Notes under the pieces: generated by a model | Database searches by the model: none | What the model saw: the letters and a program-made list of their open reading frames with translations, nothing else | What the model was told of the DNA's origin: nothing | Shown: one piece after another, positions 1 through 64,000 of the stretch | Position numbering within the stretch: the stretch's first letter is position 1 | Layout: each line of letters opens with the position of its first letter | DNA from: Chloroflexota bacterium | Lineage (GTDB): Bacteria > Chloroflexota > Limnocylindria > P2-11E | Assembly: GCA_005889405.1 (NCBI GenBank) | Contig: VBFY01000014.1 | Coordinates: 1-64,000 of the forward strand | Reading direction: 5' to 3' | DNA: 64,000 bases | Program-made: the position numbers and the translations under genes

Positions 1-164
1 ACCTACGCGTCATCGCCGAGGGCGTCGAGGACGAGGCGACGCTGGACGTTCTGCGAAGCATGGGCTGCGATCTCGCACAGGGCTACTTCATCTCCGAGGC
101 CATCCCCGACAACGCCACCGAGACCTGGCTCGCGACCTCATCCTGGGCGGGTGCCGACGCGTAG
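1..164 (+). CDS. EAL-domain c-di-GMP phosphodiesterase, C-terminal end only (5' truncated by window)
   Basis: The reading frame is open from the window edge and stops at 162-164. It encodes the end of an EAL domain: LRVIAEGVEDEATL, then GCDLAQGYF. The E-G-V-E loop and the G-x-D-x-x-Q-G-Y/F motif are the last conserved blocks of EAL phosphodiesterases, which cleave cyclic-di-GMP to pGpG. The Glu of EGVE is one of the metal-site residues. The 20-residue tail after the motif is not conserved. The N-terminal domains (often PAS/GGDEF) lie outside the window. The family assignment is firm; activity cannot be judged from this end. Confidence 0.9.
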   Translation, partial: LRVIAEGVEDEATLDVLRSMGCDLAQGYFISEAIPDNATETWLATSSWAGADA

Positions 165-174
165 AGAGGTTGCT

Positions 175-591
175 ATGCGTCCCTACGGCATGCTCTGTGT
201 CGTGTTCGTGGCGCTCGCCGCGTCGTGCGTCGCAGCACCCAGCCAGACGGCGCCGACCGCCGTAGCGACGACCGCTCCGGCCGTGACCGTTGCCACGGCG
301 CCCACGGTCACCGCGATACCGACCGCGACCGCGCCTTTCGCGGTCATCGAGATGGGCGACAACTTTTTCGACCCATCGCAGCTCACGGTGAAGGTCGGGA
401 CGACCGTGACGTGGAAGGTCGTTGGTCAGTCCACGCACGACCTCGCCGCGAGAGACGGGTCGTTCGTGAACCGGACGATGTCCTTCGGACAAACGTTCTT
501 GTTCACGTTCACCAAGGCCGGTCACTACGGCTACGTCTGCATGCAGCACGAGGGCGACGGGATGATCGGCGAGGTCACGGTGATCGACTAG
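175..591 (+). CDS. Cupredoxin-like lipoprotein (plastocyanin/azurin fold)
   Basis: I chose ATG 175 because a purine-rich AGAGAGGT ends 5 nt upstream; a longer GTG frame from 151 would spoil the signal peptide. Residues 1-20 are a lipoprotein signal ending LAASC, so the mature protein is probably lipid-anchored outside the membrane. A Pro/Thr/Ala linker (about residues 21-58) precedes a single cupredoxin domain. All type-1 copper ligands are visible: His in STHDLAA, then Cys and His in YVCMQHEG and Met in GMIG. Its role is probably small-electron-carrier or copper binding at the cell surface. It starts 10 bp after the EAL gene stop, so the two may be co-transcribed. Confidence 0.88.
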   Translation: MRPYGMLCVVFVALAASCVAAPSQTAPTAVATTAPAVTVATAPTVTAIPTATAPFAVIEMGDNFFDPSQLTVKVGTTVTWKVVGQSTHDLAARDGSFVNRTMSFGQTFLFTFTKAGHYGYVCMQHEGDGMIGEVTVID

Positions 592-630
592 GGGAGCGGG
601 GCTGGCATCAGGACTGCATTCGTGGGCGGT

Positions 631-843
631 ATGGCGACCACCGACCCAGCTGCGCCGACCGCGCTCATCGGACTCCTGTGCGCAGCGCACCGGAGGCAGG
701 ATCCCGACGGTCCGCATGTGACGATGGTGGACGGCGCGTGGTCGTACTGCGCGGGTCACGCTGATGACGGCCACGACTGGCGCAGCATCGACCCCCGGCC
801 GCGTCAGCAGCTCGAGTCCGACATGGCCTCGGGACTGGTCTAA
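631..843 (+). CDS. Small Cys/His protein of unknown function (paralogue of 5731-5970)
   Basis: A 70-residue soluble protein that I cannot name. It shares a clear pattern with the protein encoded at 5731-5970: Ala-Leu-Ile near the start, a lone Cys, then W-[SA]-Y-C-A, then G-H-x-W-x-x-I-D-P. The paired Cys residues and conserved His suggest a small metal site or redox pair, but this is inference. ATG 631 aligns with the start of the paralogue; GTG 622 is a possible alternative. It follows the cupredoxin gene by 39 bp on the same strand. Confidence 0.65.
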   Translation: MATTDPAAPTALIGLLCAAHRRQDPDGPHVTMVDGAWSYCAGHADDGHDWRSIDPRPRQQLESDMASGLV

Positions 844-846
844 CCG

Positions 847-1995
847 CTAACCGATCGCCTCGGCCAGGTCCTCGATGAGGTCATGCACGGTCTCGATCCC
901 GACCGAGAGGCGAACGAGCCCCGCCGGCGGCGCGAGCTTCGTGCCGCGCACCGAGCCGTGCGTCATCGCGAGCGGCACTTCGATGAGTGACTCGACGCCA
1001 CCGAGCGACTCCGCGAGCGCGAAGATCTTCGTGCGTGCCGCCATGCGCTTCGCCGCGGCTTCCCCGCTCCTCAGCTCGAACGACAGCATTCCGCCGAACG
1101 ACCGCATCTGACGTTTCGCGAGATCGTGCTGTGGGTGCGAGCGCAGGCCGGGGTAGTTCACGCGCGCGACCTTCGGGTGCTCGCCCAGCCACTCCGCGAT
1201 CGCGAGGCCATTCGCGGAATGGCGATCCATGCGCACCGCGAGCGTCTTCGCGCCGCGCAACACGAGCCAGGCGTCGAGCGGTCCGGGCACGCCACCCACG
1301 GCGTTCTGCAAGAAGGCGAGACGCTCGCGGAGTGGTGTGTCGTTCCCCACGATCGCTCCGCCGACGACATCGGAGTGTCCGCCGATGTACTTGGTCGTCG
1401 AGTGCAGTGTCAGATCGGCGCCGTGCGCAAGCGGATTCTGGAGATAAGGGCTCGCGAAGGTGTTGTCGACGACCGCGAGGGCCTTGCCTTTGTGCGCGAT
1501 CTCGGAGAGCGCCCGGATGTCGAGCACCTTCAGCAGCGGGTTGGTGGGCGTCTCGATCCACACCAGGCGCGTGTTCTTGCGCATCGCTTTTCGCACGCCG
1601 GCGAGCCGGCGCATGTCGACCGTGGTCATCGCGACGCCGAGCTGATCGAACACGCGGACGAAGAGCCGGTACGTCCCACCGTACACGTCGTCGCCCATCA
1701 CAACGTGATCGCCCGCCTTCAGAAGATGCGCGACGGCGTCGGTGGCCGCCATGCCGGAGCTGAACGCCAGGCCCCACCGCCCGTCCTCCAGCGCAGCGAG
1801 ACAGGTCTCGAGCGCCGTCCGGGTCGGATTCCCGGTCCGCGCGTACTCGTAGCCCTTGTTCTTCCCCACCGCAACCTGCGCGAAGGTCGAGGTCTGGAAG
1901 ATCGGCACCGTTACGGCGCCGGTGAGGCCCTCGGGCTCCTGGCCCGCGTGTATCGCAAGCGTGTCGAAGCCCGGTTTACGGGCGCGTCTGGGCAC
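847..1995 (-). CDS. Cys/Met-metabolism PLP enzyme (cystathionine gamma-synthase/lyase type)
   Basis: A full-length (about 382 aa) fold-type I PLP enzyme. Visible motifs are GFDTLAIHAGQEPE at the start, YEYARTGNPTR, SSGMAATDAV, IETPTNPLLKV, and the PLP lysine in HSTTKYIGGHSD. Such enzymes make cystathionine from O-acyl-homoserine, or cleave it to cysteine; sequence alone does not decide which. I chose GTG 1995 because the family starts here and a CATACT box lies 6 bp upstream; a GTG at 2034 would add 13 poorly conserved residues. With the cystathionine beta-synthase at 6145 it could form a reverse trans-sulfuration route. Confidence 0.93.
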   Translation of the reverse strand: MPRRARKPGFDTLAIHAGQEPEGLTGAVTVPIFQTSTFAQVAVGKNKGYEYARTGNPTRTALETCLAALEDGRWGLAFSSGMAATDAVAHLLKAGDHVVMGDDVYGGTYRLFVRVFDQLGVAMTTVDMRRLAGVRKAMRKNTRLVWIETPTNPLLKVLDIRALSEIAHKGKALAVVDNTFASPYLQNPLAHGADLTLHSTTKYIGGHSDVVGGAIVGNDTPLRERLAFLQNAVGGVPGPLDAWLVLRGAKTLAVRMDRHSANGLAIAEWLGEHPKVARVNYPGLRSHPQHDLAKRQMRSFGGMLSFELRSGEAAAKRMAARTKIFALAESLGGVESLIEVPLAMTHGSVRGTKLAPPAGLVRLSVGIETVHDLIEDLAEAIG

Positions 1996-2037
1996 GCCGC
2001 AAGTATGAGAGGAATGGACTGATACCGCGGTCACGCC

Positions 2038-2043
2038 TAGCGT
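2038..2043 (+). promoter_or_regulatory. -10 box TAGCGT of the response-regulator gene
   Basis: TANNNT box 8 bp before GTG 2052 with no Shine-Dalgarno between them, the layout of a leaderless transcript. Confidence 0.45.
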
Positions 2044-2051
2044 GTGAGCGC

Positions 2052-2420
2052 GTGAGGGAAGGGGCGGACAGGCGCCGACGCGTGCTCGTCGTCGAAGACG
2101 ACAGCGACATCGCGACGCTCCTTTCGGACATCCTCGAGACCGAGGGCTACGCGCCGGTCTCGGTGAGCGACGCTGCAGGTCTGAGTGAGAAGCTCGATCC
2201 CCGACCCCATCTCGTCGTGCTCGATCTGCGTCTGAATCGCGGCAGCCCGGAGCAGATCCTGGACTCGCTCCGCGTTCATGGGATGAGCAACGTCCCGGTG
2301 CTGCTGCTCAGCGCCGCGAACGACCTCCCAGAGCGAGCGCGCGCGCTCGGCATCACGTCGTACCTCGCGAAGCCATTCGAGCTCGAGGAGCTGCTCGGGG
2401 TCGTCCGCAGCCTCATCTGA
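2052..2420 (+). CDS. Single-domain response regulator (CheY-like receiver)
   Basis: About 122 aa, a receiver domain and nothing else. The acidic pocket is in VLVVEDDSD, the phospho-acceptor Asp in LVVLDLRLN, the switch Ser in VLLLSAAND, and the conserved Lys in YLAKPF. It has no output domain, so it probably acts by protein contact or in a phosphorelay. No kinase is next to it. The start is GTG 2052, 8 bp after a TANNNT box. It is divergent from the trans-sulfuration gene, and the intergenic space holds both promoters. Confidence 0.9.
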   Translation: MREGADRRRRVLVVEDDSDIATLLSDILETEGYAPVSVSDAAGLSEKLDPRPHLVVLDLRLNRGSPEQILDSLRVHGMSNVPVLLLSAANDLPERARALGITSYLAKPFELEELLGVVRSLI

Positions 2421-2463
2421 CGAGCTCGTTGTTGGCTTCCCGTTACAGTCACGGTGACGCCGT

Positions 2464-3828
2464 ATGCAGGATCCTCTGGCGACCTCTGGCGCGCCGCTTG
2501 CTTCGACGGGAGACGTGATCGTGCGGCGTGCACGCGAAACAGAGGCGGCCGCGTCACTCCCGACGCGTCACGGCGACCTCGAGATCCACGTCTTCCGTCT
2601 CGGCGACGAGACCGAGGTCGTCGCTCTCGTTCACGGCGAGATCGCCGGTGACGAGCCCGTGCTCGTGCGGCTCCATTCCGAATGTCTGACCGGCGAGGCG
2701 CTTGGCTCACTGCGCTGTGACTGCGGCGAGCAGTTGGAGTCCGGCCTCGAGCAGGTGGGGCGCGCCGACCGTGGGGTGCTCCTCTACCTCCGCCACGAGG
2801 GACGCGGCATCGGACTCTTCGACAAGATCCGCGCATACGCGCTCCAGGACGGCGGACTCGATACGGTCGACGCGAACGTCGCGCTCGGGCTGCCCATCGA
2901 CGGACGTGACTACACCGCGGCCGCCGCGGTGCTTCGCAGGCTCGGCGTCCGACGCGCGCGCGTCATGACCAACAACCCCACGAAGCTGCAGGCGCTCGCG
3001 GACCACGGGATCGAGGTCGTCGAGCGCGTTCCGATCGAGGCCATGCCCAACCGCGTCAACGGGAGCTACCTGCGTACGAAAGCACGACGAATGGGACATC
3101 TCTTGGACAGCGAACCGTCCATGTCATCGGCACCGGCGCGCAACGGACACCACGCGCGTCCCGCTGTGACCGTCCACTACGCGCAGACGATCGATGGACG
3201 CATCGCGGCGCGCACCGGTGACGCGCGCTGGGTGAGCGGCGAGTCGTCAATGCAGCTTGCACATGAGCTTCGTGCCTCGCACGACGCGGTGATGGTCGGC
3301 ATCGGCACCGTGCTTGCCGACGATCCGCACCTTACCGTCCGCCTTGTCGAGGGACGCTCGCCGATCCGCGTGATCGTTGACAGCACGCTCCGTCTCCCTA
3401 TCGCGGCCAACGTGCTCGCGGATCGCACGGCACGCACGATCATCGTGACGACACCGTCAGCAACACAGGAACGGGCCCGCGCGATCCGCTCGGCCGGTGG
3501 CGAGATCCTGCGCGCGCATGCGGACGACAGCGGTGCGGTCGAGATGAAGGATCTTCTGCGACGCCTCCGCGGCATCGGCATCGGCTCGCTGCTGATCGAG
3601 GGCGGTCGCGGGATCATCACGTCGGCGCTGCGCGACCACGTGGTCGACCGCCTCACCGTCTGCATCGCACCGAAGGTGATCGGCGAAGGCGTCGCCGCCG
3701 TCGGCGACCTCCACATCGACTACCTGCGTCAGGCGCTGACGTTCTCGAGCGCGCGTTTCGTGACGTGCGGCGAAGACCTTATCTTCTACGGCGAACCGAA
3801 ATGGGAGGATCTGCCGCAGACCGCGTGA
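2464..3828 (+). CDS. GTP cyclohydrolase II fused to RibD-type pyrimidine reductase
   Basis: Residues about 20-215 are GTP cyclohydrolase II. The zinc Cys triad is C74, C85, C87 (HSECLTGEA...RCDCGEQ), followed by LRHEGRGIGL, with NNPTK near residue 175. Residues about 240-445 are the RibD C-terminal reductase: YAQTIDGRIA, then VMVGIGTVLADDP and LLIEGG. There is no RibB (DHBP synthase) and no deaminase domain. As built, the enzyme would open GTP to the diaminopyrimidine and reduce its ribose side chain before deamination, the order known in fungi and archaea, or would feed a different pterin- or flavin-like product. It overlaps the next gene by 1-4 bp. Confidence 0.9.
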   Translation: MQDPLATSGAPLASTGDVIVRRARETEAAASLPTRHGDLEIHVFRLGDETEVVALVHGEIAGDEPVLVRLHSECLTGEALGSLRCDCGEQLESGLEQVGRADRGVLLYLRHEGRGIGLFDKIRAYALQDGGLDTVDANVALGLPIDGRDYTAAAAVLRRLGVRRARVMTNNPTKLQALADHGIEVVERVPIEAMPNRVNGSYLRTKARRMGHLLDSEPSMSSAPARNGHHARPAVTVHYAQTIDGRIAARTGDARWVSGESSMQLAHELRASHDAVMVGIGTVLADDPHLTVRLVEGRSPIRVIVDSTLRLPIAANVLADRTARTIIVTTPSATQERARAIRSAGGEILRAHADDSGAVEMKDLLRRLRGIGIGSLLIEGGRGIITSALRDHVVDRLTVCIAPKVIGEGVAAVGDLHIDYLRQALTFSSARFVTCGEDLIFYGEPKWEDLPQTA

Positions 3829-4826
3829 TGTTCGGGAGTGTCTGGTTCCCGCGCGCGCGCGAGGTCGAGATCCGCACCGAAGCGATCGGCGCGCCGGGCG
3901 TCGGAGAGGTCCGCATCCGCAGCCTCGCCTCGGGGCTTTCGCACGGCACCGAGATGCTCGTGTTCCGCGGGCAGGTCCCGACGAATCTCGCGCTCGACCT
4001 GCCGACGCTCGCGGGCAGCTACGGCTTTCCGATCAAGTTCGGGTACGCGAGCGTGGGCCAGGTGATCGCGGTGGGCGGCGGCGTCGCGGACCTCGCGCCA
4101 GGCGACCGGGTGTTCGTACATCACCCGCATCAACAGGAGTACCTCGCGAGCGCGGCCGCGGCCGTGCGTCTGCCGGAGCGACTGCCGCCGGAGCTCGGCG
4201 TCTTCCTCGCGAACTGCGAGACCGCGGTCAATGTCGTCCTCGACGCGCACCCGCGCCTGGGCGAGGAGGTCGCCGTCATCGGCCAGGGCGTGGTCGGATT
4301 GCTGTTGACGCAGCTCCTCAATCTCGCCGGCGCACGCGTGACCTCGGTCGAGCCGATCGCCATCCGACGCGAGCTTTCGCTGCGCTGTGGCGCCGACGAA
4401 GCGGTCACGCCCGACGAGGCCCTGGCACGGATCGCGAAGCGCACGAATGGCCGAGGCGCGGACGTGGTCATCGAGGCGAGTGGGAACGCAAGCGCGCTGC
4501 AGCTCGCGATCGACGCGGCCGCGTTCCAAGGCTCCGTCATCGTGTGCTCCTGGTACGGCACCAAGCCCGTGAGCCTTGACCTCGGCTCGCGCTTCCATCG
4601 CGGTCGGCTTCGTCTCGTGAGCTCGCAGGTCTCCGAGCTCGATCCCGCGCTCGCGCCGCGCTGGGACCGTCAGCGGCGGCTCGACGTCGCGCTCTCGCTG
4701 CTCGGCGAGCTCCTTCTCGGCCCGCTGATCACCCATCGCATCCCGTTCGCGCGGGCGGCCGAGGCGTATGAGCTCGTGGACCAGCGTCCGGAGGAGACCG
4801 TGCAGGTGATCCTCACCTACGACTGA
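3828..4826 (+). CDS. Zinc-type medium-chain dehydrogenase (BchC/threonine dehydrogenase-like)
   Basis: About 332 aa. The N-terminal GroES-like fold is followed by a Rossmann domain with GQGVVGLLLTQLL. The usual catalytic Cys of zinc dehydrogenases (xCGTD) is Ser-His here (LSHGTEM), and the structural four-Cys loop is absent, so it may be an oxidoreductase without the classic catalytic zinc. Its ATG at 3828 overlaps the stop codon of the cyclohydrolase-reductase fusion (TGATG); in-frame GTG 3825 and ATG 3801 are alternatives. Coupling to that fusion and to the following glycosyltransferase suggests one pathway acting on a pyrimidine, pterin or flavin derivative. Confidence 0.85.
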   Translation: MFGSVWFPRAREVEIRTEAIGAPGVGEVRIRSLASGLSHGTEMLVFRGQVPTNLALDLPTLAGSYGFPIKFGYASVGQVIAVGGGVADLAPGDRVFVHHPHQQEYLASAAAAVRLPERLPPELGVFLANCETAVNVVLDAHPRLGEEVAVIGQGVVGLLLTQLLNLAGARVTSVEPIAIRRELSLRCGADEAVTPDEALARIAKRTNGRGADVVIEASGNASALQLAIDAAAFQGSVIVCSWYGTKPVSLDLGSRFHRGRLRLVSSQVSELDPALAPRWDRQRRLDVALSLLGELLLGPLITHRIPFARAAEAYELVDQRPEETVQVILTYD

Positions 4827-4833
4827 GCCGTCG

Positions 4834-5811
4834 GTGCTGCTTGTCAGCGGTGATTTCGCGCGCCGAACGGGCGGCAACCTCTATGACCGGCATATGGAGC
4901 ACGCCTGCCGGAGCGCGGGCGTGCCGCTGAGGATCATCTCGGCCCGCTCGACAGCGCATGCGCGGTCGGAGCTGGCGCGTCTTCGTCCACGGGTCATCGT
5001 CATCGACAGCATCGCGATCCCGGTCGCCGCGCCGCTCGCGCATTGGGCACAGACGGAGCTGGGCGCGCGCGTGATCGTGATCATGCACATGCCGACGAAC
5101 GCGCGCGGGACGCGAGCGCTCCTGCGAGCGGCCGACAAGGTCGTTGCGGTCAGTCTCAGCCTGGCGCGCACGCTCGGCGTGCCGCGTTCGCGTCTCACGA
5201 CGATCCCGCCTGGCCGCGACGGCGTCCCGCGCGCCGCGCGGAGAGCGCGCGGGCGGCGCGACGACGCCGTGCTACGCGTGCTGTCGGTCGCGAACTGGTC
5301 GTCGTCGAAGGGCACCGCGACGCTCGTCGCGGCCGCCGCGCGGGTGCCGGAGGTACGCCTGGATCTCGTTGGCGACAGCGGCGCGGGCGCGTACCGCGCC
5401 GAAGTCCTCGCGCGGATCAGCGGGATCGGCGCTCGCGTGGTCATCCACGGGGCGCTCGGCGCAGCCGCGCTCTCGCGACGTTATGCCGAGGCGGACGTCT
5501 TCGCACTGCCGACGGAACGGGAGGGATACGGGACGGTCTTCGCTGAAGCGCTCGAGCACGGCCTACCGGTCATCGGGTCGAACATCGCGCCGGTCCGCGC
5601 CATCGTCGGCGATGCGGGTCTCTTCGTCCCGCCGCGACGCCTTCGTCCTCTCGTCATTGCGCTCAGATTGATGAGCGACACGTGGCTGCGACGCAGGCTC
5701 GCGCGGAACGCGCGGAATCGGGCGCGCGCGTTACCGAGCTGGGCGGGCAGTCAACGCGTGTTCGTCGCTCTCGTCACGCACGAGATGCGTGCGGCCATTG
5801 CCAGCCGGTGA
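4834..5811 (+). CDS. Glycosyltransferase family 4 protein
   Basis: About 325 aa, GT-B fold. The N-terminal Rossmann half starts LLVSGDFARRTGGN with the Gly-rich acceptor loop. The C-terminal donor half has VLSVANWSSSKG, HGALG, and the E-x7-E nucleotide-sugar site in LPTEREGYGTVFAEALEHG. GTG 4834 is 8 bp after the dehydrogenase stop, with no room for an independent promoter, so it is the third gene of the 2464-5811 operon. A glycosyltransferase beside GTP cyclohydrolase genes recalls the glycosylated pterins of cyanobacteria and green sulfur bacteria; that is inference only. Confidence 0.88.
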   Translation: MLLVSGDFARRTGGNLYDRHMEHACRSAGVPLRIISARSTAHARSELARLRPRVIVIDSIAIPVAAPLAHWAQTELGARVIVIMHMPTNARGTRALLRAADKVVAVSLSLARTLGVPRSRLTTIPPGRDGVPRAARRARGRRDDAVLRVLSVANWSSSKGTATLVAAAARVPEVRLDLVGDSGAGAYRAEVLARISGIGARVVIHGALGAAALSRRYAEADVFALPTEREGYGTVFAEALEHGLPVIGSNIAPVRAIVGDAGLFVPPRRLRPLVIALRLMSDTWLRRRLARNARNRARALPSWAGSQRVFVALVTHEMRAAIASR

Positions 5812-5970
5812 CCGAAGGGTCTCGACGGCGGTCGGATCGATGCGCGTCCACTGATGACCTTCGTTGCCACCTGCAGCGCAGTACGCCCACGATCGCTGCT
5901 CGAGCGTGATCGATGGATCGCCGTGACGTTCGTGTGTCGCAATGCAGACGAACTCGATCAGGGCAGCCAT
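5731..5970 (-). CDS. Small Cys/His protein of unknown function (paralogue of 631-843)
   Basis: About 79 aa. ATG 5970 has a strong GGGAGGT 8 nt upstream. It shares with the protein at 631-843 the series ALI, a lone Cys, SWAYCA, GHQW and RIDP. The C-terminal 27 codons overlap the end of the convergent glycosyltransferase gene by 81 bp, so the tail may be poorly constrained. The function is unknown. Two TTACG-N3-CGTAA inverted repeats lie in its upstream region (6030-6124) and could control it. Confidence 0.65.
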   Translation of the reverse strand: MAALIEFVCIATHERHGDPSITLEQRSWAYCAAGGNEGHQWTRIDPTAVETLRSPAGNGRTHLVRDESDEHALTARPAR

Positions 5971-6029
5971 CCCGAAACCTCCCACTGAACCCCTGTTCGC
6001 CATGCTCGACCCGCGACAGCGAAGATGCT

Positions 6030-6124
6030 TTACGGCGCGTAACCCTTCCGACGGCCGAGATGTTCGCAAAACCATCAGCGAACGCACAAGTGATTAAGGG
6101 TTGGCGAAAATTTACGATGCGTAA
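6030..6124. promoter_or_regulatory. Pair of TTACG-N3-CGTAA inverted repeats (candidate operator)
   Basis: Two 13-bp imperfect palindromes with identical arms, TTACGGCGCGTAA at 6030-6042 and TTACGATGCGTAA at 6112-6124, 82 bp apart centre to centre. They lie in the 161-bp spacer between the start of the small Cys/His gene (minus strand, 5970) and the end of the cystathionine beta-synthase gene. Same arms with different spacers is what a dimeric regulator site looks like. The regulator is unknown. Confidence 0.45.
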
Positions 6125-6144
6125 TCCCGCGGGCGACGCGGGCC

Positions 6145-7524
6145 TCAGCGCGCGCGACGCCGCTGGTGCGCAACGAATTCGAGCAGATCTGCCTTGGTGA
6201 TGATCGAGACTGGCCGATCGTCGGAGGCGGCGAGCAGCGCCGGCACGCCCGAGGAGAGCTCCGCGTAAAGGCGCTCGACGTCCTCGCTCGCCTGTACGAC
6301 CGGAAAAGGCGCCTCCATCACGCGCTCGACGCGCTCGTCGACCAGCGCGGGCTCGCGGAAGACCCGATCGAGCATGGTCGTTTCCTGGACGCTGCCGACG
6401 ATGTCCGTGACAAGTGTGGCCTCGCCGTCCGCGACGACCGGGATCTGCGAGATGCCGTAGCGCTGCATCGTGTCGATGGCCGACCGAACGCTCTGCCCCT
6501 TCGAGACGACGATCAGACCGGGCGTGCCCATGCGGTCGCGCACGACATCGAGCACCGTTGCCTGTACGGGATAGCGCTCCAGGTATCCGTTCTGCCGCAT
6601 CCATTCGTCGTTGTAGATCTTCGAGAGGTACGAGCGGCCCGAGTCGGCGAAGAGCACGAGGACGAACGCGCTCTCGTCCAGCTCCTTGGCGATCTCGAGC
6701 GCCGCCCACATCGCGGTACCCGACGAGCCGCCGACGAGGATGCCCTCCTCCCGTGTCAGCCGGCGCGCGGTGAGGAACGAGTCGCGGTCGGACACGCGGA
6801 TCCAGCGATCGACGAGCTTCGGATCGAACGTGCCCGGATAGAAGTCCTCGCCGATGCCCTCGACCTTGTACGGATGGATGCCGCCGGTGTAGAGAGAGCC
6901 CTGGGGGTCGGCGCCGACGATCTGGACCTTCGGGTCGCGCTCCTTCAGGTAGCGACCCGCGCCGGTCACCGTGCCACCGGTGCCGATGCCGAGGACGAGG
7001 TGCGTCACTTTGCCGTCGGTCTGTTTCCAGATCTCCGGCCCGGTCGTGTTGTAATGCGCCTCCGGGTTCATCGGGTTGTAGTACTGATTCGGAAGGAAAC
7101 CGCCGGGGGTCTCCTTCGCGAGGCGCTCGGCCACCTTGTAATAGGACTCGGGCGATTCTGGCGGCACGGCCGTCGGGCACACGACGACCTCGGCGCCGAA
7201 CGCGCGCAGCAGGTCACGCTTCTCCTGGCTCTGCTTGTCGGCCATCGTGCAGATGACGCGGTAGCCCTTGATCGCCGCGGCCATCGCGAGACCGACCCCA
7301 GTGTTGCCACTCGTCGGCTCGACGATCGTGCCGCCGGGCTTCAGCAGCCCGCGTCGTTCGGCGTCTTCGATCATGCGTAACCCGATGCGGTCCTTGATCG
7401 AGCCGCCCGGGTTGAGGTGCTCGAGCTTGCCGACGAGCGTGGGCTTTAGACCTCGTCCGATGCGCGAGAGTCGGACCAGCGGCGTGTTGCCGACGACCGC
7501 GAGGATGTCAGAAGCGAGCTCCAC
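6145..7524 (-). CDS. cbs: Cystathionine beta-synthase with C-terminal CBS-domain pair
   Basis: About 459 aa. Residues 1-320 are a fold-type II PLP synthase: PLP Lys44 in GGSIKDRIG, TSGNTGVGLA, and the Gly-rich phosphate loop GIGTGGTVTGAG. After a linker, two CBS modules follow (about 335-455: MQRYGISQIPVV, then VQASEDVERLY and SIITKADLLEFV), as in bacterial and eukaryotic cystathionine beta-synthases. It condenses serine with homocysteine (or uses sulfide). GTG 7524 overlaps the TAG of the upstream membrane-protein gene by 1 bp, so the two are coupled. An upstream extension of the frame is shadow sequence. Confidence 0.93.
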   Translation of the reverse strand: MELASDILAVVGNTPLVRLSRIGRGLKPTLVGKLEHLNPGGSIKDRIGLRMIEDAERRGLLKPGGTIVEPTSGNTGVGLAMAAAIKGYRVICTMADKQSQEKRDLLRAFGAEVVVCPTAVPPESPESYYKVAERLAKETPGGFLPNQYYNPMNPEAHYNTTGPEIWKQTDGKVTHLVLGIGTGGTVTGAGRYLKERDPKVQIVGADPQGSLYTGGIHPYKVEGIGEDFYPGTFDPKLVDRWIRVSDRDSFLTARRLTREEGILVGGSSGTAMWAALEIAKELDESAFVLVLFADSGRSYLSKIYNDEWMRQNGYLERYPVQATVLDVVRDRMGTPGLIVVSKGQSVRSAIDTMQRYGISQIPVVADGEATLVTDIVGSVQETTMLDRVFREPALVDERVERVMEAPFPVVQASEDVERLYAELSSGVPALLAASDDRPVSIITKADLLEFVAHQRRRAR

Positions 7525-8000
7525 TACCGCTCCACGAGCATATACACGCCCACCGCGATGAGGACGATCGGCACGAAGAACGGCTGCGTCGCATCCGGCA
7601 GATGCAGACCGATGACGTCCGCCGTCGCGACGAGAGCGAGGAGTACCGCGGGGACAAGGAGACCTCGGTGGTCGCGGTAGCACAGGTACACGATCGCGAT
7701 CGCGACGGCCAGCGAGCCGAGAAAGATCGGCGCCGCCGCGTCCGCGACCGCGGGCACCCAGGTCGGAATGAGCAGCCCCAGGCCGAAGCCGATGAGCACC
7801 GCGGCCGGGACCATATAGACGTACTGCCGCGTGCCGACATACCACGCAGCGAGGAAAGCGGCGCCAAGCGCGACGAAGAGATACGCAGGCGCATTCGCGG
7901 CGCCAAGCGCTTGAAGAAGGAACGGCGCGCCGACCGCGATGAGGATCGCGCCGCCGAGGATGCCGCGGCGGAGGCCCATCGGTCGCGACGTCGCGCGCAT
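7524..8000 (-). CDS. Small integral membrane protein, five to six helices
   Basis: About 158 aa and almost entirely hydrophobic. Helices begin near residues 13, 36, 62, 88, 115 and 140 (for example ILIAVGAPFLLQALG, YLFVALGAAFLAAWYV). I do not recognise a family. ATG 8000 has GGGAGG 5-6 nt upstream, and the gene follows the threonine synthase stop by 12 bp. It therefore sits in a run murA, threonine synthase, this gene, cystathionine beta-synthase on the minus strand. A transport or sensing role in amino-acid metabolism is possible but not shown. Confidence 0.7.
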   Translation of the reverse strand: MRATSRPMGLRRGILGGAILIAVGAPFLLQALGAANAPAYLFVALGAAFLAAWYVGTRQYVYMVPAAVLIGFGLGLLIPTWVPAVADAAAPIFLGSLAVAIAIVYLCYRDHRGLLVPAVLLALVATADVIGLHLPDATQPFFVPIVLIAVGVYMLVER

Positions 8001-8012
8001 CAGGTCCTCCCT

Positions 8013-9266
8013 TTAGGCATCGGGCAGCGCACCGGCATCCAATCGCCGCGCGGCCTCACCCTGCAACGACTCCGCGTACTTTAGCCCGCTGCCCGTGTTG
8101 AAAACGACGACGCTCTCGTCGTCGCGGATCCAACCGTCGCGACGCAGCTTCGCGGCCGCGGCGAGCGCAGCCGCTCCTTCGGGACAGACCAACATCCCCT
8201 CCATCGTGCCGACAAGACGCATCATGTCGCGGATCTCGTCGTCGGTGACGGCGAGCGCGATGCCCGAGGTCTCTCGGAGCGCGCGGAGGACGAGAAAGTC
8301 GCCGAGCGCCTTTGGCACGCGGATGCCCGCGGCAAACGTCTTCGGATCCGGCCACGGCTCCGACTCGTTCGCGCCGGCCTCGAAGGCACGCACGATCGGC
8401 GCGCAGCCCGTGGCCTGCGCCGCGACGAACCGCGGCATGTCGTCCGGAGCGATCCAACCGATGTCGCGCAGCTCCGCGAATCCCTTCCACATCCCGATGA
8501 GGCCCACACCGCCGCCGGTCGGGTACACGATGACGTCGGGCAGCTTCCACTCGAGCTGCTCGGCGAGCTCGAACCCCATCGTCTTCTTGCCTTCGATGCG
8601 GTACGGCTCCTTCAGCGTCGACGCGTCGTACCACCCGCGCTCCGCGCAGGTGTGCTTCACGACCGCGCCCGCGTTGGCGATCGAACCCGGCACGAGATAG
8701 ACCTCGGCGCCGTACGAGGCGGTCTCGCGCACGATCGTCTGCGGCGTCGTGTCGGGCATAACGACCACGACGCGGATACCCGCGCGGGCTCCGTACGCCG
8801 CCCAGGCCGCGCCGGCGTTGCCGGCGGTCGGGAGCGCGATCGTGCTCACGCCGAGCTCGAGGGCGCGCGTGACGCCGACGGCGGCGCCGCGGGCCTTGAA
8901 TGTCCCGGTGGGGAGCAGCCCCTCGTCTTTCACGCGTAAGCCGGAGAGGTCGAGCTCGTCCCCGATCCGGCGCGCATCCAGGAGTGGTGTCAGCGGCTCG
9001 CCGAGCGTCACGACGCGCTCGGGATCCTCGATCGGGAGCAGCTCTCTATAGCGCCAGAGGGTCGGCGGACGCCGCGCGAGCACTTCGCGCTGCATGGCCT
9101 CGTGGACCCGCTCGAGGTCGTACCGGACGAGGAGCGGGCCGCCGTCGATGATGCAGGTCTGCTGCAGCGTGTCGATCTGGAAGTCCTCGCCGCCGCGCGA
9201 GCACTCGAGGTGCGTCGCGAAACTCGCGCTTCGCCCGCTAAACGGGGGCACCTCCCCCCGAGTCAC
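8013..9266 (-). CDS. thrC: Threonine synthase
   Basis: About 417 aa, PLP fold-type II. The PLP lysine is in PTGTFKARGA, the Asn loop is in PTAGNAGAAWAAYG, and the phosphate loop is PTGGGVGLIGMWKG. It converts O-phosphohomoserine to threonine. The N-terminal zinc-ribbon-like segment is degenerate: one Cys remains in ECSRGGE and one in QQTCII, where relatives often carry CxxC pairs. GTG 9266 gives a 4-bp GTGA overlap with murA. GTG 9251 is a possible internal start, but its purine run is too close to serve as a ribosome site. Confidence 0.92.
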   Translation of the reverse strand: MTRGEVPPFSGRSASFATHLECSRGGEDFQIDTLQQTCIIDGGPLLVRYDLERVHEAMQREVLARRPPTLWRYRELLPIEDPERVVTLGEPLTPLLDARRIGDELDLSGLRVKDEGLLPTGTFKARGAAVGVTRALELGVSTIALPTAGNAGAAWAAYGARAGIRVVVVMPDTTPQTIVRETASYGAEVYLVPGSIANAGAVVKHTCAERGWYDASTLKEPYRIEGKKTMGFELAEQLEWKLPDVIVYPTGGGVGLIGMWKGFAELRDIGWIAPDDMPRFVAAQATGCAPIVRAFEAGANESEPWPDPKTFAAGIRVPKALGDFLVLRALRETSGIALAVTDDEIRDMMRLVGTMEGMLVCPEGAAALAAAAKLRRDGWIRDDESVVVFNTGSGLKYAESLQGEAARRLDAGALPDA

Positions 9267-10546
9267 GCCGCGCGTTCGATCTTCGCGCCAAGAGCCCGAA
9301 GACGAGTGTCGAGATCCTCGAAACCGCGGTCGATCTGCTCGACATTGCTGATGACGCTCTTCCCAGTCGCGCACAGCGTCGCCGCAAGCAGGGCCATGCC
9401 CGCGCGGATGTCGGGACTGCGCAGCTCCGCGGCGCGCAGCTTCGACGGACCCATCACCACGGCACGATGCGGATCGGCGAGCACGATGTGCGCGCCCATC
9501 TCCCTCGTGAGGGTATCCACGAAGAAGAGCCTGCCCTCGAACATCCACTCATGGATGAGCACGACGCCATCCGCCTGCGTCGCGAACGCGGTCGCGATGC
9601 TCGTGAGGTCGGTCGGGAAGCCGGGCCACACCTGGGGCTTCAGCGTCGGGATCGCGTCGCCGAGGTCGGGCTCGACCACGTAGCGCTCTCTTGCCGGCAC
9701 GAAGATGTCGTCGCCACGCACTTCTGTGTCGATGCCGAGACGCTTGAATACGAGAAGCGTCATGCGCAGGTGCTGGGGCACGGCGTCGCGGATCGTCACC
9801 TCACCGTGCGTCATAGCGGTCGTCGCGATGAGCGAGCCGACTTCCATGTGATCGTTGAGCAGCGTGTGGTCGATCCCCTTGAGGCGGTCGACGCCGTCGA
9901 TGACGATCTTGTTCGTCCCGACGCCGAGGATGCGCGCTCCCATCTTCATGAGCGCCATGCCGAGCTGCTGGACATGAGGCTCGCTCGCGGCGTTGTAGAT
10001 CGTCGTCCGCCCCTTCGCGAGCACGGCCGCCATGAGCGCGTTCTCGGTCGCGGTCACCGACGCCTCGTCGAGCATGACGTCGGCGCCCACGAGACCGTCG
10101 GTCTTCAGGTCGTACGCGCCGGCGGAGGTGTCGAGCTCCGCACCGAACGCGCTGAGAGCGAGGAAGTGCGTGTCGTTGCGCCGCCGTCCGATGACATCGC
10201 CGCCCGGCGGCCCGAGCCGCGCATGTTTCAGCCTCGCGACGAGAGGCGCGGCGAAAAGGAGCGATGCGCGTATCTCGCGGCTGAGGGTCGCCGGGATCTG
10301 CTGGCTCTTCAGCCCCGCGGCCGTGATGCGGACCGTCTTTGGATCGAGCTCTTCCACAATCGCGCCGAGCGCGCTCGCGATCTCGAGCATCCCACGCACG
10401 TCGCGGATGCGCGGAACGTTGTGGAGGGTCACGGGCTCGTCGGTGAGGAGCGCGGCCGCGATGAGCGGCAACGCTTCGTTCTTGTTGCCCGCCGGGCGGA
10501 TCTCTCCGCGCAGCGGCGTGCCGCCCTCGACGATGAACCGTGCCAT
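9263..10546 (-). CDS. murA: UDP-N-acetylglucosamine 1-carboxyvinyltransferase, Asp-type (fosfomycin-insensitive signature)
   Basis: About 427 aa, starting at ATG 10546. It adds enolpyruvate from PEP to UDP-GlcNAc, the first committed step of peptidoglycan synthesis. Visible motifs are PAGNKNEALPLIAA (substrate Lys/Asn), ATLSREIRASLLF, LGPPGGDVIGRR, and NDHMEVGSLIATTA. Position 117 is Asp where most bacteria have the Cys that fosfomycin alkylates; Mycobacterium and Chlamydia carry the same change, so the enzyme should be active but fosfomycin-insensitive. It lies between the gamma-glutamyltransferase and threonine synthase genes on the same strand. Confidence 0.93.
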   Translation of the reverse strand: MARFIVEGGTPLRGEIRPAGNKNEALPLIAAALLTDEPVTLHNVPRIRDVRGMLEIASALGAIVEELDPKTVRITAAGLKSQQIPATLSREIRASLLFAAPLVARLKHARLGPPGGDVIGRRRNDTHFLALSAFGAELDTSAGAYDLKTDGLVGADVMLDEASVTATENALMAAVLAKGRTTIYNAASEPHVQQLGMALMKMGARILGVGTNKIVIDGVDRLKGIDHTLLNDHMEVGSLIATTAMTHGEVTIRDAVPQHLRMTLLVFKRLGIDTEVRGDDIFVPARERYVVEPDLGDAIPTLKPQVWPGFPTDLTSIATAFATQADGVVLIHEWMFEGRLFFVDTLTREMGAHIVLADPHRAVVMGPSKLRAAELRSPDIRAGMALLAATLCATGKSVISNVEQIDRGFEDLDTRLRALGAKIERAA

Positions 10547-10554
10547 CCGGCCGC

Positions 10555-12105
10555 CTAGCCTAGCCCGATGGCGACCGCAGGCTTCAGCTGATCGACGCCG
10601 CCGCGGAGCTCTCCGGTCTTGTGATCGATGAGGATCGCGTTCGGGCGCGCGAACCACGCTGACATCAGAGTCTCTTCCTTAACTTCGACGTCGTGTCCGA
10701 GCGCGGCGAGACCTTCGCGAACGTCCTCGGGGATGCGCGAATCCACCAGCAGTCCCTCGCCCTCGTCGTGCACGCGCGGGCGATTCACCGCGTCCTGCGG
10801 TCCATCGCCGAAGTCGACGATGTTCACGATCGCCTGCGTCACCGCGCTCATGATCTTGCGACCGCCGGGCGCTCCGACCGCGAGCAGCGGCGCATCGCCA
10901 CGCACGATCAGCGTCGGCGCTCCCGCCCAAAGGACGCCCTTGCGAGGAGCGATCGAGTTCGGATGTCCCGGCACTGGATCGAACCAGGTCATGCCGTCGA
11001 CCAGGACGATCCCGGTCCCCTTCGGTACGAATCCCGATCCGAATCCCTGTCCGAGGGTCTGCGTCAGCGAGACCATCGTGTGCTCTTTATCGATCGCGTT
11101 GAGGTGTGTCGTGTGATCCGCGAGCTGTGAAAAGCGATAGAGGAAGGCGGCGCGCAGCGCCTCGGCGACCAGATGAAGGTGATCGACGCCGCCCTGCTCC
11201 TTCGCCCCGACCGGGAACGCATCGAGCACCGTGAGCGCACGCGCCACCGTCGGCCCACCGGTGAGACCGTCGAGCGTGATGATGCGATGACCGCGGTACA
11301 TCGTCTGGAGCGGCTTGCTTTGGGTGGCCTCGTACGTCGCGAGATCCGCCGCACTGAGCACGCCGCCGTTCGCACGAACGTCGGCCACGATCGCCTCGGC
11401 GATCTCGCCGCGATAGAGCACCTTCGGGCCGTCGCGTGCGATGCACTCGAGCGTGTGCGCGAGATCGGTCTGGACGACGCGGTCCGAAGGCTCGGTACCG
11501 ATCGGCGGCCGGAGCGGCGCACCGCTCGGCCGGAAGAAGACGCGGCGCGCGTCGCCCGCCTTCCAGAGGCGCTCGGCATACATCGCGAACGAGAGTGCGA
11601 CGTACCAGTCGATCTCGAAGCCCCCGCGTGCGAGCCGGATCGCCGGCTCCATCACGCGACGGCGCGGGAGCGATCCGTAGCGCTCGAGCGCGAGGCAGAG
11701 CGCGGCGGCCTGACCCGGGACGCTCACCGACGTCGCGCCGTCGATGTTCGCGCCGTCCTTGACCGCGGGCCAGAGGTACATACCCGCCCGAGCGTCGCCG
11801 CCGACCAGCTCGAACATGTCGGCGCGAGCGCCGAGCGGAGCACGCGTGCTGCCCTCTATCGACGCGACGGTGCCGTCAGCGCGGCGCATGACGAGACCGG
11901 CGATGCCGCCGATGCCGCTCGTAAATGGCTCGACGACGCCCATCACGAACGCGGCCGCGACCGCCGCGTCGACGGCATTCCCGCCGTCGTGCAGCATCTC
12001 GACGCCCGCCTCCGCGGCGAGGTGATGCTCTGCCGTGACCATGCCGCCACGCGCGACGGGTTCGGTCTTGGAGTGGTGCCACTGGCTGCGGATGTCGGTG
12101 ATCAA
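10555..12105 (-). CDS. Gamma-glutamyltransferase family protein
   Basis: About 516 aa, an N-terminal-nucleophile hydrolase made as one precursor. The nucleophile of the small subunit is the first Thr (about 332) of HTTHLNAID, where self-cleavage would occur. Other marks are GGNAVDAAVA near residue 42, VVEPFTSGIGG and the oxyanion Gly-Gly in GAPGGRKIMSA. Members cleave gamma-glutamyl bonds of glutathione-like compounds. No signal peptide is visible, so it may be cytoplasmic, unlike the periplasmic enzymes. A TAGTAT box lies 11 bp upstream of ATG 12105. It stops 8 bp before murA starts. Confidence 0.9.
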   Translation of the reverse strand: MITDIRSQWHHSKTEPVARGGMVTAEHHLAAEAGVEMLHDGGNAVDAAVAAAFVMGVVEPFTSGIGGIAGLVMRRADGTVASIEGSTRAPLGARADMFELVGGDARAGMYLWPAVKDGANIDGATSVSVPGQAAALCLALERYGSLPRRRVMEPAIRLARGGFEIDWYVALSFAMYAERLWKAGDARRVFFRPSGAPLRPPIGTEPSDRVVQTDLAHTLECIARDGPKVLYRGEIAEAIVADVRANGGVLSAADLATYEATQSKPLQTMYRGHRIITLDGLTGGPTVARALTVLDAFPVGAKEQGGVDHLHLVAEALRAAFLYRFSQLADHTTHLNAIDKEHTMVSLTQTLGQGFGSGFVPKGTGIVLVDGMTWFDPVPGHPNSIAPRKGVLWAGAPTLIVRGDAPLLAVGAPGGRKIMSAVTQAIVNIVDFGDGPQDAVNRPRVHDEGEGLLVDSRIPEDVREGLAALGHDVEVKEETLMSAWFARPNAILIDHKTGELRGGVDQLKPAVAIGLG

Positions 12106-12128
12106 GGGACGCGCCGATACTAAGCGTG

Positions 12129-12737
12129 ATGCGTTACGAGGCCATCGGGTTCGATCTCCTCACCGCGCTGCTCGACTCCTGGTCGCTGTTCGCGGACATC
12201 GCCGGCGGACGCGAGCGCGGTATGCGTTGGCACGCGGCGTCGCAGTCGTTGCTCCGCGGGAAGCCGTACCGCCCGTTCGACGACGTGATCCGCGATGGCG
12301 CGGGCGTCGTCGGCATCGACCGAACGAAGGCGGACGAGCTGCTGGCTCGCTGGGGCGAGTCCGCGCCCTGGCCCGATGTGCCGGGTGTCCTCGCGCATCT
12401 AAATTCCTACACGCGTTTCATCGTCACGAACTGCTCCGAGCACCTCGGCGCGCTCGCTGCCGCGCGCGCCGGGACGTTCGACCTGGTGATGACTGCGGAA
12501 CGCGCCGGCGCCTACAAGCCAGACCCGCGCCCCTACCGCGCGGCGCTCGATGCGCTCACGCTGCACCGCAAGCGCGTGCTGTTCGTCGCGGGGTCGGCGC
12601 ACGACGTCGGCGGTGCGTCGCGCGCGGGCATGGACGTGTACTGGGCGAACCGCGGACGCGTGCCGCCGCCGACCGACGCGAAGGCGATCCGCGAGGAAGA
12701 GGACCTCCGCGGACTTCTCGACGTGCTGGAGGCGTAG
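12129..12737 (+). CDS. HAD-superfamily hydrolase (haloacid dehalogenase-like)
   Basis: About 202 aa. Motif I is the nucleophile Asp in AIGFDLLTALLDSW. Motif II is Thr/Asn in FIVTNCSEHLG. Motif III is Lys in GAYKPDPRPYRAAL, and motif IV is in VAGSAHDVGGASRAGMD. The layout is that of the haloacid dehalogenase/phosphoglycolate phosphatase group, with a helical cap at about residues 20-90. The substrate is unknown. ATG 12129 is preferred over GTG 12126. The stop codon is 2 bp before the probable start of the nuclease gene, so they form a two-gene unit. Confidence 0.87.
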   Translation: MRYEAIGFDLLTALLDSWSLFADIAGGRERGMRWHAASQSLLRGKPYRPFDDVIRDGAGVVGIDRTKADELLARWGESAPWPDVPGVLAHLNSYTRFIVTNCSEHLGALAAARAGTFDLVMTAERAGAYKPDPRPYRAALDALTLHRKRVLFVAGSAHDVGGASRAGMDVYWANRGRVPPPTDAKAIREEEDLRGLLDVLEA

Positions 12738-12739
12738 CT

Positions 12740-14572
12740 ATTCCGATCGGTCGCGACGCCATCGTGCTGCGCGACGACGGTCTGCCGTGCGATCCGCGGA
12801 CCGATCTCGACTGGCTCGACTGGGTCGCCGCGGGAGAGACGCGCAACTGGTGCCGGAACGACCTGCTGCTCGACTGGCTCGACGAATATCCGACCATTCA
12901 TGGCTTCGCGCCGGACGATCAGCTTCCCGGCTACGACGAGACCTTCGACCTCGGACGTTTCCTCATGCGGCAGGGTCGCGCGTTCGAGAAGGCCGTGCTC
13001 GCCGACCTCGCGCAGCGCTGGCAGCTCGTCCGCATCACGCACCGACCCGATGAGGCGCGCGCTCTTCCCGCCGCGATCGCGACGCACGAGGCGATGGAGG
13101 CCGGCGTGCCGATCATCGCCGGCGGTGTCCTCCGCGATCCGCAGCTGCGGATGTTCGGCGTCGTCGACCTGCTCGTGCGCTCGGACGTGCTCGGCCAGCT
13201 CTGTCCCGCCGCGTTCGTCGGCGATCCGCTCGAGCTCGCGGCGATCGGGCTCTCGCACGGGCGGCACTACCGCGTCGTCGACGTGAAGTTCAAGACCCTC
13301 GACCTCCTGAAGCTTGGCGGGCTCTCCACATCGCCGAGCGATCTCGACACGCTCGCGCAGGCCTGGGTCTACAACGAGGCGCTCGGGCGAATGCAGGGCT
13401 ACACGCCGCCCGCGTCATACGTCGCCGGCCGCGCATGGAAGCAGGGCGACGAGCGCGGCGATCGCTGTTGGGAGCGCCTGGCGCGTGTGCCGCACGACAC
13501 GGTCGTGCGCGGCCGCGACGCCGATCTCCGAGACGTCGTGCAGCAGGCCGCGGCGTGGATCCGTCGCGTGCGGACCGAGGGCGCCGAGTGGCGCGTGCTT
13601 CCGCTGCCATCGGTCCCGGAGCTGTGGCCGAACATGAAAGCGAATGGGGCTGGTCCATGGCACGACGCGAAGGCGAAGATCGCGGCCGCGCTCGCCGACC
13701 TCACGCTCCTCCCGCGTGTGAACACCGTGCACCGCGCCCGCGCACACGATGCGGGCGTGACGCGCTGGGACGACCCTCGCACGTCATCGCAGTTGCTCGG
13801 AGTGAGCAACGAACGTGAGGCGGCCATCGTCGACGCCGTGCTGGCCGTGAACCGGCCAGGCGGCGAGACGGTGCGGCCGGAGCGGATGGTCATGGCTACA
13901 CAGGCGTGGCGGGATCGAGCGCCGGTCGAATTCTTCGTCGACTTCGAGTTCCTGCCGGACCTGAACGACGACTTCGCGGCCTTCCCGCGCAAGGGCGGTC
14001 AGTCGCTGATCTTCCAGATCGGCTCCGGAACGTACCAGGGCGCGCAGTGGCGATTCGAGCAGTTCACCGCCCGCGACCTGTCCCTCGCCGCCGAGGCGCG
14101 GATGATCGACGCGTGGCTCGCGCACCTCGGCTTGGCCGCGGGGGAGGCCGGCCACGGTCTCGGTGACGCACGCCTGGTTCATTGGTCGCCGGCCGAGACG
14201 AGCAACTTCGAGCGCGCGTACGACAACGCCCGCGCGCGTCATCCCGATCGCGACTGGCCGGCGCTGGTGTGGTTCGACCTACTGCACGAGGTCGTGCAGG
14301 CCGAGCCACTCGTGGTGCGCGGCGCGTTCTCGTTCTCGCTCAAGCCGATCGCGCGGTCGCTCCACGCGCTCGGACACATCCAGACGCACTGGGGCGAGGG
14401 TCTGGCGGATGGAGCCGGTGCGATGGCCGGTGCCTGGAACGCGGAGGTCGAGGCGAAGCGGAAAGGCGTCGCGCTTGCCGCGACCGAGGTCATGGGCGAG
14501 ATCGCCCGCTACAACGAGGTCGACTGCCGCGTGATGGCGGAGATCCTCGACTACCTCCGGCGCGAGCGCTAG
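12740..14572 (+). CDS. TM0106-like RecB-family nuclease with C-terminal RNase H-like domain
   Basis: About 610 aa if translation begins at ATT 12740. That codon sits 7 nt after GGAGG (12728-12732) and 2 bp after the HAD stop; the first canonical codon is GTG 12764 (602 aa). The N-terminal half resembles a RecB/PD-(D/E)xK nuclease, with GVVDLLVR, VVDVKFKT and GRAFEKAVLADL. The C-terminal part resembles an RNase H/DEDD exonuclease: FFVDFEFLPD, then HWSPAETSNFE and YNEVDCRVMAEILDYL. It is probably a DNA-processing nuclease. No helicase is adjacent. It converges on the next gene with a 4-bp stop overlap (CTAG). Confidence 0.78.
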   Translation: MPIGRDAIVLRDDGLPCDPRTDLDWLDWVAAGETRNWCRNDLLLDWLDEYPTIHGFAPDDQLPGYDETFDLGRFLMRQGRAFEKAVLADLAQRWQLVRITHRPDEARALPAAIATHEAMEAGVPIIAGGVLRDPQLRMFGVVDLLVRSDVLGQLCPAAFVGDPLELAAIGLSHGRHYRVVDVKFKTLDLLKLGGLSTSPSDLDTLAQAWVYNEALGRMQGYTPPASYVAGRAWKQGDERGDRCWERLARVPHDTVVRGRDADLRDVVQQAAAWIRRVRTEGAEWRVLPLPSVPELWPNMKANGAGPWHDAKAKIAAALADLTLLPRVNTVHRARAHDAGVTRWDDPRTSSQLLGVSNEREAAIVDAVLAVNRPGGETVRPERMVMATQAWRDRAPVEFFVDFEFLPDLNDDFAAFPRKGGQSLIFQIGSGTYQGAQWRFEQFTARDLSLAAEARMIDAWLAHLGLAAGEAGHGLGDARLVHWSPAETSNFERAYDNARARHPDRDWPALVWFDLLHEVVQAEPLVVRGAFSFSLKPIARSLHALGHIQTHWGEGLADGAGAMAGAWNAEVEAKRKGVALAATEVMGEIARYNEVDCRVMAEILDYLRRER

Positions 14573-15435
14573 GCCTCGTAGCGCTCGACGAACGATCCGC
14601 ATTTCGCGACGAGTTCGGACGGGTCATCGTCACGCCAACTTTCGCCGAACACGAGGTAATGGAGCATCCGCCCGACCAGGCACACGCGGAGCCCGGCCGG
14701 CCCGACGAGTGCCAGGCAGGCGTCTTCGAGACGCCGCGGGTCGACCGTCGGATCCGCCCAACCATCTTCGACCGTGGTCTCGAGCAGGAGACAGGCGAGA
14801 TCGTACGCGCGGGTTCCCCTGCCGAGGTGAGCCGCGTCGATGATGCGCAGCGACCCACCGCTCTCGAGCATGTTGCGAAGAACGAAGTCGCCGTGAACGA
14901 GATCGGTGATCGGAAGGCGTAACGAGCGAGCGCCCGCCGTCAGGCGCTCGAGGCGACCGAGCAACGCCGCGGTCGGCGGGCGTGCACGCATTCGCGCCAG
15001 GAGATCCGCATCCCCATTGAATACGACGCCCTGTATGTAGGCGGACCAGTCCCGGTCAGTCTCAGGTCGCACGTCCGCCTGAAGTCCGTTGGCTCGGAGC
15101 AGCTGATCCAAGCCGTCACCGTCGATCTGAGTCGGGACCACGCCGTCGACGAACTCTTCCACGATGTAGGTGGCTCCGTCGGGCAAGACCCCGTAGACGA
15201 GCCACTGTGATGTCGGCCAGCCACGACGTCTGAGCTTTTCAATGGAGCGCGCGGCGGCGAAGAGCTGCGCTGCCGACAGCTCGCGGGCATGCCACTTGAG
15301 CACGCCACGTTCGCCACGTGGACCACGCAACTCGTGCGCGCCTTGCAGGTAGCCGCCCGGGAGACGACCGACAAGCGACCAACTCGTGGCATGGCGTTTG
15401 TTGATCAAGTGGATGACGTCGGACATATCGGTCAT
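14569..15435 (-). CDS. Aminoglycoside phosphotransferase-like kinase (APH/ChoK family)
   Basis: About 288 aa. The kinase core is complete: Lys in GVLKWHA (about residue 47), the hinge IVEEFVDG, the catalytic loop HGDFVLRNML (Asp183, Asn188), and the metal Asp200 in RIIDAAHLG. Family members phosphorylate small molecules such as aminoglycosides, choline or homoserine; the substrate cannot be read from sequence. It stands alone, between a convergent nuclease gene and a trans-sulfuration gene. ATG 15426 is an alternative start. Confidence 0.82.
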   Translation of the reverse strand: MTDMSDVIHLINKRHATSWSLVGRLPGGYLQGAHELRGPRGERGVLKWHARELSAAQLFAAARSIEKLRRRGWPTSQWLVYGVLPDGATYIVEEFVDGVVPTQIDGDGLDQLLRANGLQADVRPETDRDWSAYIQGVVFNGDADLLARMRARPPTAALLGRLERLTAGARSLRLPITDLVHGDFVLRNMLESGGSLRIIDAAHLGRGTRAYDLACLLLETTVEDGWADPTVDPRRLEDACLALVGPAGLRVCLVGRMLHYLVFGESWRDDDPSELVAKCGSFVERYEA

Positions 15436-15475
15436 ACGACGAACACGGGTCTACGCGCCTGCAGGAGCAGGCAAG

Positions 15476-16675
15476 CTAGACCTTTGCCAGCGCTCCATCG
15501 AGGTCAGCAACGATGTCGTCTGGATCTTCGATGCCGACCGAGAAACGCAGCGTGCCCTCGTTGATCCCGAGGCGCGCCCGTTCCTCCGGCGCCACGCGCC
15601 GGTGCGAGGAGATCGCGGGGTAGAGCACCTCGCTGAAGAGATCGCCGAGCGTGGTCGCAGACGCCGCGAGCTGCAGCGCGTCGAGGAATCGGAAGGCGGC
15701 CGCCTTCGTCGCGTCTTTGAGATCGAACGTGACGACCCCCCCGAAGAGGCCGCCGAACTGCCGCTTGGCGAGCTCGTGCTGCGGGTGGTCAGGGAGACCC
15801 GGATAGCGGACGCGAGCGATCTTGGGATGCGACGCGAGGTGTCGAGCGACACGCTGCGCGGTCTCGCATTGGCGGCGAACTCGCAGCTCGAGCGTGCGCA
15901 TGCCGCGGATGCAGAGCCACGCCTCGTGCGGTGGCAGATACGCACCGTCGAGGATGGTCCGGTCGCGCATCGCCTTCGCGACCTCGGCGCTGCCGGCGAC
16001 GCTGCCCGCCATCACGTCGCCATGCCCGTTGACATACTTCGTCAGCGAGTGGATCACGACGTCGGCACCGAGTGTCGCGGGCCGCAGCAGCACCGGGGAC
16101 GCGAACGTCGCGTCGACGGCGAGCGTCGCGCCGCTCGTGTGCGCGAGCTTCGCGAGCGCGGCGACGTCGGTGATGCGCAGCAGCGGGTTGGCCATCGCCT
16201 CGATGTACAGGAGCGTCGTCGGCGCCTCGCGCAGCGCTGCCTCGACCTTCCTTGGGTCGGTCGCGTCGACGAAGATGATCTTCGCCCCGCGTTCACGGAT
16301 CCAGCGCTCGAACAGCGCGCGTACCTGACCGTAGATGTCCTCCTGCGCGACGATGCGGCCACCGCCGGCGACCGCGCAGGCGTCGACGAACGCCGCAATC
16401 GCGGCCATGCCCGAAACAAAGCACGTCGCAGCCGCGGTCCCCTCGAGCTCGGCGAGCGCAATCTCGAGCGCGGCGGTCGTCGGCGTGCCGTAGCGCCCGT
16501 AGACGTAGCCCGCGCGGTCGTTGCCGAAAACTTCGTCCTGCGCGGCCGCGGAGCGGTAATCGAAGGCGACGCTCTGCACGAGAGGGGGCGCGACCGGGAT
16601 GCCGTCACCTGACGGAAGCGCGCGCGCAGACCGCACGACGCGCGTGCCGATTCGTATCCCCTTCTCGATCCCCAT
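15476..16675 (-). CDS. Second trans-sulfuration PLP enzyme (cystathionine gamma-lyase/methionine gamma-lyase type)
   Basis: About 399 aa. Motifs are VYGRYGTPTTAALE, FVSGMAAIAAF, YIEAMANPLL and the PLP lysine in HSLTKYVNGHGDVMAG, with SVGIEDPDDIVADL near the C-terminus. It differs clearly from the homologue at 847-1995: ANPLL replaces TNPLL and the start is more diverged. The two probably do different steps, for example synthase versus lyase. A TAGACT box lies 8 bp before ATG 16675, and there is no Shine-Dalgarno. Confidence 0.91.
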   Translation of the reverse strand: MGIEKGIRIGTRVVRSARALPSGDGIPVAPPLVQSVAFDYRSAAAQDEVFGNDRAGYVYGRYGTPTTAALEIALAELEGTAAATCFVSGMAAIAAFVDACAVAGGGRIVAQEDIYGQVRALFERWIRERGAKIIFVDATDPRKVEAALREAPTTLLYIEAMANPLLRITDVAALAKLAHTSGATLAVDATFASPVLLRPATLGADVVIHSLTKYVNGHGDVMAGSVAGSAEVAKAMRDRTILDGAYLPPHEAWLCIRGMRTLELRVRRQCETAQRVARHLASHPKIARVRYPGLPDHPQHELAKRQFGGLFGGVVTFDLKDATKAAAFRFLDALQLAASATTLGDLFSEVLYPAISSHRRVAPEERARLGINEGTLRFSVGIEDPDDIVADLDGALAKV

Positions 16676-16683
16676 CGCTCGCG

Positions 16684-16689
16684 AGTCTA
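16684..16689 (-). promoter_or_regulatory. -10 box TAGACT of the trans-sulfuration gene
   Basis: TANNNT box 8 bp upstream of ATG 16675 on the minus strand; probable leaderless transcript. Confidence 0.45.
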
Positions 16690-16699
16690 GGTGCGCGGA

Positions 16700-17047
16700 C
16701 TAGTGGCCGGCCTCTTCCTCGATGCGCTCTTCGACGACCTCTTTGGCGACGGGGCGAGGATGCTCGGTCTCCATTGACTTCGCGCGCTCGATGAGATCCG
16801 CGACCTTCTGACCGCCTTTACGGCCGATCCGCTCGAAGTGACCGGGGCCGTACTTCGCGGTCACGGCCTTGCCGCCCTTCTTGCCGATGCGGCCGAAGAA
16901 CTCGGGGCCGTACTTGTTCGCGGTGCTGGAGCCGCCCTTCTTGCCGATCTTCTCGTAGAACTCAGGCCCGTACTTTTCGCTGACCAAGCGACCGCCCATG
17001 CGGCCCGCCTCGGCCACCGTCATTCCACCACCGGATCTGCGCGCCAT
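16700..17047 (-). CDS. KGG-repeat stress protein (YciG/Gsi-B-like)
   Basis: About 115 aa, hydrophilic. Three tandem copies of a 20-residue unit are visible: YGPEFYEKIGKKGG, YGPEFFGRIGKKGG and YGPGHFERIGRKGG, preceded by a partial unit (GRMGGRLVSE). KGG repeats occur in general-stress and desiccation proteins of Bacillus and enterics; the molecular action is not known. A charged tail of about 35 residues follows. AAAGGAG is placed 6-7 nt before ATG 17047, so this gene has a normal ribosome site, unlike many neighbours. The 178-bp spacer upstream holds a CGCAA-CGA-TTGCG inverted repeat at 17134-17146. Confidence 0.88.
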   Translation of the reverse strand: MARRSGGGMTVAEAGRMGGRLVSEKYGPEFYEKIGKKGGSSTANKYGPEFFGRIGKKGGKAVTAKYGPGHFERIGRKGGQKVADLIERAKSMETEHPRPVAKEVVEERIEEEAGH

Positions 17048-17225
17048 GGCCTGCTCCTTTCAGTAGCGGCCAAGATGACGGGCAGGGTGCGTGCCGCACG
17101 CCTGTCGGCCACCCCGACAACCGGTAACAAGTGCGCAACGATTGCGTCAGACAGGGGCCATTTCGAGGCCGATGGGCTCCGCGCAGACAAAACGCGACGA
17201 TCAGCGAGGACGCGGTCGCGAGCGG

Positions 17226-18590
17226 TCAGCCCAGCGAACGGCCCGCGAAGGCGTGCAGGAACCTGCCGAACGCGCGGATGTGATCCACGTAGTCGTCGAT
17301 CGCGATGTTCTCGTTGGGCGCGTGGTTCGCGGACGATGCGTTGCCCGACCCGAAGCCGACGACCGGGATTCCCAGCTGATCGCAGACCTGCGCCATCGGT
17401 CCGCTGCCGACCATCAGCGGATAGACCACCGGATCCGTCCCGTACGTGGCGCTGCACGCCGCAACGGCGGCGCGCGCGGGCGCTGAATCCGCGGGCCAAC
17501 GCGACGGACGTTCGCCGTGCATCAGGGCGACCTCGATGTCACCGAAGCCGCGCCGCTCGAGGTGCGCGCGCAGCAGGCGTTCGACGAGCTCCGGCGTGAG
17601 ATCCGGCACGAGACGGAAGTCGAGCTTCGCGCTCGCGACCGCGGGCAGCACCGTCTTTGAGCCGGGGCCGGAGTACCCCGACGTCAGACCGCAGATCGTG
17701 CAGGTCGGCTCGAAGAAGTGCTTGAGCTTGAGCGGCGTGCCGGTGAGGCCGCGGATGAAGCGCGGCACGTCATGAATGCGCTTCGTCGCCTCCTCGTCGT
17801 ACGGCAGCGCCTCGAGCCTGCGGGTCTCATCCGGCGTCGGCTTGCGCACCGCATCCATGAGGCCGTCGAGGACGATCTCGTCTCGGTCGTTCTTCAGCGT
17901 CGCGAGCGCCCACACCAGGCGCCATGCGGCGTTCGGAATGATCGTCGCCTGCGATGAGTGCGCGTCCTGCTTCGCGCCGCGCACGCGCAGCTCGAAGTAC
18001 GCGATGCCCTTGAGACCCAGCGAGACCGTCGGCCGGCCCGCCGCGTCCTTGTACCCTGCTTCCCAGATGCACCCGTCCGCCCGGAGTCGATCCGCGTTCC
18101 GTTCGACGAACTCGGCCAGATGCTCGGAGCCGATCTCCTCCTCGCCCTCGTAGAGGACGCGCACGCGGAGCGGCAGCTCGCCGAACGTCGCGCGGTAGGC
18201 CTCGATCGCCTGAAGGCGCGCCATGAGGTTGCCTTTGTTGTCGGATACGCCGCGTGCGAACAGATGACCATCGCGTTCGGTCGGCTCGAACGGCGGCGTC
18301 TTCCACTCGTCGAGGGGATCGGGAGGCTGTACGTCGTAGTGGTCGTAGACGAGGAGCGTCCTTTCACCGCGGCCCGTCTCGCCGACGATCGTGGGCGGTC
18401 CGCCATCGACGCGCAGGCTCTCCGCCGCAACGCCCGCGCGCCGCGTGCGCTCGAGCACCGCGCGCGCGGTCTCGTCGATCGCGCTTTTCTGCGCCGAGAC
18501 GGTGGGAAGGCGCACCAGACTCTTCAGCTCTTCGATGTACTCGCGCTCGTGGGCGCGCACATAGGCATCGAACGCGTCGAAGGAGGTCAC
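17226..18590 (-). CDS. M20-family metallopeptidase (dipeptidase-like)
   Basis: About 454 aa. The two-zinc site is intact: His in VYDHYDVQPP, bridging Asp in GVSDNKGNLMA, the Glu pair in YEGEEEIGS, and His in SSANHAPNEN near the end. A dimerisation lid lies at about residues 190-310. Such enzymes hydrolyse dipeptides or acylated amino acids in the cytoplasm. GTG 18590 lies 6 bp after a TAGCCT box with no Shine-Dalgarno, a leaderless arrangement. Confidence 0.93.
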   Translation of the reverse strand: MTSFDAFDAYVRAHEREYIEELKSLVRLPTVSAQKSAIDETARAVLERTRRAGVAAESLRVDGGPPTIVGETGRGERTLLVYDHYDVQPPDPLDEWKTPPFEPTERDGHLFARGVSDNKGNLMARLQAIEAYRATFGELPLRVRVLYEGEEEIGSEHLAEFVERNADRLRADGCIWEAGYKDAAGRPTVSLGLKGIAYFELRVRGAKQDAHSSQATIIPNAAWRLVWALATLKNDRDEIVLDGLMDAVRKPTPDETRRLEALPYDEEATKRIHDVPRFIRGLTGTPLKLKHFFEPTCTICGLTSGYSGPGSKTVLPAVASAKLDFRLVPDLTPELVERLLRAHLERRGFGDIEVALMHGERPSRWPADSAPARAAVAACSATYGTDPVVYPLMVGSGPMAQVCDQLGIPVVGFGSGNASSANHAPNENIAIDDYVDHIRAFGRFLHAFAGRSLG

Positions 18591-18596
18591 ACCGCT

Positions 18597-18602
18597 AGGC
18601 TA
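18597..18602 (-). promoter_or_regulatory. -10 box TAGCCT of the M20 peptidase gene (N6 before GTG)
   Basis: Example of the recurrent TANNNT-N6-GTG start. The box overlaps the 3' end (stop codon region) of the upstream small membrane-protein gene. Confidence 0.55.
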
Positions 18603-18905
18603 GTCCGACGTGACCGGAGACGCTGTCCGTGTCTTGCTGCGTCCGAGCTCGCAGCGTGGCGAGTACGGCGTGATCTCGATCCACCGCTTCTCGCAGAGAT
18701 AGTGGATGAGGCCGTCGGCGTCCTCGATCGTCTCTTGCCGGTAGACCTTTGCGCGCGGGATCATGAACACGCAGTCGCCGCAGTTGAGCGGCAGCGCCGG
18801 ACGCGGCCGGCTGGCGCTGCGCGCTACGACGAGCGCGAAGCCCAGCGCCGCCAGTGAGACGACAATGACCACCGCGAAGATGGCGAAGATGGCCAGCGGA
18901 CCCAT
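18600..18905 (-). CDS. Membrane-anchored small protein with four cysteines
   Basis: About 101 aa. Residues 4-28 form one membrane helix (AIFAIFAVVIVVSLAALGFALVV). The soluble part contains NCGDC, then YLCEKRW, then SPRCELG, a spacing that could hold one zinc or two disulfides. I do not recognise the family. A GGGGAGGAGG stretch lies upstream of ATG 18905. It is divergent from the small lipoprotein gene at 18955. Confidence 0.65.
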   Translation of the reverse strand: MGPLAIFAIFAVVIVVSLAALGFALVVARSASRPRPALPLNCGDCVFMIPRAKVYRQETIEDADGLIHYLCEKRWIEITPYSPRCELGRSKTRTASPVTSD

Positions 18906-18954
18906 ATCCGTTCGGGCCTCCTCCCCGTATCAACGGTATCAGGAGGTGAGCGCG

Positions 18955-19131
18955 ATGCGAGGAATGCTCTTGTCCATGGCCGCGGCCTTGCTGCTGGCCA
19001 CCAGCGCGTGCGCGGCGGCCGGGTCGGGCGGGAGCGGCACTCCCAAAGCCTCTCCGGCGAACGCCACGACCGCACCGTCGTACATGCCCACACCGACCGG
19101 CGGCATGCCGGCTGACCCGTACGGGTATTAG
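18955..19131 (+). CDS. Small putative lipoprotein
   Basis: 58 aa. The signal peptide MRGMLLSMAAALLLATSAC ends in a plausible lipobox Cys, and the mature part is a short Gly/Pro/Thr-rich tail ending DPYGY. ATG 18955 is preceded at 8 nt by AGGAGGTGA, one of the best ribosome sites in the window. Its TAG stop forms the first half of the -10 box proposed for the next gene. The function is unknown. Confidence 0.65.
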   Translation: MRGMLLSMAAALLLATSACAAAGSGGSGTPKASPANATTAPSYMPTPTGGMPADPYGY

Positions 19132-19134
19132 TCT
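19129..19134 (+). promoter_or_regulatory. -10 box TAGTCT, N6 before ATC start of the LLM gene
   Basis: TAGTCT is identical to the box before GTG 43845. Exactly 6 bp (19135-19140) separate it from ATC 19141. It overlaps the TAG stop of the small lipoprotein gene. Confidence 0.5.
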
Positions 19135-19140
19135 CGCCAT

Positions 19141-20070
19141 ATCAGGTTCGGCATCCATGTCGGCCACCTCGGCGGACCGCTCGACGAGCTGCGCAGGCTG
19201 TGGCGCTTCGCCGACGAGCGCGGTTTCGACTGGTTCTCCGTCTCCGATCACTTCCAGGAGACGCCGCATCAGGGCGGTGCTGGTGACTGCTTCGAATCCA
19301 TCGCGACGCTGACCGCCGCCGCCGCGGAAACAACACGCGTGCGCGTCGGCTGCCTCGTCTTCAGCATCGCGTTTCGCAACCCCGGTCTACTCGCGAAGTC
19401 CGTGACCGCCATCGACCATCTGTCGGACGGTCGCGTCGAGTGCGGGATCGGCGCGGGCTGGAACGAGCCGGAGTACCTGGCTTTCGGTTACGACTTCCCC
19501 GACATCCGGACGCGCGAGGATCAGCTCGAGGAGTACGCCGAGGTGCTGCGGCTTCTGTTCGATGAGCCGTTCGCGGATTTCTCAGGTACGTACTTCAGGC
19601 TGAAGCACGCTCCGAACAACCCGAGGCCCGTGCAGCGACGCCTCCCGCTCTGGATCGGCGGCGCCGGCGAGAAGCGGACGCTCCGGACCGCGGCACGCTT
19701 CGCCGACGGCTGGAACGCGCCGTATCTCGCTCCCGCTCAGTGGAAACGCAAGAACGAGGTGCTCGACCGCTGGTGCGCCGAATTCGGTCGCGACGGCCGT
19801 TCGATCGCGCGCACCATCAACGTCGGCTTCTACATGGGCGCCGACGCGAAGGGCGCGGCGCGGGGCGAAGAACGTTACCAGCACGAATGGGGCGCCGACA
19901 CCCGCGGCTTCACCGGATTTCTGCGTGGAACTCCGTCCCGTGCCGCGGAGGTCGTTGGAGCGTTCCGCGATGCGGGCGTCGAGCGGCTCAACATCGCAGT
20001 GCGCAGCGGCCCGTACGACTGGGACGCCCTTGCCGCGTTCGCCGAGCAGGTCGTCCCGACCGTCGGATGA
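19141..20070 (+). CDS. LLM-class (F420-dependent type) oxidoreductase, probable ATC start
   Basis: The reading frame is open from directly after TAG 19131 and encodes a typical luciferase-like N-terminus (RFGIHVGHLGGPL, then FADERGFDWFSVSDHF). No ATG, GTG or TTG occurs before GTG 19339, which would delete the first beta-strands and the active site region. Later blocks include AIDHLSDGRVECGIGAGWNEPEY in two parts and LPLWIGGAGEKRTLRTAARFADGWN. ATC 19141 is where relatives have Met, giving 309 aa. The family uses F420 or FMN for hydride transfer or monooxygenation; the substrate is unknown. The stop overlaps the next ATG (ATGA). Confidence 0.85.
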   Translation: MRFGIHVGHLGGPLDELRRLWRFADERGFDWFSVSDHFQETPHQGGAGDCFESIATLTAAAAETTRVRVGCLVFSIAFRNPGLLAKSVTAIDHLSDGRVECGIGAGWNEPEYLAFGYDFPDIRTREDQLEEYAEVLRLLFDEPFADFSGTYFRLKHAPNNPRPVQRRLPLWIGGAGEKRTLRTAARFADGWNAPYLAPAQWKRKNEVLDRWCAEFGRDGRSIARTINVGFYMGADAKGAARGEERYQHEWGADTRGFTGFLRGTPSRAAEVVGAFRDAGVERLNIAVRSGPYDWDALAAFAEQVVPTVG

Positions 20071-20612
20071 GCCTCGAGATCATTCGCCTCGACGGCCCGA
20101 CCTTCGACGCCGCGATCCCCGATCTCGCTGTGATTCTCGCCGACGCGGTGGCGGGCGGCGCGTCGGTCGGATTCCTGCTGCCGTTCAGTCCAGAGGACGC
20201 TGCAACGTGGTGGCAGAGCATCGAACGCGACGTCGTACGTGGCGACGTGATCGTCGTCGCGGCGCGTCTCGAGCGGCGCGTCGTCGGCACCGCGCAACTG
20301 CGCCTCGCGCCGCTGCCGAACGCGCGGCATCGCGCGGAGGTCGCGAAAGTGCTGGTGCACCGCTCGGCGCGGCGACGCGGGATCGCGACCGCCCTGATGC
20401 GCGAGATCGAGCGCCTCGCGTTGTCGCAGGGTCGGACCCTGCTCGTGCTCGACACGATCGCCGGCAGCGAGGCTGAGCCGCTGTACGTGAAGCTCGGCTG
20501 GACGCGGGCCGCGGAGATCCCGAGATACGCCGGCCTCCCCGACGGGGAGCTGCGCCCGACGGTGATCTTCTACCGCGACCTGGGCGGGGCGGCGCCGCGC
20601 ACCTCGCGATGA
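20067..20612 (+). CDS. GNAT-family N-acetyltransferase
   Basis: About 181 aa. The acetyl-CoA loop is in VLVHRSARRRGIATALM (the R/Q-x-x-G-x-A motif), with the beta-bulge strand VVGTAQLRLAPL before it and LYVKLGWTRAAEIPRYA near the end. The arrangement resembles streptothricin/phosphinothricin-type acetyltransferases. Its ATG overlaps the monooxygenase stop (ATGA) and its own stop overlaps the next ATG, so three genes are coupled. The acceptor is unknown. Confidence 0.88.
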   Translation: MSLEIIRLDGPTFDAAIPDLAVILADAVAGGASVGFLLPFSPEDAATWWQSIERDVVRGDVIVVAARLERRVVGTAQLRLAPLPNARHRAEVAKVLVHRSARRRGIATALMREIERLALSQGRTLLVLDTIAGSEAEPLYVKLGWTRAAEIPRYAGLPDGELRPTVIFYRDLGGAAPRTSR

Positions 20613-20998
20613 ACGCGCCGCAGCTGGACATCGAGCCGCTCGGGGTCGCAAAACGGGACGGTGACGGCTGGCGCACCACCTGGCGCGTCGCGAACGCGGA
20701 ACCGGAGGCCGTGCGAATCGTCGGTGCTGTCGCGCCCCACTCGCAGTTCCGCGGCGAGATCTCGGTCGATCGCGAGTTGCGCGGCAAAGCCTCCACGCAG
20801 GTTTCCCTCGTCGTGCGCATCGAGGGAAACGCGGGCGGCGAGATCGAAAATGCGTTCGTCATTCTTCTGATCGAGCAGGGCGCGGACCGCTGGCGGGTCC
20901 TCGCCCGGCTGCGCGTGCCGCTCGATCAGGATGCGCGGCCGCGACCGCGCGTCGAGGCCATCACGACGCAGCGCGTCGGCTTCTCGGGCGAGCTTTAG
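20609..20998 (+). CDS. Hypothetical protein, third gene of the monooxygenase operon
   Basis: About 129 aa, soluble and without Cys. An Ig/fnIII-like beta-strand pattern is suggested by WRTTWRVANAEPEAVRI and FRGEISVDRELRG. I do not recognise it. ATG 20609 overlaps the acetyltransferase stop by 4 bp, so it is co-translated with the LLM oxidoreductase and the acetyltransferase. Confidence 0.65.
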   Translation: MNAPQLDIEPLGVAKRDGDGWRTTWRVANAEPEAVRIVGAVAPHSQFRGEISVDRELRGKASTQVSLVVRIEGNAGGEIENAFVILLIEQGADRWRVLARLRVPLDQDARPRPRVEAITTQRVGFSGEL

Positions 20999-21097
20999 AG
21001 TTCGGCGATGGCAATGACGCAGAAGGACCGCTACCTGATGCAGCGAATGAAGGGCTGACGAGGCAACTGAAGCCTCGGCTTCGAGGAGACCACGGGT

Positions 21098-21229
21098 ATG
21101 GTCTCAAACGTGTTGGGCATGGACCAAGCTGAGCTCACGAAGCAGCTCAAGTCCTTCAAGACGAAGTACGTCGGCGATCCCGAATGGATCGAGATCCGTG
21201 CGGGCTTTCCGAAGTCGTGGCCGATCTAG
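21098..21229 (+). CDS. Possible 43-residue protein upstream of the YjbR-like gene
   Basis: ATG 21098 follows GAGGAGAC at 10 nt. The product begins MVSNVLGMDQAELTKQLKSF and ends FPKSWPI. It has a balanced composition and ends 1 bp before GTG 21231. A still shorter frame (21008-21058, 16 aa) and a GC-rich 6-bp hairpin (21059-21077) precede it. This could be a real microprotein or the remnant of a gene; coding potential is only suggestive. Confidence 0.35.
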   Translation: MVSNVLGMDQAELTKQLKSFKTKYVGDPEWIEIRAGFPKSWPI

Positions 21230-21230
21230 C

Positions 21231-21665
21231 GTGACTAAGCAGAGCGCGGCGAAGGGGCGGCTGCTGAAATACGCACTCGCGAAGCCGGACGCGACCCTCG
21301 CGCATCCGTGGGGCGAGAACGTGGCCAAGGTCCGCGGCAAAGTCTTCGTGTTCTTCGGCCTAGACGACGGCAAGAGCGACTACGTCATGGGGGTGAAGCT
21401 CACGAGGGCGCTGCTGTATGCGAAGAGCCTGCCGTATGTCGAGGCGATGGGGTACGGCCTCGGAAGGTCCGGTTGGGTCAGCGTGAAGAGACCCAAGGGT
21501 GCGCTACCCAACAAGATGTTCGAAGAGTGGATCGACGAGAGTTTCGACAACGTCGCGCCGATGCGGAAGACCGCGGTCAGCAGCGCGGCTCCGAAAGCCC
21601 CAGGCCGACGCGCAGCGCGTCGCGCACTCGCACGTCGGACGTCATCACGAAGTAGCGGTCGCTGA
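21231..21665 (+). CDS. MmcQ/YjbR (DUF419) family DNA-binding-fold protein
   Basis: About 144 aa starting at GTG 21231. Family marks are PWGENVAKVRGKVFVFFG, MGVKLTRALLY, and GLGRSGWVSVKRP, the CyaY-like double-wing fold of YjbR/MmcQ. The Arg/Ala-rich tail (after about residue 115) overlaps the convergent lipoprotein gene by 89 bp and may be dispensable. The biological role of the family is unclear. Confidence 0.85.
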   Translation: MTKQSAAKGRLLKYALAKPDATLAHPWGENVAKVRGKVFVFFGLDDGKSDYVMGVKLTRALLYAKSLPYVEAMGYGLGRSGWVSVKRPKGALPNKMFEEWIDESFDNVAPMRKTAVSSAAPKAPGRRAARRALARRTSSRSSGR

Positions 21666-22107
21666 CCGCGAAGTTCATCGACTGCGAGCCTTCGCCGGTC
21701 GAGCCCGGCTGCCCGTTCACGGTGACGGTGAACTTCGTGAAACCCGAGGCTGACCCGGCGGCTGTGCATACACGAACGTCGCCCGGTGGCGCATCGAGGA
21801 AGAGCACGTCGGCACCGACGCGGCTGCCGGCCAGCGTTCCGATGAAAACGCGCGCGCGTCGTGCAACGCCAAGCAGCGTGTCGAACTTCGAACCACCTAC
21901 GAGCTCGACGCGCATCCCGCTCGCGGTCAGCACGTCGAGCACCGCTTGTTCCTCGGGATAACCTGGCAGCGCCGCGGGCTCACGCGAGGGCATAACCGCG
22001 GTCGACGGCGACACACTTGGCGAAGGCGCCCTACCCGTACCGGCCGCGTCGCAGCCGAACAAGATGATCGTGAGCAGGACTGCGCCGATGAACCCTGGTC
22101 TCATCAA
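21577..22107 (-). CDS. Putative lipoprotein
   Basis: About 176 aa. The signal peptide ends in LFGC (lipobox), followed by a Ser/Pro linker and a domain of about 120 aa with VLTASGMRVELVGGSKFDTL. The C-terminal part (MNFAVSDRYFVMTSDVRVRD) is in the 89-bp overlap with the YjbR-like gene. I do not recognise the domain. It is probably exported and membrane-anchored. Confidence 0.7.
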   Translation of the reverse strand: MMRPGFIGAVLLTIILFGCDAAGTGRAPSPSVSPSTAVMPSREPAALPGYPEEQAVLDVLTASGMRVELVGGSKFDTLLGVARRARVFIGTLAGSRVGADVLFLDAPPGDVRVCTAAGSASGFTKFTVTVNGQPGSTGEGSQSMNFAVSDRYFVMTSDVRVRDALRVGLGLSEPRC

Positions 22108-22145
22108 AGACCATTACAGCGTCGGACGGCGCTGGTTCCCTCGGG

Positions 22146-22916
22146 TCAGTCCCTAGGCAGCCGCACCTCGGGGTGGCGTAGCACCAGCGGCGTCTTCCCC
22201 GACCAGTACACGTCGCGTTGGCCGGTCATCGCCTGGACGTGTCCGTCCCACTCGAAATTGAAGGCCTCGCAGCCGAGGCGCACCGCGCGCCGGACTTTGT
22301 CCTGCGTGGCCTCGTCGCGCGCGAGCTTGTGGATCATCGCGATCTGTCGATCGCCGTGGCCCGTGTCCTGCTCCGCGTGGAGCTCGTAGGTCGCGGCGGC
22401 GCGCTTGCTGAATCCGTAGTGACCCACCAGTTCCTTGAACACGCGAGCGGCCGCGCCGTCCGGTCCGCCGTGCATCGCTTCGACGTACGCGAGGAGCGCG
22501 ACGCCTTCGAGCGCTGTGCGGTTCTGGCACCCCGAGCGGATCATCTCGATCGCCGCGAGCGTGCCCGGCGCGGGATCGGCGCGGTCCGCTTGCTCGCGCG
22601 TGATGCCGGCCTCCTCGAGGAACTGCAGCATGATGTCGACGTGCGTCCGCTCGCCGCCGAGCTCCTCCATGAAGTTCTCCATCACCACGTCCATCAGGTC
22701 GTAGTTCCGTTCGCTCGCGACGTTGGTGACGATGTAGCCGAAGAAGATCGGGTTGGTGCGGACACGCAGGTAATGCTGGATCTCGCCGAGGATGATCTGC
22801 TCGCGGGTCCACCGATGATCGACGATGCCTTTAAACCAGGGATGGTCCGGCATCCACAGTCCGCGGGCGACCTGCCACAGCTCCGCGACGAACGCGTCGG
22901 GCGGGGTCACAGCCAC
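22146..22916 (-). CDS. Haem-oxygenase-like di-metal protein (TenA/PqqC/CADD superfamily)
   Basis: About 256 aa, all-helical. Candidate metal ligands are Glu45 and His48 (LGEIQHYL), Glu85 and His92 (EELGGERTH), Glu145 (YVEAMHG), and His180, Asp184 and His187 (ELHAEQDTGHGD). This two-iron pattern is that of the haem-oxygenase-like diiron oxidases such as CADD and UndA, rather than cofactor-free PqqC or thiaminase TenA. The substrate is unknown. GTG 22916 lies 6 bp after TAGAGT. It stands alone between a lipoprotein gene and a tRNA. Confidence 0.82.
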   Translation of the reverse strand: MAVTPPDAFVAELWQVARGLWMPDHPWFKGIVDHRWTREQIILGEIQHYLRVRTNPIFFGYIVTNVASERNYDLMDVVMENFMEELGGERTHVDIMLQFLEEAGITREQADRADPAPGTLAAIEMIRSGCQNRTALEGVALLAYVEAMHGGPDGAAARVFKELVGHYGFSKRAAATYELHAEQDTGHGDRQIAMIHKLARDEATQDKVRRAVRLGCEAFNFEWDGHVQAMTGQRDVYWSGKTPLVLRHPEVRLPRD

Positions 22917-22922
22917 GATCTA

Positions 22923-22928
22923 ACTCTA
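22923..22928 (-). promoter_or_regulatory. -10 box TAGAGT of the di-metal protein gene (N6 before GTG)
   Basis: TANNNT box exactly 6 bp before GTG 22916; there is no Shine-Dalgarno. Confidence 0.55.
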
Positions 22929-22989
22929 GATGCGGCCGTCTGCCTCGGCCGATACACACCGATCTTGCGTGGTCAGCCGGCTCGGACGA

Positions 22990-23109
22990 TCAGCGCTTGT
23001 CGGCGATGCGGCGAAGGTAGCGAACGGCGAACACGCCGAGCACGATGTAGGTGATCGTCGCGATCGCAGCGACCGCCGCGGCCAGGATCGCGATATCTGA
23101 GAACTCCAT
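22990..23109 (-). CDS. 39-residue single-helix membrane protein
   Basis: MEFSDIAILAAAVAAIATIT continues into a hydrophobic helix ending VFAVRYLRRIADKR: one membrane span with a basic C-terminus. A TAGACT box lies 7 bp before ATG 23109. The gene starts 52 bp after the tRNA-Arg gene on the same strand. The function is unknown. Confidence 0.6.
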   Translation of the reverse strand: MEFSDIAILAAAVAAIATITYIVLGVFAVRYLRRIADKR

Positions 23110-23116
23110 GGCCGCA

Positions 23117-23122
23117 AGTCTA
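23117..23122 (-). promoter_or_regulatory. -10 box TAGACT of the 39-aa membrane protein gene
   Basis: TANNNT box 7 bp before ATG 23109; the hexamer is identical to the one at 16684-16689. Confidence 0.45.
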
Positions 23123-23160
23123 CAAACCAGCGGGCAGGCAGACGTGCCCCGCAAGCACAG

Positions 23161-23234
23161 CGGGCCGTGCGGGAATCGGACCCGCGACTTTCCGCTTAGA
23201 AGGCGGATGCTCTGATCCACTGAGCTAACGGCCC
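23161..23234 (-). tRNA. tRNA-Arg (anticodon TCT)
   Basis: On the minus strand the acceptor GGGCCGT pairs with ACGGCCC. The D arm is TAGCTCAGTGGATCAGAGCA. The anticodon stem TCCGC/GCGGA encloses the loop CTTCTAA, giving anticodon TCT. The T arm is GCGGG/CCCGC. CCA is not encoded. Confidence 0.93.
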
Positions 23235-23259
23235 GCGTCAATTATCGCGGGGAGGAGCG

Positions 23260-24657
23260 TTACCGGGCGGTGTGGATCGGTCTCCCCCGCGCGACGAGCG
23301 CGGCCTCGCGGAAGGTCTCGGCGAGGGTCGGGTGGGCGTGGATCGTGGCGATCACGTCGTCGGTGGTCGCCTCGAGCCGCATCGCGAGCGTCGCCTCGGC
23401 GATCAGCTCGCTCGCCTGCGGCCCGACGATGTGCACGCCGACGATCCGCTGGTCCTTCCCCGCCGCGACGATCTTCGTCACGCCTTCGCTCTCACCGAGA
23501 GCGCGCGCGCGACCGGACGCCTTGAATGAGAAGCGCGCGACCTTTACGTCGTCGCCGTACTTCTCCTTCGCCTGCGCCTCGGTGAGCCCAACCTGAGCGA
23601 TCTCGGGATGCGTGTAGACGACGTTCGGCACGGCGTCGTAGTCCATCGCGGCATCTTCGCCGAGGATCGTGTCGACCGCCACCTCGCCCTGCGTCGACGC
23701 GACATGCGCGAGCTTCGGAGCGCGCGGGTCCCCGATGCAGTCGCCGATCGCCCACACGCCCTTGACGCTGGTGCGCATGTGCTCGTCCACCGTGATGCCC
23801 AGCCGGTTGGTCGCGAAGCCCGCCTGCTCGACGCCCGAGTAGTTCGCGACGCGGCCGGCGCCCAGCAGGACCTCGTCGCCTGCGAACGTCTTCGACGACC
23901 CGCCGACATCGGCCGTCACCTTCACGCTGCCGTTGGAGCGCAAGACTTCGGTCACTTTCGCCTCGGTGACCACCGTGATGCCGCGAGACTGCAGCGCCCG
24001 CACGAGGAGGCGCACGAGCTCGGGGTCCGCGTAGGCGATCGGCTGCGCGAGCATCTCGACTACGGTGACCTCGGAGCCGAGCTCAGCGAAGAAGGTGCCG
24101 AGCTCGAGTCCGATCGCGCCGCCGCCGATGACGATGAGCCGCTTCGGCGGGGTCGTCAGCGAGAGCGCGGCGACGTTGTCGAGCGGCTTGGACTCGGCGA
24201 GGCCCTTGATCGGCGGTACGCCCACTTTCGATCCGGTTGCGACGATGACATTCTTCGCATCGATCGCCTGCTCGCCGTTCGCCGTGCGTAGCTTGAGCTG
24301 CGTCGGCGACACGAGCGTGCCGTCGGCCTTGATCAGATCGACCTTGCGCGCCTTGAGGAGCTGCTCGACGCCCGCGACGTTCTGCGCGACGACCGCGTCC
24401 TTGCGCGCCACGGCCTTCGCGAGATCGAAGCGCGCGCCCTGGACGATGATCCCGTGCTCTTCGCCATGCGTCGTGACCCAGTACGCGTGGCTCGAATCGA
24501 GGAGCGCCTTCGACGGGATGCAGCCCACCGTCACGCAGATGCCGCCGACGCGGTCGCGTTCGATGAGCGCGACTCGCGCCCCCTTGATGCCCGCGTGAAG
24601 CGCCGCGACGTAGCCACCGGGACCGCCGCCGAGGATGGCGATGTCGTACGGCGTCAC
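23260..24657 (-). CDS. lpdA: Dihydrolipoyl dehydrogenase (E3)
   Basis: About 465 aa. The FAD loop is ILGGGPGGYVAALHA and the redox disulfide is in GGICVTVGCIPSK. The NAD loop is VIGGGAIGLELGTFF, the second FAD block is GVWAIGDCIGDP, and the interface His-Glu pair is in HAHPTLAETFREAAL. It re-oxidises dihydrolipoamide of the 2-oxoacid dehydrogenase or glycine-cleavage complexes; none of their other subunits is in the window. GTG 24657 overlaps the stop of the small HExxH gene (GTGA), so the two are coupled. Confidence 0.94.
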   Translation of the reverse strand: MTPYDIAILGGGPGGYVAALHAGIKGARVALIERDRVGGICVTVGCIPSKALLDSSHAYWVTTHGEEHGIIVQGARFDLAKAVARKDAVVAQNVAGVEQLLKARKVDLIKADGTLVSPTQLKLRTANGEQAIDAKNVIVATGSKVGVPPIKGLAESKPLDNVAALSLTTPPKRLIVIGGGAIGLELGTFFAELGSEVTVVEMLAQPIAYADPELVRLLVRALQSRGITVVTEAKVTEVLRSNGSVKVTADVGGSSKTFAGDEVLLGAGRVANYSGVEQAGFATNRLGITVDEHMRTSVKGVWAIGDCIGDPRAPKLAHVASTQGEVAVDTILGEDAAMDYDAVPNVVYTHPEIAQVGLTEAQAKEKYGDDVKVARFSFKASGRARALGESEGVTKIVAAGKDQRIVGVHIVGPQASELIAEATLAMRLEATTDDVIATIHAHPTLAETFREAALVARGRPIHTAR

Positions 24658-24905
24658 GTGAAAAGCGTAGCCACTTCAGATGCGTCGCGCTCCAATGGAT
24701 GTGCCGCGTATCCATGTTTCGCGTACAGCCGCAGGTACAGCGGGAGGAAGGCGAGCCCGATGCGCTCGTATTGCCTCACATGTCGGAGCTCGTGTCGCCA
24801 GAGCGCGTCGGTCGGTTCGCGCGCGAAGATCACCACACGACCGAACGTGATCGCGGAATAACCTCGACGCGTGAGCACGAGATGCGCCAGACCTCGGTCG
24901 CTCAC
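24654..24905 (-). CDS. Small HExxH protein (minimal zinc-peptidase-like domain), start uncertain
   Basis: The region from GTG 24905 encodes 83 aa with HELRHVRQYERIG, a classic HExxH zinc helix as in DUF4157-like small metallopeptidases. The frame stays open upstream to about 25056. The upstream translation (GHVLGWLSFARPRFRDG, then CFLYV) looks like genuine family sequence, but it has no ATG, GTG or TTG. Either a rare codon (for example ATC 24969-24971) starts it, or a 1-base frameshift separates it from ATG 25012, which overlaps the selenoprotein stop as ATGA. Its function is unknown. It is coupled to lpdA downstream. Confidence 0.6.
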   Translation of the reverse strand: MSDRGLAHLVLTRRGYSAITFGRVVIFAREPTDALWRHELRHVRQYERIGLAFLPLYLRLYAKHGYAAHPLERDASEVATLFT

Positions 24906-25008
24906 GTAGAGAAAGCAGCCGTCGCGGAACCGCGGACGCGCGAACGACAGCCAGCCGAGAACGTGTCCGATCGGATCGGCGTGATGAGCGACTAGCTCGC
25001 GCGCCGGC

Positions 25009-25326
25009 TCATTGCTCGATGCTATCGACGACCGCCTGAACCGCCGCGGTCACCCGCGCTGCGTTCGTGACGCGCGGATCGAAGCGTAGCGTGAGCTTCC
25101 GGTCCAGCGCCACCATGCTCACGCTCACCACTCCCTCGATCTTCCTGCAATCCGTCACGACCTGTGACGCACAGGAGCTTCACATCAGGGCCGATATCTC
25201 GAGCGAGACCTCTTCGACATCCGCGGCGTCAGCCGTCGCAGGCGCGCGCTGCGCGCCGCCCGGGGTCAACACCGGCGAGCCGCATGCGACGACCGCCGCC
25301 AGCAAAAGGAAGGGCGCCAAACGCAC
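25009..25326 (-). CDS. Predicted selenoprotein: HMA-domain lipoprotein with U-S-S-C motif (in-frame TGA = Sec49)
   Basis: A single frame of 106 codons runs from GTG 25326 to TGA 25011-25009, interrupted only by TGA at 25182-25180 (codon 49). Residues 1-15 are a lipoprotein signal (APFLLLAAVVAC). After a short linker, residues 38-105 match a heavy-metal-associated domain: VSLEISALM, then [TGA]SSCASQVV, KIEGVVSVSMVAL and LTLRFDPRVT. In HMA proteins the motif is GMxCxxC, and the TGA stands exactly at the first Cys, giving U-S-S-C. A SECIS-like hairpin starts 3 nt after the TGA. Read as Sec, this is an exported metal-binding or thiol-redox protein. The alternative is a nonsense-mutated pseudogene. 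Confidence 0.82.
25143..25176 (-). promoter_or_regulatory. Bacterial SECIS-like element directly downstream of the in-frame TGA
   Basis: On the minus strand the lower stem TCCTG (25176-25172) pairs with CAGGA (25147-25143). The upper stem CGTCAC (25169-25164) pairs perfectly with GTGACG (25158-25153). The apical loop is AGGTC (25163-25159), and 16 nt separate the TGA from it. The E. coli fdhF SECIS has the loop AGGUCU at nearly the same distance (17 nt). A small G-containing loop on a short stem at this spacing is what SelB recognises in bacteria. The extra bulged U of fdhF is absent. Confidence 0.8.
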
Positions 25327-25350
25327 CGTGTGATTGTGCGCTTGGCGCCC
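25312..25350 (-). terminator. 15-bp hairpin spanning the selenoprotein start codon (terminator or attenuator)
   Basis: In the minus-strand RNA, GGGCGCCAAGCGCAC (25350-25336) pairs with GUGCGUUUGGCGCCC (25326-25312), with one G-U pair and a 9-nt loop. The 3' arm begins with the GUG start codon of the selenoprotein and is followed by UUCCUUUU. It could terminate the csbD-like transcript or control read-through and translation of the selenoprotein gene. Confidence 0.6.
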
Positions 25351-25373
25351 AAGGTCGCGGTGATCCTGAGGTA

Positions 25374-25592
25374 CTAGCGGTCGACGTCGTCGACCGGACG
25401 GTCCTCCTTGAGCTCGCCGATGCCCTGCTTCACCTTGCCCTTGGCTTGGTCGAGCTTGCCGCCGATCTCGGTCGAGCGATCGCCGCCGAGCTTGCCGGCC
25501 TCTTCCTTGACCTTGCCCTTGACCTCGTCGAGCTTGCCCTCCATCTCGAGCTCTTCGCCTGTCTTGTCCTTCATGTGTGTCTTGTCCTTCAT
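25374..25592 (-). CDS. CsbD-like stress protein
   Basis: About 72 aa, highly charged. It contains the CsbD repeat-like helices GKLDEVKGKVKEEAGKLGGD and GKLDQAKGKVKQGIGELKED. GGAGGG lies 6 nt before ATG 25592. The first six codons are tandemly duplicated (MKDKTH-MKDKT; an 18-nt direct repeat at 25592 and 25574), so the gene has two in-frame starts. CsbD proteins are sigma-B or general-stress induced in Bacillus; the molecular function is unknown. Confidence 0.85.
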   Translation of the reverse strand: MKDKTHMKDKTGEELEMEGKLDEVKGKVKEEAGKLGGDRSTEIGGKLDQAKGKVKQGIGELKEDRPVDDVDR

Positions 25593-25739
25593 GTGTGCCC
25601 TCCACGCGATCTGCGATGCAAACAGATCGCCGCAAGAGCGGTGCCGCGACCCTCTTGGCTCGCTAGAGCGTTAGGAGGATGAACGGGACGTTGTTCGCTA
25701 GGTCGATGGAACCCACGGCAAGACGCACGACGTCGATGC

Positions 25740-25745
25740 TACGGT
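25740..25745 (+). promoter_or_regulatory. -10 box TACGGT of the tandem GNAT gene
   Basis: TANNNT box 7 bp before ATG 25753. An upstream in-frame GTG (25744) overlaps the box and is therefore unlikely to be the start. Confidence 0.45.
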
Positions 25746-25752
25746 GAGCGTC

Positions 25753-26760
25753 ATGGCGGTCACCGATGTCCTGGCTCTTGGCGCAAGCCTCCCCGCGGGC
25801 TACCGCGCGCGCGAATTCGCAGACACCGACCGCGACCAGTTCGTCCCGGCGCGCAACCGCGAGCAGCACTGGATGGAACAAGGAAGCGCCGCGGAGTGGC
25901 GCTACTGGGAGAACCTCATGAAGGACCCAAAGCTGCTCCGCGTCACCGTCGAAGCGCCGGATGGCAGCGTCGCCGCGATCGGCGACATCGGCGTCGGGTT
26001 CACTGCGCGACCTGACGGCTCTCAATTCATTGGGATGACGGTGCTCGCGGCGCATCGCCGGAAGGGCATCGGCGCCGCGCTGCTCGAGGCATTCGAGGAG
26101 GAGGGCCGACGCCGCGAGGCGCCGAAGCTCCTTGGAGGAGCGAACGAGGGCGAGAAGTTCGCGCTCGACTGGGCCCTCGCTCACGGCTACCACCAGATCG
26201 GTCGCCGCATCGCGTCGTATGTAGAGCTCGCGAAGTTCGAGCCCGGGCGGTTCTCCGCGGCCCTCGACCGCGCACACGCCGCGGGCATCACGATCACCAG
26301 CTTCGCCGAGACGCTGAGCGGCCGCGACGCCGCGGGCCAGGAGCAGTGGTGGCGCGCGCTGTACGCGGCGGAGGCGCCGATGTGGGAAGACATCCCGTTC
26401 GCGACGCCGACGCCGCACTGGCCGTGGGATCGCTTCTATGAGGCATCGACGAGCGAACGGATGCTGAGCGACCTGTCGCTCGTCGCGTACGCAGGCGATC
26501 AGATCGCGGGATTCACCACGACAGGCAAGAGCAAGGAGAGCGACGGCTGGACCTGGATGACCGGGACCGCGCGCGAGTACCGAGGCCGTGGCATCGCGCG
26601 CGCGCTGAAGGTCGAGGCACTCACGCGCGCGAAACGGATGGGCCTACGCGCGATGGGCACGACGAACGATGAGCCGAACAAGTCGATGCGTGAGATCAAC
26701 GCGAAGCTGGGATATCAGATGCTCCCGGCGCACGTGGAGCTGGAGAAGGCGCTGGCCTGA
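25753..26760 (+). CDS. Tandem GNAT acetyltransferase (mycothiol-synthase-like layout)
   Basis: About 335 aa with two GNAT domains. The first has its acetyl-CoA loop in VLAAHRRKGIGAALLE (about residue 100), and the second in EYRGRGIARALKVEALTRAK (about residue 280), followed by NEPNKSMREINAKLGYQ. Two-domain GNATs include mycothiol synthase and many uncharacterised enzymes; this one has no thiol-biosynthesis neighbours. The start is ATG 25753, by promoter spacing. The 3' end overlaps the convergent MFS gene by 65 bp. Confidence 0.87.
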   Translation: MAVTDVLALGASLPAGYRAREFADTDRDQFVPARNREQHWMEQGSAAEWRYWENLMKDPKLLRVTVEAPDGSVAAIGDIGVGFTARPDGSQFIGMTVLAAHRRKGIGAALLEAFEEEGRRREAPKLLGGANEGEKFALDWALAHGYHQIGRRIASYVELAKFEPGRFSAALDRAHAAGITITSFAETLSGRDAAGQEQWWRALYAAEAPMWEDIPFATPTPHWPWDRFYEASTSERMLSDLSLVAYAGDQIAGFTTTGKSKESDGWTWMTGTAREYRGRGIARALKVEALTRAKRMGLRAMGTTNDEPNKSMREINAKLGYQMLPAHVELEKALA

Positions 26761-27943
26761 TCTCCGCGGGAAGCAGCAGCAGGACGAGGCCGGCGGACAG
26801 GGCCGCGGTCGACGAGAGGAGCAGTCCCCCGCCCACGTCGGTCAGCTGCCAGATCGCGGTCGCGCCCAGCGCTCCGATGACCGTGCCGGCCTGGGCGACA
26901 GCGCTGACCACCCCGAACACGCGCCCGCGCCGCGCGGCGGGCACAGCGTTGGTGAGGAGCGCGAACCACGACGCGTTGTACGCGGTGAGCGCGGCGCCGG
27001 TGACGAAGCTGATCGCGTAGAAGAATGGTTTTGGAAGACCGAAGAACACGATGAAGCCGAACAGGAAGATCGGGATCGACGCGAGCACGGCCATGCGTCG
27101 ACGTCCGGTGCGGTCGGCGAGATGGCCGAGCCAGGGACCGAGCGTGATGTCGCCGAGCCCGAAGATCGTGAAGATGATCCCGACGTCGAACGTCGACCAC
27201 CCAAGGCGCGTGGTCACGAACGGCGCGTAGCTCGTGATCCAGCCGCCGAAGCCGATGAGCAGGAGGAGATTCCCTGCCAGCAGGACGAAGACCGTCCGAT
27301 TCCAAACGCGGCCGCTCGCGGTGATGACCGCGCCGACGTCGTGCGGTCGCCCCGTCGGACGCGGCAGGAAGAGCGCGGCGACGAACGCCATCGCGCTCGT
27401 GGCAGCGACGATGAAGAACGGAGCACGAAGGTCGCCGGCCACTGCAATGAGGCCGCCGAAGCCCGGTCCGAGGACGCTCCCGGCCGAGTTCGCCGCTGAG
27501 ATGATGCTGTTGAAGAACGCGAGGCTCGCCTGCTCCGCGGTCTGCGAGATGTAGAGGCGCGTCGCGACCATATTGATGCCGCCGCCGAAGCCTGCGACCA
27601 CGCGGTAGCCGATGAGCGCGACCGCGGTGGGCGCGGTCGCGATGAGCAGATTCGCCGCCGCATACGTACCGATCCCGATCACGACGAAACGCCGCGCCCC
27701 ATATCGGTCCATCAGGAAGCCCGAGACGAACTGAGCGAGGCCGTTCGAGACGGCGAAGCCGCTCGTCATGAGCCCGAGCTGAAGCGGTGACGCGCCAAGC
27801 GAGAGCGCGTAGAGCGGGAGCAGCGGCAGCATGATCGAGATGCCGAGGCTCGAAACGAATGAGATCGTCGCGAGCACGGCGAGGGCCGGGCTGCCGCTGG
27901 CGCGCAGTCGCTGGAGCACGTGCGCGTACGCTAGCGAACGCAT
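26696..27943 (-). CDS. MFS transporter (12-helix drug/sugar-efflux type)
   Basis: About 415 aa, 12 hydrophobic helices. The loop 2-3 signature is in GFLMDRYGARRFVVIG and its second-half equivalent in GHLADRTGRRRMAVLA. The layout is that of DHA1-type exporters. ATG 27943 lies in the palindrome CATG, whose other strand is ATG 27942 of the divergent gene, so both start codons share three base pairs. The last 21 codons overlap the acetyltransferase gene. Confidence 0.88.
   Translation of the reverse strand: MRSLAYAHVLQRLRASGSPALAVLATISFVSSLGISIMLPLLPLYALSLGASPLQLGLMTSGFAVSNGLAQFVSGFLMDRYGARRFVVIGIGTYAAANLLIATAPTAVALIGYRVVAGFGGGINMVATRLYISQTAEQASLAFFNSIISAANSAGSVLGPGFGGLIAVAGDLRAPFFIVAATSAMAFVAALFLPRPTGRPHDVGAVITASGRVWNRTVFVLLAGNLLLLIGFGGWITSYAPFVTTRLGWSTFDVGIIFTIFGLGDITLGPWLGHLADRTGRRRMAVLASIPIFLFGFIVFFGLPKPFFYAISFVTGAALTAYNASWFALLTNAVPAARRGRVFGVVSAVAQAGTVIGALGATAIWQLTDVGGGLLLSSTAALSAGLVLLLLPAEIRPAPSPAPRAPGASDIPASR
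27927..27932 (+). promoter_or_regulatory. -10 box TACGCT of the 58-aa membrane protein gene
   Basis: TANNNT box 9 bp before ATG 27942, inside the 5' coding end of the divergent MFS gene. Confidence 0.4.
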
Positions 27944-28118
27944 GGGCGATCCTGTCGGAGGGTTCCTGTTGCTCGGCTCCGCACTGTGCGCGATCGGCGC
28001 GAGCCTCGTCGTCTGTTACGTGATCTGGCTCAACACCTGGGAAGGCTGGGAATCCTGGAACGCGCGCACCGGCCTCGATGCGGAGCGCGCGGACGAGGAG
28101 CGTCTTCTCGGCAAATAG
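27942..28118 (+). CDS. 58-residue single-span membrane protein
   Basis: One N-terminal helix (FLLLGSALCAIGASLVVCYV) is followed by a Trp-rich stretch WLNTWEGWESWN and a charged tail. It starts in the CATG shared with the divergent MFS gene and ends at a strong bidirectional terminator. The function is unknown. Confidence 0.6.
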   Translation: MGDPVGGFLLLGSALCAIGASLVVCYVIWLNTWEGWESWNARTGLDAERADEERLLGK

Positions 28119-28149
28119 AAGGAGGGAGGCGATCCGCCTCCCTCCTTCT
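28117..28149. terminator. Bidirectional terminator between convergent genes
   Basis: A perfect 15-bp inverted repeat, AGAAGGAGGGAGGCG (28117-28131), a 3-nt loop, and its complement (28135-28149). It begins within the stop codon of the 58-aa gene and lies 16 bp from the stop of the MHS transporter gene. Confidence 0.8.
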
Positions 28150-28164
28150 TCGTTGCGAGCGAGC

Positions 28165-29673
28165 CTATTCGGCCGGTGTCGCCTCGGTCATCATGCCGGG
28201 CTCTTCGCCACCGACCTCGGACCAGATCTTGACGTTCTTGGGCTCCCGCAGGAACAGCGTGCCGAGGACCACCGTCATGAGCGCGACGGTGATCACGTAC
28301 GCGAGACCGAGATAGATGTTGCCGTTCGGGTCGGGCGGCGTCGACGTGTTGAACTGCCGCAGGTCGAAGATACCCAGCCACGGAACGTAGGAGGTCGCGA
28401 TCGGGATCGTCGCTCCGACGAGACCGGTGAAGGTCAGCGGCAGCAGGCCACCGAACCAGCCGTTCCCGAAGTGGTACGGGATCGACAGCGAGGTGTAACG
28501 GACCTTCGCGCGGAAGTACTCCACCAGGAACGCCGCGATCGGTCCGTAGACCATCGTCACGTAGATCACCTGGATCCACACGAGACCCACGAGCACGAGC
28601 GTGTCGGGATTCGCCTTCGTGATGAGACCGGTGGGTCCGTACTCGACGTGCGCAGCGTCATACATCGCGTGATAGATCGGGATGTAGGTGACCGCCGCGA
28701 TGAGACAGCCCGCCAGGATGATGACTTTGCGTCCGATCTTGTCGGACAGCCAGCCGAAGAACAGGAAGAACGGCGTGCCGAGGGCGACCGCCCACAGCAT
28801 GACGGTGTACGACTGCGTGAAGCTGAGCTTCAGGTACGTCGTCATGAAGAAGTTCGCCTGGAATTGACCCTGGTACCAGACGACTCCCTGGCCGGCGGTG
28901 AGGCCGAGAAGCACCAGCAGGATCGTGCCGACCTTGCGGCCGCTGAAGCTCTCCTTCGCCCAGTTGCCCGCGCCGGTGACGGCCTGCTTCTGCTCCTTGA
29001 GACGCGCGAACAGCGGCGTCTCGCGGAGGCGGATGCGAATGTAGAGCGCGACGGCGAGAAGTATCGCGCCGAGGATGAACGGGTACCGCCAGCCGACACT
29101 CGCGAAGTCGGCCGCGGCCATGGTGGTGCGGAAGTACAGGATGATCGCGAGCGCGAAGAAGAAGCCGAGCGTCGCGGTCGTCTGGATCCACGAGGTGTAC
29201 AGACCGCGCTTGTTGTCGGGCGCGTGCTCGGCCACGTAGATCGCCGCTCCGCCGTACTCGCCACCAAGCGCGAGCCCCTGGACCAGCCGCAGGATCACCA
29301 GTCCGATCGGCGCGAGGATGCCGATGTCCTTGTATGTGGGTAGCAGACCCATGAAGACGGTCGATAGACCCATCGCCGTGATCGTCACGAGGAAGGTGTA
29401 CTTGCGTCCGATGATGTCTCCGAGTGCCCCGAAGATCACGGCTCCGAACGGCCGCACCAGGAAACCCGCCGCGTATGCGGCGAACCCCGAGAGCTGCACC
29501 GCGGTCGGGTTGTCACCCGGGAAGAAGAGCGGTGAGAGGAACGGGGTCAGGGTCGCGTAGAGATAAAAGTCGTACCACTCCACGATCGTGCCGGCGGACG
29601 CCGCGGTGATTACGAAGGGCAGCCCGTAGGCTCGCCTGGTCATCGTCGCCGCGCCCGCGCTAGTCGTTGCCAA
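28165..29673 (-). CDS. MFS transporter of the metabolite:H+ symporter (MHS) family
   Basis: About 502 aa. It contains GTIVEWYDFYLYATLTPF, the MHS hallmark at helix 1, then GFLVRPFGAVIFGALGDIIG, LVQGLALGGEYGGAA and GWRYPFILGA. Relatives import proline, betaine, shikimate, citrate or short-chain carboxylates. TTG 29673 with GGAGGGGG upstream is the likely start. The acetyl-CoA synthetase gene lies directly upstream on the same strand (107-bp spacer), which makes a monocarboxylate substrate such as acetate or propionate plausible. Confidence 0.9.
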   Translation of the reverse strand: MATTSAGAATMTRRAYGLPFVITAASAGTIVEWYDFYLYATLTPFLSPLFFPGDNPTAVQLSGFAAYAAGFLVRPFGAVIFGALGDIIGRKYTFLVTITAMGLSTVFMGLLPTYKDIGILAPIGLVILRLVQGLALGGEYGGAAIYVAEHAPDNKRGLYTSWIQTTATLGFFFALAIILYFRTTMAAADFASVGWRYPFILGAILLAVALYIRIRLRETPLFARLKEQKQAVTGAGNWAKESFSGRKVGTILLVLLGLTAGQGVVWYQGQFQANFFMTTYLKLSFTQSYTVMLWAVALGTPFFLFFGWLSDKIGRKVIILAGCLIAAVTYIPIYHAMYDAAHVEYGPTGLITKANPDTLVLVGLVWIQVIYVTMVYGPIAAFLVEYFRAKVRYTSLSIPYHFGNGWFGGLLPLTFTGLVGATIPIATSYVPWLGIFDLRQFNTSTPPDPNGNIYLGLAYVITVALMTVVLGTLFLREPKNVKIWSEVGGEEPGMMTEATPAE

Positions 29674-29780
29674 GATCCACCCCCTCCGCCTATTCGCTGA
29701 AGCGGTATTTCTGGGACACGCGCGCCCTCACGTCAACTCGGCCGTTCAACAGGCGAAAGTCGTTCTGCTCGCTTGGTCGA

Positions 29781-31745
29781 CTATTCCTCCTTGCCGGAGG
29801 CCGACGCGGTGCGGATCGAGTCGACGACGGTCGCGTCCGCCAGCGTCGTGGTGTCACCGAGCGGCGTGCCGTTGGCGATGTCGCGGAGCAGCCGCCGCAT
29901 GATCTTTCCCGAGCGGGTCTTGGGCAGCTCGGGTGTGAACATGATCGTCTTGGGGCGGGCGATCGAGCCGATCTTGCTGACGACGTGCTCGCGGAGCTCC
30001 TTCGAGAGCCCCTCGCCTGCCTGCTTTCCGCCACGGAGCGTCACGAACGCGAAGATCGCCTGGGTCGTCACCGGGTCCTCGCGGCCGATGACGGCGGCCT
30101 CGGCCACCGCCGGATGCGAGACGAGCGCCGACTCGACCTCCGTGGTCGAGATGCGGTGGCCGGAGATCTTCATGACGTCGTCGACGCGGCCCATCAGCCA
30201 GAAGTAGCCCTCCTTGTCGCGCCGCGCCCCGTCGCCGGCGAAATACCGGCCGGGGTACCGGCTCCAGTACGTCTCGCGGTAGCGCTTGTCGTCCTTGTAG
30301 ATACCGCGCAGCATCGCGGGCCAGGGCTTCGTGATGACGAGGTAGCCCGCACCGCCGAGCGGCACCGTCTTTCCGTCCTCGTCGACGACATCCGCCCCCA
30401 CGCCGGGGAACGGGAACGTCGCGCTGCCGGGCTTCGTTGTCGTGATACCCGGGAGCGGTGTGATGAGGATCATGCCCGTCTCCGTCATCCACCAGGTATC
30501 GACGATCGGACAGCGAGCGCCGCCGATGTTCTCGTGATACCAGAGCCACGCTTCAGGGTTGATCGGCTCCCCCACCGATCCGAGAAGTCGCAGGGACTTC
30601 ATGTCGTGCTTATTCGGATACTCGGCCCCCCACTTCATGAACGTCCGGATCGCGGTCGGCGCGCAGTAGAGGATCGAGACCTGGTACTTCTCGATGATCG
30701 ACCACCAGCGATCCTTGTCGGGGAAGTCAGGTGTGCCCTCGTACATGACCCCGGTCGACCCATTCGCGAGCGGACCGAACACGATGTAGCTGTGGCCGGT
30801 GACCCAGCCGATGTCGGCTGCGCACCAATACACATCCTCGTGCTTTACGTCGAAGATGAGCTTGTGCGTCGTCGCGACGCCGGCGAGATAGCCGGCCGTC
30901 GTATGTACGATGCCCTTCGGCTTCGCCGTAGTGCCCGAGGTGTAGAGCAGGTAGAGCATGTGCTCGCTCTCGAGCGACTCCGCCGGGCACTCGGGCTTCT
31001 GCTTATCGACGAGGTCGTGCCACCAGATATCGCGGCCGATCGTCCACGGCACGTCCTGCTTCGTGCGTCGCACGACGAGCACCTTCTCGATCGTCTTCGC
31101 CTGCGCGACGGCATCGTCCGCGTTCTTCTTGAGCGCGACCGCGCTTCCCTTCCGGTAGCCGCCGTCGGCGGTGACGAGGACCTTCGCCTCCGAGTCGTTG
31201 ATGCGGCCGGACAGGGCCTCCGCTGAGAAACCGCCGAAGACGACCGTGAACGGCGCGCCGATTCGCGCGCAGGCGAGCATCGCGGCGGGGAGCTCGGGGA
31301 TCATCGGCATGTAGATCGCGACGCGGTCGCCTTTACGGACACCGAGCTCCTTCAGCGCGTTGGCGCAGCGGCAGGTCATCTCGAGCAGGTCGCGGTAGGT
31401 GATCGTCCGCGTGTCGCCGGGCTCGCCCTCCCAGTGGTACGCGACCTTGGTCCCCCGGCCGGCCTTCACGTGACGGTCGAGGCAGTTCTCGGAGATGTTG
31501 AGCTCGCCGCCAAGGAACCACTTGGCGTATGGCGCCTCCCACTCGAGCACCTTGTCGAACGGCTTCCGCCAGAGGAGCTCCTTCGCCTGCTCCGCCCAGA
31601 AGCCTTCGAGGTCGCGCTCCGCGCGCTGGTAGATGCCGGGGTCGCTGGCGTTCGCCTTGGCGGCGAAGCCTGGTGGCGGCGGGAACCGACGGTCCTCTTG
31701 GGCGAAGGTCTCGAGCGCCGTGGTGCTCTTGGTGTCGCTCGCCAT
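29781..31745 (-). CDS. acs: Acetyl-CoA synthetase
   Basis: About 654 aa, an ANL-superfamily enzyme. The AMP loop is YLLYTSGTTAKPKGIVHTT, the motif VDTWWMTETG and the hinge WLMGRVDDVMKISGHR are present, and the catalytic Lys of the C-terminal domain is in TRSGKIMRRLLRD, which is also the site of acetylation control in known enzymes. It activates acetate through acetyl-AMP to acetyl-CoA. ATG 31745 follows a G-rich run. It is transcribed towards the MHS transporter gene. Confidence 0.95.
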   Translation of the reverse strand: MASDTKSTTALETFAQEDRRFPPPPGFAAKANASDPGIYQRAERDLEGFWAEQAKELLWRKPFDKVLEWEAPYAKWFLGGELNISENCLDRHVKAGRGTKVAYHWEGEPGDTRTITYRDLLEMTCRCANALKELGVRKGDRVAIYMPMIPELPAAMLACARIGAPFTVVFGGFSAEALSGRINDSEAKVLVTADGGYRKGSAVALKKNADDAVAQAKTIEKVLVVRRTKQDVPWTIGRDIWWHDLVDKQKPECPAESLESEHMLYLLYTSGTTAKPKGIVHTTAGYLAGVATTHKLIFDVKHEDVYWCAADIGWVTGHSYIVFGPLANGSTGVMYEGTPDFPDKDRWWSIIEKYQVSILYCAPTAIRTFMKWGAEYPNKHDMKSLRLLGSVGEPINPEAWLWYHENIGGARCPIVDTWWMTETGMILITPLPGITTTKPGSATFPFPGVGADVVDEDGKTVPLGGAGYLVITKPWPAMLRGIYKDDKRYRETYWSRYPGRYFAGDGARRDKEGYFWLMGRVDDVMKISGHRISTTEVESALVSHPAVAEAAVIGREDPVTTQAIFAFVTLRGGKQAGEGLSKELREHVVSKIGSIARPKTIMFTPELPKTRSGKIMRRLLRDIANGTPLGDTTTLADATVVDSIRTASASGKEE

Positions 31746-31789
31746 CGCTCACACCCCCCGGTCTCTGTCTTGGGTGAGCGAGTATGCGA

Positions 31790-32287
31790 CTAGATCGCCG
31801 TGACCGTCCCTCCCTCGAGCGCCCGCAGGTGGGCGTCGTAATGGTTCGGCAGCGTCAGCAGCCAGCCGAAGCAATTAAGCTCACCGTAGTAGGGGTGCCG
31901 GGCCGTCGCGCCGGTATCCGGCTCCGCCGGGAACTCGGCTCGCAGCCGGCGCAGGGCTGCGGCGGCCTTGTCGGCGAGCGTGGAGATGCCCGGCCGGGTC
32001 ACGGCCGACGCAGCCGGTCGTGGCTGGCCCGTCGAGCCCCCTTCTTGTCCCTGGGCGAGACGAAGGGCGATGAGTGTGACGCCGCGCTCCACGATCAGGA
32101 GGTGGACGGCGACCTGGCCGATGCCCCAGTCGTCGTCCGACCCCGAGGCGAGGTCCGCGTCGCTCGCATGTTCGACTCGCGCCAGGAGTCGCGCGCGCCA
32201 TTCGTCCGTCCCCCTCGCGACGAGCCGGATGGTCTCGCTGACCCAGCCAGGACGGTCCGGAGGGTCTTCCGTTACGGTGAGCGTCAC
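31790..32287 (-). CDS. DinB-like / mycothiol-dependent maleylpyruvate isomerase-fold protein
   Basis: About 165 aa of four-helix-bundle type. It contains VSETIRLVARGTDEW, DDWGIGQVAVHLLIVERGV and LTLPNHYDAHLRALEG; the His residues in the second and third pieces are at the usual DinB metal positions. I chose GTG 32287; the open frame extends to 32341 but that part looks non-conserved. The family includes thiol-dependent transferases; the thiol cofactor and substrate are unknown. Confidence 0.7.
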   Translation of the reverse strand: MTLTVTEDPPDRPGWVSETIRLVARGTDEWRARLLARVEHASDADLASGSDDDWGIGQVAVHLLIVERGVTLIALRLAQGQEGGSTGQPRPAASAVTRPGISTLADKAAAALRRLRAEFPAEPDTGATARHPYYGELNCFGWLLTLPNHYDAHLRALEGGTVTAI

Positions 32288-32428
32288 AGCAGCGCATATT
32301 GCGCCGTTCGTGTGTACGTGCCGTACTCCACTCGCGCGCACGTCTGAGCCGGCAAGCCGGCTCCCCCGTGCTCGCTCATGTGTGAGAATGCGGCGCGACT
32401 TGGCCGAAAGGCCGCACAGGAGGACGAA

Positions 32429-32719
32429 GTGGCGGGGATCTCAAAGTCGGAAACTCTGAATCGGCTCTCGGAGAAGACGCAACTGACAAAGAAGCAAGTG
32501 GGTACCGTTCTCGAGGAGCTCGCGGCCCTGGCCTACAAGGAAGCCCGGAACGGCTTCACGTTCCCAGGCGTCGGCAAGCTCGTGATCGTGGACCGCAAGG
32601 CCCGTCTGGGCCGCAACCCGGCGACCGGTGAGACGATCCAGATCCCGGCGAAGCGCGTACTCAAGTTCCGCATCGCCAAGCAGGCGAAGGACTCGACTCT
32701 CGCGAAGCGCGGCAAGTAG
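32429..32719 (+). CDS. HU-family DNA-binding protein
   Basis: About 96 aa. The HU/IHF fold is seen in SKSETLNRLSEKTQLTKKQV, FTFPGVGKLVIVDRKARLGR and NPATGETIQIPAKRVLKFR, the last being the DNA-inserting beta arm with its Pro. AGGAGG lies 8 nt before GTG 32429. It probably compacts DNA as a dimer. A hairpin terminator follows. Confidence 0.94.
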   Translation: MAGISKSETLNRLSEKTQLTKKQVGTVLEELAALAYKEARNGFTFPGVGKLVIVDRKARLGRNPATGETIQIPAKRVLKFRIAKQAKDSTLAKRGK

Positions 32720-32737
32720 CCGCACCGCACTTATCTT

Positions 32738-32790
32738 CGCGAGGTCCTTCATCGCGCGCGGTGGAGGACCTCGCGCTGCCTCACACGCTT
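32738..32790 (+). terminator. Terminator of the HU gene
   Basis: An 11-bp perfect stem, CGCGAGGTCCT (32738-32748) with AGGACCTCGCG (32765-32775), has a 16-nt loop. A short T tract (CTTTTT) follows some 9 nt later. Confidence 0.6.
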
Positions 32791-32843
32791 TTTGGCGATA
32801 GGGCGGCCCCACTGAGGTGGCCGCTGCCGTTCTTGGCATCTGC

Positions 32844-32876
32844 TACGTTCTGAACGTTCAGTTGAAACAGAACAAA
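32844..32876 (+). promoter_or_regulatory. Promoter and candidate operator of the regulator-ABC operon
   Basis: TACGTT (32844-32849) is a plausible -10 box. It abuts the perfect palindrome TGAACGTTCA (32851-32860), flanked by the half-sites GTTC on the left and GTTGAAACAGAAC on the right. A palindrome beside the -10 box and upstream of a winged-helix regulator gene suggests autorepression. Confidence 0.5.
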
Positions 32877-32882
32877 GCCAAG

Positions 32883-33332
32883 ATGACGGCCGCGCAGCAC
32901 GACTTCGTCGATCACATGGGCCAGCAGATGGTCGGCTGGAACCTTGCGCGCACGACGGGACGCGTGTGGGCGTACCTCCTGATACGCGGGGAGCCCGCGG
33001 TGCTGGACGAGATCGCGCGCGACCTCGAGGTCGCCAAGAGCGGCGCGAGCGTCGGCGCACGGCAGTTGGTCGCATTCGGTCTCGCGCGCAGCACCGGCGA
33101 ACGTGGCAGCCGCCGCGTGCTCTTCAGCGCGATCGACAACATGGAGGCGATGTTCGCGGCTCGTAGCGAGAGCGCGCGCTCACTACAGCGGCTCCTGCTC
33201 GAAGGCGCGCGCGCCGCTTCGACGTCGGGAACGCGCGCGACGCTGACCGACATGGCATCGGGCATCGATGAGATCCTCGAGCGAGAGGGCGTGGCAATCA
33301 CCGCGCGGAGCCGGAAAGGGAAGCGGTCATGA
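32883..33332 (+). CDS. GbsR/MarR-type winged-helix regulator
   Basis: About 149 aa from ATG 32883. It contains GWNLARTTGRVWAYLLIRGE, PAVLDEIARDLEVAKSGASV (recognition helix region) and GLARSTGERGSRRVLFSAI, then a C-terminal helical dimer arm. This matches the GbsR family, which controls osmolyte or exporter genes. Its stop overlaps the ATG of the ABC ATPase gene (ATGA), so it is the first gene of a three-gene operon and probably its repressor. Confidence 0.86.
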   Translation: MTAAQHDFVDHMGQQMVGWNLARTTGRVWAYLLIRGEPAVLDEIARDLEVAKSGASVGARQLVAFGLARSTGERGSRRVLFSAIDNMEAMFAARSESARSLQRLLLEGARAASTSGTRATLTDMASGIDEILEREGVAITARSRKGKRS

Positions 33333-34210
33333 CAGAGGCCATCGAGACGAAGGGACTCACGAAGGACTACGGCAACGGCCGAGGGATCTTCGACCTCGAC
33401 CTCGGCATCGCCGAGGGTGAGGTCTTCGGATTCCTGGGACCGAACGGCGCCGGAAAGACGACGACCATCCGTCTGCTCATGGGGCTCATCCACGCGACGC
33501 GTGGGAGCGCGCGCATCTTCGGACTCGACTGTGATCACGACGCCGTCGCCGTGAAGCGCAAGGTGGGGTATTGCCCGGGTGAGCTTCCGCAGTTCGGCGG
33601 ATGGCGCGGATCGGAGGTCGTCGCGTACGTCGCAGGGCTGCGTGGCGATGTGAAGGATGCGACGATCACCGCACTGGCGGAGCGGCTCGATCTTGACCTC
33701 GGACGGAAGTACCGCGAGTACTCGCACGGGAACAAGCAGAAGCTCGCGCTGATCCTCGCGTTCATGCACCAGCCCGCGCTCGTGATCCTGGACGAGCCGA
33801 CGACCGGACTCGATCCGTTGGTGCAGCAGGAGTTCTACGGCATCGTTCGCGACGCCCGGACGCGGGGCGCGACGATGTTCATCTCCTCACACGTGCTGTC
33901 CGAGGTCGAGCATGTGTGCGACCGCGTCGGCATCGTGCGCGAGGGACACCTCGCGACGGTGAGCCCGCTCGAAGACCTCGTCGGCATGCGCGCATTCCGC
34001 GTGGAGATCGATTTCGCCGACGATGTGCCGGTCGACCGCCTGAAGCGGGTGGAAGAGCTGGACCAGCTCGTCGTAACCGATCATCGAGCCACCGGCCTGC
34101 TCCGCGGCACGTTCGAACCGCTCATGGCAGCGGTCGCCGGCACACGGGTCATAGGCTTTACGAGCCGCGAGCCCAGCCTCGAGGAGATCTTCCTCACGTA
34201 CTACCGGTGA
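33329..34210 (+). CDS. ABC transporter ATP-binding protein
   Basis: About 293 aa. Walker A is LGPNGAGKTTT (about residue 37). The signature loop is the variant YSHGNKQKLAL, common in this exporter group. Walker B is ALVILDEPTTGLDP, and the switch His is in FISSHVLSEVE. It pairs with the downstream permease, as in the CcmA/DrrA-like exporters next to GbsR regulators. The overlap with both neighbours is 1-4 bp. Confidence 0.93.
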   Translation: MTEAIETKGLTKDYGNGRGIFDLDLGIAEGEVFGFLGPNGAGKTTTIRLLMGLIHATRGSARIFGLDCDHDAVAVKRKVGYCPGELPQFGGWRGSEVVAYVAGLRGDVKDATITALAERLDLDLGRKYREYSHGNKQKLALILAFMHQPALVILDEPTTGLDPLVQQEFYGIVRDARTRGATMFISSHVLSEVEHVCDRVGIVREGHLATVSPLEDLVGMRAFRVEIDFADDVPVDRLKRVEELDQLVVTDHRATGLLRGTFEPLMAAVAGTRVIGFTSREPSLEEIFLTYYR

Positions 34211-35826
34211 TGCTCATCCGTATCGCGTTGAAGCAGCAGACCGTCGGCGTCATCGCCTTGGCGCTCGTCGTGGCTATCGGCGGTGTACTCAACACCCTCG
34301 CCTTCGTCCAGATCGCCGGCACGACACCGGCCGAGCGCGCTGCGTTCGCGCAGCAGATGACGCTGCTCGGTGCGCAGCTCTCCTACATGCTCCCAGTCCC
34401 GGTGCGGATCGACACGCTCGCCGGCTACCTCGAGTGGCGCTGGTTCGGCACGCTCGTGGTCGTCTTCGGGATCTGGGCCGCGATCTCGGCGAGCGGAAGC
34501 GGCCGCGGGGATGAGGAGCGCGGCCTTGTCGAGCAATGGCTCGCCGCCGGCGTCGGGCGCGCACGCTATCTCATCACCCGCGTCGCCGTGTTCGCGGCGA
34601 TCGCGACGGTCGTGATCGGCGCGATGCAGTTGTCGATCCTCCTCTCCGCGGACGGCGAACCGCTTGCGCGTGGGGACCTGTTTGCGATGGGTGTCAATCT
34701 CCTCGCGACGACTCTGTGTTGCTACGGCATCGCCTTGGTGATCGCGCAACTGGTCACGACCCGGCGCGCGGCAGGCGGGATCGCTGCTGGGCTTTTCATA
34801 GCGCTCTTTCTGATCAATGGAGCGGGTCGTACCGCCAACATCGGTGCCGCTCGCTGGCTCTCGCCTTTCTATCTCTTCGAGCGCAGTAGACCGCTCACTG
34901 AGGGCGGCGCGCTCGACCCGGTCGGCATCGGAGCGCTGCTCGGCGCCGGAGCCGTGCTCCTGGCTATCGGCGTCGTCACGTTCGCGAGACGCGATCTCGG
35001 AGGTACCGCGCTCCCGGGCACCAGACGCGAGAGCCGTGGGACGCGATCGCCCTCGCGCGACCCGCTCCTACGTCTGCCTGTGCTCGGCCCCCTGCGACAA
35101 CAGCGCATCTGGGTGGCAGCGTGGCTCGTGGGGTTCGTCGCGCTCTCGGCATCACTCATCTCGATCACGCGCACGATCGTCGACTCGCTCACGTCCTCGG
35201 AGGTGCCATTCATGCGGGCGTACTTCGAACGAGCTGGACTCAGCGTGTACGACTCCTTCGTGGGCGTCATCTGGCTCTCGACCGCGACGCTGTTGCTCTC
35301 CGTCTACGCGATCATCCAGGTGGCCAGCTGGTCCGCCGACGACGGCGAGGGCAGGCTGGCGACCATCCTCTCCGCGCCGGTGTCGCACACCAGAGTCATC
35401 CTCGAGCGACTCGCGACGCTGCTGGTCGCCGTCGGGCTGATCGCCGCGGCATCGTCGGTCGCGGTGTACATGGTCGCCGCCGGCCAGGGCATCACGCTCG
35501 ACGGTGGGCGCGTCGCGCTCGCCGCTACCCTGCTGCTCACGATCCCCTTCGCGTTCGGCTCCATCGGCCAGTTCGTGTCGGCGTCGCGCCCCCGCATCGC
35601 GGTCGTGGCACTCTCCACGGTGGCCGTGTTCAGCTACTTCGTCCAGCAGTTCGTTCCGCTGTTCGGTTGGCCCGACTGGGTCGCGAACCTGTCGCTCTAC
35701 ACGCTCTATGGCACGCCGATGTCCGGAGACGTCAAGTGGGCCGGCGTCGCGGGTCTCGTTGGGATCGGTATCGTTGCGACGGCCGCATCCCTGGTCGCCC
35801 TGCGGCGGCGTGATGTCGGTGCCTAA
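34210..35826 (+). CDS. ABC transporter permease (two half-units, ABC-2 like)
   Basis: About 538 aa. Two groups of about six helices are separated by a basic loop near residue 270 (GTRRESRGTRSPSRDP), suggesting an internal duplication with both membrane halves in one chain. GDEERGLVEQWLAAGVGRAR and GEGRLATILSAPVSHTRVI are the matching coupling segments of the halves. ATG 34210 overlaps the ATPase stop by 1 bp (GTG 34207 is also possible). The substrate is unknown. Confidence 0.85.
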   Translation: MLIRIALKQQTVGVIALALVVAIGGVLNTLAFVQIAGTTPAERAAFAQQMTLLGAQLSYMLPVPVRIDTLAGYLEWRWFGTLVVVFGIWAAISASGSGRGDEERGLVEQWLAAGVGRARYLITRVAVFAAIATVVIGAMQLSILLSADGEPLARGDLFAMGVNLLATTLCCYGIALVIAQLVTTRRAAGGIAAGLFIALFLINGAGRTANIGAARWLSPFYLFERSRPLTEGGALDPVGIGALLGAGAVLLAIGVVTFARRDLGGTALPGTRRESRGTRSPSRDPLLRLPVLGPLRQQRIWVAAWLVGFVALSASLISITRTIVDSLTSSEVPFMRAYFERAGLSVYDSFVGVIWLSTATLLLSVYAIIQVASWSADDGEGRLATILSAPVSHTRVILERLATLLVAVGLIAAASSVAVYMVAAGQGITLDGGRVALAATLLLTIPFAFGSIGQFVSASRPRIAVVALSTVAVFSYFVQQFVPLFGWPDWVANLSLYTLYGTPMSGDVKWAGVAGLVGIGIVATAASLVALRRRDVGA

Positions 35827-36859
35827 CGCACCCGGGCCGAACGTCCCGTTCCCGCCGCAGGAGGCGGAGCTGGTCGAGGAGATCCCGACCGGGCCGAAGT
35901 GGCAGTACGAGCCGAAGTGGGACGGCTTCCGCGGCGTGCTCGAGAACGACAACGGCGAGCTCGCGCTGTGGAGCCGCAATGGCCGGCCGCTGCTGCGCTA
36001 CTTCCCCGAACTGCGCCCACTCGGCGATCTCCTCCCACCCAACTCCGCGCTTGACGGTGAGATCGTCATCGAACGCGAGGGATCGCTCGACTTCGACGCG
36101 ATGCAGATGCGCCTCCATCCGGCGGAGTCGCGCATCCGCAGGCTCGCGGCGGAGACACCGGCGACGTACATCGCGTTCGACGTCCTGCTCTGGAATGGGG
36201 AGCCCGTGCACGAGAAACCTCTCGCGGAGCGCCGGAAGACACTTCTCGATGTCGCGAAGGGCTTCACGCTTTCCGTCACGACGACCGACCTGACGACGGC
36301 GAAGCACTGGCTGGAACGGCTGGAGGTCATCGGCCTCGACGGGATCATCGCGAAGCGCATCGATGCCGTGTACAAGCCGGGGTCGCGCGAGGTCGTGAAG
36401 AAGGTCAAGTACCACAAGACGTGCGACTGCGTGATCGTCGGCTACCGCACGAACGGCGAGAAGATCGCGAGCCTGTTGCTGGGCCTTTATCGCGAAGACG
36501 GCACGCTCGACTTCGTCGGGCACACGTCCGGGATCGCCGGGCCGCTTCAGAAACAGCTGCAACAGATGTTGCCGCCGCTCAAGGAGGAGGGCGCGCTCGG
36601 CTTCGACCCGAGCGAATGGGGTCGCACGCCCGACGCCGGGTCCCGTTGGTCGCAAGGAAAAGATCTGCCGTGGCATGAGATCCGGCCCGAGCTGGTGTGC
36701 GAGATCCGCTACGACAAGATGGAGGATGAGCGCATCCGGCATGGCACGCGCTTCCTACGCTTCCGCCCTGATAAGGATCCGAAGCAGTGCACCTGGGACC
36801 AGGTCCGCCCGCGACCGAAGAGCGGCGACCCGGTGCTCGCGGAGCTGCTGAACACCTAG
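35813..36859 (+). CDS. ATP-dependent DNA ligase, stand-alone LigD-type ligase domain
   Basis: About 348 aa. The catalytic lysine is K35 in YEPKWDGFR (motif I). Motif III-like sequence is in TYIAFDVLLWNG, motif IV in LDGIIAKRIDAVY, and motif V in VVKKVKYHKTCDCVIVGY. An OB-fold follows (WHEIRPELVCEIRYDKM). This is the ligase part of bacterial NHEJ LigD without polymerase or nuclease domains; the polymerase part is at 40010. ATG 35813 is inside the permease gene, a 14-bp overlap. Confidence 0.92.
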   Translation: MSVPNAPGPNVPFPPQEAELVEEIPTGPKWQYEPKWDGFRGVLENDNGELALWSRNGRPLLRYFPELRPLGDLLPPNSALDGEIVIEREGSLDFDAMQMRLHPAESRIRRLAAETPATYIAFDVLLWNGEPVHEKPLAERRKTLLDVAKGFTLSVTTTDLTTAKHWLERLEVIGLDGIIAKRIDAVYKPGSREVVKKVKYHKTCDCVIVGYRTNGEKIASLLLGLYREDGTLDFVGHTSGIAGPLQKQLQQMLPPLKEEGALGFDPSEWGRTPDAGSRWSQGKDLPWHEIRPELVCEIRYDKMEDERIRHGTRFLRFRPDKDPKQCTWDQVRPRPKSGDPVLAELLNT

Positions 36860-38337
36860 CGGAGCAGCTCGTCGCGCGCGCGAACCAGCGCCGCACGCTC
36901 GTGCTCGCGCTCGAGGTTCCAGCCCTGCCAGTCGGGCGCCCGGTCTTCGTCGACGCGTGAGAGCGCGATGCGCAGGAGGATGTCGGCGTAGAGCCGCTGG
37001 CTGAGCGGAAGGCGCGGGAACGCGTCGACCAGCTCGACGATCGCGCCGCCGCCGAGACCGACCAGCGTGTCCGCGTCGAAGTTCCGCGACGCGTCGGCGG
37101 GCAGCCCGGACGGATCGAGGACGCGCGCGATGTTCGCGCGGGCAACGAACGCCGCCGGGCCGATCGCGTTCGCCGTCAGCGCGACGAGCACGACGGCGAG
37201 CGCGAGTGGCTGAAGCGCAAACGACATGCGACCGCGCGCGACGCCCCAGCCGAAGAGCGCGAGCGCGAGCGCCAGGAACGCGATCGCCGTCATCGCGTAG
37301 AAGCGCAGCTCTGTCCAGCCATAGGCCTGTTGATAGAGATCGAGGCGGTACCACGCGGAGGCGAGGACGACCGCGGTAAGCGCGAGCAGCGTCAGGGCGG
37401 CGCCCAGATATGCGCGCCCGCGAACCTGCACCGTGAGCTCCAGCCCGAACAGCAACACGGCGACCAGCGCGACCGCCGCGATGAGCTCGAAGAAGCCACG
37501 GCGAGCGTAGGCGCTGTAGGTGATCGCGGCCGCGTCGAGCGTGTCGCGGCCGCCGAAGAGATACGCGAGCTGCAAGCTGACGAACGCCGCGAAGAGGGCC
37601 GCGATGAGAGCGAGCGCCACCGTCGCGCTCTCGCCTGCGAGTCGCGCGCGCGACGGCGATGTGAGGTAGTCGCGCGGCACGCGCCAGAGCGCGGCCAGCG
37701 CGCCGGCGGCCGGCCAGGCGAACGCGAGCGCGATGAACAGGCGGCCCGGCGTCTCGCTGAGCGCATCGGCAATCCGCTTCAGGTCGAAGATGTTCTCGAG
37801 CGACCGCGCGAAGACGGCGTCGGCGGACGAGAACAGCAGCGCGAAGACGATCACGAAGGGCGCCGCCAGTCCGATGCCACCGATGTAGCGCGAGACGCGG
37901 CCCAAGCGTCGGTGCGCGACGCGCAGGCGCGGCCACGCTGGAATGACCACGTCAGCAGCGCCGAGGATCACGCGCTCGCAAAGCGACCAGCCTTCGGCGA
38001 CGACGCTCGCCACAGGGAGCGCGCTGACCGGCGCGCCGCTCCATGCCGCGACGGTCGCCGCGGTTAGACCGAACGTTGCCAACACATCGAATGCGAGCAG
38101 CGGCCCATCCGCGCGGACCACGCAGCATGCCGCGAACGCCAGCGCGCTCGCCGGCAGCCAGGCGTCACGAGCCTGCAATGGCGCGGCGCGGTCGCGCTGC
38201 GTCCAGGCGGCGGCGAGGAACAGTCCGGTGACCAGAAGCGCGTTCAGCCCGAGCGGCTCGCGGAAGAAGAGGAGCTGCGCGGCGAGGCCGAGCAGCGAAG
38301 CGAGCGTGACCGCGGCAACGGCCCGTCGTTCGAGCAC
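36856..38337 (-). CDS. DUF4173/DUF4153-like integral membrane protein
   Basis: About 493 aa with 11-12 membrane helices. A soluble end holds ADTLVGLGGGAIVELVDAFP. The internal segment AYARRGFFELIAAVAL and the region YRLDLYQQAYGWTELRFYAM match the DUF4173 family as I know it. The function is unknown. The stop overlaps the ligase stop (CTAG). A copy of the dispersed hairpin repeat lies 54 bp upstream of GTG 38337. Confidence 0.82.
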   Translation of the reverse strand: MLERRAVAAVTLASLLGLAAQLLFFREPLGLNALLVTGLFLAAAWTQRDRAAPLQARDAWLPASALAFAACCVVRADGPLLAFDVLATFGLTAATVAAWSGAPVSALPVASVVAEGWSLCERVILGAADVVIPAWPRLRVAHRRLGRVSRYIGGIGLAAPFVIVFALLFSSADAVFARSLENIFDLKRIADALSETPGRLFIALAFAWPAAGALAALWRVPRDYLTSPSRARLAGESATVALALIAALFAAFVSLQLAYLFGGRDTLDAAAITYSAYARRGFFELIAAVALVAVLLFGLELTVQVRGRAYLGAALTLLALTAVVLASAWYRLDLYQQAYGWTELRFYAMTAIAFLALALALFGWGVARGRMSFALQPLALAVVLVALTANAIGPAAFVARANIARVLDPSGLPADASRNFDADTLVGLGGGAIVELVDAFPRLPLSQRLYADILLRIALSRVDEDRAPDWQGWNLEREHERAALVRARDELLR

Positions 38338-38390
38338 GAGGGCAGCGTGCGGGCCGCGCGTGTTGGCGTCATCGCGCGCGAGAGATACAT

Positions 38391-38438
38391 ACCTCCGCCT
38401 CCGGCTTTCTGGAGCGGCTGCGCCGCTCCATCAATAAG
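38391..38438 (-). repeat. Dispersed hairpin repeat, copy A
   Basis: Read on the minus strand, it starts CTTATTGATGG and contains the 8-bp hairpin GGAGCGGC-GCA-GCCGCTCC, then AGAAAGCCGG and GGCGGAGGT. Copy B at 56714-56768 is on the plus strand, identical except for a loop change and a 6-nt insertion. Each copy ends just before the promoter region of the downstream gene. Confidence 0.7.
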
Positions 38439-38483
38439 AGTTAGCCGTCCCACAAGTGAGACGACGGCGACACGTGTGGCGGG

Positions 38484-38489
38484 TACTCT
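38484..38489 (+). promoter_or_regulatory. -10 box TACTCT (N6 before GTG 38496)
   Basis: One of the TANNNT-N6-GTG leaderless starts. Confidence 0.55.
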
Positions 38490-38495
38490 CGGGCC

Positions 38496-38906
38496 GTGCG
38501 GATCCAGAACGCCCAGCGCGTCTCCGAGGCGATCCAGACGCTCAGCGCGGGCACATCGCTCGACACGCTCGTCGATCGCCTGTACGACCTCACCGACGGC
38601 ACGCTCGCGCTGGATCGCGCGACCTTGCACCGCATCGCGCGCGGCAAGACGCAGGTCGCGCGCGCGATCGATTCACCCCAGGAATGCATCCGCCTCTACT
38701 TCGCGCTCATGATCCTGGGCTGCGAGCGAGAGCTTTCGGTCACGTCGATCGTCGATGAGGGTCATGCCGTGCTCGCGGGATTCGTCGGTGAACCGCTCGC
38801 GTCGCTCATCTTTCGCGACCTCGCCGCGACGCTGCCCAAGCTCACCGATCGGTACACGCTCCGGGAATACCTCGAGGAGGGTCTGCGCATATGGCTACCG
38901 AAGTGA
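38496..38906 (+). CDS. Small helical protein paired with an IrrE-like protein (possible DNA-binding partner)
   Basis: About 136 aa, all helical. The segment LALDRATLHRIARGKTQVAR resembles a helix-turn-helix of XRE type, but this is a weak call. The remainder (ECIRLYFALMILGCERELS) looks like a dimer domain. GTG 38496 lies 6 bp after TACTCT. It overlaps the next gene by 16 bp, so the two are made together, as XRE regulators and ImmA/IrrE proteases often are. The function is unknown. Confidence 0.65.
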   Translation: MRIQNAQRVSEAIQTLSAGTSLDTLVDRLYDLTDGTLALDRATLHRIARGKTQVARAIDSPQECIRLYFALMILGCERELSVTSIVDEGHAVLAGFVGEPLASLIFRDLAATLPKLTDRYTLREYLEEGLRIWLPK

Positions 38907-39499
38907 TCAACGGGCGGCCACGCGCCGAGAGCCACACCCTCCGCGCCGAGGAGGAGCGGCTCCGCGCGCACCTCGAGCAGAAGCTGCGCGTCCGAACGCG
39001 GTTCGCTCCCCTCGCCGATGTCCGCGCGCTTCTCGTGAGTCCGAGCCGCGATGACCAGCCGAAGAGCCTCGTCGTCAGCTCACAGGCGAGCATCGCGGAG
39101 CGCATCTATCTCTACGTGCATGTCGCCGCGCACATCGCGCTCGGCCATCATTTGCCGATCGTCACGATCGTCGAGGGCGCGCCCGGTGTGACGCGGTTCT
39201 CCGATGCATCACGTCACCGCGAGGCCGAGGATCTCGCGCGCGCGATCTGGTGGGGACAGACCGACAAAGGCGGACTCCTCGGCGCGCCCGCGCTGGTGCA
39301 GCAATCCGCGATGCTGAGGCGACTGCTCGCCGTCGGTGTCACCCGCGCGGCGCTGCGCTCGGTGCTCATCGGCATGCGGCACGCGTACTACGACCTGCAC
39401 ATCGAGCGCGCTCTCGCGCGCAGCCGCATCGCTGCATGGCTGCGTCAGGCGCTCTGCCTGACCGCGGTCGTCTGCGTCGCGCCGCAGCTCTCCGACTAG
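38891..39499 (+). CDS. ImmA/IrrE-like protein with degenerate zinc motif
   Basis: About 202 aa. The segment IYLYVHVAAHIALGHHL lines up with the zinc helix of ImmA/IrrE proteases (HExxHxxLGH), but the catalytic Glu is Val: H-V-A-A-H. The following SRHREAEDLARAIWWG fits the third-ligand helix (E..A..FA). The tail (residues 175-200) is hydrophobic (AWLRQALCLTAVVCVAPQLS). It is probably a sensor or inactive homologue rather than a protease. ATG 38891 is inside the upstream gene. Confidence 0.6.
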   Translation: MATEVINGRPRAESHTLRAEEERLRAHLEQKLRVRTRFAPLADVRALLVSPSRDDQPKSLVVSSQASIAERIYLYVHVAAHIALGHHLPIVTIVEGAPGVTRFSDASRHREAEDLARAIWWGQTDKGGLLGAPALVQQSAMLRRLLAVGVTRAALRSVLIGMRHAYYDLHIERALARSRIAAWLRQALCLTAVVCVAPQLSD

Positions 39500-39533
39500 G
39501 ACGGCTCGCGCCTCGGGGCAGAGACCGAAGACG

Positions 39534-39555
39534 GCCGCCGTTTCGGCCTCCACCC
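39534..39555. terminator. Hairpin between convergent genes
   Basis: CCGAAGACGG pairs with CCGTTTCGG around a CCG loop, with one bulged G. It lies between the ends of the IrrE-like gene and the small secreted protein gene. No clear T tract. Confidence 0.4.
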
Positions 39556-39578
39556 TCCGGAGCGATCTCTAGCCCGCG

Positions 39579-39839
39579 CTACCTCGAGACCTGACGGCAT
39601 GCGACGTCGTACTGACTGACCGAGTGCGAGTTGTTCGAGTTCTGTGGCTGCTCGCCCGCGTAGACCGTTCCCGCCTTTCCGTCTGGGTTGAAGGCGGAGC
39701 CCGGGGCACTCGCGGACTGGCCCGGCGTACTCGAAAAATCGGCGCAGTCGGCGCTGGGCTGACCGGCAAGAGCGACCGAGCCGATGCCGGCCATAAGCGA
39801 CACCGTGAGCATCAAGGTGACTGTGATCCGGTAGCGCAT
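39579..39839 (-). CDS. Small secreted protein
   Basis: About 86 aa. The signal peptide MRYRITVTLMLTVSLMAGIG is cleaved after SVALA. The mature part is polar with two Cys (ADCADFSSTPG...YDVACRQ) that could form a disulfide, and contains PGSAFNPDGKAGTVYAG and SVSQYDVAC. Short exported proteins with the same ending occur in other high-GC bacteria, but I know of no function. ATG 39839 has AGGAGGTG 8 nt upstream. Confidence 0.72.
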   Translation of the reverse strand: MRYRITVTLMLTVSLMAGIGSVALAGQPSADCADFSSTPGQSASAPGSAFNPDGKAGTVYAGEQPQNSNNSHSVSQYDVACRQVSR

Positions 39840-40009
39840 GTCGCACCTCCTATTGCCTTGCGGGCGAAGCACGTGCGGGGCCAGACATCGCTGCATTGGA
39901 CCGGCTGCCCGGATTTTCTTCGCGACTCGCGCCTCGTTGCGTAGTCGTGCCGCAATCAGAGCCTCGACAAGTGATCCGATCGGGCGCGTCGTCCGTACTC
40001 GACGACCGA

Positions 40010-41074
40010 TCAGTCGTCCTTCTCGGCCGGACCAAGGTCGTTGCGCTCCTCCGCCTTCGGCGGTCGGCGAGACGTCCCGCGATTCCAGCCACTGCCACCG
40101 CCACGTGGACGTTCGCGCCATGCCCGTTGCTCCTCTTCGGTCCACGGCCGGCTCGGCCGCACGAGCACGCGGTCATCGACGACGGGATCCTTCAGCTTCA
40201 GCGTCTTGAACAGCGGCTTCAGGTCGGCGCGGTGCTGCCAGATGTCCGCGGTGAGATCGCCGACCTTCGCGACACGCTCGCGCATCGTCTCGAGCGTGAA
40301 CGCCTCGGGTCGTACGTCCGGGACCTCGTCCCAGCGCAGCGGCGCCGAGGCGCGTGCGTCGGCCATCGGGCGGATCGAGTACGCCGAGGCGATGGTGCGG
40401 TCGAAGGCATTCTGACCGTAATCGACGAAGACGCCGGTGCGGTCCTTCACGACCCACGTCGTCGTCGCGATCTTCGGCACGCGACCGCTGACCTCAACCG
40501 CAACCGCCTTCGCGAAGCGGCGGACCTCGGGAAAGGGCAGCTCGATGACGATCGGGGTGAGGATGTGCATGCCGGAGACGCCAGAGGTCTTCGCATAGCT
40601 CGGCAGCTTCAACTCGTCGAGGACATCTTTCACGACCATCGCGATCTCGCGCACGTGCTCCCACGGGTTGCCCTCGCTCGGGTCGAGGTCTATGAGCATG
40701 TAGTCGGGCTTCGCGACGTCGGGGACGCGCGAGTGCCAGGTGTGCATCTCGATGCAGCCAAGGTTCGCGATCCAGACCAGCCCGGCCGCGTCCGTCACGA
40801 CCGGGAAGTCCGCTTCATTGCCACTCGGGTAGCTGATGTGGACCGTCTCGAGCCAGTCGGGGTGTGGGTTCGGCACACGCTTCTGATAGAAGAAGTCGCC
40901 CTCGACGCCGTTCGGGTGCCGCTTCATCTGCATCGGACGGCGCTCGACGTGATTCAGCGCGTATGGCGCGAGGTCGGCGTAGTAGTGGATGAGGTCGCCC
41001 TTTGTCAGCCCCCGCGCCGGAAAGAAGACCTTCTCGAGGTTGGTGACCGCGACCTCACGCTCTCCAACACGCAT
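40010..41074 (-). CDS. LigD-type NHEJ primase-polymerase, stand-alone
   Basis: About 354 aa. The core is TNLEKVFFPARGLTKGDLIH, KRVPNPHPDW, then the metal pair Asp129/Asp131 in YMLIDLDPSEG and the His loop TSGVSGMHILTPI. This is the polymerase domain of LigD, which fills gaps and adds nucleotides at double-strand breaks before ligation. The C-terminal Arg/Gly-rich tail is unstructured. With the ligase gene 3 kb away it makes a split LigD; no Ku gene is in the window. It is 4 bp downstream of the YdeI-like gene. Confidence 0.93.
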   Translation of the reverse strand: MRVGEREVAVTNLEKVFFPARGLTKGDLIHYYADLAPYALNHVERRPMQMKRHPNGVEGDFFYQKRVPNPHPDWLETVHISYPSGNEADFPVVTDAAGLVWIANLGCIEMHTWHSRVPDVAKPDYMLIDLDPSEGNPWEHVREIAMVVKDVLDELKLPSYAKTSGVSGMHILTPIVIELPFPEVRRFAKAVAVEVSGRVPKIATTTWVVKDRTGVFVDYGQNAFDRTIASAYSIRPMADARASAPLRWDEVPDVRPEAFTLETMRERVAKVGDLTADIWQHRADLKPLFKTLKLKDPVVDDRVLVRPSRPWTEEEQRAWRERPRGGGSGWNRGTSRRPPKAEERNDLGPAEKDD

Positions 41075-41078
41075 GCGA

Positions 41079-41525
41079 TCATTGTGCGCGGAGCGCGGTC
41101 ACCACCTTCGCGATGCGCGCGCTCCGCGTCTCCGGCCGTTTTGCGCCGGTGACCGCCTCGACGTGCTCCCTCCGGCGCGTGAACGAAAGCGCATCGAATG
41201 CGGGGCGCAGCTTCGCGGACGCGAGCGCTCGCCCGAGATCGCTCGGGACTGCCACGGTGCGCGCGGCCGTGTCGGCTTCGAGCGTTACGTGCGCACGTTC
41301 TCCCGCCGCGAGCTTCGCCGCCTCGCGGATCTCCCTGCGCGCCGGGAGGTAGAACCTCCCGCCGTACACCGCGATCGTCGAGCGGTAGCTCACTCCGTTG
41401 AGCGTGACGGTCACCGGGACTCGCTTCTTCTGACCGAGCGCCGCGACCACGCCCGCCGGCACTTCGACGAGGAGCACACCGTCCGGGTTGGGCCGCGCGA
41501 CGGTGGTGAACGAGACGGCCGTCAC
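41079..41525 (-). CDS. YdeI/OmpD-associated family protein with DUF1905 fold
   Basis: About 148 aa. The first half (VEVPAGVVAALGQKKRVPV, STIAVYGGRFYLPARREIRE) is a DUF1905-type beta barrel. The second half (ALASAKLRPAFDALSFTRRR, HVEAVTGAKRPETRSARI) is the YdeI helical tail. The function is unknown. GTG 41525 sits 6 bp after TAATCT. It is probably co-transcribed with the polymerase gene. Confidence 0.82.
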   Translation of the reverse strand: MTAVSFTTVARPNPDGVLLVEVPAGVVAALGQKKRVPVTVTLNGVSYRSTIAVYGGRFYLPARREIREAAKLAAGERAHVTLEADTAARTVAVPSDLGRALASAKLRPAFDALSFTRRREHVEAVTGAKRPETRSARIAKVVTALRAQ

Positions 41526-41531
41526 GCCGCG

Positions 41532-41537
41532 AGATTA
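41532..41537 (-). promoter_or_regulatory. -10 box TAATCT (N6 before GTG 41525)
   Basis: TANNNT-N6-GTG leaderless start; probably drives both the YdeI-like and polymerase genes. Confidence 0.55.
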
Positions 41538-41604
41538 CTGCGGCGTGGGCGAAGCCCACACGCCAAGCTGATGAGCGCGGCGGAGCTGCGCGATTACGCC
41601 AGGA

Positions 41605-42510
41605 TCAGCGGACCGTGATCGACCAGTAGATGCCGGGATCCTCGAGCCAAGTGGTGCCGTCGATCACGCCGCGCGCGCGCAGCACGTACGAGCCGGGACT
41701 CGAGGGCGCGCGCACCTGGAACTGGAACCAACCGACCTGACCGGGTCCGACGTAGGCGGTCGTCGTCGTCCCGATCCGCGAGGCGGATGGCCATCCGGAG
41801 TCAAGGTCCCAGCGCTGCGCGTCGAGCGGGTCAGCGGTGCCGAGGTTGGCCTGCTGTCCGGGGTTGCCCCGGTACCAGCCGCGGTAGCCGGTGTTGCGCA
41901 GCGCGACGACAAGCGTCGCGGTCTCGCCCGGAGAGAGCGTCACGTCGGGGCTCTGTCCAGACCACGCGCCGTGATAGCCGAGGTCGAACGAGGGAACGGC
42001 CGTCGCGGCGTCGACGATCCCGCCGACATCCATGACCCAATACGCGTGGTAGGTCGACGCGTCGGTGTAGGCGCGCCCGACGCCGATCGCGCGGTAGTTG
42101 GGATTCGTGAGCACCGCGTAGTGCGCCGGGCTGTTGATCCACCCGTTCAGCACCTCGGCCGCGCTCGCGTACCCAGCCGCAATGTTCTCGCCGGTGTAGG
42201 TCTGCGGGCCTGGGTAGCCTGCGTCGGTCATACGCTGGACCGGCGCGCGTCCATCGCGCGAGGTGTGCGAGAAGTAGTCGTAGACCGCCATGTCGGTCGC
42301 CATCCACTTCGAGGCGAACGTGAGTGTGTCGGAGATCGCCAGACGAGCGAGCCCTCGTGCGGCGCGGAAAGAGTTCACAGCTGCCACGAGATCGGATTCG
42401 TTCCCATCCAGAGTCGCGGCCGCGCTCGGGACCGACCCTGGCCACGCGATGAGCACGCAGGCAAGCGCGGCCGAGACGACGATGCGCGGCGCGGCAAGCC
42501 TGAACGACAA
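41605..42510 (-). CDS. Secreted CAP/SCP-domain protein with C-terminal Ig-like domain
   Basis: About 301 aa. The signal peptide (residues 1-31) ends SAAA. A CAP domain follows (about 38-175): AVNSFRAARGLARLAI, FSHTSRDG, YTGENIAAGY and NSPAHYAVLTNPNYRAIGVG. Residues 185-301 are a beta-sandwich: WSGQSPDVTLSPGETATL, NTGYRGWYRG and YVGPGQVGWFQFQVRAPSS. The same domain occurs in the secreted protein at 50847 and resembles the Ig-like NBR1 type. It is probably a cell-surface protein. Confidence 0.87.
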   Translation of the reverse strand: MSFRLAAPRIVVSAALACVLIAWPGSVPSAAATLDGNESDLVAAVNSFRAARGLARLAISDTLTFASKWMATDMAVYDYFSHTSRDGRAPVQRMTDAGYPGPQTYTGENIAAGYASAAEVLNGWINSPAHYAVLTNPNYRAIGVGRAYTDASTYHAYWVMDVGGIVDAATAVPSFDLGYHGAWSGQSPDVTLSPGETATLVVALRNTGYRGWYRGNPGQQANLGTADPLDAQRWDLDSGWPSASRIGTTTTAYVGPGQVGWFQFQVRAPSSPGSYVLRARGVIDGTTWLEDPGIYWSITVR

Positions 42511-42640
42511 CCCTTCCCCTCCTCGCGTCCGGCCTCACTCCGAACACGCGGATTAACTGGGGCTGTGCAGATATGGCACGGTCCTGGCCAGATTTCGTCC
42601 GAATGACGCACGGTCAGGAGGACCGGCGCTCGGTCGATCG

Positions 42641-43105
42641 CTAACGACCCTGCGCGGACGCGATCCACTCGCGCGCGGTGGCGTGCAGCGGCGCATACGC
42701 GTCCCAGGTGGCCCGCGCCCAGCGCCGAAGCACCTCGCCGTAGCGAACGGGATCCTCCGCGTCGACGAGGTCGCGGATCGTGATCGCGCCGTAGGTTGGC
42801 GGCAGCGTGGGCTTCTGGATCGGCGACGGCCCGCTGAGCCAGCGCTGCACCGCGGCGTTGACGGACTGCGCCGTCGACTCGTTCTCAAGCCATGCGCATA
42901 ACCCGGTGAGGTGCGCAGCGAACGACTTGGCGGAGCGTCCGTAGCGATCCGGGTGCTGCATCGCGTACACGTCCACGGCGATCCGGTGATAACGCGCGAA
43001 GCGCATGTCCTCGTATTCGCGCAGACCGATCGACTCGAAGAGGCGCTGGCATCCGGCCGTGCTGCCTGCGACCGCGAGCCCGCAGCTCGCGCAGGCTTCG
43101 GTCAC
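42641..43105 (-). CDS. DUF5946-like protein
   Basis: About 154 aa. A zinc-ribbon-like start EACASCGLAVAG...GCQRLF is followed by HRIAVDVYAMQHPDRYGRS and AKSFAAHLTGLCAWLE, the pattern of DUF5946. GTG 43105 forms a GTGA overlap with the stop of the metallo-beta-lactamase gene, so it is the second gene of a pair. The function is unknown. The open frame extends upstream to 43165 only as shadow. Confidence 0.77.
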   Translation of the reverse strand: MTEACASCGLAVAGSTAGCQRLFESIGLREYEDMRFARYHRIAVDVYAMQHPDRYGRSAKSFAAHLTGLCAWLENESTAQSVNAAVQRWLSGPSPIQKPTLPPTYGAITIRDLVDAEDPVRYGEVLRRWARATWDAYAPLHATAREWIASAQGR

Positions 43106-43827
43106 CGTGGCGCCGTCCCGCGCTCGCGCGCGAGACGTACGGCCTCCTGGAGACCGCGATCCCACGCGTCGCCGTGGCCCGCGAGGACCAGTCGCGCATC
43201 AACGCCTTCGAACCGCGCGAGCGAGGCGTAGGCCTGCTCGTTGTCGGAGTTGAAGTTCGGAAAGAGCTGCGGCCCGGTGGTGCCCGTCATGACGTTGAGC
43301 GTCACGAAGGCATCGCCGACGCAGATGGTGTCGCGCCGTGCGAAATGCAGCGCGGCGCTGCCCGCGGTGTGCCCGGGGACATGGATGACGCGCGGCGTGC
43401 CGGGAACATCGAGCGTCGCGCCGTCGCCGAACGTGGACACCTCGAGGATCGGCAGGGGTCGGAGCAGGCCGTTGCGCAGACCGAAGAGCAGGAACCCAAG
43501 GAGCGGCACGAGCTTGAACCGGCCGAGACCGGCTGGGCCCGGCACCTGGCCTTTCGCACGAAGCTCGTCCAGCTCGTGCACTCGGATCGGCACGCCGCGC
43601 TCGGCCCGGATGCGCTCAGCGAAACCGATGTGATCGGTGTGCGCGTGCGTGAGCACGACGGCGCGCACGTCTTCGAGCGAACGTCCCATCGCGGCGAGCT
43701 CGACCGGGAGCGCGCGCCAGTAGCCGGGCACGCCCGCGTCGACGATCGTGACCGCGCCGGCTTCCTCGAAGAGGTAGACGTTCGCGAGACCCGAGCCGAT
43801 CCGGCGGATGCCCGGACTGATCTCCAC
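43102..43827 (-). CDS. Metallo-beta-lactamase-fold hydrolase
   Basis: About 241 aa from GTG 43827. Zinc ligands are in LTHAHTDHIGF (HxHxDH), VPGHTAGSAAL, GDAFVTLN and LAGHGDAWD. It is a glyoxalase II/lactonase-like member; the substrate cannot be told. It is coupled to the DUF5946 gene by GTGA and divergent from the flavin-oxidase-like gene at 43845 with only 17 bp between start codons. Confidence 0.9.
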   Translation of the reverse strand: MEISPGIRRIGSGLANVYLFEEAGAVTIVDAGVPGYWRALPVELAAMGRSLEDVRAVVLTHAHTDHIGFAERIRAERGVPIRVHELDELRAKGQVPGPAGLGRFKLVPLLGFLLFGLRNGLLRPLPILEVSTFGDGATLDVPGTPRVIHVPGHTAGSAALHFARRDTICVGDAFVTLNVMTGTTGPQLFPNFNSDNEQAYASLARFEGVDARLVLAGHGDAWDRGLQEAVRLARERGTAPR

Positions 43828-43832
43828 GCCGG

Positions 43833-43838
43833 TAGTCT
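43833..43838 (+). promoter_or_regulatory. -10 box TAGTCT (N6 before GTG 43845)
   Basis: The clearest leaderless start: only 17 bp separate two divergent start codons, leaving no room for a leader. Confidence 0.6.
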
Positions 43839-43844
43839 GACCGC

Positions 43845-44372
43845 GTGCCAGTGCAGGATGTGCGCAAGCCGATCTCGGCGGCGCGCCTGCGGTCGATCGC
43901 GAGGCGACTGCTGAACGCAACGGCACTGTGTGCGATATCCACCGTCTCGTCCGACGGGCGCGCGCACATCAACACCGCGTACTTCGCGTCCAGCGCGGCA
44001 TTCGAGATCGTCTGGCTGTCGGCGCCCGAGGCTCGGCATTCGCGGAACGTCCGACGCCAGCCGTCCGTCGCGTTGGCGGTGTACGACTCGACACAGAAGT
44101 GGGGCGGCTTCGATCGGGGTATCCAGCTGTTCGGCGCCGCGCGTGAGCTGTCCGGACGCGTGGCACGCGACGCGGCACGTCTGTACGGCAAAAGGTTCCA
44201 GGCGTACTCGCGCGACGAGATGGGTGCATACCGTTTCTATCGGTTCCGCCCACGAACGCTGAAGCTGTTCCACGAACGCGAGCTAGGCGGCGCGACGTTC
44301 GTGACCGCAAGGGTGTTGCGCGATGGCCGGCTGAGCTGGGAGCGCACCGAGAGATATGTGAGCTCGGCCTGA
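43845..44372 (+). CDS. Pyridoxamine 5'-phosphate oxidase-like FMN-binding protein
   Basis: About 175 aa split-barrel protein. It contains LCAISTVSSDGRAHINTAYF (flavin-binding strand), IVWLSAPEARHSRNVRRQP, VALAVYDSTQKWG and IQLFGAARELS. The group binds FMN, F420 or haem. Its stop overlaps the start of the MFS-cyclic-nucleotide gene (TGATG), so they are co-translated. Confidence 0.85.
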   Translation: MPVQDVRKPISAARLRSIARRLLNATALCAISTVSSDGRAHINTAYFASSAAFEIVWLSAPEARHSRNVRRQPSVALAVYDSTQKWGGFDRGIQLFGAARELSGRVARDAARLYGKRFQAYSRDEMGAYRFYRFRPRTLKLFHERELGGATFVTARVLRDGRLSWERTERYVSSA

Positions 44373-45997
44373 TGCCACGGGCGCCACGTTTCATGCGGGT
44401 CTTCGGCGCGACCCTCCGCGATCCTGATATGCGCCGCATCGAGCTCGCGTACGTCGCCTTCAATACCGCCGAGTGGGCGACGTGGATCGCGATGCTCGTA
44501 TATGCGTACGGACAGGGCGGCGTCGTCGCAAGCGGCATCGTGGCGGTGGCGCAGCTCGTCCCCGCCGCGCTCTTCGCGCCGCTCGGCGCGATCCTCGCCG
44601 ACCGCTACCCGCGCGGGCGCGTGCTCGTTCTCGCGTATGTCGTCCAGGCCATCGCTATGGCGGCGACCGCGGCGGCACTCGCTCTCGACGCACCGCCAGT
44701 TCTCGTCTACGTCCTGGCCGCGATCGCGGCGACCGCGATCACGCTGACGCGTCCCGCGCAGAACGGACTCCTGCCGGTGCTCGCCCCCACACCCGCTGCG
44801 CTCACCGCGGCGAACGCTGCGCTGGGGATGATCGAGAACGCGAGCATCCTCGTCGCGCCGGCCGTCGCCGCCCTATTGCTGACGTTCACCGGGCCGGGTC
44901 TGGTCTACGCCACGATGGCCGCGGCTCTCGCTACGAGTGCTTTCGTCATCGCTGGCATACGAACGCCGAGCCCGATCGACGTCAAGCCACCGGAGCGCGA
45001 AAAGGCGCCCGGTCCACAGCAATCGTTCCGCGTGCTGGCGTCCGACCGCCGCGCACTCGCGCTCGTCGTGGTGCTGGCGTGTCAGGCGATCCAGGTCGGC
45101 GCGCTCGACGTCCTGTTCGTGGCTCTCGCGCTGAGCGTGCTGGACATCGGCGATGCCGGCGTCGGAGTGCTGAACTCTGCGCTTGGGCTCGGAGGTGTCG
45201 TCGGGGCGTTCTTCGCGGCCGCGCTTGCCGGCCGTACGACGCTTCCCCGTTGGGTCGTCTTGGGCATCCTGCTGTGGGGCGGCGGTCTCGCCTCCATCGC
45301 ACTGCTACCGCCGACGGCGATGGTGTTGGCACTCATCGCCGGCGCGGGCGCCGGCCGCAGCTTGATGGACGTTTCCGGTCGCACGCTCCTGCAGCGCGTA
45401 GCGCCGGCCGCCGTGCTCTCAGGCGTGTTCGGTGTGCTCGAGGGCGGCACGATGGCCGCGCTCGCGCTGGGCGCCGCGCTCGCTCCCTTCCTCGTCGATC
45501 GCTTCGGCGTACCGGCTGCGTTCGTCGTGATCGGCGCGCTGCTTCCGATCGTGCTCGCGCTGACTGCCCGCACGCTCTTACGCCTTGAGTCGCTGGCACC
45601 GGTGTCCGCGCGAGCACTCGCCCTTCTTCGGGCCGTGCCGATCTTCGCGCCGCTGCCTGGCGCGACGCTCGAGCGCGTTGCGGCCGAGCTCGAGCGTGTC
45701 GTGGTCCTGACCGGCGACGTGATCGTCCGCGAGGGTGACGTGGGTGACCGGTTCTACCTCATCGATCAGGGCAGCGTCGCTGTCTCGATCGCGGCGCAGC
45801 CGGTACGACGTCTCGGTCCGGGCGAGTTCTTCGGCGAGATCGCGCTCGTGCGCGGCGTGGCCCGCACCGCGACGGTGATCGCGGACGGCGATGTGCGGCT
45901 CTACGCGCTGCGTCGCGCCGAGTTCCTCGCCGCCACGAGGTCACGTCCCGCGAGCGCTCGCGCCGCCGAGGCCATCGCGCGATCTCGCGAGCCCTAG
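44372..45997 (+). CDS. MFS transporter with C-terminal cyclic-nucleotide-binding domain
   Basis: About 541 aa. Residues 1-405 form a 12-helix MFS unit (GAILADRYPRGRVLVLAYV; LARPAQN-like loop TLTRPAQNGLLPVL). Residues 418-541 are a CNB domain: VPIFAPLPGATLERVA, VREGDVGDRFYLIDQGSV and the phosphate cassette EFFGEIALVRGVARTATV with Glu489 and Arg498, so it should bind cAMP or cGMP. Transport is probably gated by the nucleotide. The converging neighbour also ends in a CNB domain. Confidence 0.9.
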   Translation: MPRAPRFMRVFGATLRDPDMRRIELAYVAFNTAEWATWIAMLVYAYGQGGVVASGIVAVAQLVPAALFAPLGAILADRYPRGRVLVLAYVVQAIAMAATAAALALDAPPVLVYVLAAIAATAITLTRPAQNGLLPVLAPTPAALTAANAALGMIENASILVAPAVAALLLTFTGPGLVYATMAAALATSAFVIAGIRTPSPIDVKPPEREKAPGPQQSFRVLASDRRALALVVVLACQAIQVGALDVLFVALALSVLDIGDAGVGVLNSALGLGGVVGAFFAAALAGRTTLPRWVVLGILLWGGGLASIALLPPTAMVLALIAGAGAGRSLMDVSGRTLLQRVAPAAVLSGVFGVLEGGTMAALALGAALAPFLVDRFGVPAAFVVIGALLPIVLALTARTLLRLESLAPVSARALALLRAVPIFAPLPGATLERVAAELERVVVLTGDVIVREGDVGDRFYLIDQGSVAVSIAAQPVRRLGPGEFFGEIALVRGVARTATVIADGDVRLYALRRAEFLAATRSRPASARAAEAIARSREP

Positions 45998-45998
45998 C

Positions 45999-47897
45999 TC
46001 ACATCCGGGGAAGACGCGTGCGGACCGCTCCACGGATCGTCGCGCCCACGCTCGGCGCATCGCGAACGAGCTCGTTGAAGAACTGGCCCGGCAGGACGAG
46101 CGCACGAACATCGGACGTCGCGAGCACCGTGGCGAGACGCGGATAGGAGAAGCTCGCGCCCCACTCGAGCGCCGCGAGCTCACCGAAGAAGTGCCCCGGG
46201 CCCATGTCGTCGATCGGGTTACCGTCCTTAAAGACACGGGCCGTGCCGTCGACGATCACGTAGAACTCGCGACCGACGTCCCACTGCTCGACGATCGCGG
46301 CGCCGGCCGGTATGCGAACCTCGCGCGCCATGCGTGCCACCCGTTCGAGGTCGCGCGCACCGAGAGCCGCGAACAACGCGAGACGCTTGATCGCGGCCGG
46401 ATCCACACGTGGCGCTCCGAGCCAGCCCTCGTCCAGGCGCGGATCGCGGTCGTGCTGGATCACGGACGCCGACGCCGCCGCGTCGTCCACCGCCGCGGTC
46501 TCGAAATGCTGAAGCACCGCCTCGATGTCTTCCCAGCGCGTCGTGTGGTTGAAGACGCACAACCGGATCGCGAAACGGCCGCGCAGTTTCGTCGAGGAGA
46601 CGAAGCCGATCGAGCTACGCGCGAGAAGGCGAACCAGCTGGGAATTCAGCCGCTCGCTGCGGTCCTCGTCGTCGTCGCCGAAGCGTCTGCGGAAGCAGAG
46701 CACGCCGAGCGACGCGGGACTCATGAGCTCGAGCGTCGCGCTGCGCTGGATGCGCTCATGCGCCCGCAGTGCGAGATCGAGGCAGCGGTCGATCGCGACG
46801 CGGAACGCCGCCAGACCGAAATACTGGATCGACAGCCAGACCTTGATCGCGTGCGATGCCCGCGAGAGCTGCATCCCGTAGTCGGCGAAGTTCACCTCTC
46901 GCGGCACCGCGCTCTTCGTGTCTCGCAGGTAGTCCGGATGGATCTCGAACGAGTCGAGGAGCTGCCGTCCCTTGCGGACGAGGAGACAGCCGCATTCGAA
47001 GGGTTGGTAGAGCCACTTGTGCGGATCGAGCGTGACCGAGTCGGCGAGCTCGATGCCCGCGAGAGTGGCGCGGCCGCGCTCGGTGATCGCGGCGAACCCG
47101 CCATACGCGCCGTCGACGTGGAACCACGCGCCACGCTCGCGGCAGATCGCGGCGATCTGGGGCAACGGATCGACGGAACCGGTGCTGGTGGTTCCGGCGG
47201 CCGCGGCGACGAAGAGTGGTTCGCGGCCGGCGCGCGCGTCCGCGTCCATCGCGGCGCTCAATGCTTCGGGACGAAGCCGGTAGCGATCGTCGACCGGCAG
47301 CACGCGTACCTGGTCCGGCCGGAATCCCAGGATGCGCGCGGCGCGCGCGAGGGAAGAGTGTGCCTGGTCCGCGCAGTAGACAACGAGCCGATCCGACATC
47401 GCGCCGACGAGCGACTCGCGCGCGCACGCGAGCGCTGTCATGTTCGCCGCGGAGCCGCCGCTGGTGAGCACTCCGCCCGCGTCGGCCGGATAACCGATCC
47501 AGTCTTTGAACCAGTCGAGGACGACCAGCTCGAGCTGGCTCGGGCCGGCCGACAGTCCCCACGAGCCGACGTCGATGTTGAGTCCGCTCGCGATCAGATC
47601 GCCGAGCGCGGATAGCCAGGTCCCGCAGCCAGGGATGTAGGCGAAGTAGCCAGGGTGCTCGTTGCGCGCCATGAACGGAAGGACGTCTGCCTCGAGACGT
47701 GCGAGGAGCTGATCGAACGGACGCGGCTCCTCGGGAGCCCGCTCGTGCAAACGCGCCGACAGCTCCTCCGGCGAGAGCGAGGTGACCACCGGCGTCGCGT
47801 CCCACGGGCGAGTCAGGCGGTCTGCGACCAGGTCGACGGTGTCCCGCCCAAGCTTGAGCATCGTCTCGGCGTCGAGCCAGAGGGGACCGCTATCCAT
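45999..47897 (-). CDS. PLP-dependent group II decarboxylase fused to a cyclic-nucleotide-binding domain
   Basis: About 632 aa. Residues 1-475 are an aromatic-L-amino-acid/glutamate decarboxylase-type enzyme: HPGYFAYIPG, TSGGSAANMTAL, His180 in ADQAHSSLARA, Asp262 in FHVDGAYGG, and PLP Lys294 in DPHKWLYQPF. Residues 503-632 are a CNB domain: LFAALGARDLERVARM, GREFYVIVDGTARV, and GPGHFFGELAALEWG with Glu573 and Arg587 in the phosphate cassette. The two are in one continuous frame without a junction artefact. ATG 47897 is 1 bp from the stop of the acyl-CoA ligase gene. Confidence 0.92.
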   Translation of the reverse strand: MDSGPLWLDAETMLKLGRDTVDLVADRLTRPWDATPVVTSLSPEELSARLHERAPEEPRPFDQLLARLEADVLPFMARNEHPGYFAYIPGCGTWLSALGDLIASGLNIDVGSWGLSAGPSQLELVVLDWFKDWIGYPADAGGVLTSGGSAANMTALACARESLVGAMSDRLVVYCADQAHSSLARAARILGFRPDQVRVLPVDDRYRLRPEALSAAMDADARAGREPLFVAAAAGTTSTGSVDPLPQIAAICRERGAWFHVDGAYGGFAAITERGRATLAGIELADSVTLDPHKWLYQPFECGCLLVRKGRQLLDSFEIHPDYLRDTKSAVPREVNFADYGMQLSRASHAIKVWLSIQYFGLAAFRVAIDRCLDLALRAHERIQRSATLELMSPASLGVLCFRRRFGDDDEDRSERLNSQLVRLLARSSIGFVSSTKLRGRFAIRLCVFNHTTRWEDIEAVLQHFETAAVDDAAASASVIQHDRDPRLDEGWLGAPRVDPAAIKRLALFAALGARDLERVARMAREVRIPAGAAIVEQWDVGREFYVIVDGTARVFKDGNPIDDMGPGHFFGELAALEWGASFSYPRLATVLATSDVRALVLPGQFFNELVRDAPSVGATIRGAVRTRLPRM

Positions 47898-47898
47898 G

Positions 47899-49473
47899 TC
47901 AGCGCGCCGCGGTGGCGGCCTTCTCCTTCTCGGCCAGCTCGCGCCGCAGGATCTTGCCCGACGCGGTGCGCGGCACCTTGTCGATGAACTCGATCTCGCG
48001 CACGCGCTTGTAGTCGGCGATGCGCTCCTTCACGAAGTCCATGAGCTCGTCGGCCGTGACCGTCGCGCCCGCACGGAGCTGCACGAACGCCTTCGGGATC
48101 TCGCCCGCAGCTTCATCCGGCTTGCCGATCACTCCTGCGTCGGCGACGGCTGGGTGCTCGCAGAGCACCGCTTCGACCTCCGCCGGCCCCACGCCGAATC
48201 CTTTGTACTTGATGAACTCCTTCTTGCGGTCGACGATGAAGACGTAGCCCTTCTCGTCGACCTTGCCGACGTCACCGGTGAAGAACCAACCGTCGCGAAG
48301 TACCGCGGCCGTGTCGTCCGGCTTTCGCCAGTAGCCGCGCATGACCTGTGGTCCGCGGACCGCGATCTCACCGACCTCACCTGGCGCGAGATCGCGTGTT
48401 CCGGTCTCGAGGTCGACGATCCGGTGCTCGGTCCCCGGTACCGTCCGGCCGATCGAGTCGATGATCGCCGCATCTATCGGGTTCGCGTGCGTCACGGGCG
48501 ATGTCTCGGTAAGTCCGTAGCCCTGGATGATCGGAATGTGCGTCCGCTCGACGAGCCTGCGCGCTGGCTCGGGCGCGAGCGGCGCGGCGCCGCTGAAGAA
48601 GAAGCGCACCGACGAAAGGTCGTGGCGGTCCACCTCGGGATGGGCGGCCAGCCCCAGAACGATCGGCGGCACGATGAAGCAGACCGTCGCTTTGTGCCGC
48701 TCGACGAGCGTGAGGTACTCGACCATGTCGAAGCGAGACATGACGACCTGCGTCGCGCCGAGGCTGACCGCGCCGGCCATCAGCAGGTTGAGCGCATAGA
48801 TGTGGAAGTACGGCAACACGTTGACAAAGACGTCCTCGCGGCGCACCGGCGCCGCCGCGAAGAACTGCTGCTGGTTCGCGGTGAGGTTGCGGTGCGTCAG
48901 CATCACGCCCTTGGGGAAGCCCGTGGTCCCGCTGGTGTACGGAAGAGCCGCGAGCTCGTCGAGGTCCGCGCGGAGCGCGGGCGCCGCTCCACTCTCCGAA
49001 ACGAGGTCGTCGAAGCGCGTGACGTCGACGCCCGGCGCATTTCCTGTCCGCGACAGCAGGCGGTCTTCGCCGAGCTCCACCCGGATCGGCTCGACGACCT
49101 GCCAGAGCGCCTCGTGCACGAGGACCGCCTTCGCTCCGGAATCCTCGACCTGGAAGCGCACCTCGCGCTCCTTCGACTGCGCGTTGATCGGGTTCACGAC
49201 CCCGCCGGCTTTCAGGGTCGCGTAGAACGCGATGACGAACTCGATCGAGTTCGGCATGAAGAGCGTCACCCGGTCGCCTCGGGCGATGCCGCGTCGTGCG
49301 AGGGCACCCGCGAGGCGGTCGCTCGCGGCGTCGAGCTCGGCGTAGGTGACGACGCGATCGCCGTGGATCAGCGCGGGCTTCATCGCCACCTCCCGGGCGA
49401 CCTCGCGAAGTCGGTCGTGCAGCGCGACCTCGCGGTACGTGAAGGCCGTCGAATTCCGTGTCTTGAGCGTCAT
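47899..49473 (-). CDS. AMP-dependent acyl/aryl-CoA ligase (4-coumarate-CoA-ligase-like)
   Basis: About 524 aa. It contains LPYTSGTTGFPKGVMLTHRN, IIQGYGLTETSP, WFFTGDVGKVDEKGYVFIVD and the catalytic Lys in RTASGKILRRELAE, the hallmarks of ANL ligases for fatty or aromatic acids. ATG 49473 follows GGGGAGGAG at 6-7 nt. It is the promoter-proximal gene before the decarboxylase-CNB gene (1-bp spacing), which suggests the two act in one pathway on an aromatic or branched acid; the substrate is unknown. Confidence 0.93.
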   Translation of the reverse strand: MTLKTRNSTAFTYREVALHDRLREVAREVAMKPALIHGDRVVTYAELDAASDRLAGALARRGIARGDRVTLFMPNSIEFVIAFYATLKAGGVVNPINAQSKEREVRFQVEDSGAKAVLVHEALWQVVEPIRVELGEDRLLSRTGNAPGVDVTRFDDLVSESGAAPALRADLDELAALPYTSGTTGFPKGVMLTHRNLTANQQQFFAAAPVRREDVFVNVLPYFHIYALNLLMAGAVSLGATQVVMSRFDMVEYLTLVERHKATVCFIVPPIVLGLAAHPEVDRHDLSSVRFFFSGAAPLAPEPARRLVERTHIPIIQGYGLTETSPVTHANPIDAAIIDSIGRTVPGTEHRIVDLETGTRDLAPGEVGEIAVRGPQVMRGYWRKPDDTAAVLRDGWFFTGDVGKVDEKGYVFIVDRKKEFIKYKGFGVGPAEVEAVLCEHPAVADAGVIGKPDEAAGEIPKAFVQLRAGATVTADELMDFVKERIADYKRVREIEFIDKVPRTASGKILRRELAEKEKAATAAR

Positions 49474-49611
49474 GCGGGCTCCTCCCCTGGCGCGCGCCGT
49501 GCGCCGGCGTGATTGTGACCAAACCACGCCGTGCTGTGTAAGCCGCCGGGAGGTGGCGATCAGGGCATTTCAGGATTGCGTCTGGTCAGCTCTGATCCTT
49601 ACAGCGACGGA

Positions 49612-49627
49612 GACCCCACGTGGGGTC
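49612..49627. terminator. 16-bp perfect palindrome in the ligase/tRNA spacer
   Basis: GACCCCACGTGGGGTC followed by CTTATTAG. It lies between the start of the acyl-CoA ligase gene and tRNA-Glu, both on the minus strand. It could end the tRNA transcript or be a protein site. The rest of the 226-bp spacer shows nothing convincing. Confidence 0.35.
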
Positions 49628-49754
49628 CTTATTAGTTCGGCCAGCGCACGTTTCTCGACCTTCCACTGAGCCGAAAAGGCTTCGACCGCGAAGCTGAAAC
49701 CAACTTTCGTAGCACCAGCGCTGACGCAGGTCGACGCGCTGGTTCGATGCGGGT

Positions 49755-49826
49755 AGCCCGTACCGGATTCGAACCGGTGATCTCAGCCTTGAGAGGGCTG
49801 CATCCTAGGCCGCTAGACGAACGGGC
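49755..49826 (-). tRNA. tRNA-Glu (anticodon CTC)
   Basis: On the minus strand the acceptor is GCCCGTT paired with ACGGGC, with one mismatch at the inner end. The D arm is CTAGCGGCCTAGG. The anticodon stem CAGCC/GGCTG holds the loop CTCTCAA, giving anticodon CTC. The T arm is CCGGTTCGAATCCGG. CCA is not encoded. The next gene starts 2 bp beyond its 5' end on the other strand. Confidence 0.9.
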
Positions 49827-49827
49827 C

Positions 49828-50877
49828 GTGGGCTTCCATTGTACCGAGCATGACCTCTCGCGGTCCTCTCGCCCGCTGAGCGATCTCGTCGCGCCGGGCA
49901 TCCGGCGCATCGCCATTCCTCTCCCGATCCGCGGTCTCTCGATCGTCAATGCATATCTCGTCGAGGGCGCACACGGCTGGAGCCTCATCGACGCCGGCAT
50001 GCACACCGCGGAGGCCGAGCAAGCGCTTCGCGCCGGACTGGCCGACGCGGGGATCGGCCTCGAGGACGTGACACGAGTCTTTGTCACGCATCTTCATCCC
50101 GATCACATGGGCATGGCCGGGACGCTCGAGCGCGCCGGCGCCGACGTTCTCATGCATACGCCCGAGATCGCCGCCGCGAGACGGGTGTGGTCGAAAGGAC
50201 ACGAAATGATCGACGCGAGCTACGAGTGGTTCGTGCGCCACGGAATGCCGCGCGACATCGACGAGGGCATGAGACAGGCGTGGATCGCGATGGGCGCACG
50301 CGTCGACGACCTCGACCATGTGAGCGGTGTTGACGACGGCGAGAGCGTCGATCTCGGCGGTCGCGCGACGCGCCTTCGCTGGACGCCGGGCCACACGGAC
50401 TACCACGCGGTCCTGATCGACGAGCGCGATGGGGTGCTCTTCTCGGGCGATCACGTGCTTCCTCGCATCACGTCGAACATCGGGCTCTACCCATCCTCGC
50501 GCGACGATCCGCTCGGCGACTTCCTCGGCGCCCTCGCCCGGCTACGTGACCTGCCTGTGAAACGGGTGCTGCCCGCGCACGGCGATCCGTTCGATGACCT
50601 CGCCGGACGCATCGACGAGCTCCTGGCCCATCACGCCGCGCGCCTTGATGCGACGATCGCCGCGGTCGGTGAATCCGAACGCGACGCGTACACGATCGCC
50701 CGAATGCTCTTTCCTGTACTGCGCTCCCCGCACGAGGAGCGCTTCGCGCTCGCCGAGACACTTGCGCATCTCCGACATCTCGAGCGAAAGGGCCGCGTGC
50801 GCGAGATCGACGGATCGCCCGCGCAGTGGAGCGTCACGCACGCGGCTCAGGGCAGCGTCATCGCCCCGGCGCCGTAG
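49828..50877 (+). CDS. Metallo-beta-lactamase-fold hydrolase
   Basis: About 349 aa if started at GTG 49828; GTC/ATC codons up to 49895 leave room for another start. Zinc ligands are in VFVTHLHPDHMGMAG, WTPGHTDYHA, LFSGDHVLP and LPAHGDPFDD. The C-terminal helical domain (FALAETLAHLRHLERKGRV) resembles the winged helix of lactonase-like or LACTB2-like members. It is convergent with the next gene, overlapping it by 31 bp. Confidence 0.87.
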   Translation: MGFHCTEHDLSRSSRPLSDLVAPGIRRIAIPLPIRGLSIVNAYLVEGAHGWSLIDAGMHTAEAEQALRAGLADAGIGLEDVTRVFVTHLHPDHMGMAGTLERAGADVLMHTPEIAAARRVWSKGHEMIDASYEWFVRHGMPRDIDEGMRQAWIAMGARVDDLDHVSGVDDGESVDLGGRATRLRWTPGHTDYHAVLIDERDGVLFSGDHVLPRITSNIGLYPSSRDDPLGDFLGALARLRDLPVKRVLPAHGDPFDDLAGRIDELLAHHAARLDATIAAVGESERDAYTIARMLFPVLRSPHEERFALAETLAHLRHLERKGRVREIDGSPAQWSVTHAAQGSVIAPAP

Positions 50878-52601
50878 TACGCGGATGCGCGCTCGCGGAA
50901 GTAGCCGCCGTCGTCGTCGGCAGTGAGCGACGCGCGCGTATTCGCCCCGATCGGCGCCGGATTCGTCACGCCGTCGCCGGCCGCGTCACAGGCGCAGGTC
51001 GTGCCATCGCCGCCGCGCCCGAACAGGAAGGCGATGACGCCGGCGCGCGCGTACGCGCTGAGATTGGCGCGACCAGGATCGTCGAAGAACCACTCGACCT
51101 TGTTGTCCTGGAAGTGGTCCCAGGTGTCGTTCATCGCCCGCATCTTCGTATTGCCGAGCGGGATCTGCCACATCACGATCCTCTTCTGTGTTAGCGCGGA
51201 GAACCTTCCGATGAATCGCACGTTCCTCGCGAAGTCCTCGGGATACCACCAGGAGGCCCCGCCGTCACCGAGCTGGACGCGCTTGTACGCGGCGTCGGCA
51301 TCGCTGAACTCGGCGAACACGAGATCGAAGCCGGTTCCAAGCGCGTTGAAGAAGGTCGCGGCGCGCGTCGCCCAGGTGTCGAGGGTCGCGTCCGCGGGTT
51401 TCTCGTAGAGGGGGTCGTGATTCGTCCCGAAGACCGAGAGCTGGTACGCGAGCAACACGTTCGGCGCGTAGGTATCGCGCAGCTTCACGATGGCACGCGC
51501 GAGCCCGACCGCATCATCGGGTAGACCGGCGAGATCGGGCGCACCGCTCGCGCCGACCAGGACCGGAGCGCGCGTCGGATCGTCGCCGTACCGCTGCTGG
51601 ATGTATCCCCAGAGATCCGGCTCGACGTGCAGCAGGACCGTCGTCGCGCTCTGCGCGCCAGCCTTCTGGAAGAGGAGCTTGAGGTCGGCGTAGAACGCGG
51701 CCATGGTCGAGGCGTTCGCGAGATTGGCGAAGTCGCCCGCAGGCTCACCCATGGCGTTGCCCGGCGCGGATTGCCGGAGCTGGTAGTAGCTGAAGACCGG
51801 CATCATGCCGTACCGCGCGGACTCCTGGATGTACGTCGTCGGGAACTGCGCGTTGCTGTCCCAGGTCGTCCAGCCCTTTCCGGTGTTCACGCCACCCGAG
51901 AGGTATTGGTAACGAAAGGCAAATGGCGCGCTCGCGCGCATCGCGGCCGCGCCGTTCGGCTCGTCGGTCATGCCGATCTCGAGTGAACGGCTGGGCCATC
52001 TCGACGGAAGCGGCGGCTGCGAGCCCACCGGCGCGGCACCGGGGACCGTGACGTACCAGAAGACGCCGTAGTCCTCCATCCACTGCGCACCCTCGATGAG
52101 CGGACGGATCGAGAGCCGGTAGGTGCCGGGGATCGACGGCGCGATCACAGTGAACTGGAACCACGCGACCTGACCCGGGCCGACGTACGACGCCGGTTGG
52201 ACCGCGACGCGGTTGTACCGCGGCCAAGCGGTCGCCGGCGAGCCCGCGGTACCGTCGCCACCGAGCGCGCTCGCGCGATCCTGCCCTGGATCGGGCCCCC
52301 ACGTGCCGAGATACGCGACCTCTCCCAATCGGCCGCTGACCCAACCACGCGATCCGGTGTTGTAGAACGCGACGACGGCGGTCGATCTGTCGCCCGGACA
52401 GAGCGTCGGGTATCCGCTCTGTCCGTACCACGCGGCGTGGAACCCCGGAGTGCCGGAGGGGATGCTGGCTGGCGGCGGGATCCCCGGGCCGGCGCTGGAG
52501 ACGCAGTCGACCGCGGCGGGCGCAGTCGCGTCGACAGCGACGGGGAACTGAGCAAGGCCGGAGGCAACGAGAACGGCCGCGATCGCGAGACGTCTCACCA
52601 C
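50847..52601 (-). CDS. Secreted protein: Ig-like (NBR1-type) domain plus glycosidase-like TIM-barrel region
   Basis: About 584 aa. The signal peptide covers residues 1-26. Residues 50-190 form the beta-sandwich also present in the CAP protein at 41605: FHAAWYGQSGYPTLCPGD, NTGSRGWVSGR, YVGPGQVAWFQFTVIAPS and MEDYGVFWYVTV. Residues 205-584 look like an (alpha/beta)8 glycosidase-type domain: MPVFSYYQLRQSAPG, VLLHVEPDLWGYIQQR, DLVFAEFSDADAAY and KRIVMWQIPLGNTKM, with acidic residues at strand ends. No named family fits with certainty. GTG 52601 or 52598 is the start. Confidence 0.75.
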   Translation of the reverse strand: MVRRLAIAAVLVASGLAQFPVAVDATAPAAVDCVSSAGPGIPPPASIPSGTPGFHAAWYGQSGYPTLCPGDRSTAVVAFYNTGSRGWVSGRLGEVAYLGTWGPDPGQDRASALGGDGTAGSPATAWPRYNRVAVQPASYVGPGQVAWFQFTVIAPSIPGTYRLSIRPLIEGAQWMEDYGVFWYVTVPGAAPVGSQPPLPSRWPSRSLEIGMTDEPNGAAAMRASAPFAFRYQYLSGGVNTGKGWTTWDSNAQFPTTYIQESARYGMMPVFSYYQLRQSAPGNAMGEPAGDFANLANASTMAAFYADLKLLFQKAGAQSATTVLLHVEPDLWGYIQQRYGDDPTRAPVLVGASGAPDLAGLPDDAVGLARAIVKLRDTYAPNVLLAYQLSVFGTNHDPLYEKPADATLDTWATRAATFFNALGTGFDLVFAEFSDADAAYKRVQLGDGGASWWYPEDFARNVRFIGRFSALTQKRIVMWQIPLGNTKMRAMNDTWDHFQDNKVEWFFDDPGRANLSAYARAGVIAFLFGRGGDGTTCACDAAGDGVTNPAPIGANTRASLTADDDGGYFRERASAYYGAGAMTLP

Positions 52602-52628
52602 CGCTGGAACGGCGACGCTCCCTTCGGG

Positions 52629-53246
52629 TTACGCGCCGGGGCTCCGATAGCGCTCGAGTGTCTTCGGGTCGTCCCAGCCGTTCGCTTTGAGGTGTCGCTC
52701 GACGACACCCAGCCCCTGCTCCGGGAAGACGTTGAGGCACATCGGGTCGAGCATGAGGAAGAGCTGCGCGTCGCGCGTGCGCGGTACGACGAGCGCTCCC
52801 GCGAACGAATGCGCTTCGACCACGTGTGCGAGCGGTTCGGGTCCGCCGAGCTCGCGCACGATCCGCGCTGCTTCGATCGCGTGGTTGTATCCGGGGATCG
52901 CGGCGACCACGCCATCCTTCTCGACGAACTCGATGACCTTCGCGGCGTCGTGCACGTAGGACGCCGCGCGAAAGGTGTCGAGATCGAGATCTTGTTTCCA
53001 AAGCTCGCGGTAGATCGGGACGAGCGCTTCGCTGATCCGCACCATCGCGACGACGTGCTTCACAAGGTTGCCATGTATCGCGATCGGCATCGTGGGATGA
53101 GGCGGTATGGCTTCGATGTCGGTCCATGCGGGATTCCGCTCCGAGACACTGCGCCACACATCGATCGAGAGCTTGCGCAGTCGCGCATCGGCGATGTCTT
53201 TGATCCCGGGAAACGCGCGGAGGACGTCGCTATCTGTCAGCACCAC
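52629..53246 (-). CDS. HD-domain phosphohydrolase-like protein
   Basis: About 205 aa. HD-type residues are His in IHGNLVKHVVAMVR, the His-Asp pair in ASYVHDAAKVIEF, His in PGYNHAIEAARIV and a later Asp in FLMLDPMCLNVF. HD proteins cleave nucleotides or phosphoesters with metals. The start is GTG 53246 (or 53243) after a TATTCT box. A plausible N-terminus beyond this is shadow sequence. Confidence 0.8.
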   Translation of the reverse strand: MVLTDSDVLRAFPGIKDIADARLRKLSIDVWRSVSERNPAWTDIEAIPPHPTMPIAIHGNLVKHVVAMVRISEALVPIYRELWKQDLDLDTFRAASYVHDAAKVIEFVEKDGVVAAIPGYNHAIEAARIVRELGGPEPLAHVVEAHSFAGALVVPRTRDAQLFLMLDPMCLNVFPEQGLGVVERHLKANGWDDPKTLERYRSPGA

Positions 53247-53250
53247 GCGC

Positions 53251-53256
53251 AGAATA
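53251..53256 (-). promoter_or_regulatory. -10 box TATTCT of the HD-domain gene
   Basis: TANNNT box 4 or 7 bp before the two adjacent GTG codons 53246 and 53243. Confidence 0.45.
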
Positions 53257-53298
53257 GAATCTGATCGCGCTGGCTGTTTGTCGCTCGATCTCGAGCAT

Positions 53299-53369
53299 GC
53301 GGGTGTGGCGTAGTGGAAGCGTGCGACCCCTCCAAGGTTGAGGTGCGGGTTCGATTCCCGCCACCCGCT
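53299..53369 (+). tRNA. tRNA-Gly (anticodon TCC)
   Basis: The acceptor GCGGGTG pairs with CACCCGC. The D arm is GCGTAGTGGAAGCGTGC. The anticodon stem CGACC/GGTTG (one G-U pair) holds CCTCCAA, giving anticodon TCC. The T arm is GCGGGTTCGATTCCCGC. CCA is not encoded. Confidence 0.92.
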
Positions 53370-53563
53370 CTGACTGTTTGATGGGAGTACAGCCAAAGAG
53401 CTCGCTCTGCCCAGGCCGAGGGTCAGTTCGTCAGCCACTCGCATCGGATCCTCGTGGAAGCGCAGAGCAAGGAACGAACGCCACACGGCTAAGCGAGCGC
53501 TCGCGAAATTGCGTCCGCGAACGCGCACCTCCACCATCCGCGCACTGCCACCGGAGGTACGTG

Positions 53564-55240
53564 ATGCGTCGTGCTTTCGCGTTCCTGCTCATCCTCGCCG
53601 TTCTCCTTCAACCCGGTGCGCCGCAGGCGCGCGCGGCGCAGAGCGAGTTCCGCGCCTTCTGGGTGGACGCGTTCGGCGAAGGCATCTTCAACGAGGTGGA
53701 GATTACGAAGCTCGTCGCGGCCACGAAGGCCGCGAACCTCAACGCACTCGTCGTGCAGGTCGGACGCCGCGGCGACTGCTTCTGCAACCGCGCAATGATG
53801 CCGCGCACGCAGGCCGGCATCGCACCACTCCCATACGACCCGCTCGACTCGCTCATCGCCAAGGCGCACGCCGAGGGCATCAAGGTGCACGCCTGGATCA
53901 TCACCACCGCCATCTGGAACAGCGTCACGCCGCCGCTCAACGCGAACCACGTCTTCAACATGCACGGGCCGTCGAAGACGGGCGCGGACAACTGGATCTC
54001 GCGCCGTTACGACGGGGCCAATCGCGCCGGAGCCGACTACCTTCTCGATCCCGGCCATCCCGATGCCGCGGACTACATGGTGCGCATGTACACCAGCGTC
54101 GCATCGAATTACGACATCGACGGATTGAACTTCGACCGCGTGCGTCTGCCCGATCAGAATCTCGCGACATTCCCCGGCGTCTCGGCGTGGGGCTATAACC
54201 CTGTCGCCGTCGCGCGCTTCCAGCAGCTCACTGGCCGCGTCGATAACCCGCGCCCAGACGACGCCCAGTGGCTCGCCTGGCGTCGCGATCAGATCACGAA
54301 CATCGTGCGCAAGGTCTACGTCGAGACCTATGCGATCAAGCCGCAGCTCGCGATCAGCGCTGACACGATCACGTACGGCTACGGTCCGGCGACCCAGGGC
54401 GGCTGGGAGATGACGCGCACCTACCGCGAGGTGCTGCAGGACTGGCGTGGGTGGATGCAGGAGGGGATCCTCGATCTCAACATCCCGATGAACTACAAGC
54501 GCGAGCACTTCACGACCGAGCCGAACAACCAGCGGCGCATGTACCTGGAGTGGAACGAGTTCGCCCGCGACCATCAGTACGCGCGCCAGGTGGCCATCGG
54601 GTCCGCGATCTATCTGAATTTCGTCGCGAACAGCGTGATCCAGGTGCGCAAAGCGCTCACGCCGAACGCGAATGGGAACAGCGCGGTCGGCTGGGTGGGT
54701 TACTCGTACCGCACTCCGGACTGCTACACCAACAGCTCGGCCGAATGCCAGCCGCCGCGCTCCGGCGATCTGAGCCGCGCCGAGCTCACACGGGCGCTGA
54801 CACAGCCGTCTGAGTACGACACTTTATTGCCGCCAGTGTTCTCGACGCCGGCGACGGTGCCGACGATGCCATGGAAGACGGCGCCGACGCGCGGCCATCT
54901 CGCCGGGACGGCGAAGACGAACACAGGGATCCCGCTCGATCAGATCCTCGTCGAGGTTCGCGATCCCGAGACCGATGCGCTAGTGATGGCACGATTCACC
55001 GACGGGCTCGGCTACGCCGCGTTCGTCGATCTTGCGCCAGGCCGCTACAAAGTCTTCATCCCAGATGACGCACGCGTCACCGGCAAGCGGGTCGAGCTTG
55101 TTGACGTCTCAGCCGGCGCGGTCGCGCGCTTCGCGATCACGCCGTTCGCCAAGGGCAATGAAGGTCGCAGGCCGCCGAAGGGGACGACGCCAGGGTTCGA
55201 CCCGATGGAGGAGCAGGACCTATCGAACGGCGAGCGCTGA
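53564..55240 (+). CDS. Secreted GHL10/DUF187-type glycoside hydrolase
   Basis: About 558 aa from ATG 53564, with GGAGG 6 nt upstream. The signal peptide (residues 1-24) ends ARAA. The GHL10 barrel starts SEFRAFWVDAFGEGIFNEVE, then ALVVQVGRRGDCF and HAEGIKVHAWIITTAIWN, with LDPGHPDAADYMVRM, IDGLNFDRVRLPD and LDLNIPMNYKREHF at later strands. Residues 470-540 form a carboxypeptidase-regulatory-like beta domain (FTDGLGYAAFVDLAPGRYKV). It is probably a wall- or polysaccharide-active enzyme outside the cell. Confidence 0.88.
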   Translation: MRRAFAFLLILAVLLQPGAPQARAAQSEFRAFWVDAFGEGIFNEVEITKLVAATKAANLNALVVQVGRRGDCFCNRAMMPRTQAGIAPLPYDPLDSLIAKAHAEGIKVHAWIITTAIWNSVTPPLNANHVFNMHGPSKTGADNWISRRYDGANRAGADYLLDPGHPDAADYMVRMYTSVASNYDIDGLNFDRVRLPDQNLATFPGVSAWGYNPVAVARFQQLTGRVDNPRPDDAQWLAWRRDQITNIVRKVYVETYAIKPQLAISADTITYGYGPATQGGWEMTRTYREVLQDWRGWMQEGILDLNIPMNYKREHFTTEPNNQRRMYLEWNEFARDHQYARQVAIGSAIYLNFVANSVIQVRKALTPNANGNSAVGWVGYSYRTPDCYTNSSAECQPPRSGDLSRAELTRALTQPSEYDTLLPPVFSTPATVPTMPWKTAPTRGHLAGTAKTNTGIPLDQILVEVRDPETDALVMARFTDGLGYAAFVDLAPGRYKVFIPDDARVTGKRVELVDVSAGAVARFAITPFAKGNEGRRPPKGTTPGFDPMEEQDLSNGER

Positions 55241-55257
55241 TCAGCTTCGCCCTGGGT

Positions 55258-56400
55258 CTACGCCGGGACGGAGACCCTCTGGGCCGGGACGGAGACCCTC
55301 GAGCCGACGCCAAGCCGTTCCTGCCTGAACGGCACTTTCGCGCGGCGCCGCAGATCCTCGAAAGCGGCGCGCTGCGTCTCGTTCACGAACGTGAACGCGA
55401 CGCCCCGCCGTCCGGCGCGGCCGGTACGCCCGGTGCGGTGGACGAACGTCTCGGCGTCCTCGGGGAAATCGAAGTTCACGACGTGACCGATGTCGTCGAC
55501 GTGGATGCCACGCGCGGCGAGGTTGGTCGCGACGAGCGTGGGAATGCGGCCGCTGCGGAATCCCTCGAGCACGCGCTCGCGTTCGTGCTGTCCAACGTTG
55601 CCGTGCAGCGCGCGCGCCGGGCTGCCGAGGCGCTCGAGCGCTTTCACCAGCTTGTCCGCGCCGTGCTTCGTTCGCCGGAAGACAAGCGTCCGCACGACGT
55701 CCTCGCGACGCAGGATCTCGTGCAGCGCGGCGACCTTGTCGGATTCGCGTACCTGGATCCAGGCCTGGTCGATCGCCGCGATGGTCGGCTCTTCGGGTTT
55801 GATCGTCACGCTGACCGGATCCCTGGTGTAGCGCCGGGCGACGGCACGAACGTCGTTCGTGAGCGTCGCAGAGAACAGCGCGGTCTGCCGCGGTCCCTTG
55901 AGGAGCGCGACGATGCGCGCGATGTCGGGAGCGAAACCAAGGTCGAGCAGCCGGTCCGCCTCATCGAGCACGAGGATGCGGATCTGCGAAAGGTTGAGCG
56001 TGCGACGCGAGGCGAGATCGAGGAGACGGCCCGGCGTGCCGACGACGACGTGCGCGCCGCGACGAAGCGCGTCTTCCTGCGCGCGGTAGCCGACACCACC
56101 GTATACGGCGACGACGCGCGCGTTCCGGTAGCGACCGAGTGTTTCGAACTCTTTGGCGACCTGCTGGCCAAGCTCGCGCGTCGGTACGACGACCAGGGTG
56201 AACGGCGGGCCGGCGCGTCCGACGACGCGCTCGAGGATCGGCAGCGCGAAGGCGCCGGTCTTGCCGGTGCCGGTCTGCGCCTGGGCAAAGAGGTCGCGGC
56301 CTGCGCGGAGCGGCGGTATCGCGAGCTCCTGAACAGGCGTGAAGATGGTCCAGCCGAGCTGCTTCACAGCACGGTCGAGATCGGGGGTAAGCGAGATCAA
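55258..56400 (-). CDS. DEAD-box RNA helicase
   Basis: About 380 aa. The Q motif is in FTPVQELAIPPL, motif I in AQTGTGKTGA, Ia in VVPTRELGQQV, and motif II in VLDEADRLLD. Motif III is ALFSATLT, V is VATNLAARGIHVDDIGHVV and VI is HRTGRTGRAGR. It probably unwinds rRNA or structured mRNA. TTG 56400 with AAAGGA upstream is the start. The C-terminus carries a repeated RVSVPA, encoded by two 18-bp direct repeats (55262-55279, 55283-55300). There is no long C-terminal RNA-binding tail as in DeaD or RhlE. Confidence 0.93.
   Translation of the reverse strand: MISLTPDLDRAVKQLGWTIFTPVQELAIPPLRAGRDLFAQAQTGTGKTGAFALPILERVVGRAGPPFTLVVVPTRELGQQVAKEFETLGRYRNARVVAVYGGVGYRAQEDALRRGAHVVVGTPGRLLDLASRRTLNLSQIRILVLDEADRLLDLGFAPDIARIVALLKGPRQTALFSATLTNDVRAVARRYTRDPVSVTIKPEEPTIAAIDQAWIQVRESDKVAALHEILRREDVVRTLVFRRTKHGADKLVKALERLGSPARALHGNVGQHERERVLEGFRSGRIPTLVATNLAARGIHVDDIGHVVNFDFPEDAETFVHRTGRTGRAGRRGVAFTFVNETQRAAFEDLRRRAKVPFRQERLGVGSRVSVPAQRVSVPA
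55262..55300 (-). repeat. Two 18-bp direct repeats at the helicase C-terminus
   Basis: GCCGGGACGGAGACCCTC occurs at 55262 and again at 55283 (period 21), within the last codons of the helicase gene. It adds one RVSVPA unit and is probably replication slippage. Confidence 0.8.
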
Positions 56401-56420
56401 CTGATTTCCTTTGCGGGCAC

Positions 56421-56452
56421 AAAAAAGCGAGCCGAAATGTGACTCGGCTCGC
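56421..56452 (-). terminator. Rho-independent terminator of the small basic protein gene
   Basis: A 9-bp stem, GCGAGCCGA (56427-56435) with TCGGCTCGC (56444-56452), is followed on the minus strand by six T. It lies 48 bp after the stop of the gene at 56501 and just upstream of the helicase start. Confidence 0.85.
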
Positions 56453-56500
56453 CTGCTTCTTGATGGACCCGAGTGATTTTCTTACATCAGACTAACACAC

Positions 56501-56665
56501 CTACTTCGACGACTTCTTCGTCTCGCCCTTCTCAGCGCGAGTCTTGTTCACCGTCGCCGCGGCGATGCGCTCGGCGGTCCCTTCCGGGCGACCCCGCTCC
56601 TCCTCGCTTTCCTTGATGTGCTCGTACTGACGCTCGCGCTTCGCGGTCCAAGCTTTCTGCGGCAC
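56501..56665 (-). CDS. Small charged protein of the 'plasmid stabilization' annotated family
   Basis: 54 aa: it begins VPQKAWTAKRERQYEHIKES and ends AEKGETKKSSK, with RIAAATVNKTRAEKG between. This short Rho-N-like/ChaB-like family is common in high-GC bacteria and often mislabelled plasmid stabilization; its function is unknown. AGGAGGTG is 5 nt before GTG 56665. It has its own terminator at 56421. Confidence 0.78.
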   Translation of the reverse strand: MPQKAWTAKRERQYEHIKESEEERGRPEGTAERIAAATVNKTRAEKGETKKSSK

Positions 56666-56713
56666 CACACACCTCCTGATCGCGTCCACTGCATGACGCG
56701 TGCTCGTCGCTCC

Positions 56714-56768
56714 CTTACTGATGGAGCGGGCGGAGCCGCTCCAGAAAGCCGGGGCCGAAGGCGGAGGT
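56714..56768 (+). repeat. Dispersed hairpin repeat, copy B
   Basis: It begins CTTACTGATGGAGCGG, has the hairpin GGAGCGG-GCGGAG-CCGCTCC, then AGAAAGCCGGGGCC and GGCGGAGGT. It ends directly at the -10 box of the DUF3048 gene. Copy A is at 38391-38438, minus strand. Confidence 0.7.
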
Positions 56769-56774
56769 TACAGT
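56769..56774 (+). promoter_or_regulatory. -10 box TACAGT of the DUF3048 gene
   Basis: TANNNT box 8 bp before ATG 56783, directly joined to the end of repeat copy B. Confidence 0.5.
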
Positions 56775-56782
56775 CGTCCGAG

Positions 56783-57907
56783 ATGCACGTCGCCCGCTCC
56801 GACCTGCGCGCCATCACGCTCCTCCTCGTCACCACTCTCGTCGCCGCCGCCTGCGGCGGTCCAAAGACGATCGAGTTCTCGCCGTCCCCGACAGCGCCGG
56901 TGACAAAGGCGAGCCCGACGCCAAGAGCGACGCTTGCTCCGGATGCGCCGTGCGAGGAGTGTTGGCCGCTGAGCGGCCTACCGGCCTCGAACGGCGCGCC
57001 GACGAACCGCAAGCCGCTGCTGATCAAGATCGACAACGCACCGGCCGCCCGCCCGCATTACGGCATCACGCAGGCGGACATGGTTTTCGAGATCATCGTC
57101 GAGGGCGGCGTGACGAGGCTCGCGGCGGTGTTCCAGGCGCAGGACCCCGCGACGATCGGCAGCGTACGCTCGGCGCGGCTCGTCGATCGCTCGCTGACAC
57201 CGATGGTCCGCGGTGCGCTGGTGTACTCCGGCACGTCCGCGTATGCGTGGTCGCTCATCAGCAAGGACGCCGACCAGGGCAGGTACGTCGAGCTTTCCGC
57301 CGACCACGAGCAGGGCTACTACCGCGTGAGCTTCCGCGCCGCCCCATACAACCTCTTCACCACCGCCGCGAACCAGCGCGACAACCTGAAGAAGCTGGGG
57401 GCCGAGACCGCGAACGACATCCCGAAGTGGGCCTTCCTCGTCTCGCAGGACCATCCAGCCACGCTCGCTGGGATGAGCGGCGGAGTGCCGGCGACAGAGA
57501 TCGCGATCCCCTATCGCGCCGACACATCGGCGGTGAGCTACCAGTACGACGCGGCCACGAAGACGTACGCGCGCTTCCAGAACTCAGCCGGCCGGGCGGT
57601 CCGCGACGTGGACGCGGTCACGAACAAGCCGGTTGCGGCGACGGACGTCGTGATCATCCAGACCGAGATCTGGGACGTGCCGGACATCGTCGATGCCGCA
57701 GGCGCGTTGTCGAACGACATGCGCATGACGGGCACCGGGCCGGCGACCATATTCCGCGACGGCCTACGCCAGGAGGGCACCTGGTCGCGCAAGGACGACA
57801 ACGCGCCGTTCACGTTCAAGAACGCCGCCGGCGAACCGATCCTCCTTTCACCCGGGCAGCCGTGGGTCCACGTGATCCCGAACGAGATGAAGGTCACCTC
57901 GCAGTAA
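56783..57907 (+). CDS. DUF3048 lipoprotein (YerB-like)
   Basis: About 374 aa. The signal LLLVTTLVAAAC is a lipobox, followed by a Thr/Pro linker. Domain 1 has NRKPLLIKIDNAPAARPHYG, ADMVFEIIVEGGVTRLAAVF and IGSVRSARLVD. The second, smaller domain has FQNSAGRAVRDVDAV, VIIQTEIW and GTWSRKDDNAPFTFKNAAGE. This is DUF3048, known from Bacillus YerB with unknown function, probably at the cell envelope. It ends 20 bp before the ABC exporter gene. Confidence 0.9.
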   Translation: MHVARSDLRAITLLLVTTLVAAACGGPKTIEFSPSPTAPVTKASPTPRATLAPDAPCEECWPLSGLPASNGAPTNRKPLLIKIDNAPAARPHYGITQADMVFEIIVEGGVTRLAAVFQAQDPATIGSVRSARLVDRSLTPMVRGALVYSGTSAYAWSLISKDADQGRYVELSADHEQGYYRVSFRAAPYNLFTTAANQRDNLKKLGAETANDIPKWAFLVSQDHPATLAGMSGGVPATEIAIPYRADTSAVSYQYDAATKTYARFQNSAGRAVRDVDAVTNKPVAATDVVIIQTEIWDVPDIVDAAGALSNDMRMTGTGPATIFRDGLRQEGTWSRKDDNAPFTFKNAAGEPILLSPGQPWVHVIPNEMKVTSQ

Positions 57908-57915
57908 CGACGCGC

Positions 57916-57921
57916 TAACCT
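57916..57921 (+). promoter_or_regulatory. -10 box TAACCT (N6 before GTG 57928)
   Basis: TANNNT-N6-GTG leaderless start in the 20-bp spacer after the DUF3048 gene. Confidence 0.55.
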
Positions 57922-57927
57922 CGCTAG

Positions 57928-59793
57928 GTGATCTTCTTCAAGGGCACCGGTCCCATCGAGCCGCCCGCCGAGCGGCGCCAGCTTCGCCGCGTTCCGCGCG
58001 TGCTCGCGTCGTCATTCCGGCTCGTGTGGGAAGCCGCGCCGCGGCGTTTCATGGTGAGCCTCGCACCGCAGGCGGTGAGCGCGGTCATCGTCGGCGCGCA
58101 GCTCGTCATCACGCGCGATCTGATCGCCGCGGTCCTCGCGACGGGGAGCGGCGGCGATGTCGGTCGTGTCGGCCAGCTGCTCGTGGCGACGATCGGGCTC
58201 TCGCTGCTGGGCAGCGGCGCCAACCTCGTACAGAACCAGCAGCAGTCGCTCCTGTCGGCCATCGTGGAACGGCACACGAACTCGGTCTTGCTCGACCGCA
58301 TCATCGCGATCGACCTGAAGCGGTTCGAGACGCCGGAGTTCCAGGACCTGCTCCGGCGGGCGATGAACGCGATGGGGCGGATGATGGGCGTGACCGGGGC
58401 CGCCATCGGCCTGGTCCGCGGCGTCGCGCTGATCATCGGCGTGGCCGCCGCGCTCTACGTGCTGCAACCGGTGCTGCTGCTCATCGCCGTCATCGGATTC
58501 GTCCCGATGTGGCTCGCGAGCATGGCGACGAGCCGCACCATGTACCGCTTCTTCCGGTCGATGACGCCGAACGAGCGCATGCGCAACTACGTGTTCAACC
58601 TCTTCACGCAGCGCGAGTACGCGAAAGAGATCCGCGCCTTCGGGCTCGCCGGCTATCTACGCACGCTGTACGAGCGTCTCTCGAACGAGCGGCTCGAGGA
58701 GCTGCGCAAGAACCTTCGCAAGCGCGCGCGCTACCAGGCGCTGAGCAGCGGGGCCTCGGCCCTCGTGACCGCGCTCACGTACGGCGCGCTCGCGTACCTT
58801 GTGATCGAGCATCGCATCGGCGTGGCCGAAGCGGGCGCGGCGGTCGTCGCGAGCCAACAGCTCAACGGCCAGCTCAACGGGATCGTCCAGAACATGTCGC
58901 AGCTCTACGAGGCCAGCCTCTTCCTCGAGGACTGGGAGGAGTTCTCGGCTCTCGCGCCCGCGCGGCAGCTCGCGATGCCGGGCAGCGGGACGCCGTTCGA
59001 TCGCATCGAGCTCGAGCACGTGACCTTCACCTATCCGCGGACCAGCCCGAAGGACCCGGCGCCCGCCCGTGCTGCGCTGTCCGACGTTTCCCTCGAGATA
59101 CGCAAGGGCGAGGTGATTGCACTCGTTGGCGAGAACGGCTCGGGCAAGACGACGCTCGCGAAGGTGCTCTGCGGCCTCTACCCGCCGGACGCCGGACGGA
59201 TCCTGTGGGACGGCGTCGACGCGTCGACACGCGAGCCGGGCTGGATCTACGACCGTGTCGCCGTGCTCTTCCAGGATTTCGCGCGCTTCATGCTGACCGC
59301 CCGCGAGAACATCGGACTCGGACGCGTCGAGCGCGTCGGCGACGCCGAGGCCATCATCCGCGCCGCGGAGCGCGCCGGCGCGACATCGTTCATCGACGCC
59401 TGGACCGATAAGTACGACACGATCCTCGGCCCGGTGTTCATGGGTGGAAAGGAGATCTCGATCGGCCAGTGGCAGCGCATCGCGCTTGCGCGGGCGTTCT
59501 TCCGCGACGCGCCGTTGGTCGTTCTCGACGAGCCAACGGCGGCTCTGGACGCGCGCGCCGAGCACGACCTCTTCACGCGCATCCGCGATCTCTTCGCCGG
59601 ACGGTCGGTGCTCCTGATCTCGCACCGCTTCTCGAGCGTGCGCTCGGCGGATCGCATCTACGTCCTCCACGAAGGACAGATCGTGGAGCACGGGACGCAC
59701 GACGAGCTCATGCAGCTCGACGGCCGCTACGCCGAGCTCTTCACGATGCAGGCGTCGGCGTACTTCCCGGAGCTGATGAAGACGCGCGCCTAG
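57928..59793 (+). CDS. ABC exporter, fused membrane and ATPase domains
   Basis: About 621 aa. Residues 30-330 hold six helices (SLLGSGANLVQNQQQSLL is the first loop). The ATPase follows: Walker A LVGENGSGKTTLAKVL, signature loop ISIGQWQRIALARAF (IGQWQR in place of LSGGQ), Walker B PLVVLDEPTAALD and switch LLISHRFSSV. Half-size exporters of this sort work as dimers. The loop DWEEFSALAPARQLAMPG precedes the ATPase domain. It is probably a peptide or lipid exporter; the substrate is unknown. The 3' end overlaps the convergent MFS stop (CTAG). Confidence 0.92.
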   Translation: MIFFKGTGPIEPPAERRQLRRVPRVLASSFRLVWEAAPRRFMVSLAPQAVSAVIVGAQLVITRDLIAAVLATGSGGDVGRVGQLLVATIGLSLLGSGANLVQNQQQSLLSAIVERHTNSVLLDRIIAIDLKRFETPEFQDLLRRAMNAMGRMMGVTGAAIGLVRGVALIIGVAAALYVLQPVLLLIAVIGFVPMWLASMATSRTMYRFFRSMTPNERMRNYVFNLFTQREYAKEIRAFGLAGYLRTLYERLSNERLEELRKNLRKRARYQALSSGASALVTALTYGALAYLVIEHRIGVAEAGAAVVASQQLNGQLNGIVQNMSQLYEASLFLEDWEEFSALAPARQLAMPGSGTPFDRIELEHVTFTYPRTSPKDPAPARAALSDVSLEIRKGEVIALVGENGSGKTTLAKVLCGLYPPDAGRILWDGVDASTREPGWIYDRVAVLFQDFARFMLTARENIGLGRVERVGDAEAIIRAAERAGATSFIDAWTDKYDTILGPVFMGGKEISIGQWQRIALARAFFRDAPLVVLDEPTAALDARAEHDLFTRIRDLFAGRSVLLISHRFSSVRSADRIYVLHEGQIVEHGTHDELMQLDGRYAELFTMQASAYFPELMKTRA

Positions 59794-61055
59794 GCCGTGG
59801 CTACTTCCGCGCTCCGCCACTCCGCGGCCGTCCTGACGCGCGGCAGCGGCGAGAAGATCAGGAAGAGCAGCGACGCGGCCATCCCGGCCCATCCCACGGC
59901 GATGGCACCACGGACCCCGATCTGCTCGGCGATCGCGGCCGCGGCGAGGGCGCCGATCGGATAGCCGATGCCGTGCGATACGACCTCGAGCGTCGCGTTC
60001 GCGCGACCGAGGATCCGGTCCGGGATGAGGCCCTGCACGAGCGAGATCTCGCCCACGCCCCCGATCGTCTGCATTCCGTCGCCGATGAGCTGCGGCAGGA
60101 ACACCATGAGCGTCGCTAACGCGACCGGACCTTGCGCCAACGGCGTGAGCACGCCGAGAGCGGACGACCCGAGCGCCATCCAGATGATCGCGGGACCGAT
60201 GCCGAGGGCGCCGATCACACGCGAGGCGAACACCGACCCGACCAGCGAGCCGACGCCGCCGGCCGAGATGACGATGCCGAGCAGGAAGGGATCGAGGTGC
60301 AGGTCCTGCAAGAGGTACAGCGAATAGAGGACGGCATAGAACGATCCGGAGACGTGACCGAGGATCGATCGCAGCGCGAGCGGGAAGACGATGACATGAC
60401 GCCGCACGGCCCAGAGACCCTCGATGATCTCGTGCGCGATCCGTGTGGTCGTGTCGCGCGAGGGTCGTAGCGGCTCGGGGCTGCGGATCATCGCGAGCGA
60501 CACCGCCGAGGCCACGAATGAGAACGCATCGACCAGGATCGCGAACGGCGCGCCAGCGATCTGCACCAGCGTCCCCGCGAGCCCCGGCCCCCCGATCTCG
60601 GCGATCGAGGAGCTCGTCGCAAGCTTGCTGTTGGCGTCGACGACGCGGTCAGTGCCGATGAGAGACGGCACATAGGCGGGATACGCCGAGTTGAACAGCG
60701 AGGCCAGGCAGGCTTCGATGAAGGCGACGGCATACAGCTGCTCGATGCGGAGGGCACCGATCGCGTACGCGACCGGGACCCAGAACAGCAGCGCCGCGCG
60801 GATGATGTCGGTCCAGACGAGGATGGGGCGTCGGCGCAGTCGATCGACCCAGGCGCCCGCGATGAGTCCGACCAGAAGTACTCCGATACTCGCCGAAATG
60901 ACCAGATAGGCCATCTCGCGGGGGCCCGCACCGAGCACGAGGAGCGCGACGAGCGGAAGTGCTGTGCGCGTCACCACGGACCCGAGCCTGGAGATCGTCT
61001 GACCGGTCCAAAGCTTCAGGAAATCCGCATGCCGCCACAGCGACGGTCTTGACAC
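59790..61055 (-). CDS. MFS transporter (MFS_3/enterobactin-exporter-like type)
   Basis: About 421 aa, 12 helices. SRPSLWRHADFLKLWTGQTI with SVVTRTALPL at helix 1 and GAWVDRLRRRPILVWTDI in loop 2-3 match the EntS-like (DUF894) exporters. GTG 61055 lies 9 bp after TACGCT. The substrate is unknown. Confidence 0.87.
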   Translation of the reverse strand: MSRPSLWRHADFLKLWTGQTISRLGSVVTRTALPLVALLVLGAGPREMAYLVISASIGVLLVGLIAGAWVDRLRRRPILVWTDIIRAALLFWVPVAYAIGALRIEQLYAVAFIEACLASLFNSAYPAYVPSLIGTDRVVDANSKLATSSSIAEIGGPGLAGTLVQIAGAPFAILVDAFSFVASAVSLAMIRSPEPLRPSRDTTTRIAHEIIEGLWAVRRHVIVFPLALRSILGHVSGSFYAVLYSLYLLQDLHLDPFLLGIVISAGGVGSLVGSVFASRVIGALGIGPAIIWMALGSSALGVLTPLAQGPVALATLMVFLPQLIGDGMQTIGGVGEISLVQGLIPDRILGRANATLEVVSHGIGYPIGALAAAAIAEQIGVRGAIAVGWAGMAASLLFLIFSPLPRVRTAAEWRSAEVATA

Positions 61056-61064
61056 TGCGGGCCG

Positions 61065-61070
61065 AGCGTA
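61065..61070 (-). promoter_or_regulatory. -10 box TACGCT of the MFS gene
   Basis: TANNNT box 9 bp before GTG 61055. Confidence 0.4.
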
Positions 61071-61107
61071 CCGTCGCCGGAGGGTGTTCGTTCTGGCGGC
61101 CTAGGGA

Positions 61108-62874
61108 ATGTGCGCGCACGGAAAGACGACGGCCCCCGGCGGGCCGACACGCCGCAAGGTGCTGCTGACCGCGCTCGCCACTGGTGTGGGTGTAGCGAGC
61201 GCCAGGATCCTGGGGCTGCGCAACCTCGATGCGTCGGAGTCGCTCAGCAGCCTCGTGGACACCATGAACATGTCGATGGCCACAGGCGTGGCCGAACTGC
61301 CGGATGAGTACGACGCGATGTTCGGCGTGCCGGACGACTCGTATGCCGCGCAGGACTTCCTCGATGCGTCCAACCTTCCGCGGACGAAGCCCGTCGCCCT
61401 TCCGCCGGTCGACGTCCGACCCGCGGTGGCGCTCCAATTGCCGGTCAGCGGGATCGCTTCGCCGAAGCTCGCGGGCGATGTTGATTGGGTCTCGCCGCTC
61501 CCGAAGGAGAGCGCGAAGGTCACGCACCTGCTGCGCCGCGCGACTTTCGGTGCGACGGAGGTCGAGCTCGACCGCGCACTGTCGGAAGGCTTCGCGCGCA
61601 CGGTCGAGCGTCTCATCGAATCTCCGTTCGTCGAGCCACCGGTGTTCCCTGCCCCAGCGGCGCCGCGGCCCTCGGCCTCGCCGTCGATGACGCCACGCGC
61701 GAGCGCGTCAGCGCGGCCGAGCCCGAGTGCCTCCGCCAAGCCGAGCGCGAGCGCCGCGCCGAGCATGGCCGCGGGCGCGGCGAGCCCGAGCCCAAGCGCA
61801 CCAGCGGTCTTGACGAACACGACCTCCATCAACATCGGCAACCTGCAGGGCTGGTGGCTCGATTGGATGACGAAGAGCCCGACGCCGTTCGCGGAGCGCA
61901 TGACGCTGTTCTGGCACGGGCATTTCACGAGCGACTACCGCAAGGTCGGAACGAACTCGCCCGCGATCTACTGGCAGAACCTCACCTGGCGCCGCATGGC
62001 GCTCGGCGATCTGAGGAGCATGCTGCTGAAGGTCACACCGGACCTCGCGATGCTCCGCTACCTGGACCTCGCGGCGAGCACCGGCCGCGCGCCAAATGAG
62101 AACTACGCGCGCGAGCTGCTCGAGCTGTTCACGATGGGAGTCGGCAGCTACACCGAAGATGATGTGAAGGCCGCCGCGAAAGCGCTCGCGGGCTGGCGTC
62201 TGCCGATGCGCACCGAGCCGACCGCGCAGACCGGCATCTTCGACGCGCGCCGCGCGTTCACCGGCGCGGTCACGTTCCTGGGAAAGACCGGAACGTTCAA
62301 CACCGAGAGCGTCGTGGACACGATCCTCGCCAACGACGCGACGGCGCCGTTCATCGTGCGCCACCTCGTGACGTCGTTCGTGACGCCGAGCCCCTCCGAT
62401 ACGTACGTCGCGCGCCTCGCCGATCGCTTCCGCAGGTCGCGTTACGACACGAAGACGCTGATGCGCGACATCTTCACGAGCCCCGAGTTCGTCGCGCCCG
62501 AGACGTTCCGCTCGCTCATCAAGTCGCCGACGGACTTCATGATCTCCGCGGCCAAGGCGCTCGGCGCGACGAACCTGAGCGGGACGATCCGGCAGTACGG
62601 CTCGACGCTCGGTCAGAACATGTTCGACCCGCCGAGCGTCGCGGGCTGGGGCGAAGGCGCGTCGTGGATCTCCTCGAACACGATGCTGCAGCGCGCGAAC
62701 TTCGTCACCGCGGCGATCGGCGCGCTGCGCACGACTCCGTCCGCGGCGCGCGCGCACGAGCGGCACCTCGACAGCGTGCTCGCCCAGGGCACGGTCAACG
62801 AGCTCAACCTCGCGCGCGACGACAAGTCGCGTTGGTTCGCGGTCTTCGCATCGCCGGAGTTCCAGCTGAAATGA
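61108..62874 (+). CDS. DUF1800 protein
   Basis: About 588 aa. An RRKVLLTALATGVGVASA segment near the start looks like a signal or Tat-like export sequence. DUF1800 marks are HLLRRATFGATEVELDRAL, MTLFWHGHFTSDYRKV, MLRYLDLAASTG, NENYARELLELFTMGVG and FTSPEFVAPETFRS. Residues about 187-235 are a low-complexity Ala/Ser/Pro insert (ASPSMTPRASASARPSPS) that splits the domain. DUF1800 and DUF1501 genes are usually paired, as here, and are thought to make exported surface proteins; the action is unknown. Confidence 0.9.
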   Translation: MCAHGKTTAPGGPTRRKVLLTALATGVGVASARILGLRNLDASESLSSLVDTMNMSMATGVAELPDEYDAMFGVPDDSYAAQDFLDASNLPRTKPVALPPVDVRPAVALQLPVSGIASPKLAGDVDWVSPLPKESAKVTHLLRRATFGATEVELDRALSEGFARTVERLIESPFVEPPVFPAPAAPRPSASPSMTPRASASARPSPSASAKPSASAAPSMAAGAASPSPSAPAVLTNTTSINIGNLQGWWLDWMTKSPTPFAERMTLFWHGHFTSDYRKVGTNSPAIYWQNLTWRRMALGDLRSMLLKVTPDLAMLRYLDLAASTGRAPNENYARELLELFTMGVGSYTEDDVKAAAKALAGWRLPMRTEPTAQTGIFDARRAFTGAVTFLGKTGTFNTESVVDTILANDATAPFIVRHLVTSFVTPSPSDTYVARLADRFRRSRYDTKTLMRDIFTSPEFVAPETFRSLIKSPTDFMISAAKALGATNLSGTIRQYGSTLGQNMFDPPSVAGWGEGASWISSNTMLQRANFVTAAIGALRTTPSAARAHERHLDSVLAQGTVNELNLARDDKSRWFAVFASPEFQLK

Positions 62875-62884
62875 GGTACGCGTA

Positions 62885-64000
62885 ATGGGCGCCACCGATC
62901 TCTCGCGGCTGTCGCGTCGTGACTTCCTGAGGAACGGTTTCGTGTTCGGCGCCGGCGCCGCGGGTCTCGCGGCCGGATACGCCGCGGTGCCCGATGTGTT
63001 CGCGCGCGCGGTCTACGGCGGCAAGCTCGACGGCGTGATGAACGACCGCGTCCTCGTCATGATCCAGCTGGCCGGCGGCGCGGACGGTCTCCAGACCGTG
63101 ATCCCACTGCAGGACCCGAAGCTCCGCGCGCTACGGCCGCAGCTCTCGCAAGCGGCCAACTCCGCGCTCCCGCTCGACGCGAGCTTCGGCCTGAATCGAT
63201 CGATGCGCGGCGTCAAGGCGCTCTGGGACCAGGGCAAGGTCGCGATCGTCCACGGCGTCGGCTATCCGCAGCCGAACTATTCGCATTTCGACTCGATCCG
63301 CATCTGGGAGACCGGCGACCCGATGCGCCGGCAGCAGGATGGCTGGCTCGGCAAGACGATCGCGGCGAACTACGACTCCGCCGGCCACCCGCTCGTCGGG
63401 TGCGCCTGCGGCTCGTCGGAGATCCCCGGCGCGCTGCGCGACCTCGACGCGACGCTGTCCGTCATCAACGGACAGAACACGTTCAAGTTCAATGGCGCCG
63501 ATGCGGACCGCGCGATGGGTGTCATCTACAACGGCACGCCCGGCATCTACGGCGCCCTCTTCGACACGTCGGTGTTCAGCGCGCGCGACACGATGGCGCG
63601 GCTGCGCCTCGCGCGCGAGAAGTACACCCCGCGCGCCGCGTACAACGACAACGTGAATCTCGTCTACTCGTCCCGCAATCAGCTCGCCTCGGCGCTGCAG
63701 CTCGCGGCGCAGCTCATCATCAGCGGCGTCGGCGCGAAGATCCTGCACGTCACGCTGGGTGGTTTCGACACGCACGATCAGCAGCTGGCGCGGCTCGACA
63801 GTCTCATGGGCTACGTCGACGGTGCGATCTCCGCTTTCCACGCCGATCTTGCCGCGTACGGGATGTCCGATCGGGTGTTGATCGCGACCTGGTCCGAATT
63901 CGGACGCCGTGCGGCGGAGACCGCGAACGGCGGCACCGACCACGGGGCGGCGGCGCCGATGTTCCTCATCGGTGACACGGTGAAAGGTGGCTTCTACGGC
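62885..64000 (+). CDS. DUF1501 Tat-exported protein, 3' truncated by window
   Basis: The frame runs from ATG 62885 to the window end (372 codons visible). The Tat motif SRRDFLRNGFVFGAG is clear. DUF1501 (sulfatase-like fold) blocks include VLVMIQLAGGADGLQTVIP, VHGVGYPQPNYSHFDSIRIW, HVTLGGFDTHDQQ, and TWSEFGRRAAETANGGTDHG with the likely metal-site His. It follows DUF1800 by 10 bp as the standard pair. Confidence 0.92.
   Translation, partial: MGATDLSRLSRRDFLRNGFVFGAGAAGLAAGYAAVPDVFARAVYGGKLDGVMNDRVLVMIQLAGGADGLQTVIPLQDPKLRALRPQLSQAANSALPLDASFGLNRSMRGVKALWDQGKVAIVHGVGYPQPNYSHFDSIRIWETGDPMRRQQDGWLGKTIAANYDSAGHPLVGCACGSSEIPGALRDLDATLSVINGQNTFKFNGADADRAMGVIYNGTPGIYGALFDTSVFSARDTMARLRLAREKYTPRAAYNDNVNLVYSSRNQLASALQLAAQLIISGVGAKILHVTLGGFDTHDQQLARLDSLMGYVDGAISAFHADLAAYGMSDRVLIATWSEFGRRAAETANGGTDHGAAAPMFLIGDTVKGGFYG

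Follow-up and report, generated by a model that had tools for sequence, protein, structure and literature searches.

A candidate selenocysteine-containing lipoprotein with a heavy-metal-associated domain in uncultured soil Chloroflexota

The SECIS element of E. coli fdhF is a hairpin positioned directly after the UGA codon, with GGU in its loop. Bacterial SECIS elements have been modelled with an upper stem of 4-16 bp, a loop of 3-9 nt with G in the first two loop positions, a spacing of 16-37 nt and an energy of -7.5 kcal/mol or lower (PMC13188914). The same 2026 inventory contains 119 prokaryotic selenoprotein families, including three related to the heavy-metal-associated (HMA) domain: a UxxU metal-binding protein (NF041115), an E1-E2 ATPase with UxxC and a MerT-type protein. 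NCBIfam additionally holds a MerT/CopZ fusion (NF045683), and a selenocysteine (Sec)-containing MerP is listed for Global Ocean Sampling data (PMC2398784). A lipoprotein UxxC HMA family was not found in the selenoprotein lists compared, these three sources among them. An earlier note on the DNA studied here stated that it knew of no lipoprotein HMA domain with a well-described Sec form. This is nearly right: no lipoprotein UxxC family was found listed, but other HMA-type Sec forms are known or predicted. The family described below is a new selenoprotein family of this already known type, the Sec HMA proteins.

The gene is located in the window, by which we mean the whole stretch of 64,000 nucleotides that was analysed (positions 1 to 64,000 of contig VBFY01000014.1). 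The source genome (G000) comprises 3.05 Mb in 114 contigs, and is 96% complete and 4.6% contaminated. The earlier note had described a minus-strand frame from GTG to TGA with a single internal TGA, which replaces the first Cys of a CxxC motif within one HMA domain that continues on both sides. The frame and its internal TGA were found as described (Table 1), and the sequence bears out the domain. The protein reads VRLAPFLLLAAVVACGS...SALM-U-SSCASQVV...DSIEQ, and its GTG start aligns opposite the ATG of the orthologues from G001 and G013. The residues VVA-C, with Cys at position 15, agree with the lipobox pattern [LVI][ASTVI][GAS]C; the lipobox Cys is present at the equivalent place in most orthologues and missing in G008 and G154. 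Standard gene callers split this gene into pieces. From comparison with related sequences, we consider it highly probable that the UGA at 25182 is decoded as Sec in an exported HMA-domain lipoprotein.

Table 1. Positions of the features in the window, with the evidence or detail for each
Feature	Positions	Strand	Detail
HMA-domain lipoprotein gene	25009..25326	(-)	GTG 25326 to TGA 25009, 105 aa + stop, internal TGA read through
Lipoprotein signal peptide	25282..25326	(-)	signal AAVVA-C with lipobox VVA-C, lipidated Cys15 at 25284-25282; from sequence
Predicted Sec49 codon (UGA), UxxC position 1; Cys52 is the second position	25180..25182	(-)	TGA in 4, TGC/TGT in 12 orthologues
Predicted SECIS upper hairpin, CGUCAC-AGGUC-GUGACG	25153..25169	(-)	16 nt past UGA; 6-bp stem CGTCAC (25169-25164) and GTGACG (25158-25153), 5-nt loop AGGTC (25163-25159); conserved in TGA forms
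Two-part hairpin as drawn in the earlier note	25143..25176	(-)	lower stem TCCTG 25176-25172 with CAGGA 25147-25143, in G000 only
15-bp hairpin followed by T-rich tract	25312..25350	(-)	25350-25336 with 25326-25312; contains the GTG start codon
csbD-like gene, upstream conserved neighbour	25374..25592	(-)	
Small HExxH protein gene (eCIS_core-like), downstream conserved neighbour	24654..24905	(-)	
Dihydrolipoamide dehydrogenase-like pyridine nucleotide-disulphide oxidoreductase gene (lpd), conserved neighbour	23260..24657	(-)	

The structure of the protein was modelled with AlphaFold2 using nine aligned sequences. Residues 38-104 were well modelled (pLDDT mostly 74-90) in the order beta-alpha-beta-beta-alpha, which agrees with the HMA pattern beta-alpha-beta-beta-alpha(-beta) and places the (C/U)xxC motif in the first loop. 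With this model as query, Foldseek matched HMA domains, the best hits being CopA and MerP (for MerP 1osd, TM 0.76 by target, 27% identity). The score against PF00403 was 22.0 bits, and 24.3 bits for the orthologue L021, with a gathering score of 24.8. The protein is thus a divergent member of the HMA superfamily by its modelled fold and not by curated score.

We then compared the protein with the described Sec HMA proteins. Like NF041115, the type of the Olavius algarvensis symbiont "putative mercuric reductase", it consists of one small HMA domain whose metal motif is predicted to contain Sec, and its decoding would rely on SelB/SECIS. Unlike NF041115, it carries a lipoprotein signal and a UxxC rather than a UxxU motif, and it scored 27.7 bits against this model (cut-off 95). 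With MerP it shares the exported HMA fold and the CxxC site. It differs from MerP in being lipid-anchored and in scoring 26.6 bits where TIGR02052 demands 92.55; the adjoining genes are csbD, the HExxH gene and lpd and not those of a mer operon. The MerT/CopZ fusion-like heavy metal transport selenoprotein NF045683 also contains an HMA-type domain, but is a transporter fusion of 235 positions; the window protein, which has no membrane transporter part, scored 17.9 bits (cut-off 375). The cation-transporting E1-E2 ATPase (PMC13188914) is likewise a metal-transport protein with UxxC, but a large membrane protein, whereas the window protein is a free 105-aa lipoprotein.

When the window protein itself was used to search for related loci, no match was obtained. 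An alignment of the Cys type as query yielded eight named Chloroflexi MAG loci, and the nearest named relatives with the gene are soil "Chloroflexi bacterium" MAGs. No relative of the gene was found among the PLSDB plasmids. In all, 16 orthologous sequences were found, among which the (C/U)xxC motif is invariant. The homologue alignment suggested in the earlier note showed TGA at the column of the first Cys in four sequences (G000, G015, G027 and G154) and TGC or TGT in the other 12. The four TGA forms span three genera and two taxonomic families: G015 belongs to the genus of G000 and its sequence is 73% identical, G027 comes from a different genus, and G154 from a different family within the order. 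An in-frame UGA opposite Cys, which we looked for in at least two independent sequences, is therefore present in the family.

Concerning the machinery for Sec decoding, the search proposed in the earlier note found all four components in the source genome. SelB was identified at 341 bits (cut-off 242), SelA is encoded directly upstream of selB (PF03841, E=4e-101; TIGR00474, 384 bits), and a tRNA-Sec with anticodon TCA is present on contig C48. SelD (333 bits) is encoded with one in-frame TGA (L131, G000:C99:38989-39909). Among 28 genomes of the family, selB was present in 24 and selD was found in 21; tRNA-Sec was present in most, with the TCA anticodon confirmed in G015, G027 and G001. The selD gene was not found in G027, an 80%-complete MAG. 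As the machinery recurs across the family, Sec decoding is general in the lineage and not the contribution of a stray contig. In this Chloroflexota family SelD is a selenoprotein in its own right: each of the 21 genes has exactly one internal, in-frame TGA, followed in all 21 genomes by a hairpin with an AGGU loop like that of the HMA gene, 31 nt after the UGA. We also considered the possibility that the UGA of the HMA gene is decoded by the SelB route, yet with insertion of Cys (sulphur for selenium) or another residue, as in recoded Sec systems. Most orthologues have Cys at this position, and Cys would therefore work. Nevertheless, the canonical SelA, the TGA-bearing SelD and the normal UCA anticodon of tRNA-Sec make this very improbable, and favour Sec as the residue inserted.

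The hairpin reported in the earlier note, with an AGGTC loop starting exactly 16 nt after the TGA, was present. It had been drawn in two parts, only one of which is conserved: the upper 6-bp stem is kept among the TGA forms, while the lower stem of 5 bp is disrupted in G015 and replaced by other pairings in G027 and G154, so that a conserved lower stem was rejected. In each of the TGA forms the stem has 6 bp, the loop has 5 nt and the spacing is exactly 16 nt, and all 24 pairs examined (six in each of four sequences) can form. The sequences are CGUCAC-AGGUC-GUGACG in G000 and G015, CGCUAC-AGGUG-GUAGCG in G027 and CGCCAC-GGGUC-GUGGCG in G154, giving the loop consensus [A/G]GGU. These dimensions, the loops AGGUC, AGGUG and GGGUC, and energies of about -8.5 kcal/mol or lower lie within the published SECIS model. 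None of the 12 Cys forms has the hairpin, as they retain 1-4 of the six pairs compared with six of six in the TGA forms. With regard to compensatory changes, which the earlier note had proposed to look for, two stem pairs have changed on both sides among the TGA forms, a number that dropped to zero when the pairing partner was slid by 1-3 columns; this covariation rests on four TGA sequences, and the shuffle control is weak, with 23 of 500 shuffles reaching the score. Compared with the fdhF-type SECIS, the hairpin is similarly located right behind the UGA, at a similar distance and with GGU in the loop, but its spacing is at the short end (16 nt) and no lower stem is fixed across relatives.

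We examined how often such hairpins occur by chance. The two strands of the window together contain 1381 TGAs. A 6-bp stem closing an AGGT loop, at a distance of 16-37 nt, follows a TGA in two places only, the SECIS hairpin being counted for two overlapping upstream TGAs. The other, behind the TGA at 36291, was dismissed because no plausible protein is found in frame. In 13 related loci, which contain 4448 TGAs, such a hairpin follows at this distance in about 0.1% of cases. Shuffling of synonymous codons indicated an unusually stable hairpin in G000 only. A competing hairpin, CCUGUG-CGU-CACAGG, shows no compensated pair and is disrupted in G015; it is therefore not the selected structure. For G027, free RNA favours a different hairpin of 8 bp (-10.7 versus -8.5 kcal/mol); its 5' arm starts 2 nt past the UGA and would sit inside the ribosome.

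The gene order csbD, HMA gene, HExxH gene and lpd is kept in comparable loci, including those of G015 and G027, and the G154 locus retains the HExxH gene and lpd. The conserved order indicates that the Sec and Cys forms represent one gene at a single locus. No mer or cop genes flank the HMA gene, and the neighbours (CsbD, the small HExxH protein and the dihydrolipoamide dehydrogenase-like flavoenzyme) point to no single metal. A search of the genome for a MerT partner gave no match, nor did any control genome match for that family, so that this negative carries little weight. The HExxH gene itself has probably been called too short; relatives conserve HHADPIGH..GxLSFARPRFRDGCFLYV upstream of its GTG, and the extended region in the window, at about 24905-24990 on the minus strand, has no clear start codon. 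The HExxH gene occurs without the HMA gene in several other genera of the family and in G014 of the same genus. In G019 (L166) a signal-peptide-like start is the sole remnant of the HMA gene, and in G010 (L174) an internal deletion has joined its first codons to its last ones.

The absence of the gene from several genera and the deletion in G010 show that it is dispensable, which would fit a TGA that is a nonsense mutation or a sequencing or assembly error in a Cys-type gene, leaving a pseudogene. The codon is nevertheless TGA in four genomes, which represent three genera from two taxonomic families, and only the TGA forms have retained the hairpin. In addition, the frame past the TGA is uninterrupted and evolves under purifying selection: over the 55 codons after the TGA, pN was 0.155 and pS 0.352 between G000 and G015 (Fisher p=0.008), a level of selection resembling that before the TGA. 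The excess of pS over pN indicates that translation extends past the UGA and that the part following it is useful. As both the in-gene stop and the RNA signal recur in related genomes, the gene appears to encode a real selenoprotein and not to be broken, and we regard a pseudogene as extremely improbable. Neither situation that the earlier note had named as speaking for a mutation or read error was encountered, since the Sec machinery is present and relatives share the TGA together with a hairpin that has compensatory changes.

A second RNA structure, the 15-bp hairpin, covers the start of the gene, the GTG forming the first three bases of its 3' arm. In 11 orthologues, 93% of the aligned positions in this hairpin pair, and seven of the 15 pairs have changed on both sides; none of 500 shuffles reached the covariation score. 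In G026 and G027 another inverted repeat takes its place. The hairpin probably serves csbD as an intrinsic terminator, into which the beginning of the HMA gene extends, and expression of the HMA gene may possibly be gated by this terminator. A start codon buried in a stable hairpin suggests that expression is low or conditional. This, together with the general inefficiency of UGA recoding in bacteria, would agree with the UGA acting as a regulated stop, where the main product is a truncated lipoprotein of 48 aa and read-through with Sec is a minor, selenium-dependent regulatory event. Such a product would lack the entire HMA domain, and selection acts past the UGA; we accordingly find a regulated stop exceedingly unlikely, and Sec incorporation into a full-length protein is the reading that we retain. 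An alternative code in which UGA is sense everywhere was rejected, because neighbouring genes and the HMA gene itself end in TGA.

When the two states are mapped onto a tree built from three neighbouring proteins of 14 genomes, Sec and Cys must have changed into one another at least twice. The Sec form probably arose early in the order and has been swapped with Cys at least twice. An old Sec form is favoured because the SECIS element is found at the same place in G154 and in family f1, although plain parsimony counts also permit about three gains. A broader scenario, in which Sec is ancestral in the order, the Cys forms are later replacements in which the SECIS was lost, and expression of the gene depends entirely on reading through the csbD terminator, seems to us rather doubtful when taken as a whole. 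If it were true, one short gene would combine an RNA hairpin that gates the start of its transcription or translation with another that recodes the UGA.

The results suggest the following mechanism. SelA and SelD would make Sec-tRNA(UCA), and SelB would bind the [A/G]GGU hairpin loop and deliver Sec at the UGA while the ribosome is located 16 nt before the loop. The predicted product is a small, exported, lipid-anchored HMA protein (ferredoxin-like fold) with a Sec-x-x-Cys metal site. Judging from the fold and the motif, metal binding or thiol redox chemistry is a reasonably likely role for the UxxC site; outside the membrane it may bind a soft metal (Cu+, Hg2+ or Cd2+) or carry out thiol/selenol redox reactions. 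Sec would act as a stronger or more reactive ligand than Cys, and the CxxC orthologues may do the same job without selenium.

A sample of 400 genomes of the phylum yielded further TGA-bearing HMA genes. Genomes G453 (L216, near 5553-5798) and G498 (L217, near 5119-5328), from another Chloroflexota family, encode membrane-anchored HMA proteins with TGA at the first Cys of CxxC, an N-terminal membrane segment and, 17 nt downstream of the UGA, a hairpin with a GGUC loop. They differ from the window family in sequence group and neighbourhood, are related to it only distantly (below 50 bits against its profile), and probably represent a second group of UxxC HMA selenoproteins. G284 (L218:24-257) harbours a MerP-like gene in which TGA takes the place of the first Cys of CxxC and which lies upstream of a gene resembling mercuric reductase; it is cut by the contig end, and a clear SECIS loop was not seen in it. 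TGA thus occupies this Cys position in G453, G498 and G284 as well, and exported HMA domains with Sec appear to be recurrent in the phylum. Five TGA-bearing ATPase matches (L106, L203, L209, L219 and L220) were set aside, as the TGA precedes the gene start and is not at the Cys of the motif.

The lipoprotein adds a well-supported selenoprotein family to uncultured soil Chloroflexota, on whose selenoproteome we found little literature. The occurrence of one gene in both a Sec and a Cys form, at a single locus and within two genera, is a natural experiment on the benefit of Sec at a metal-binding or redox site and on the gain and loss of SECIS elements.
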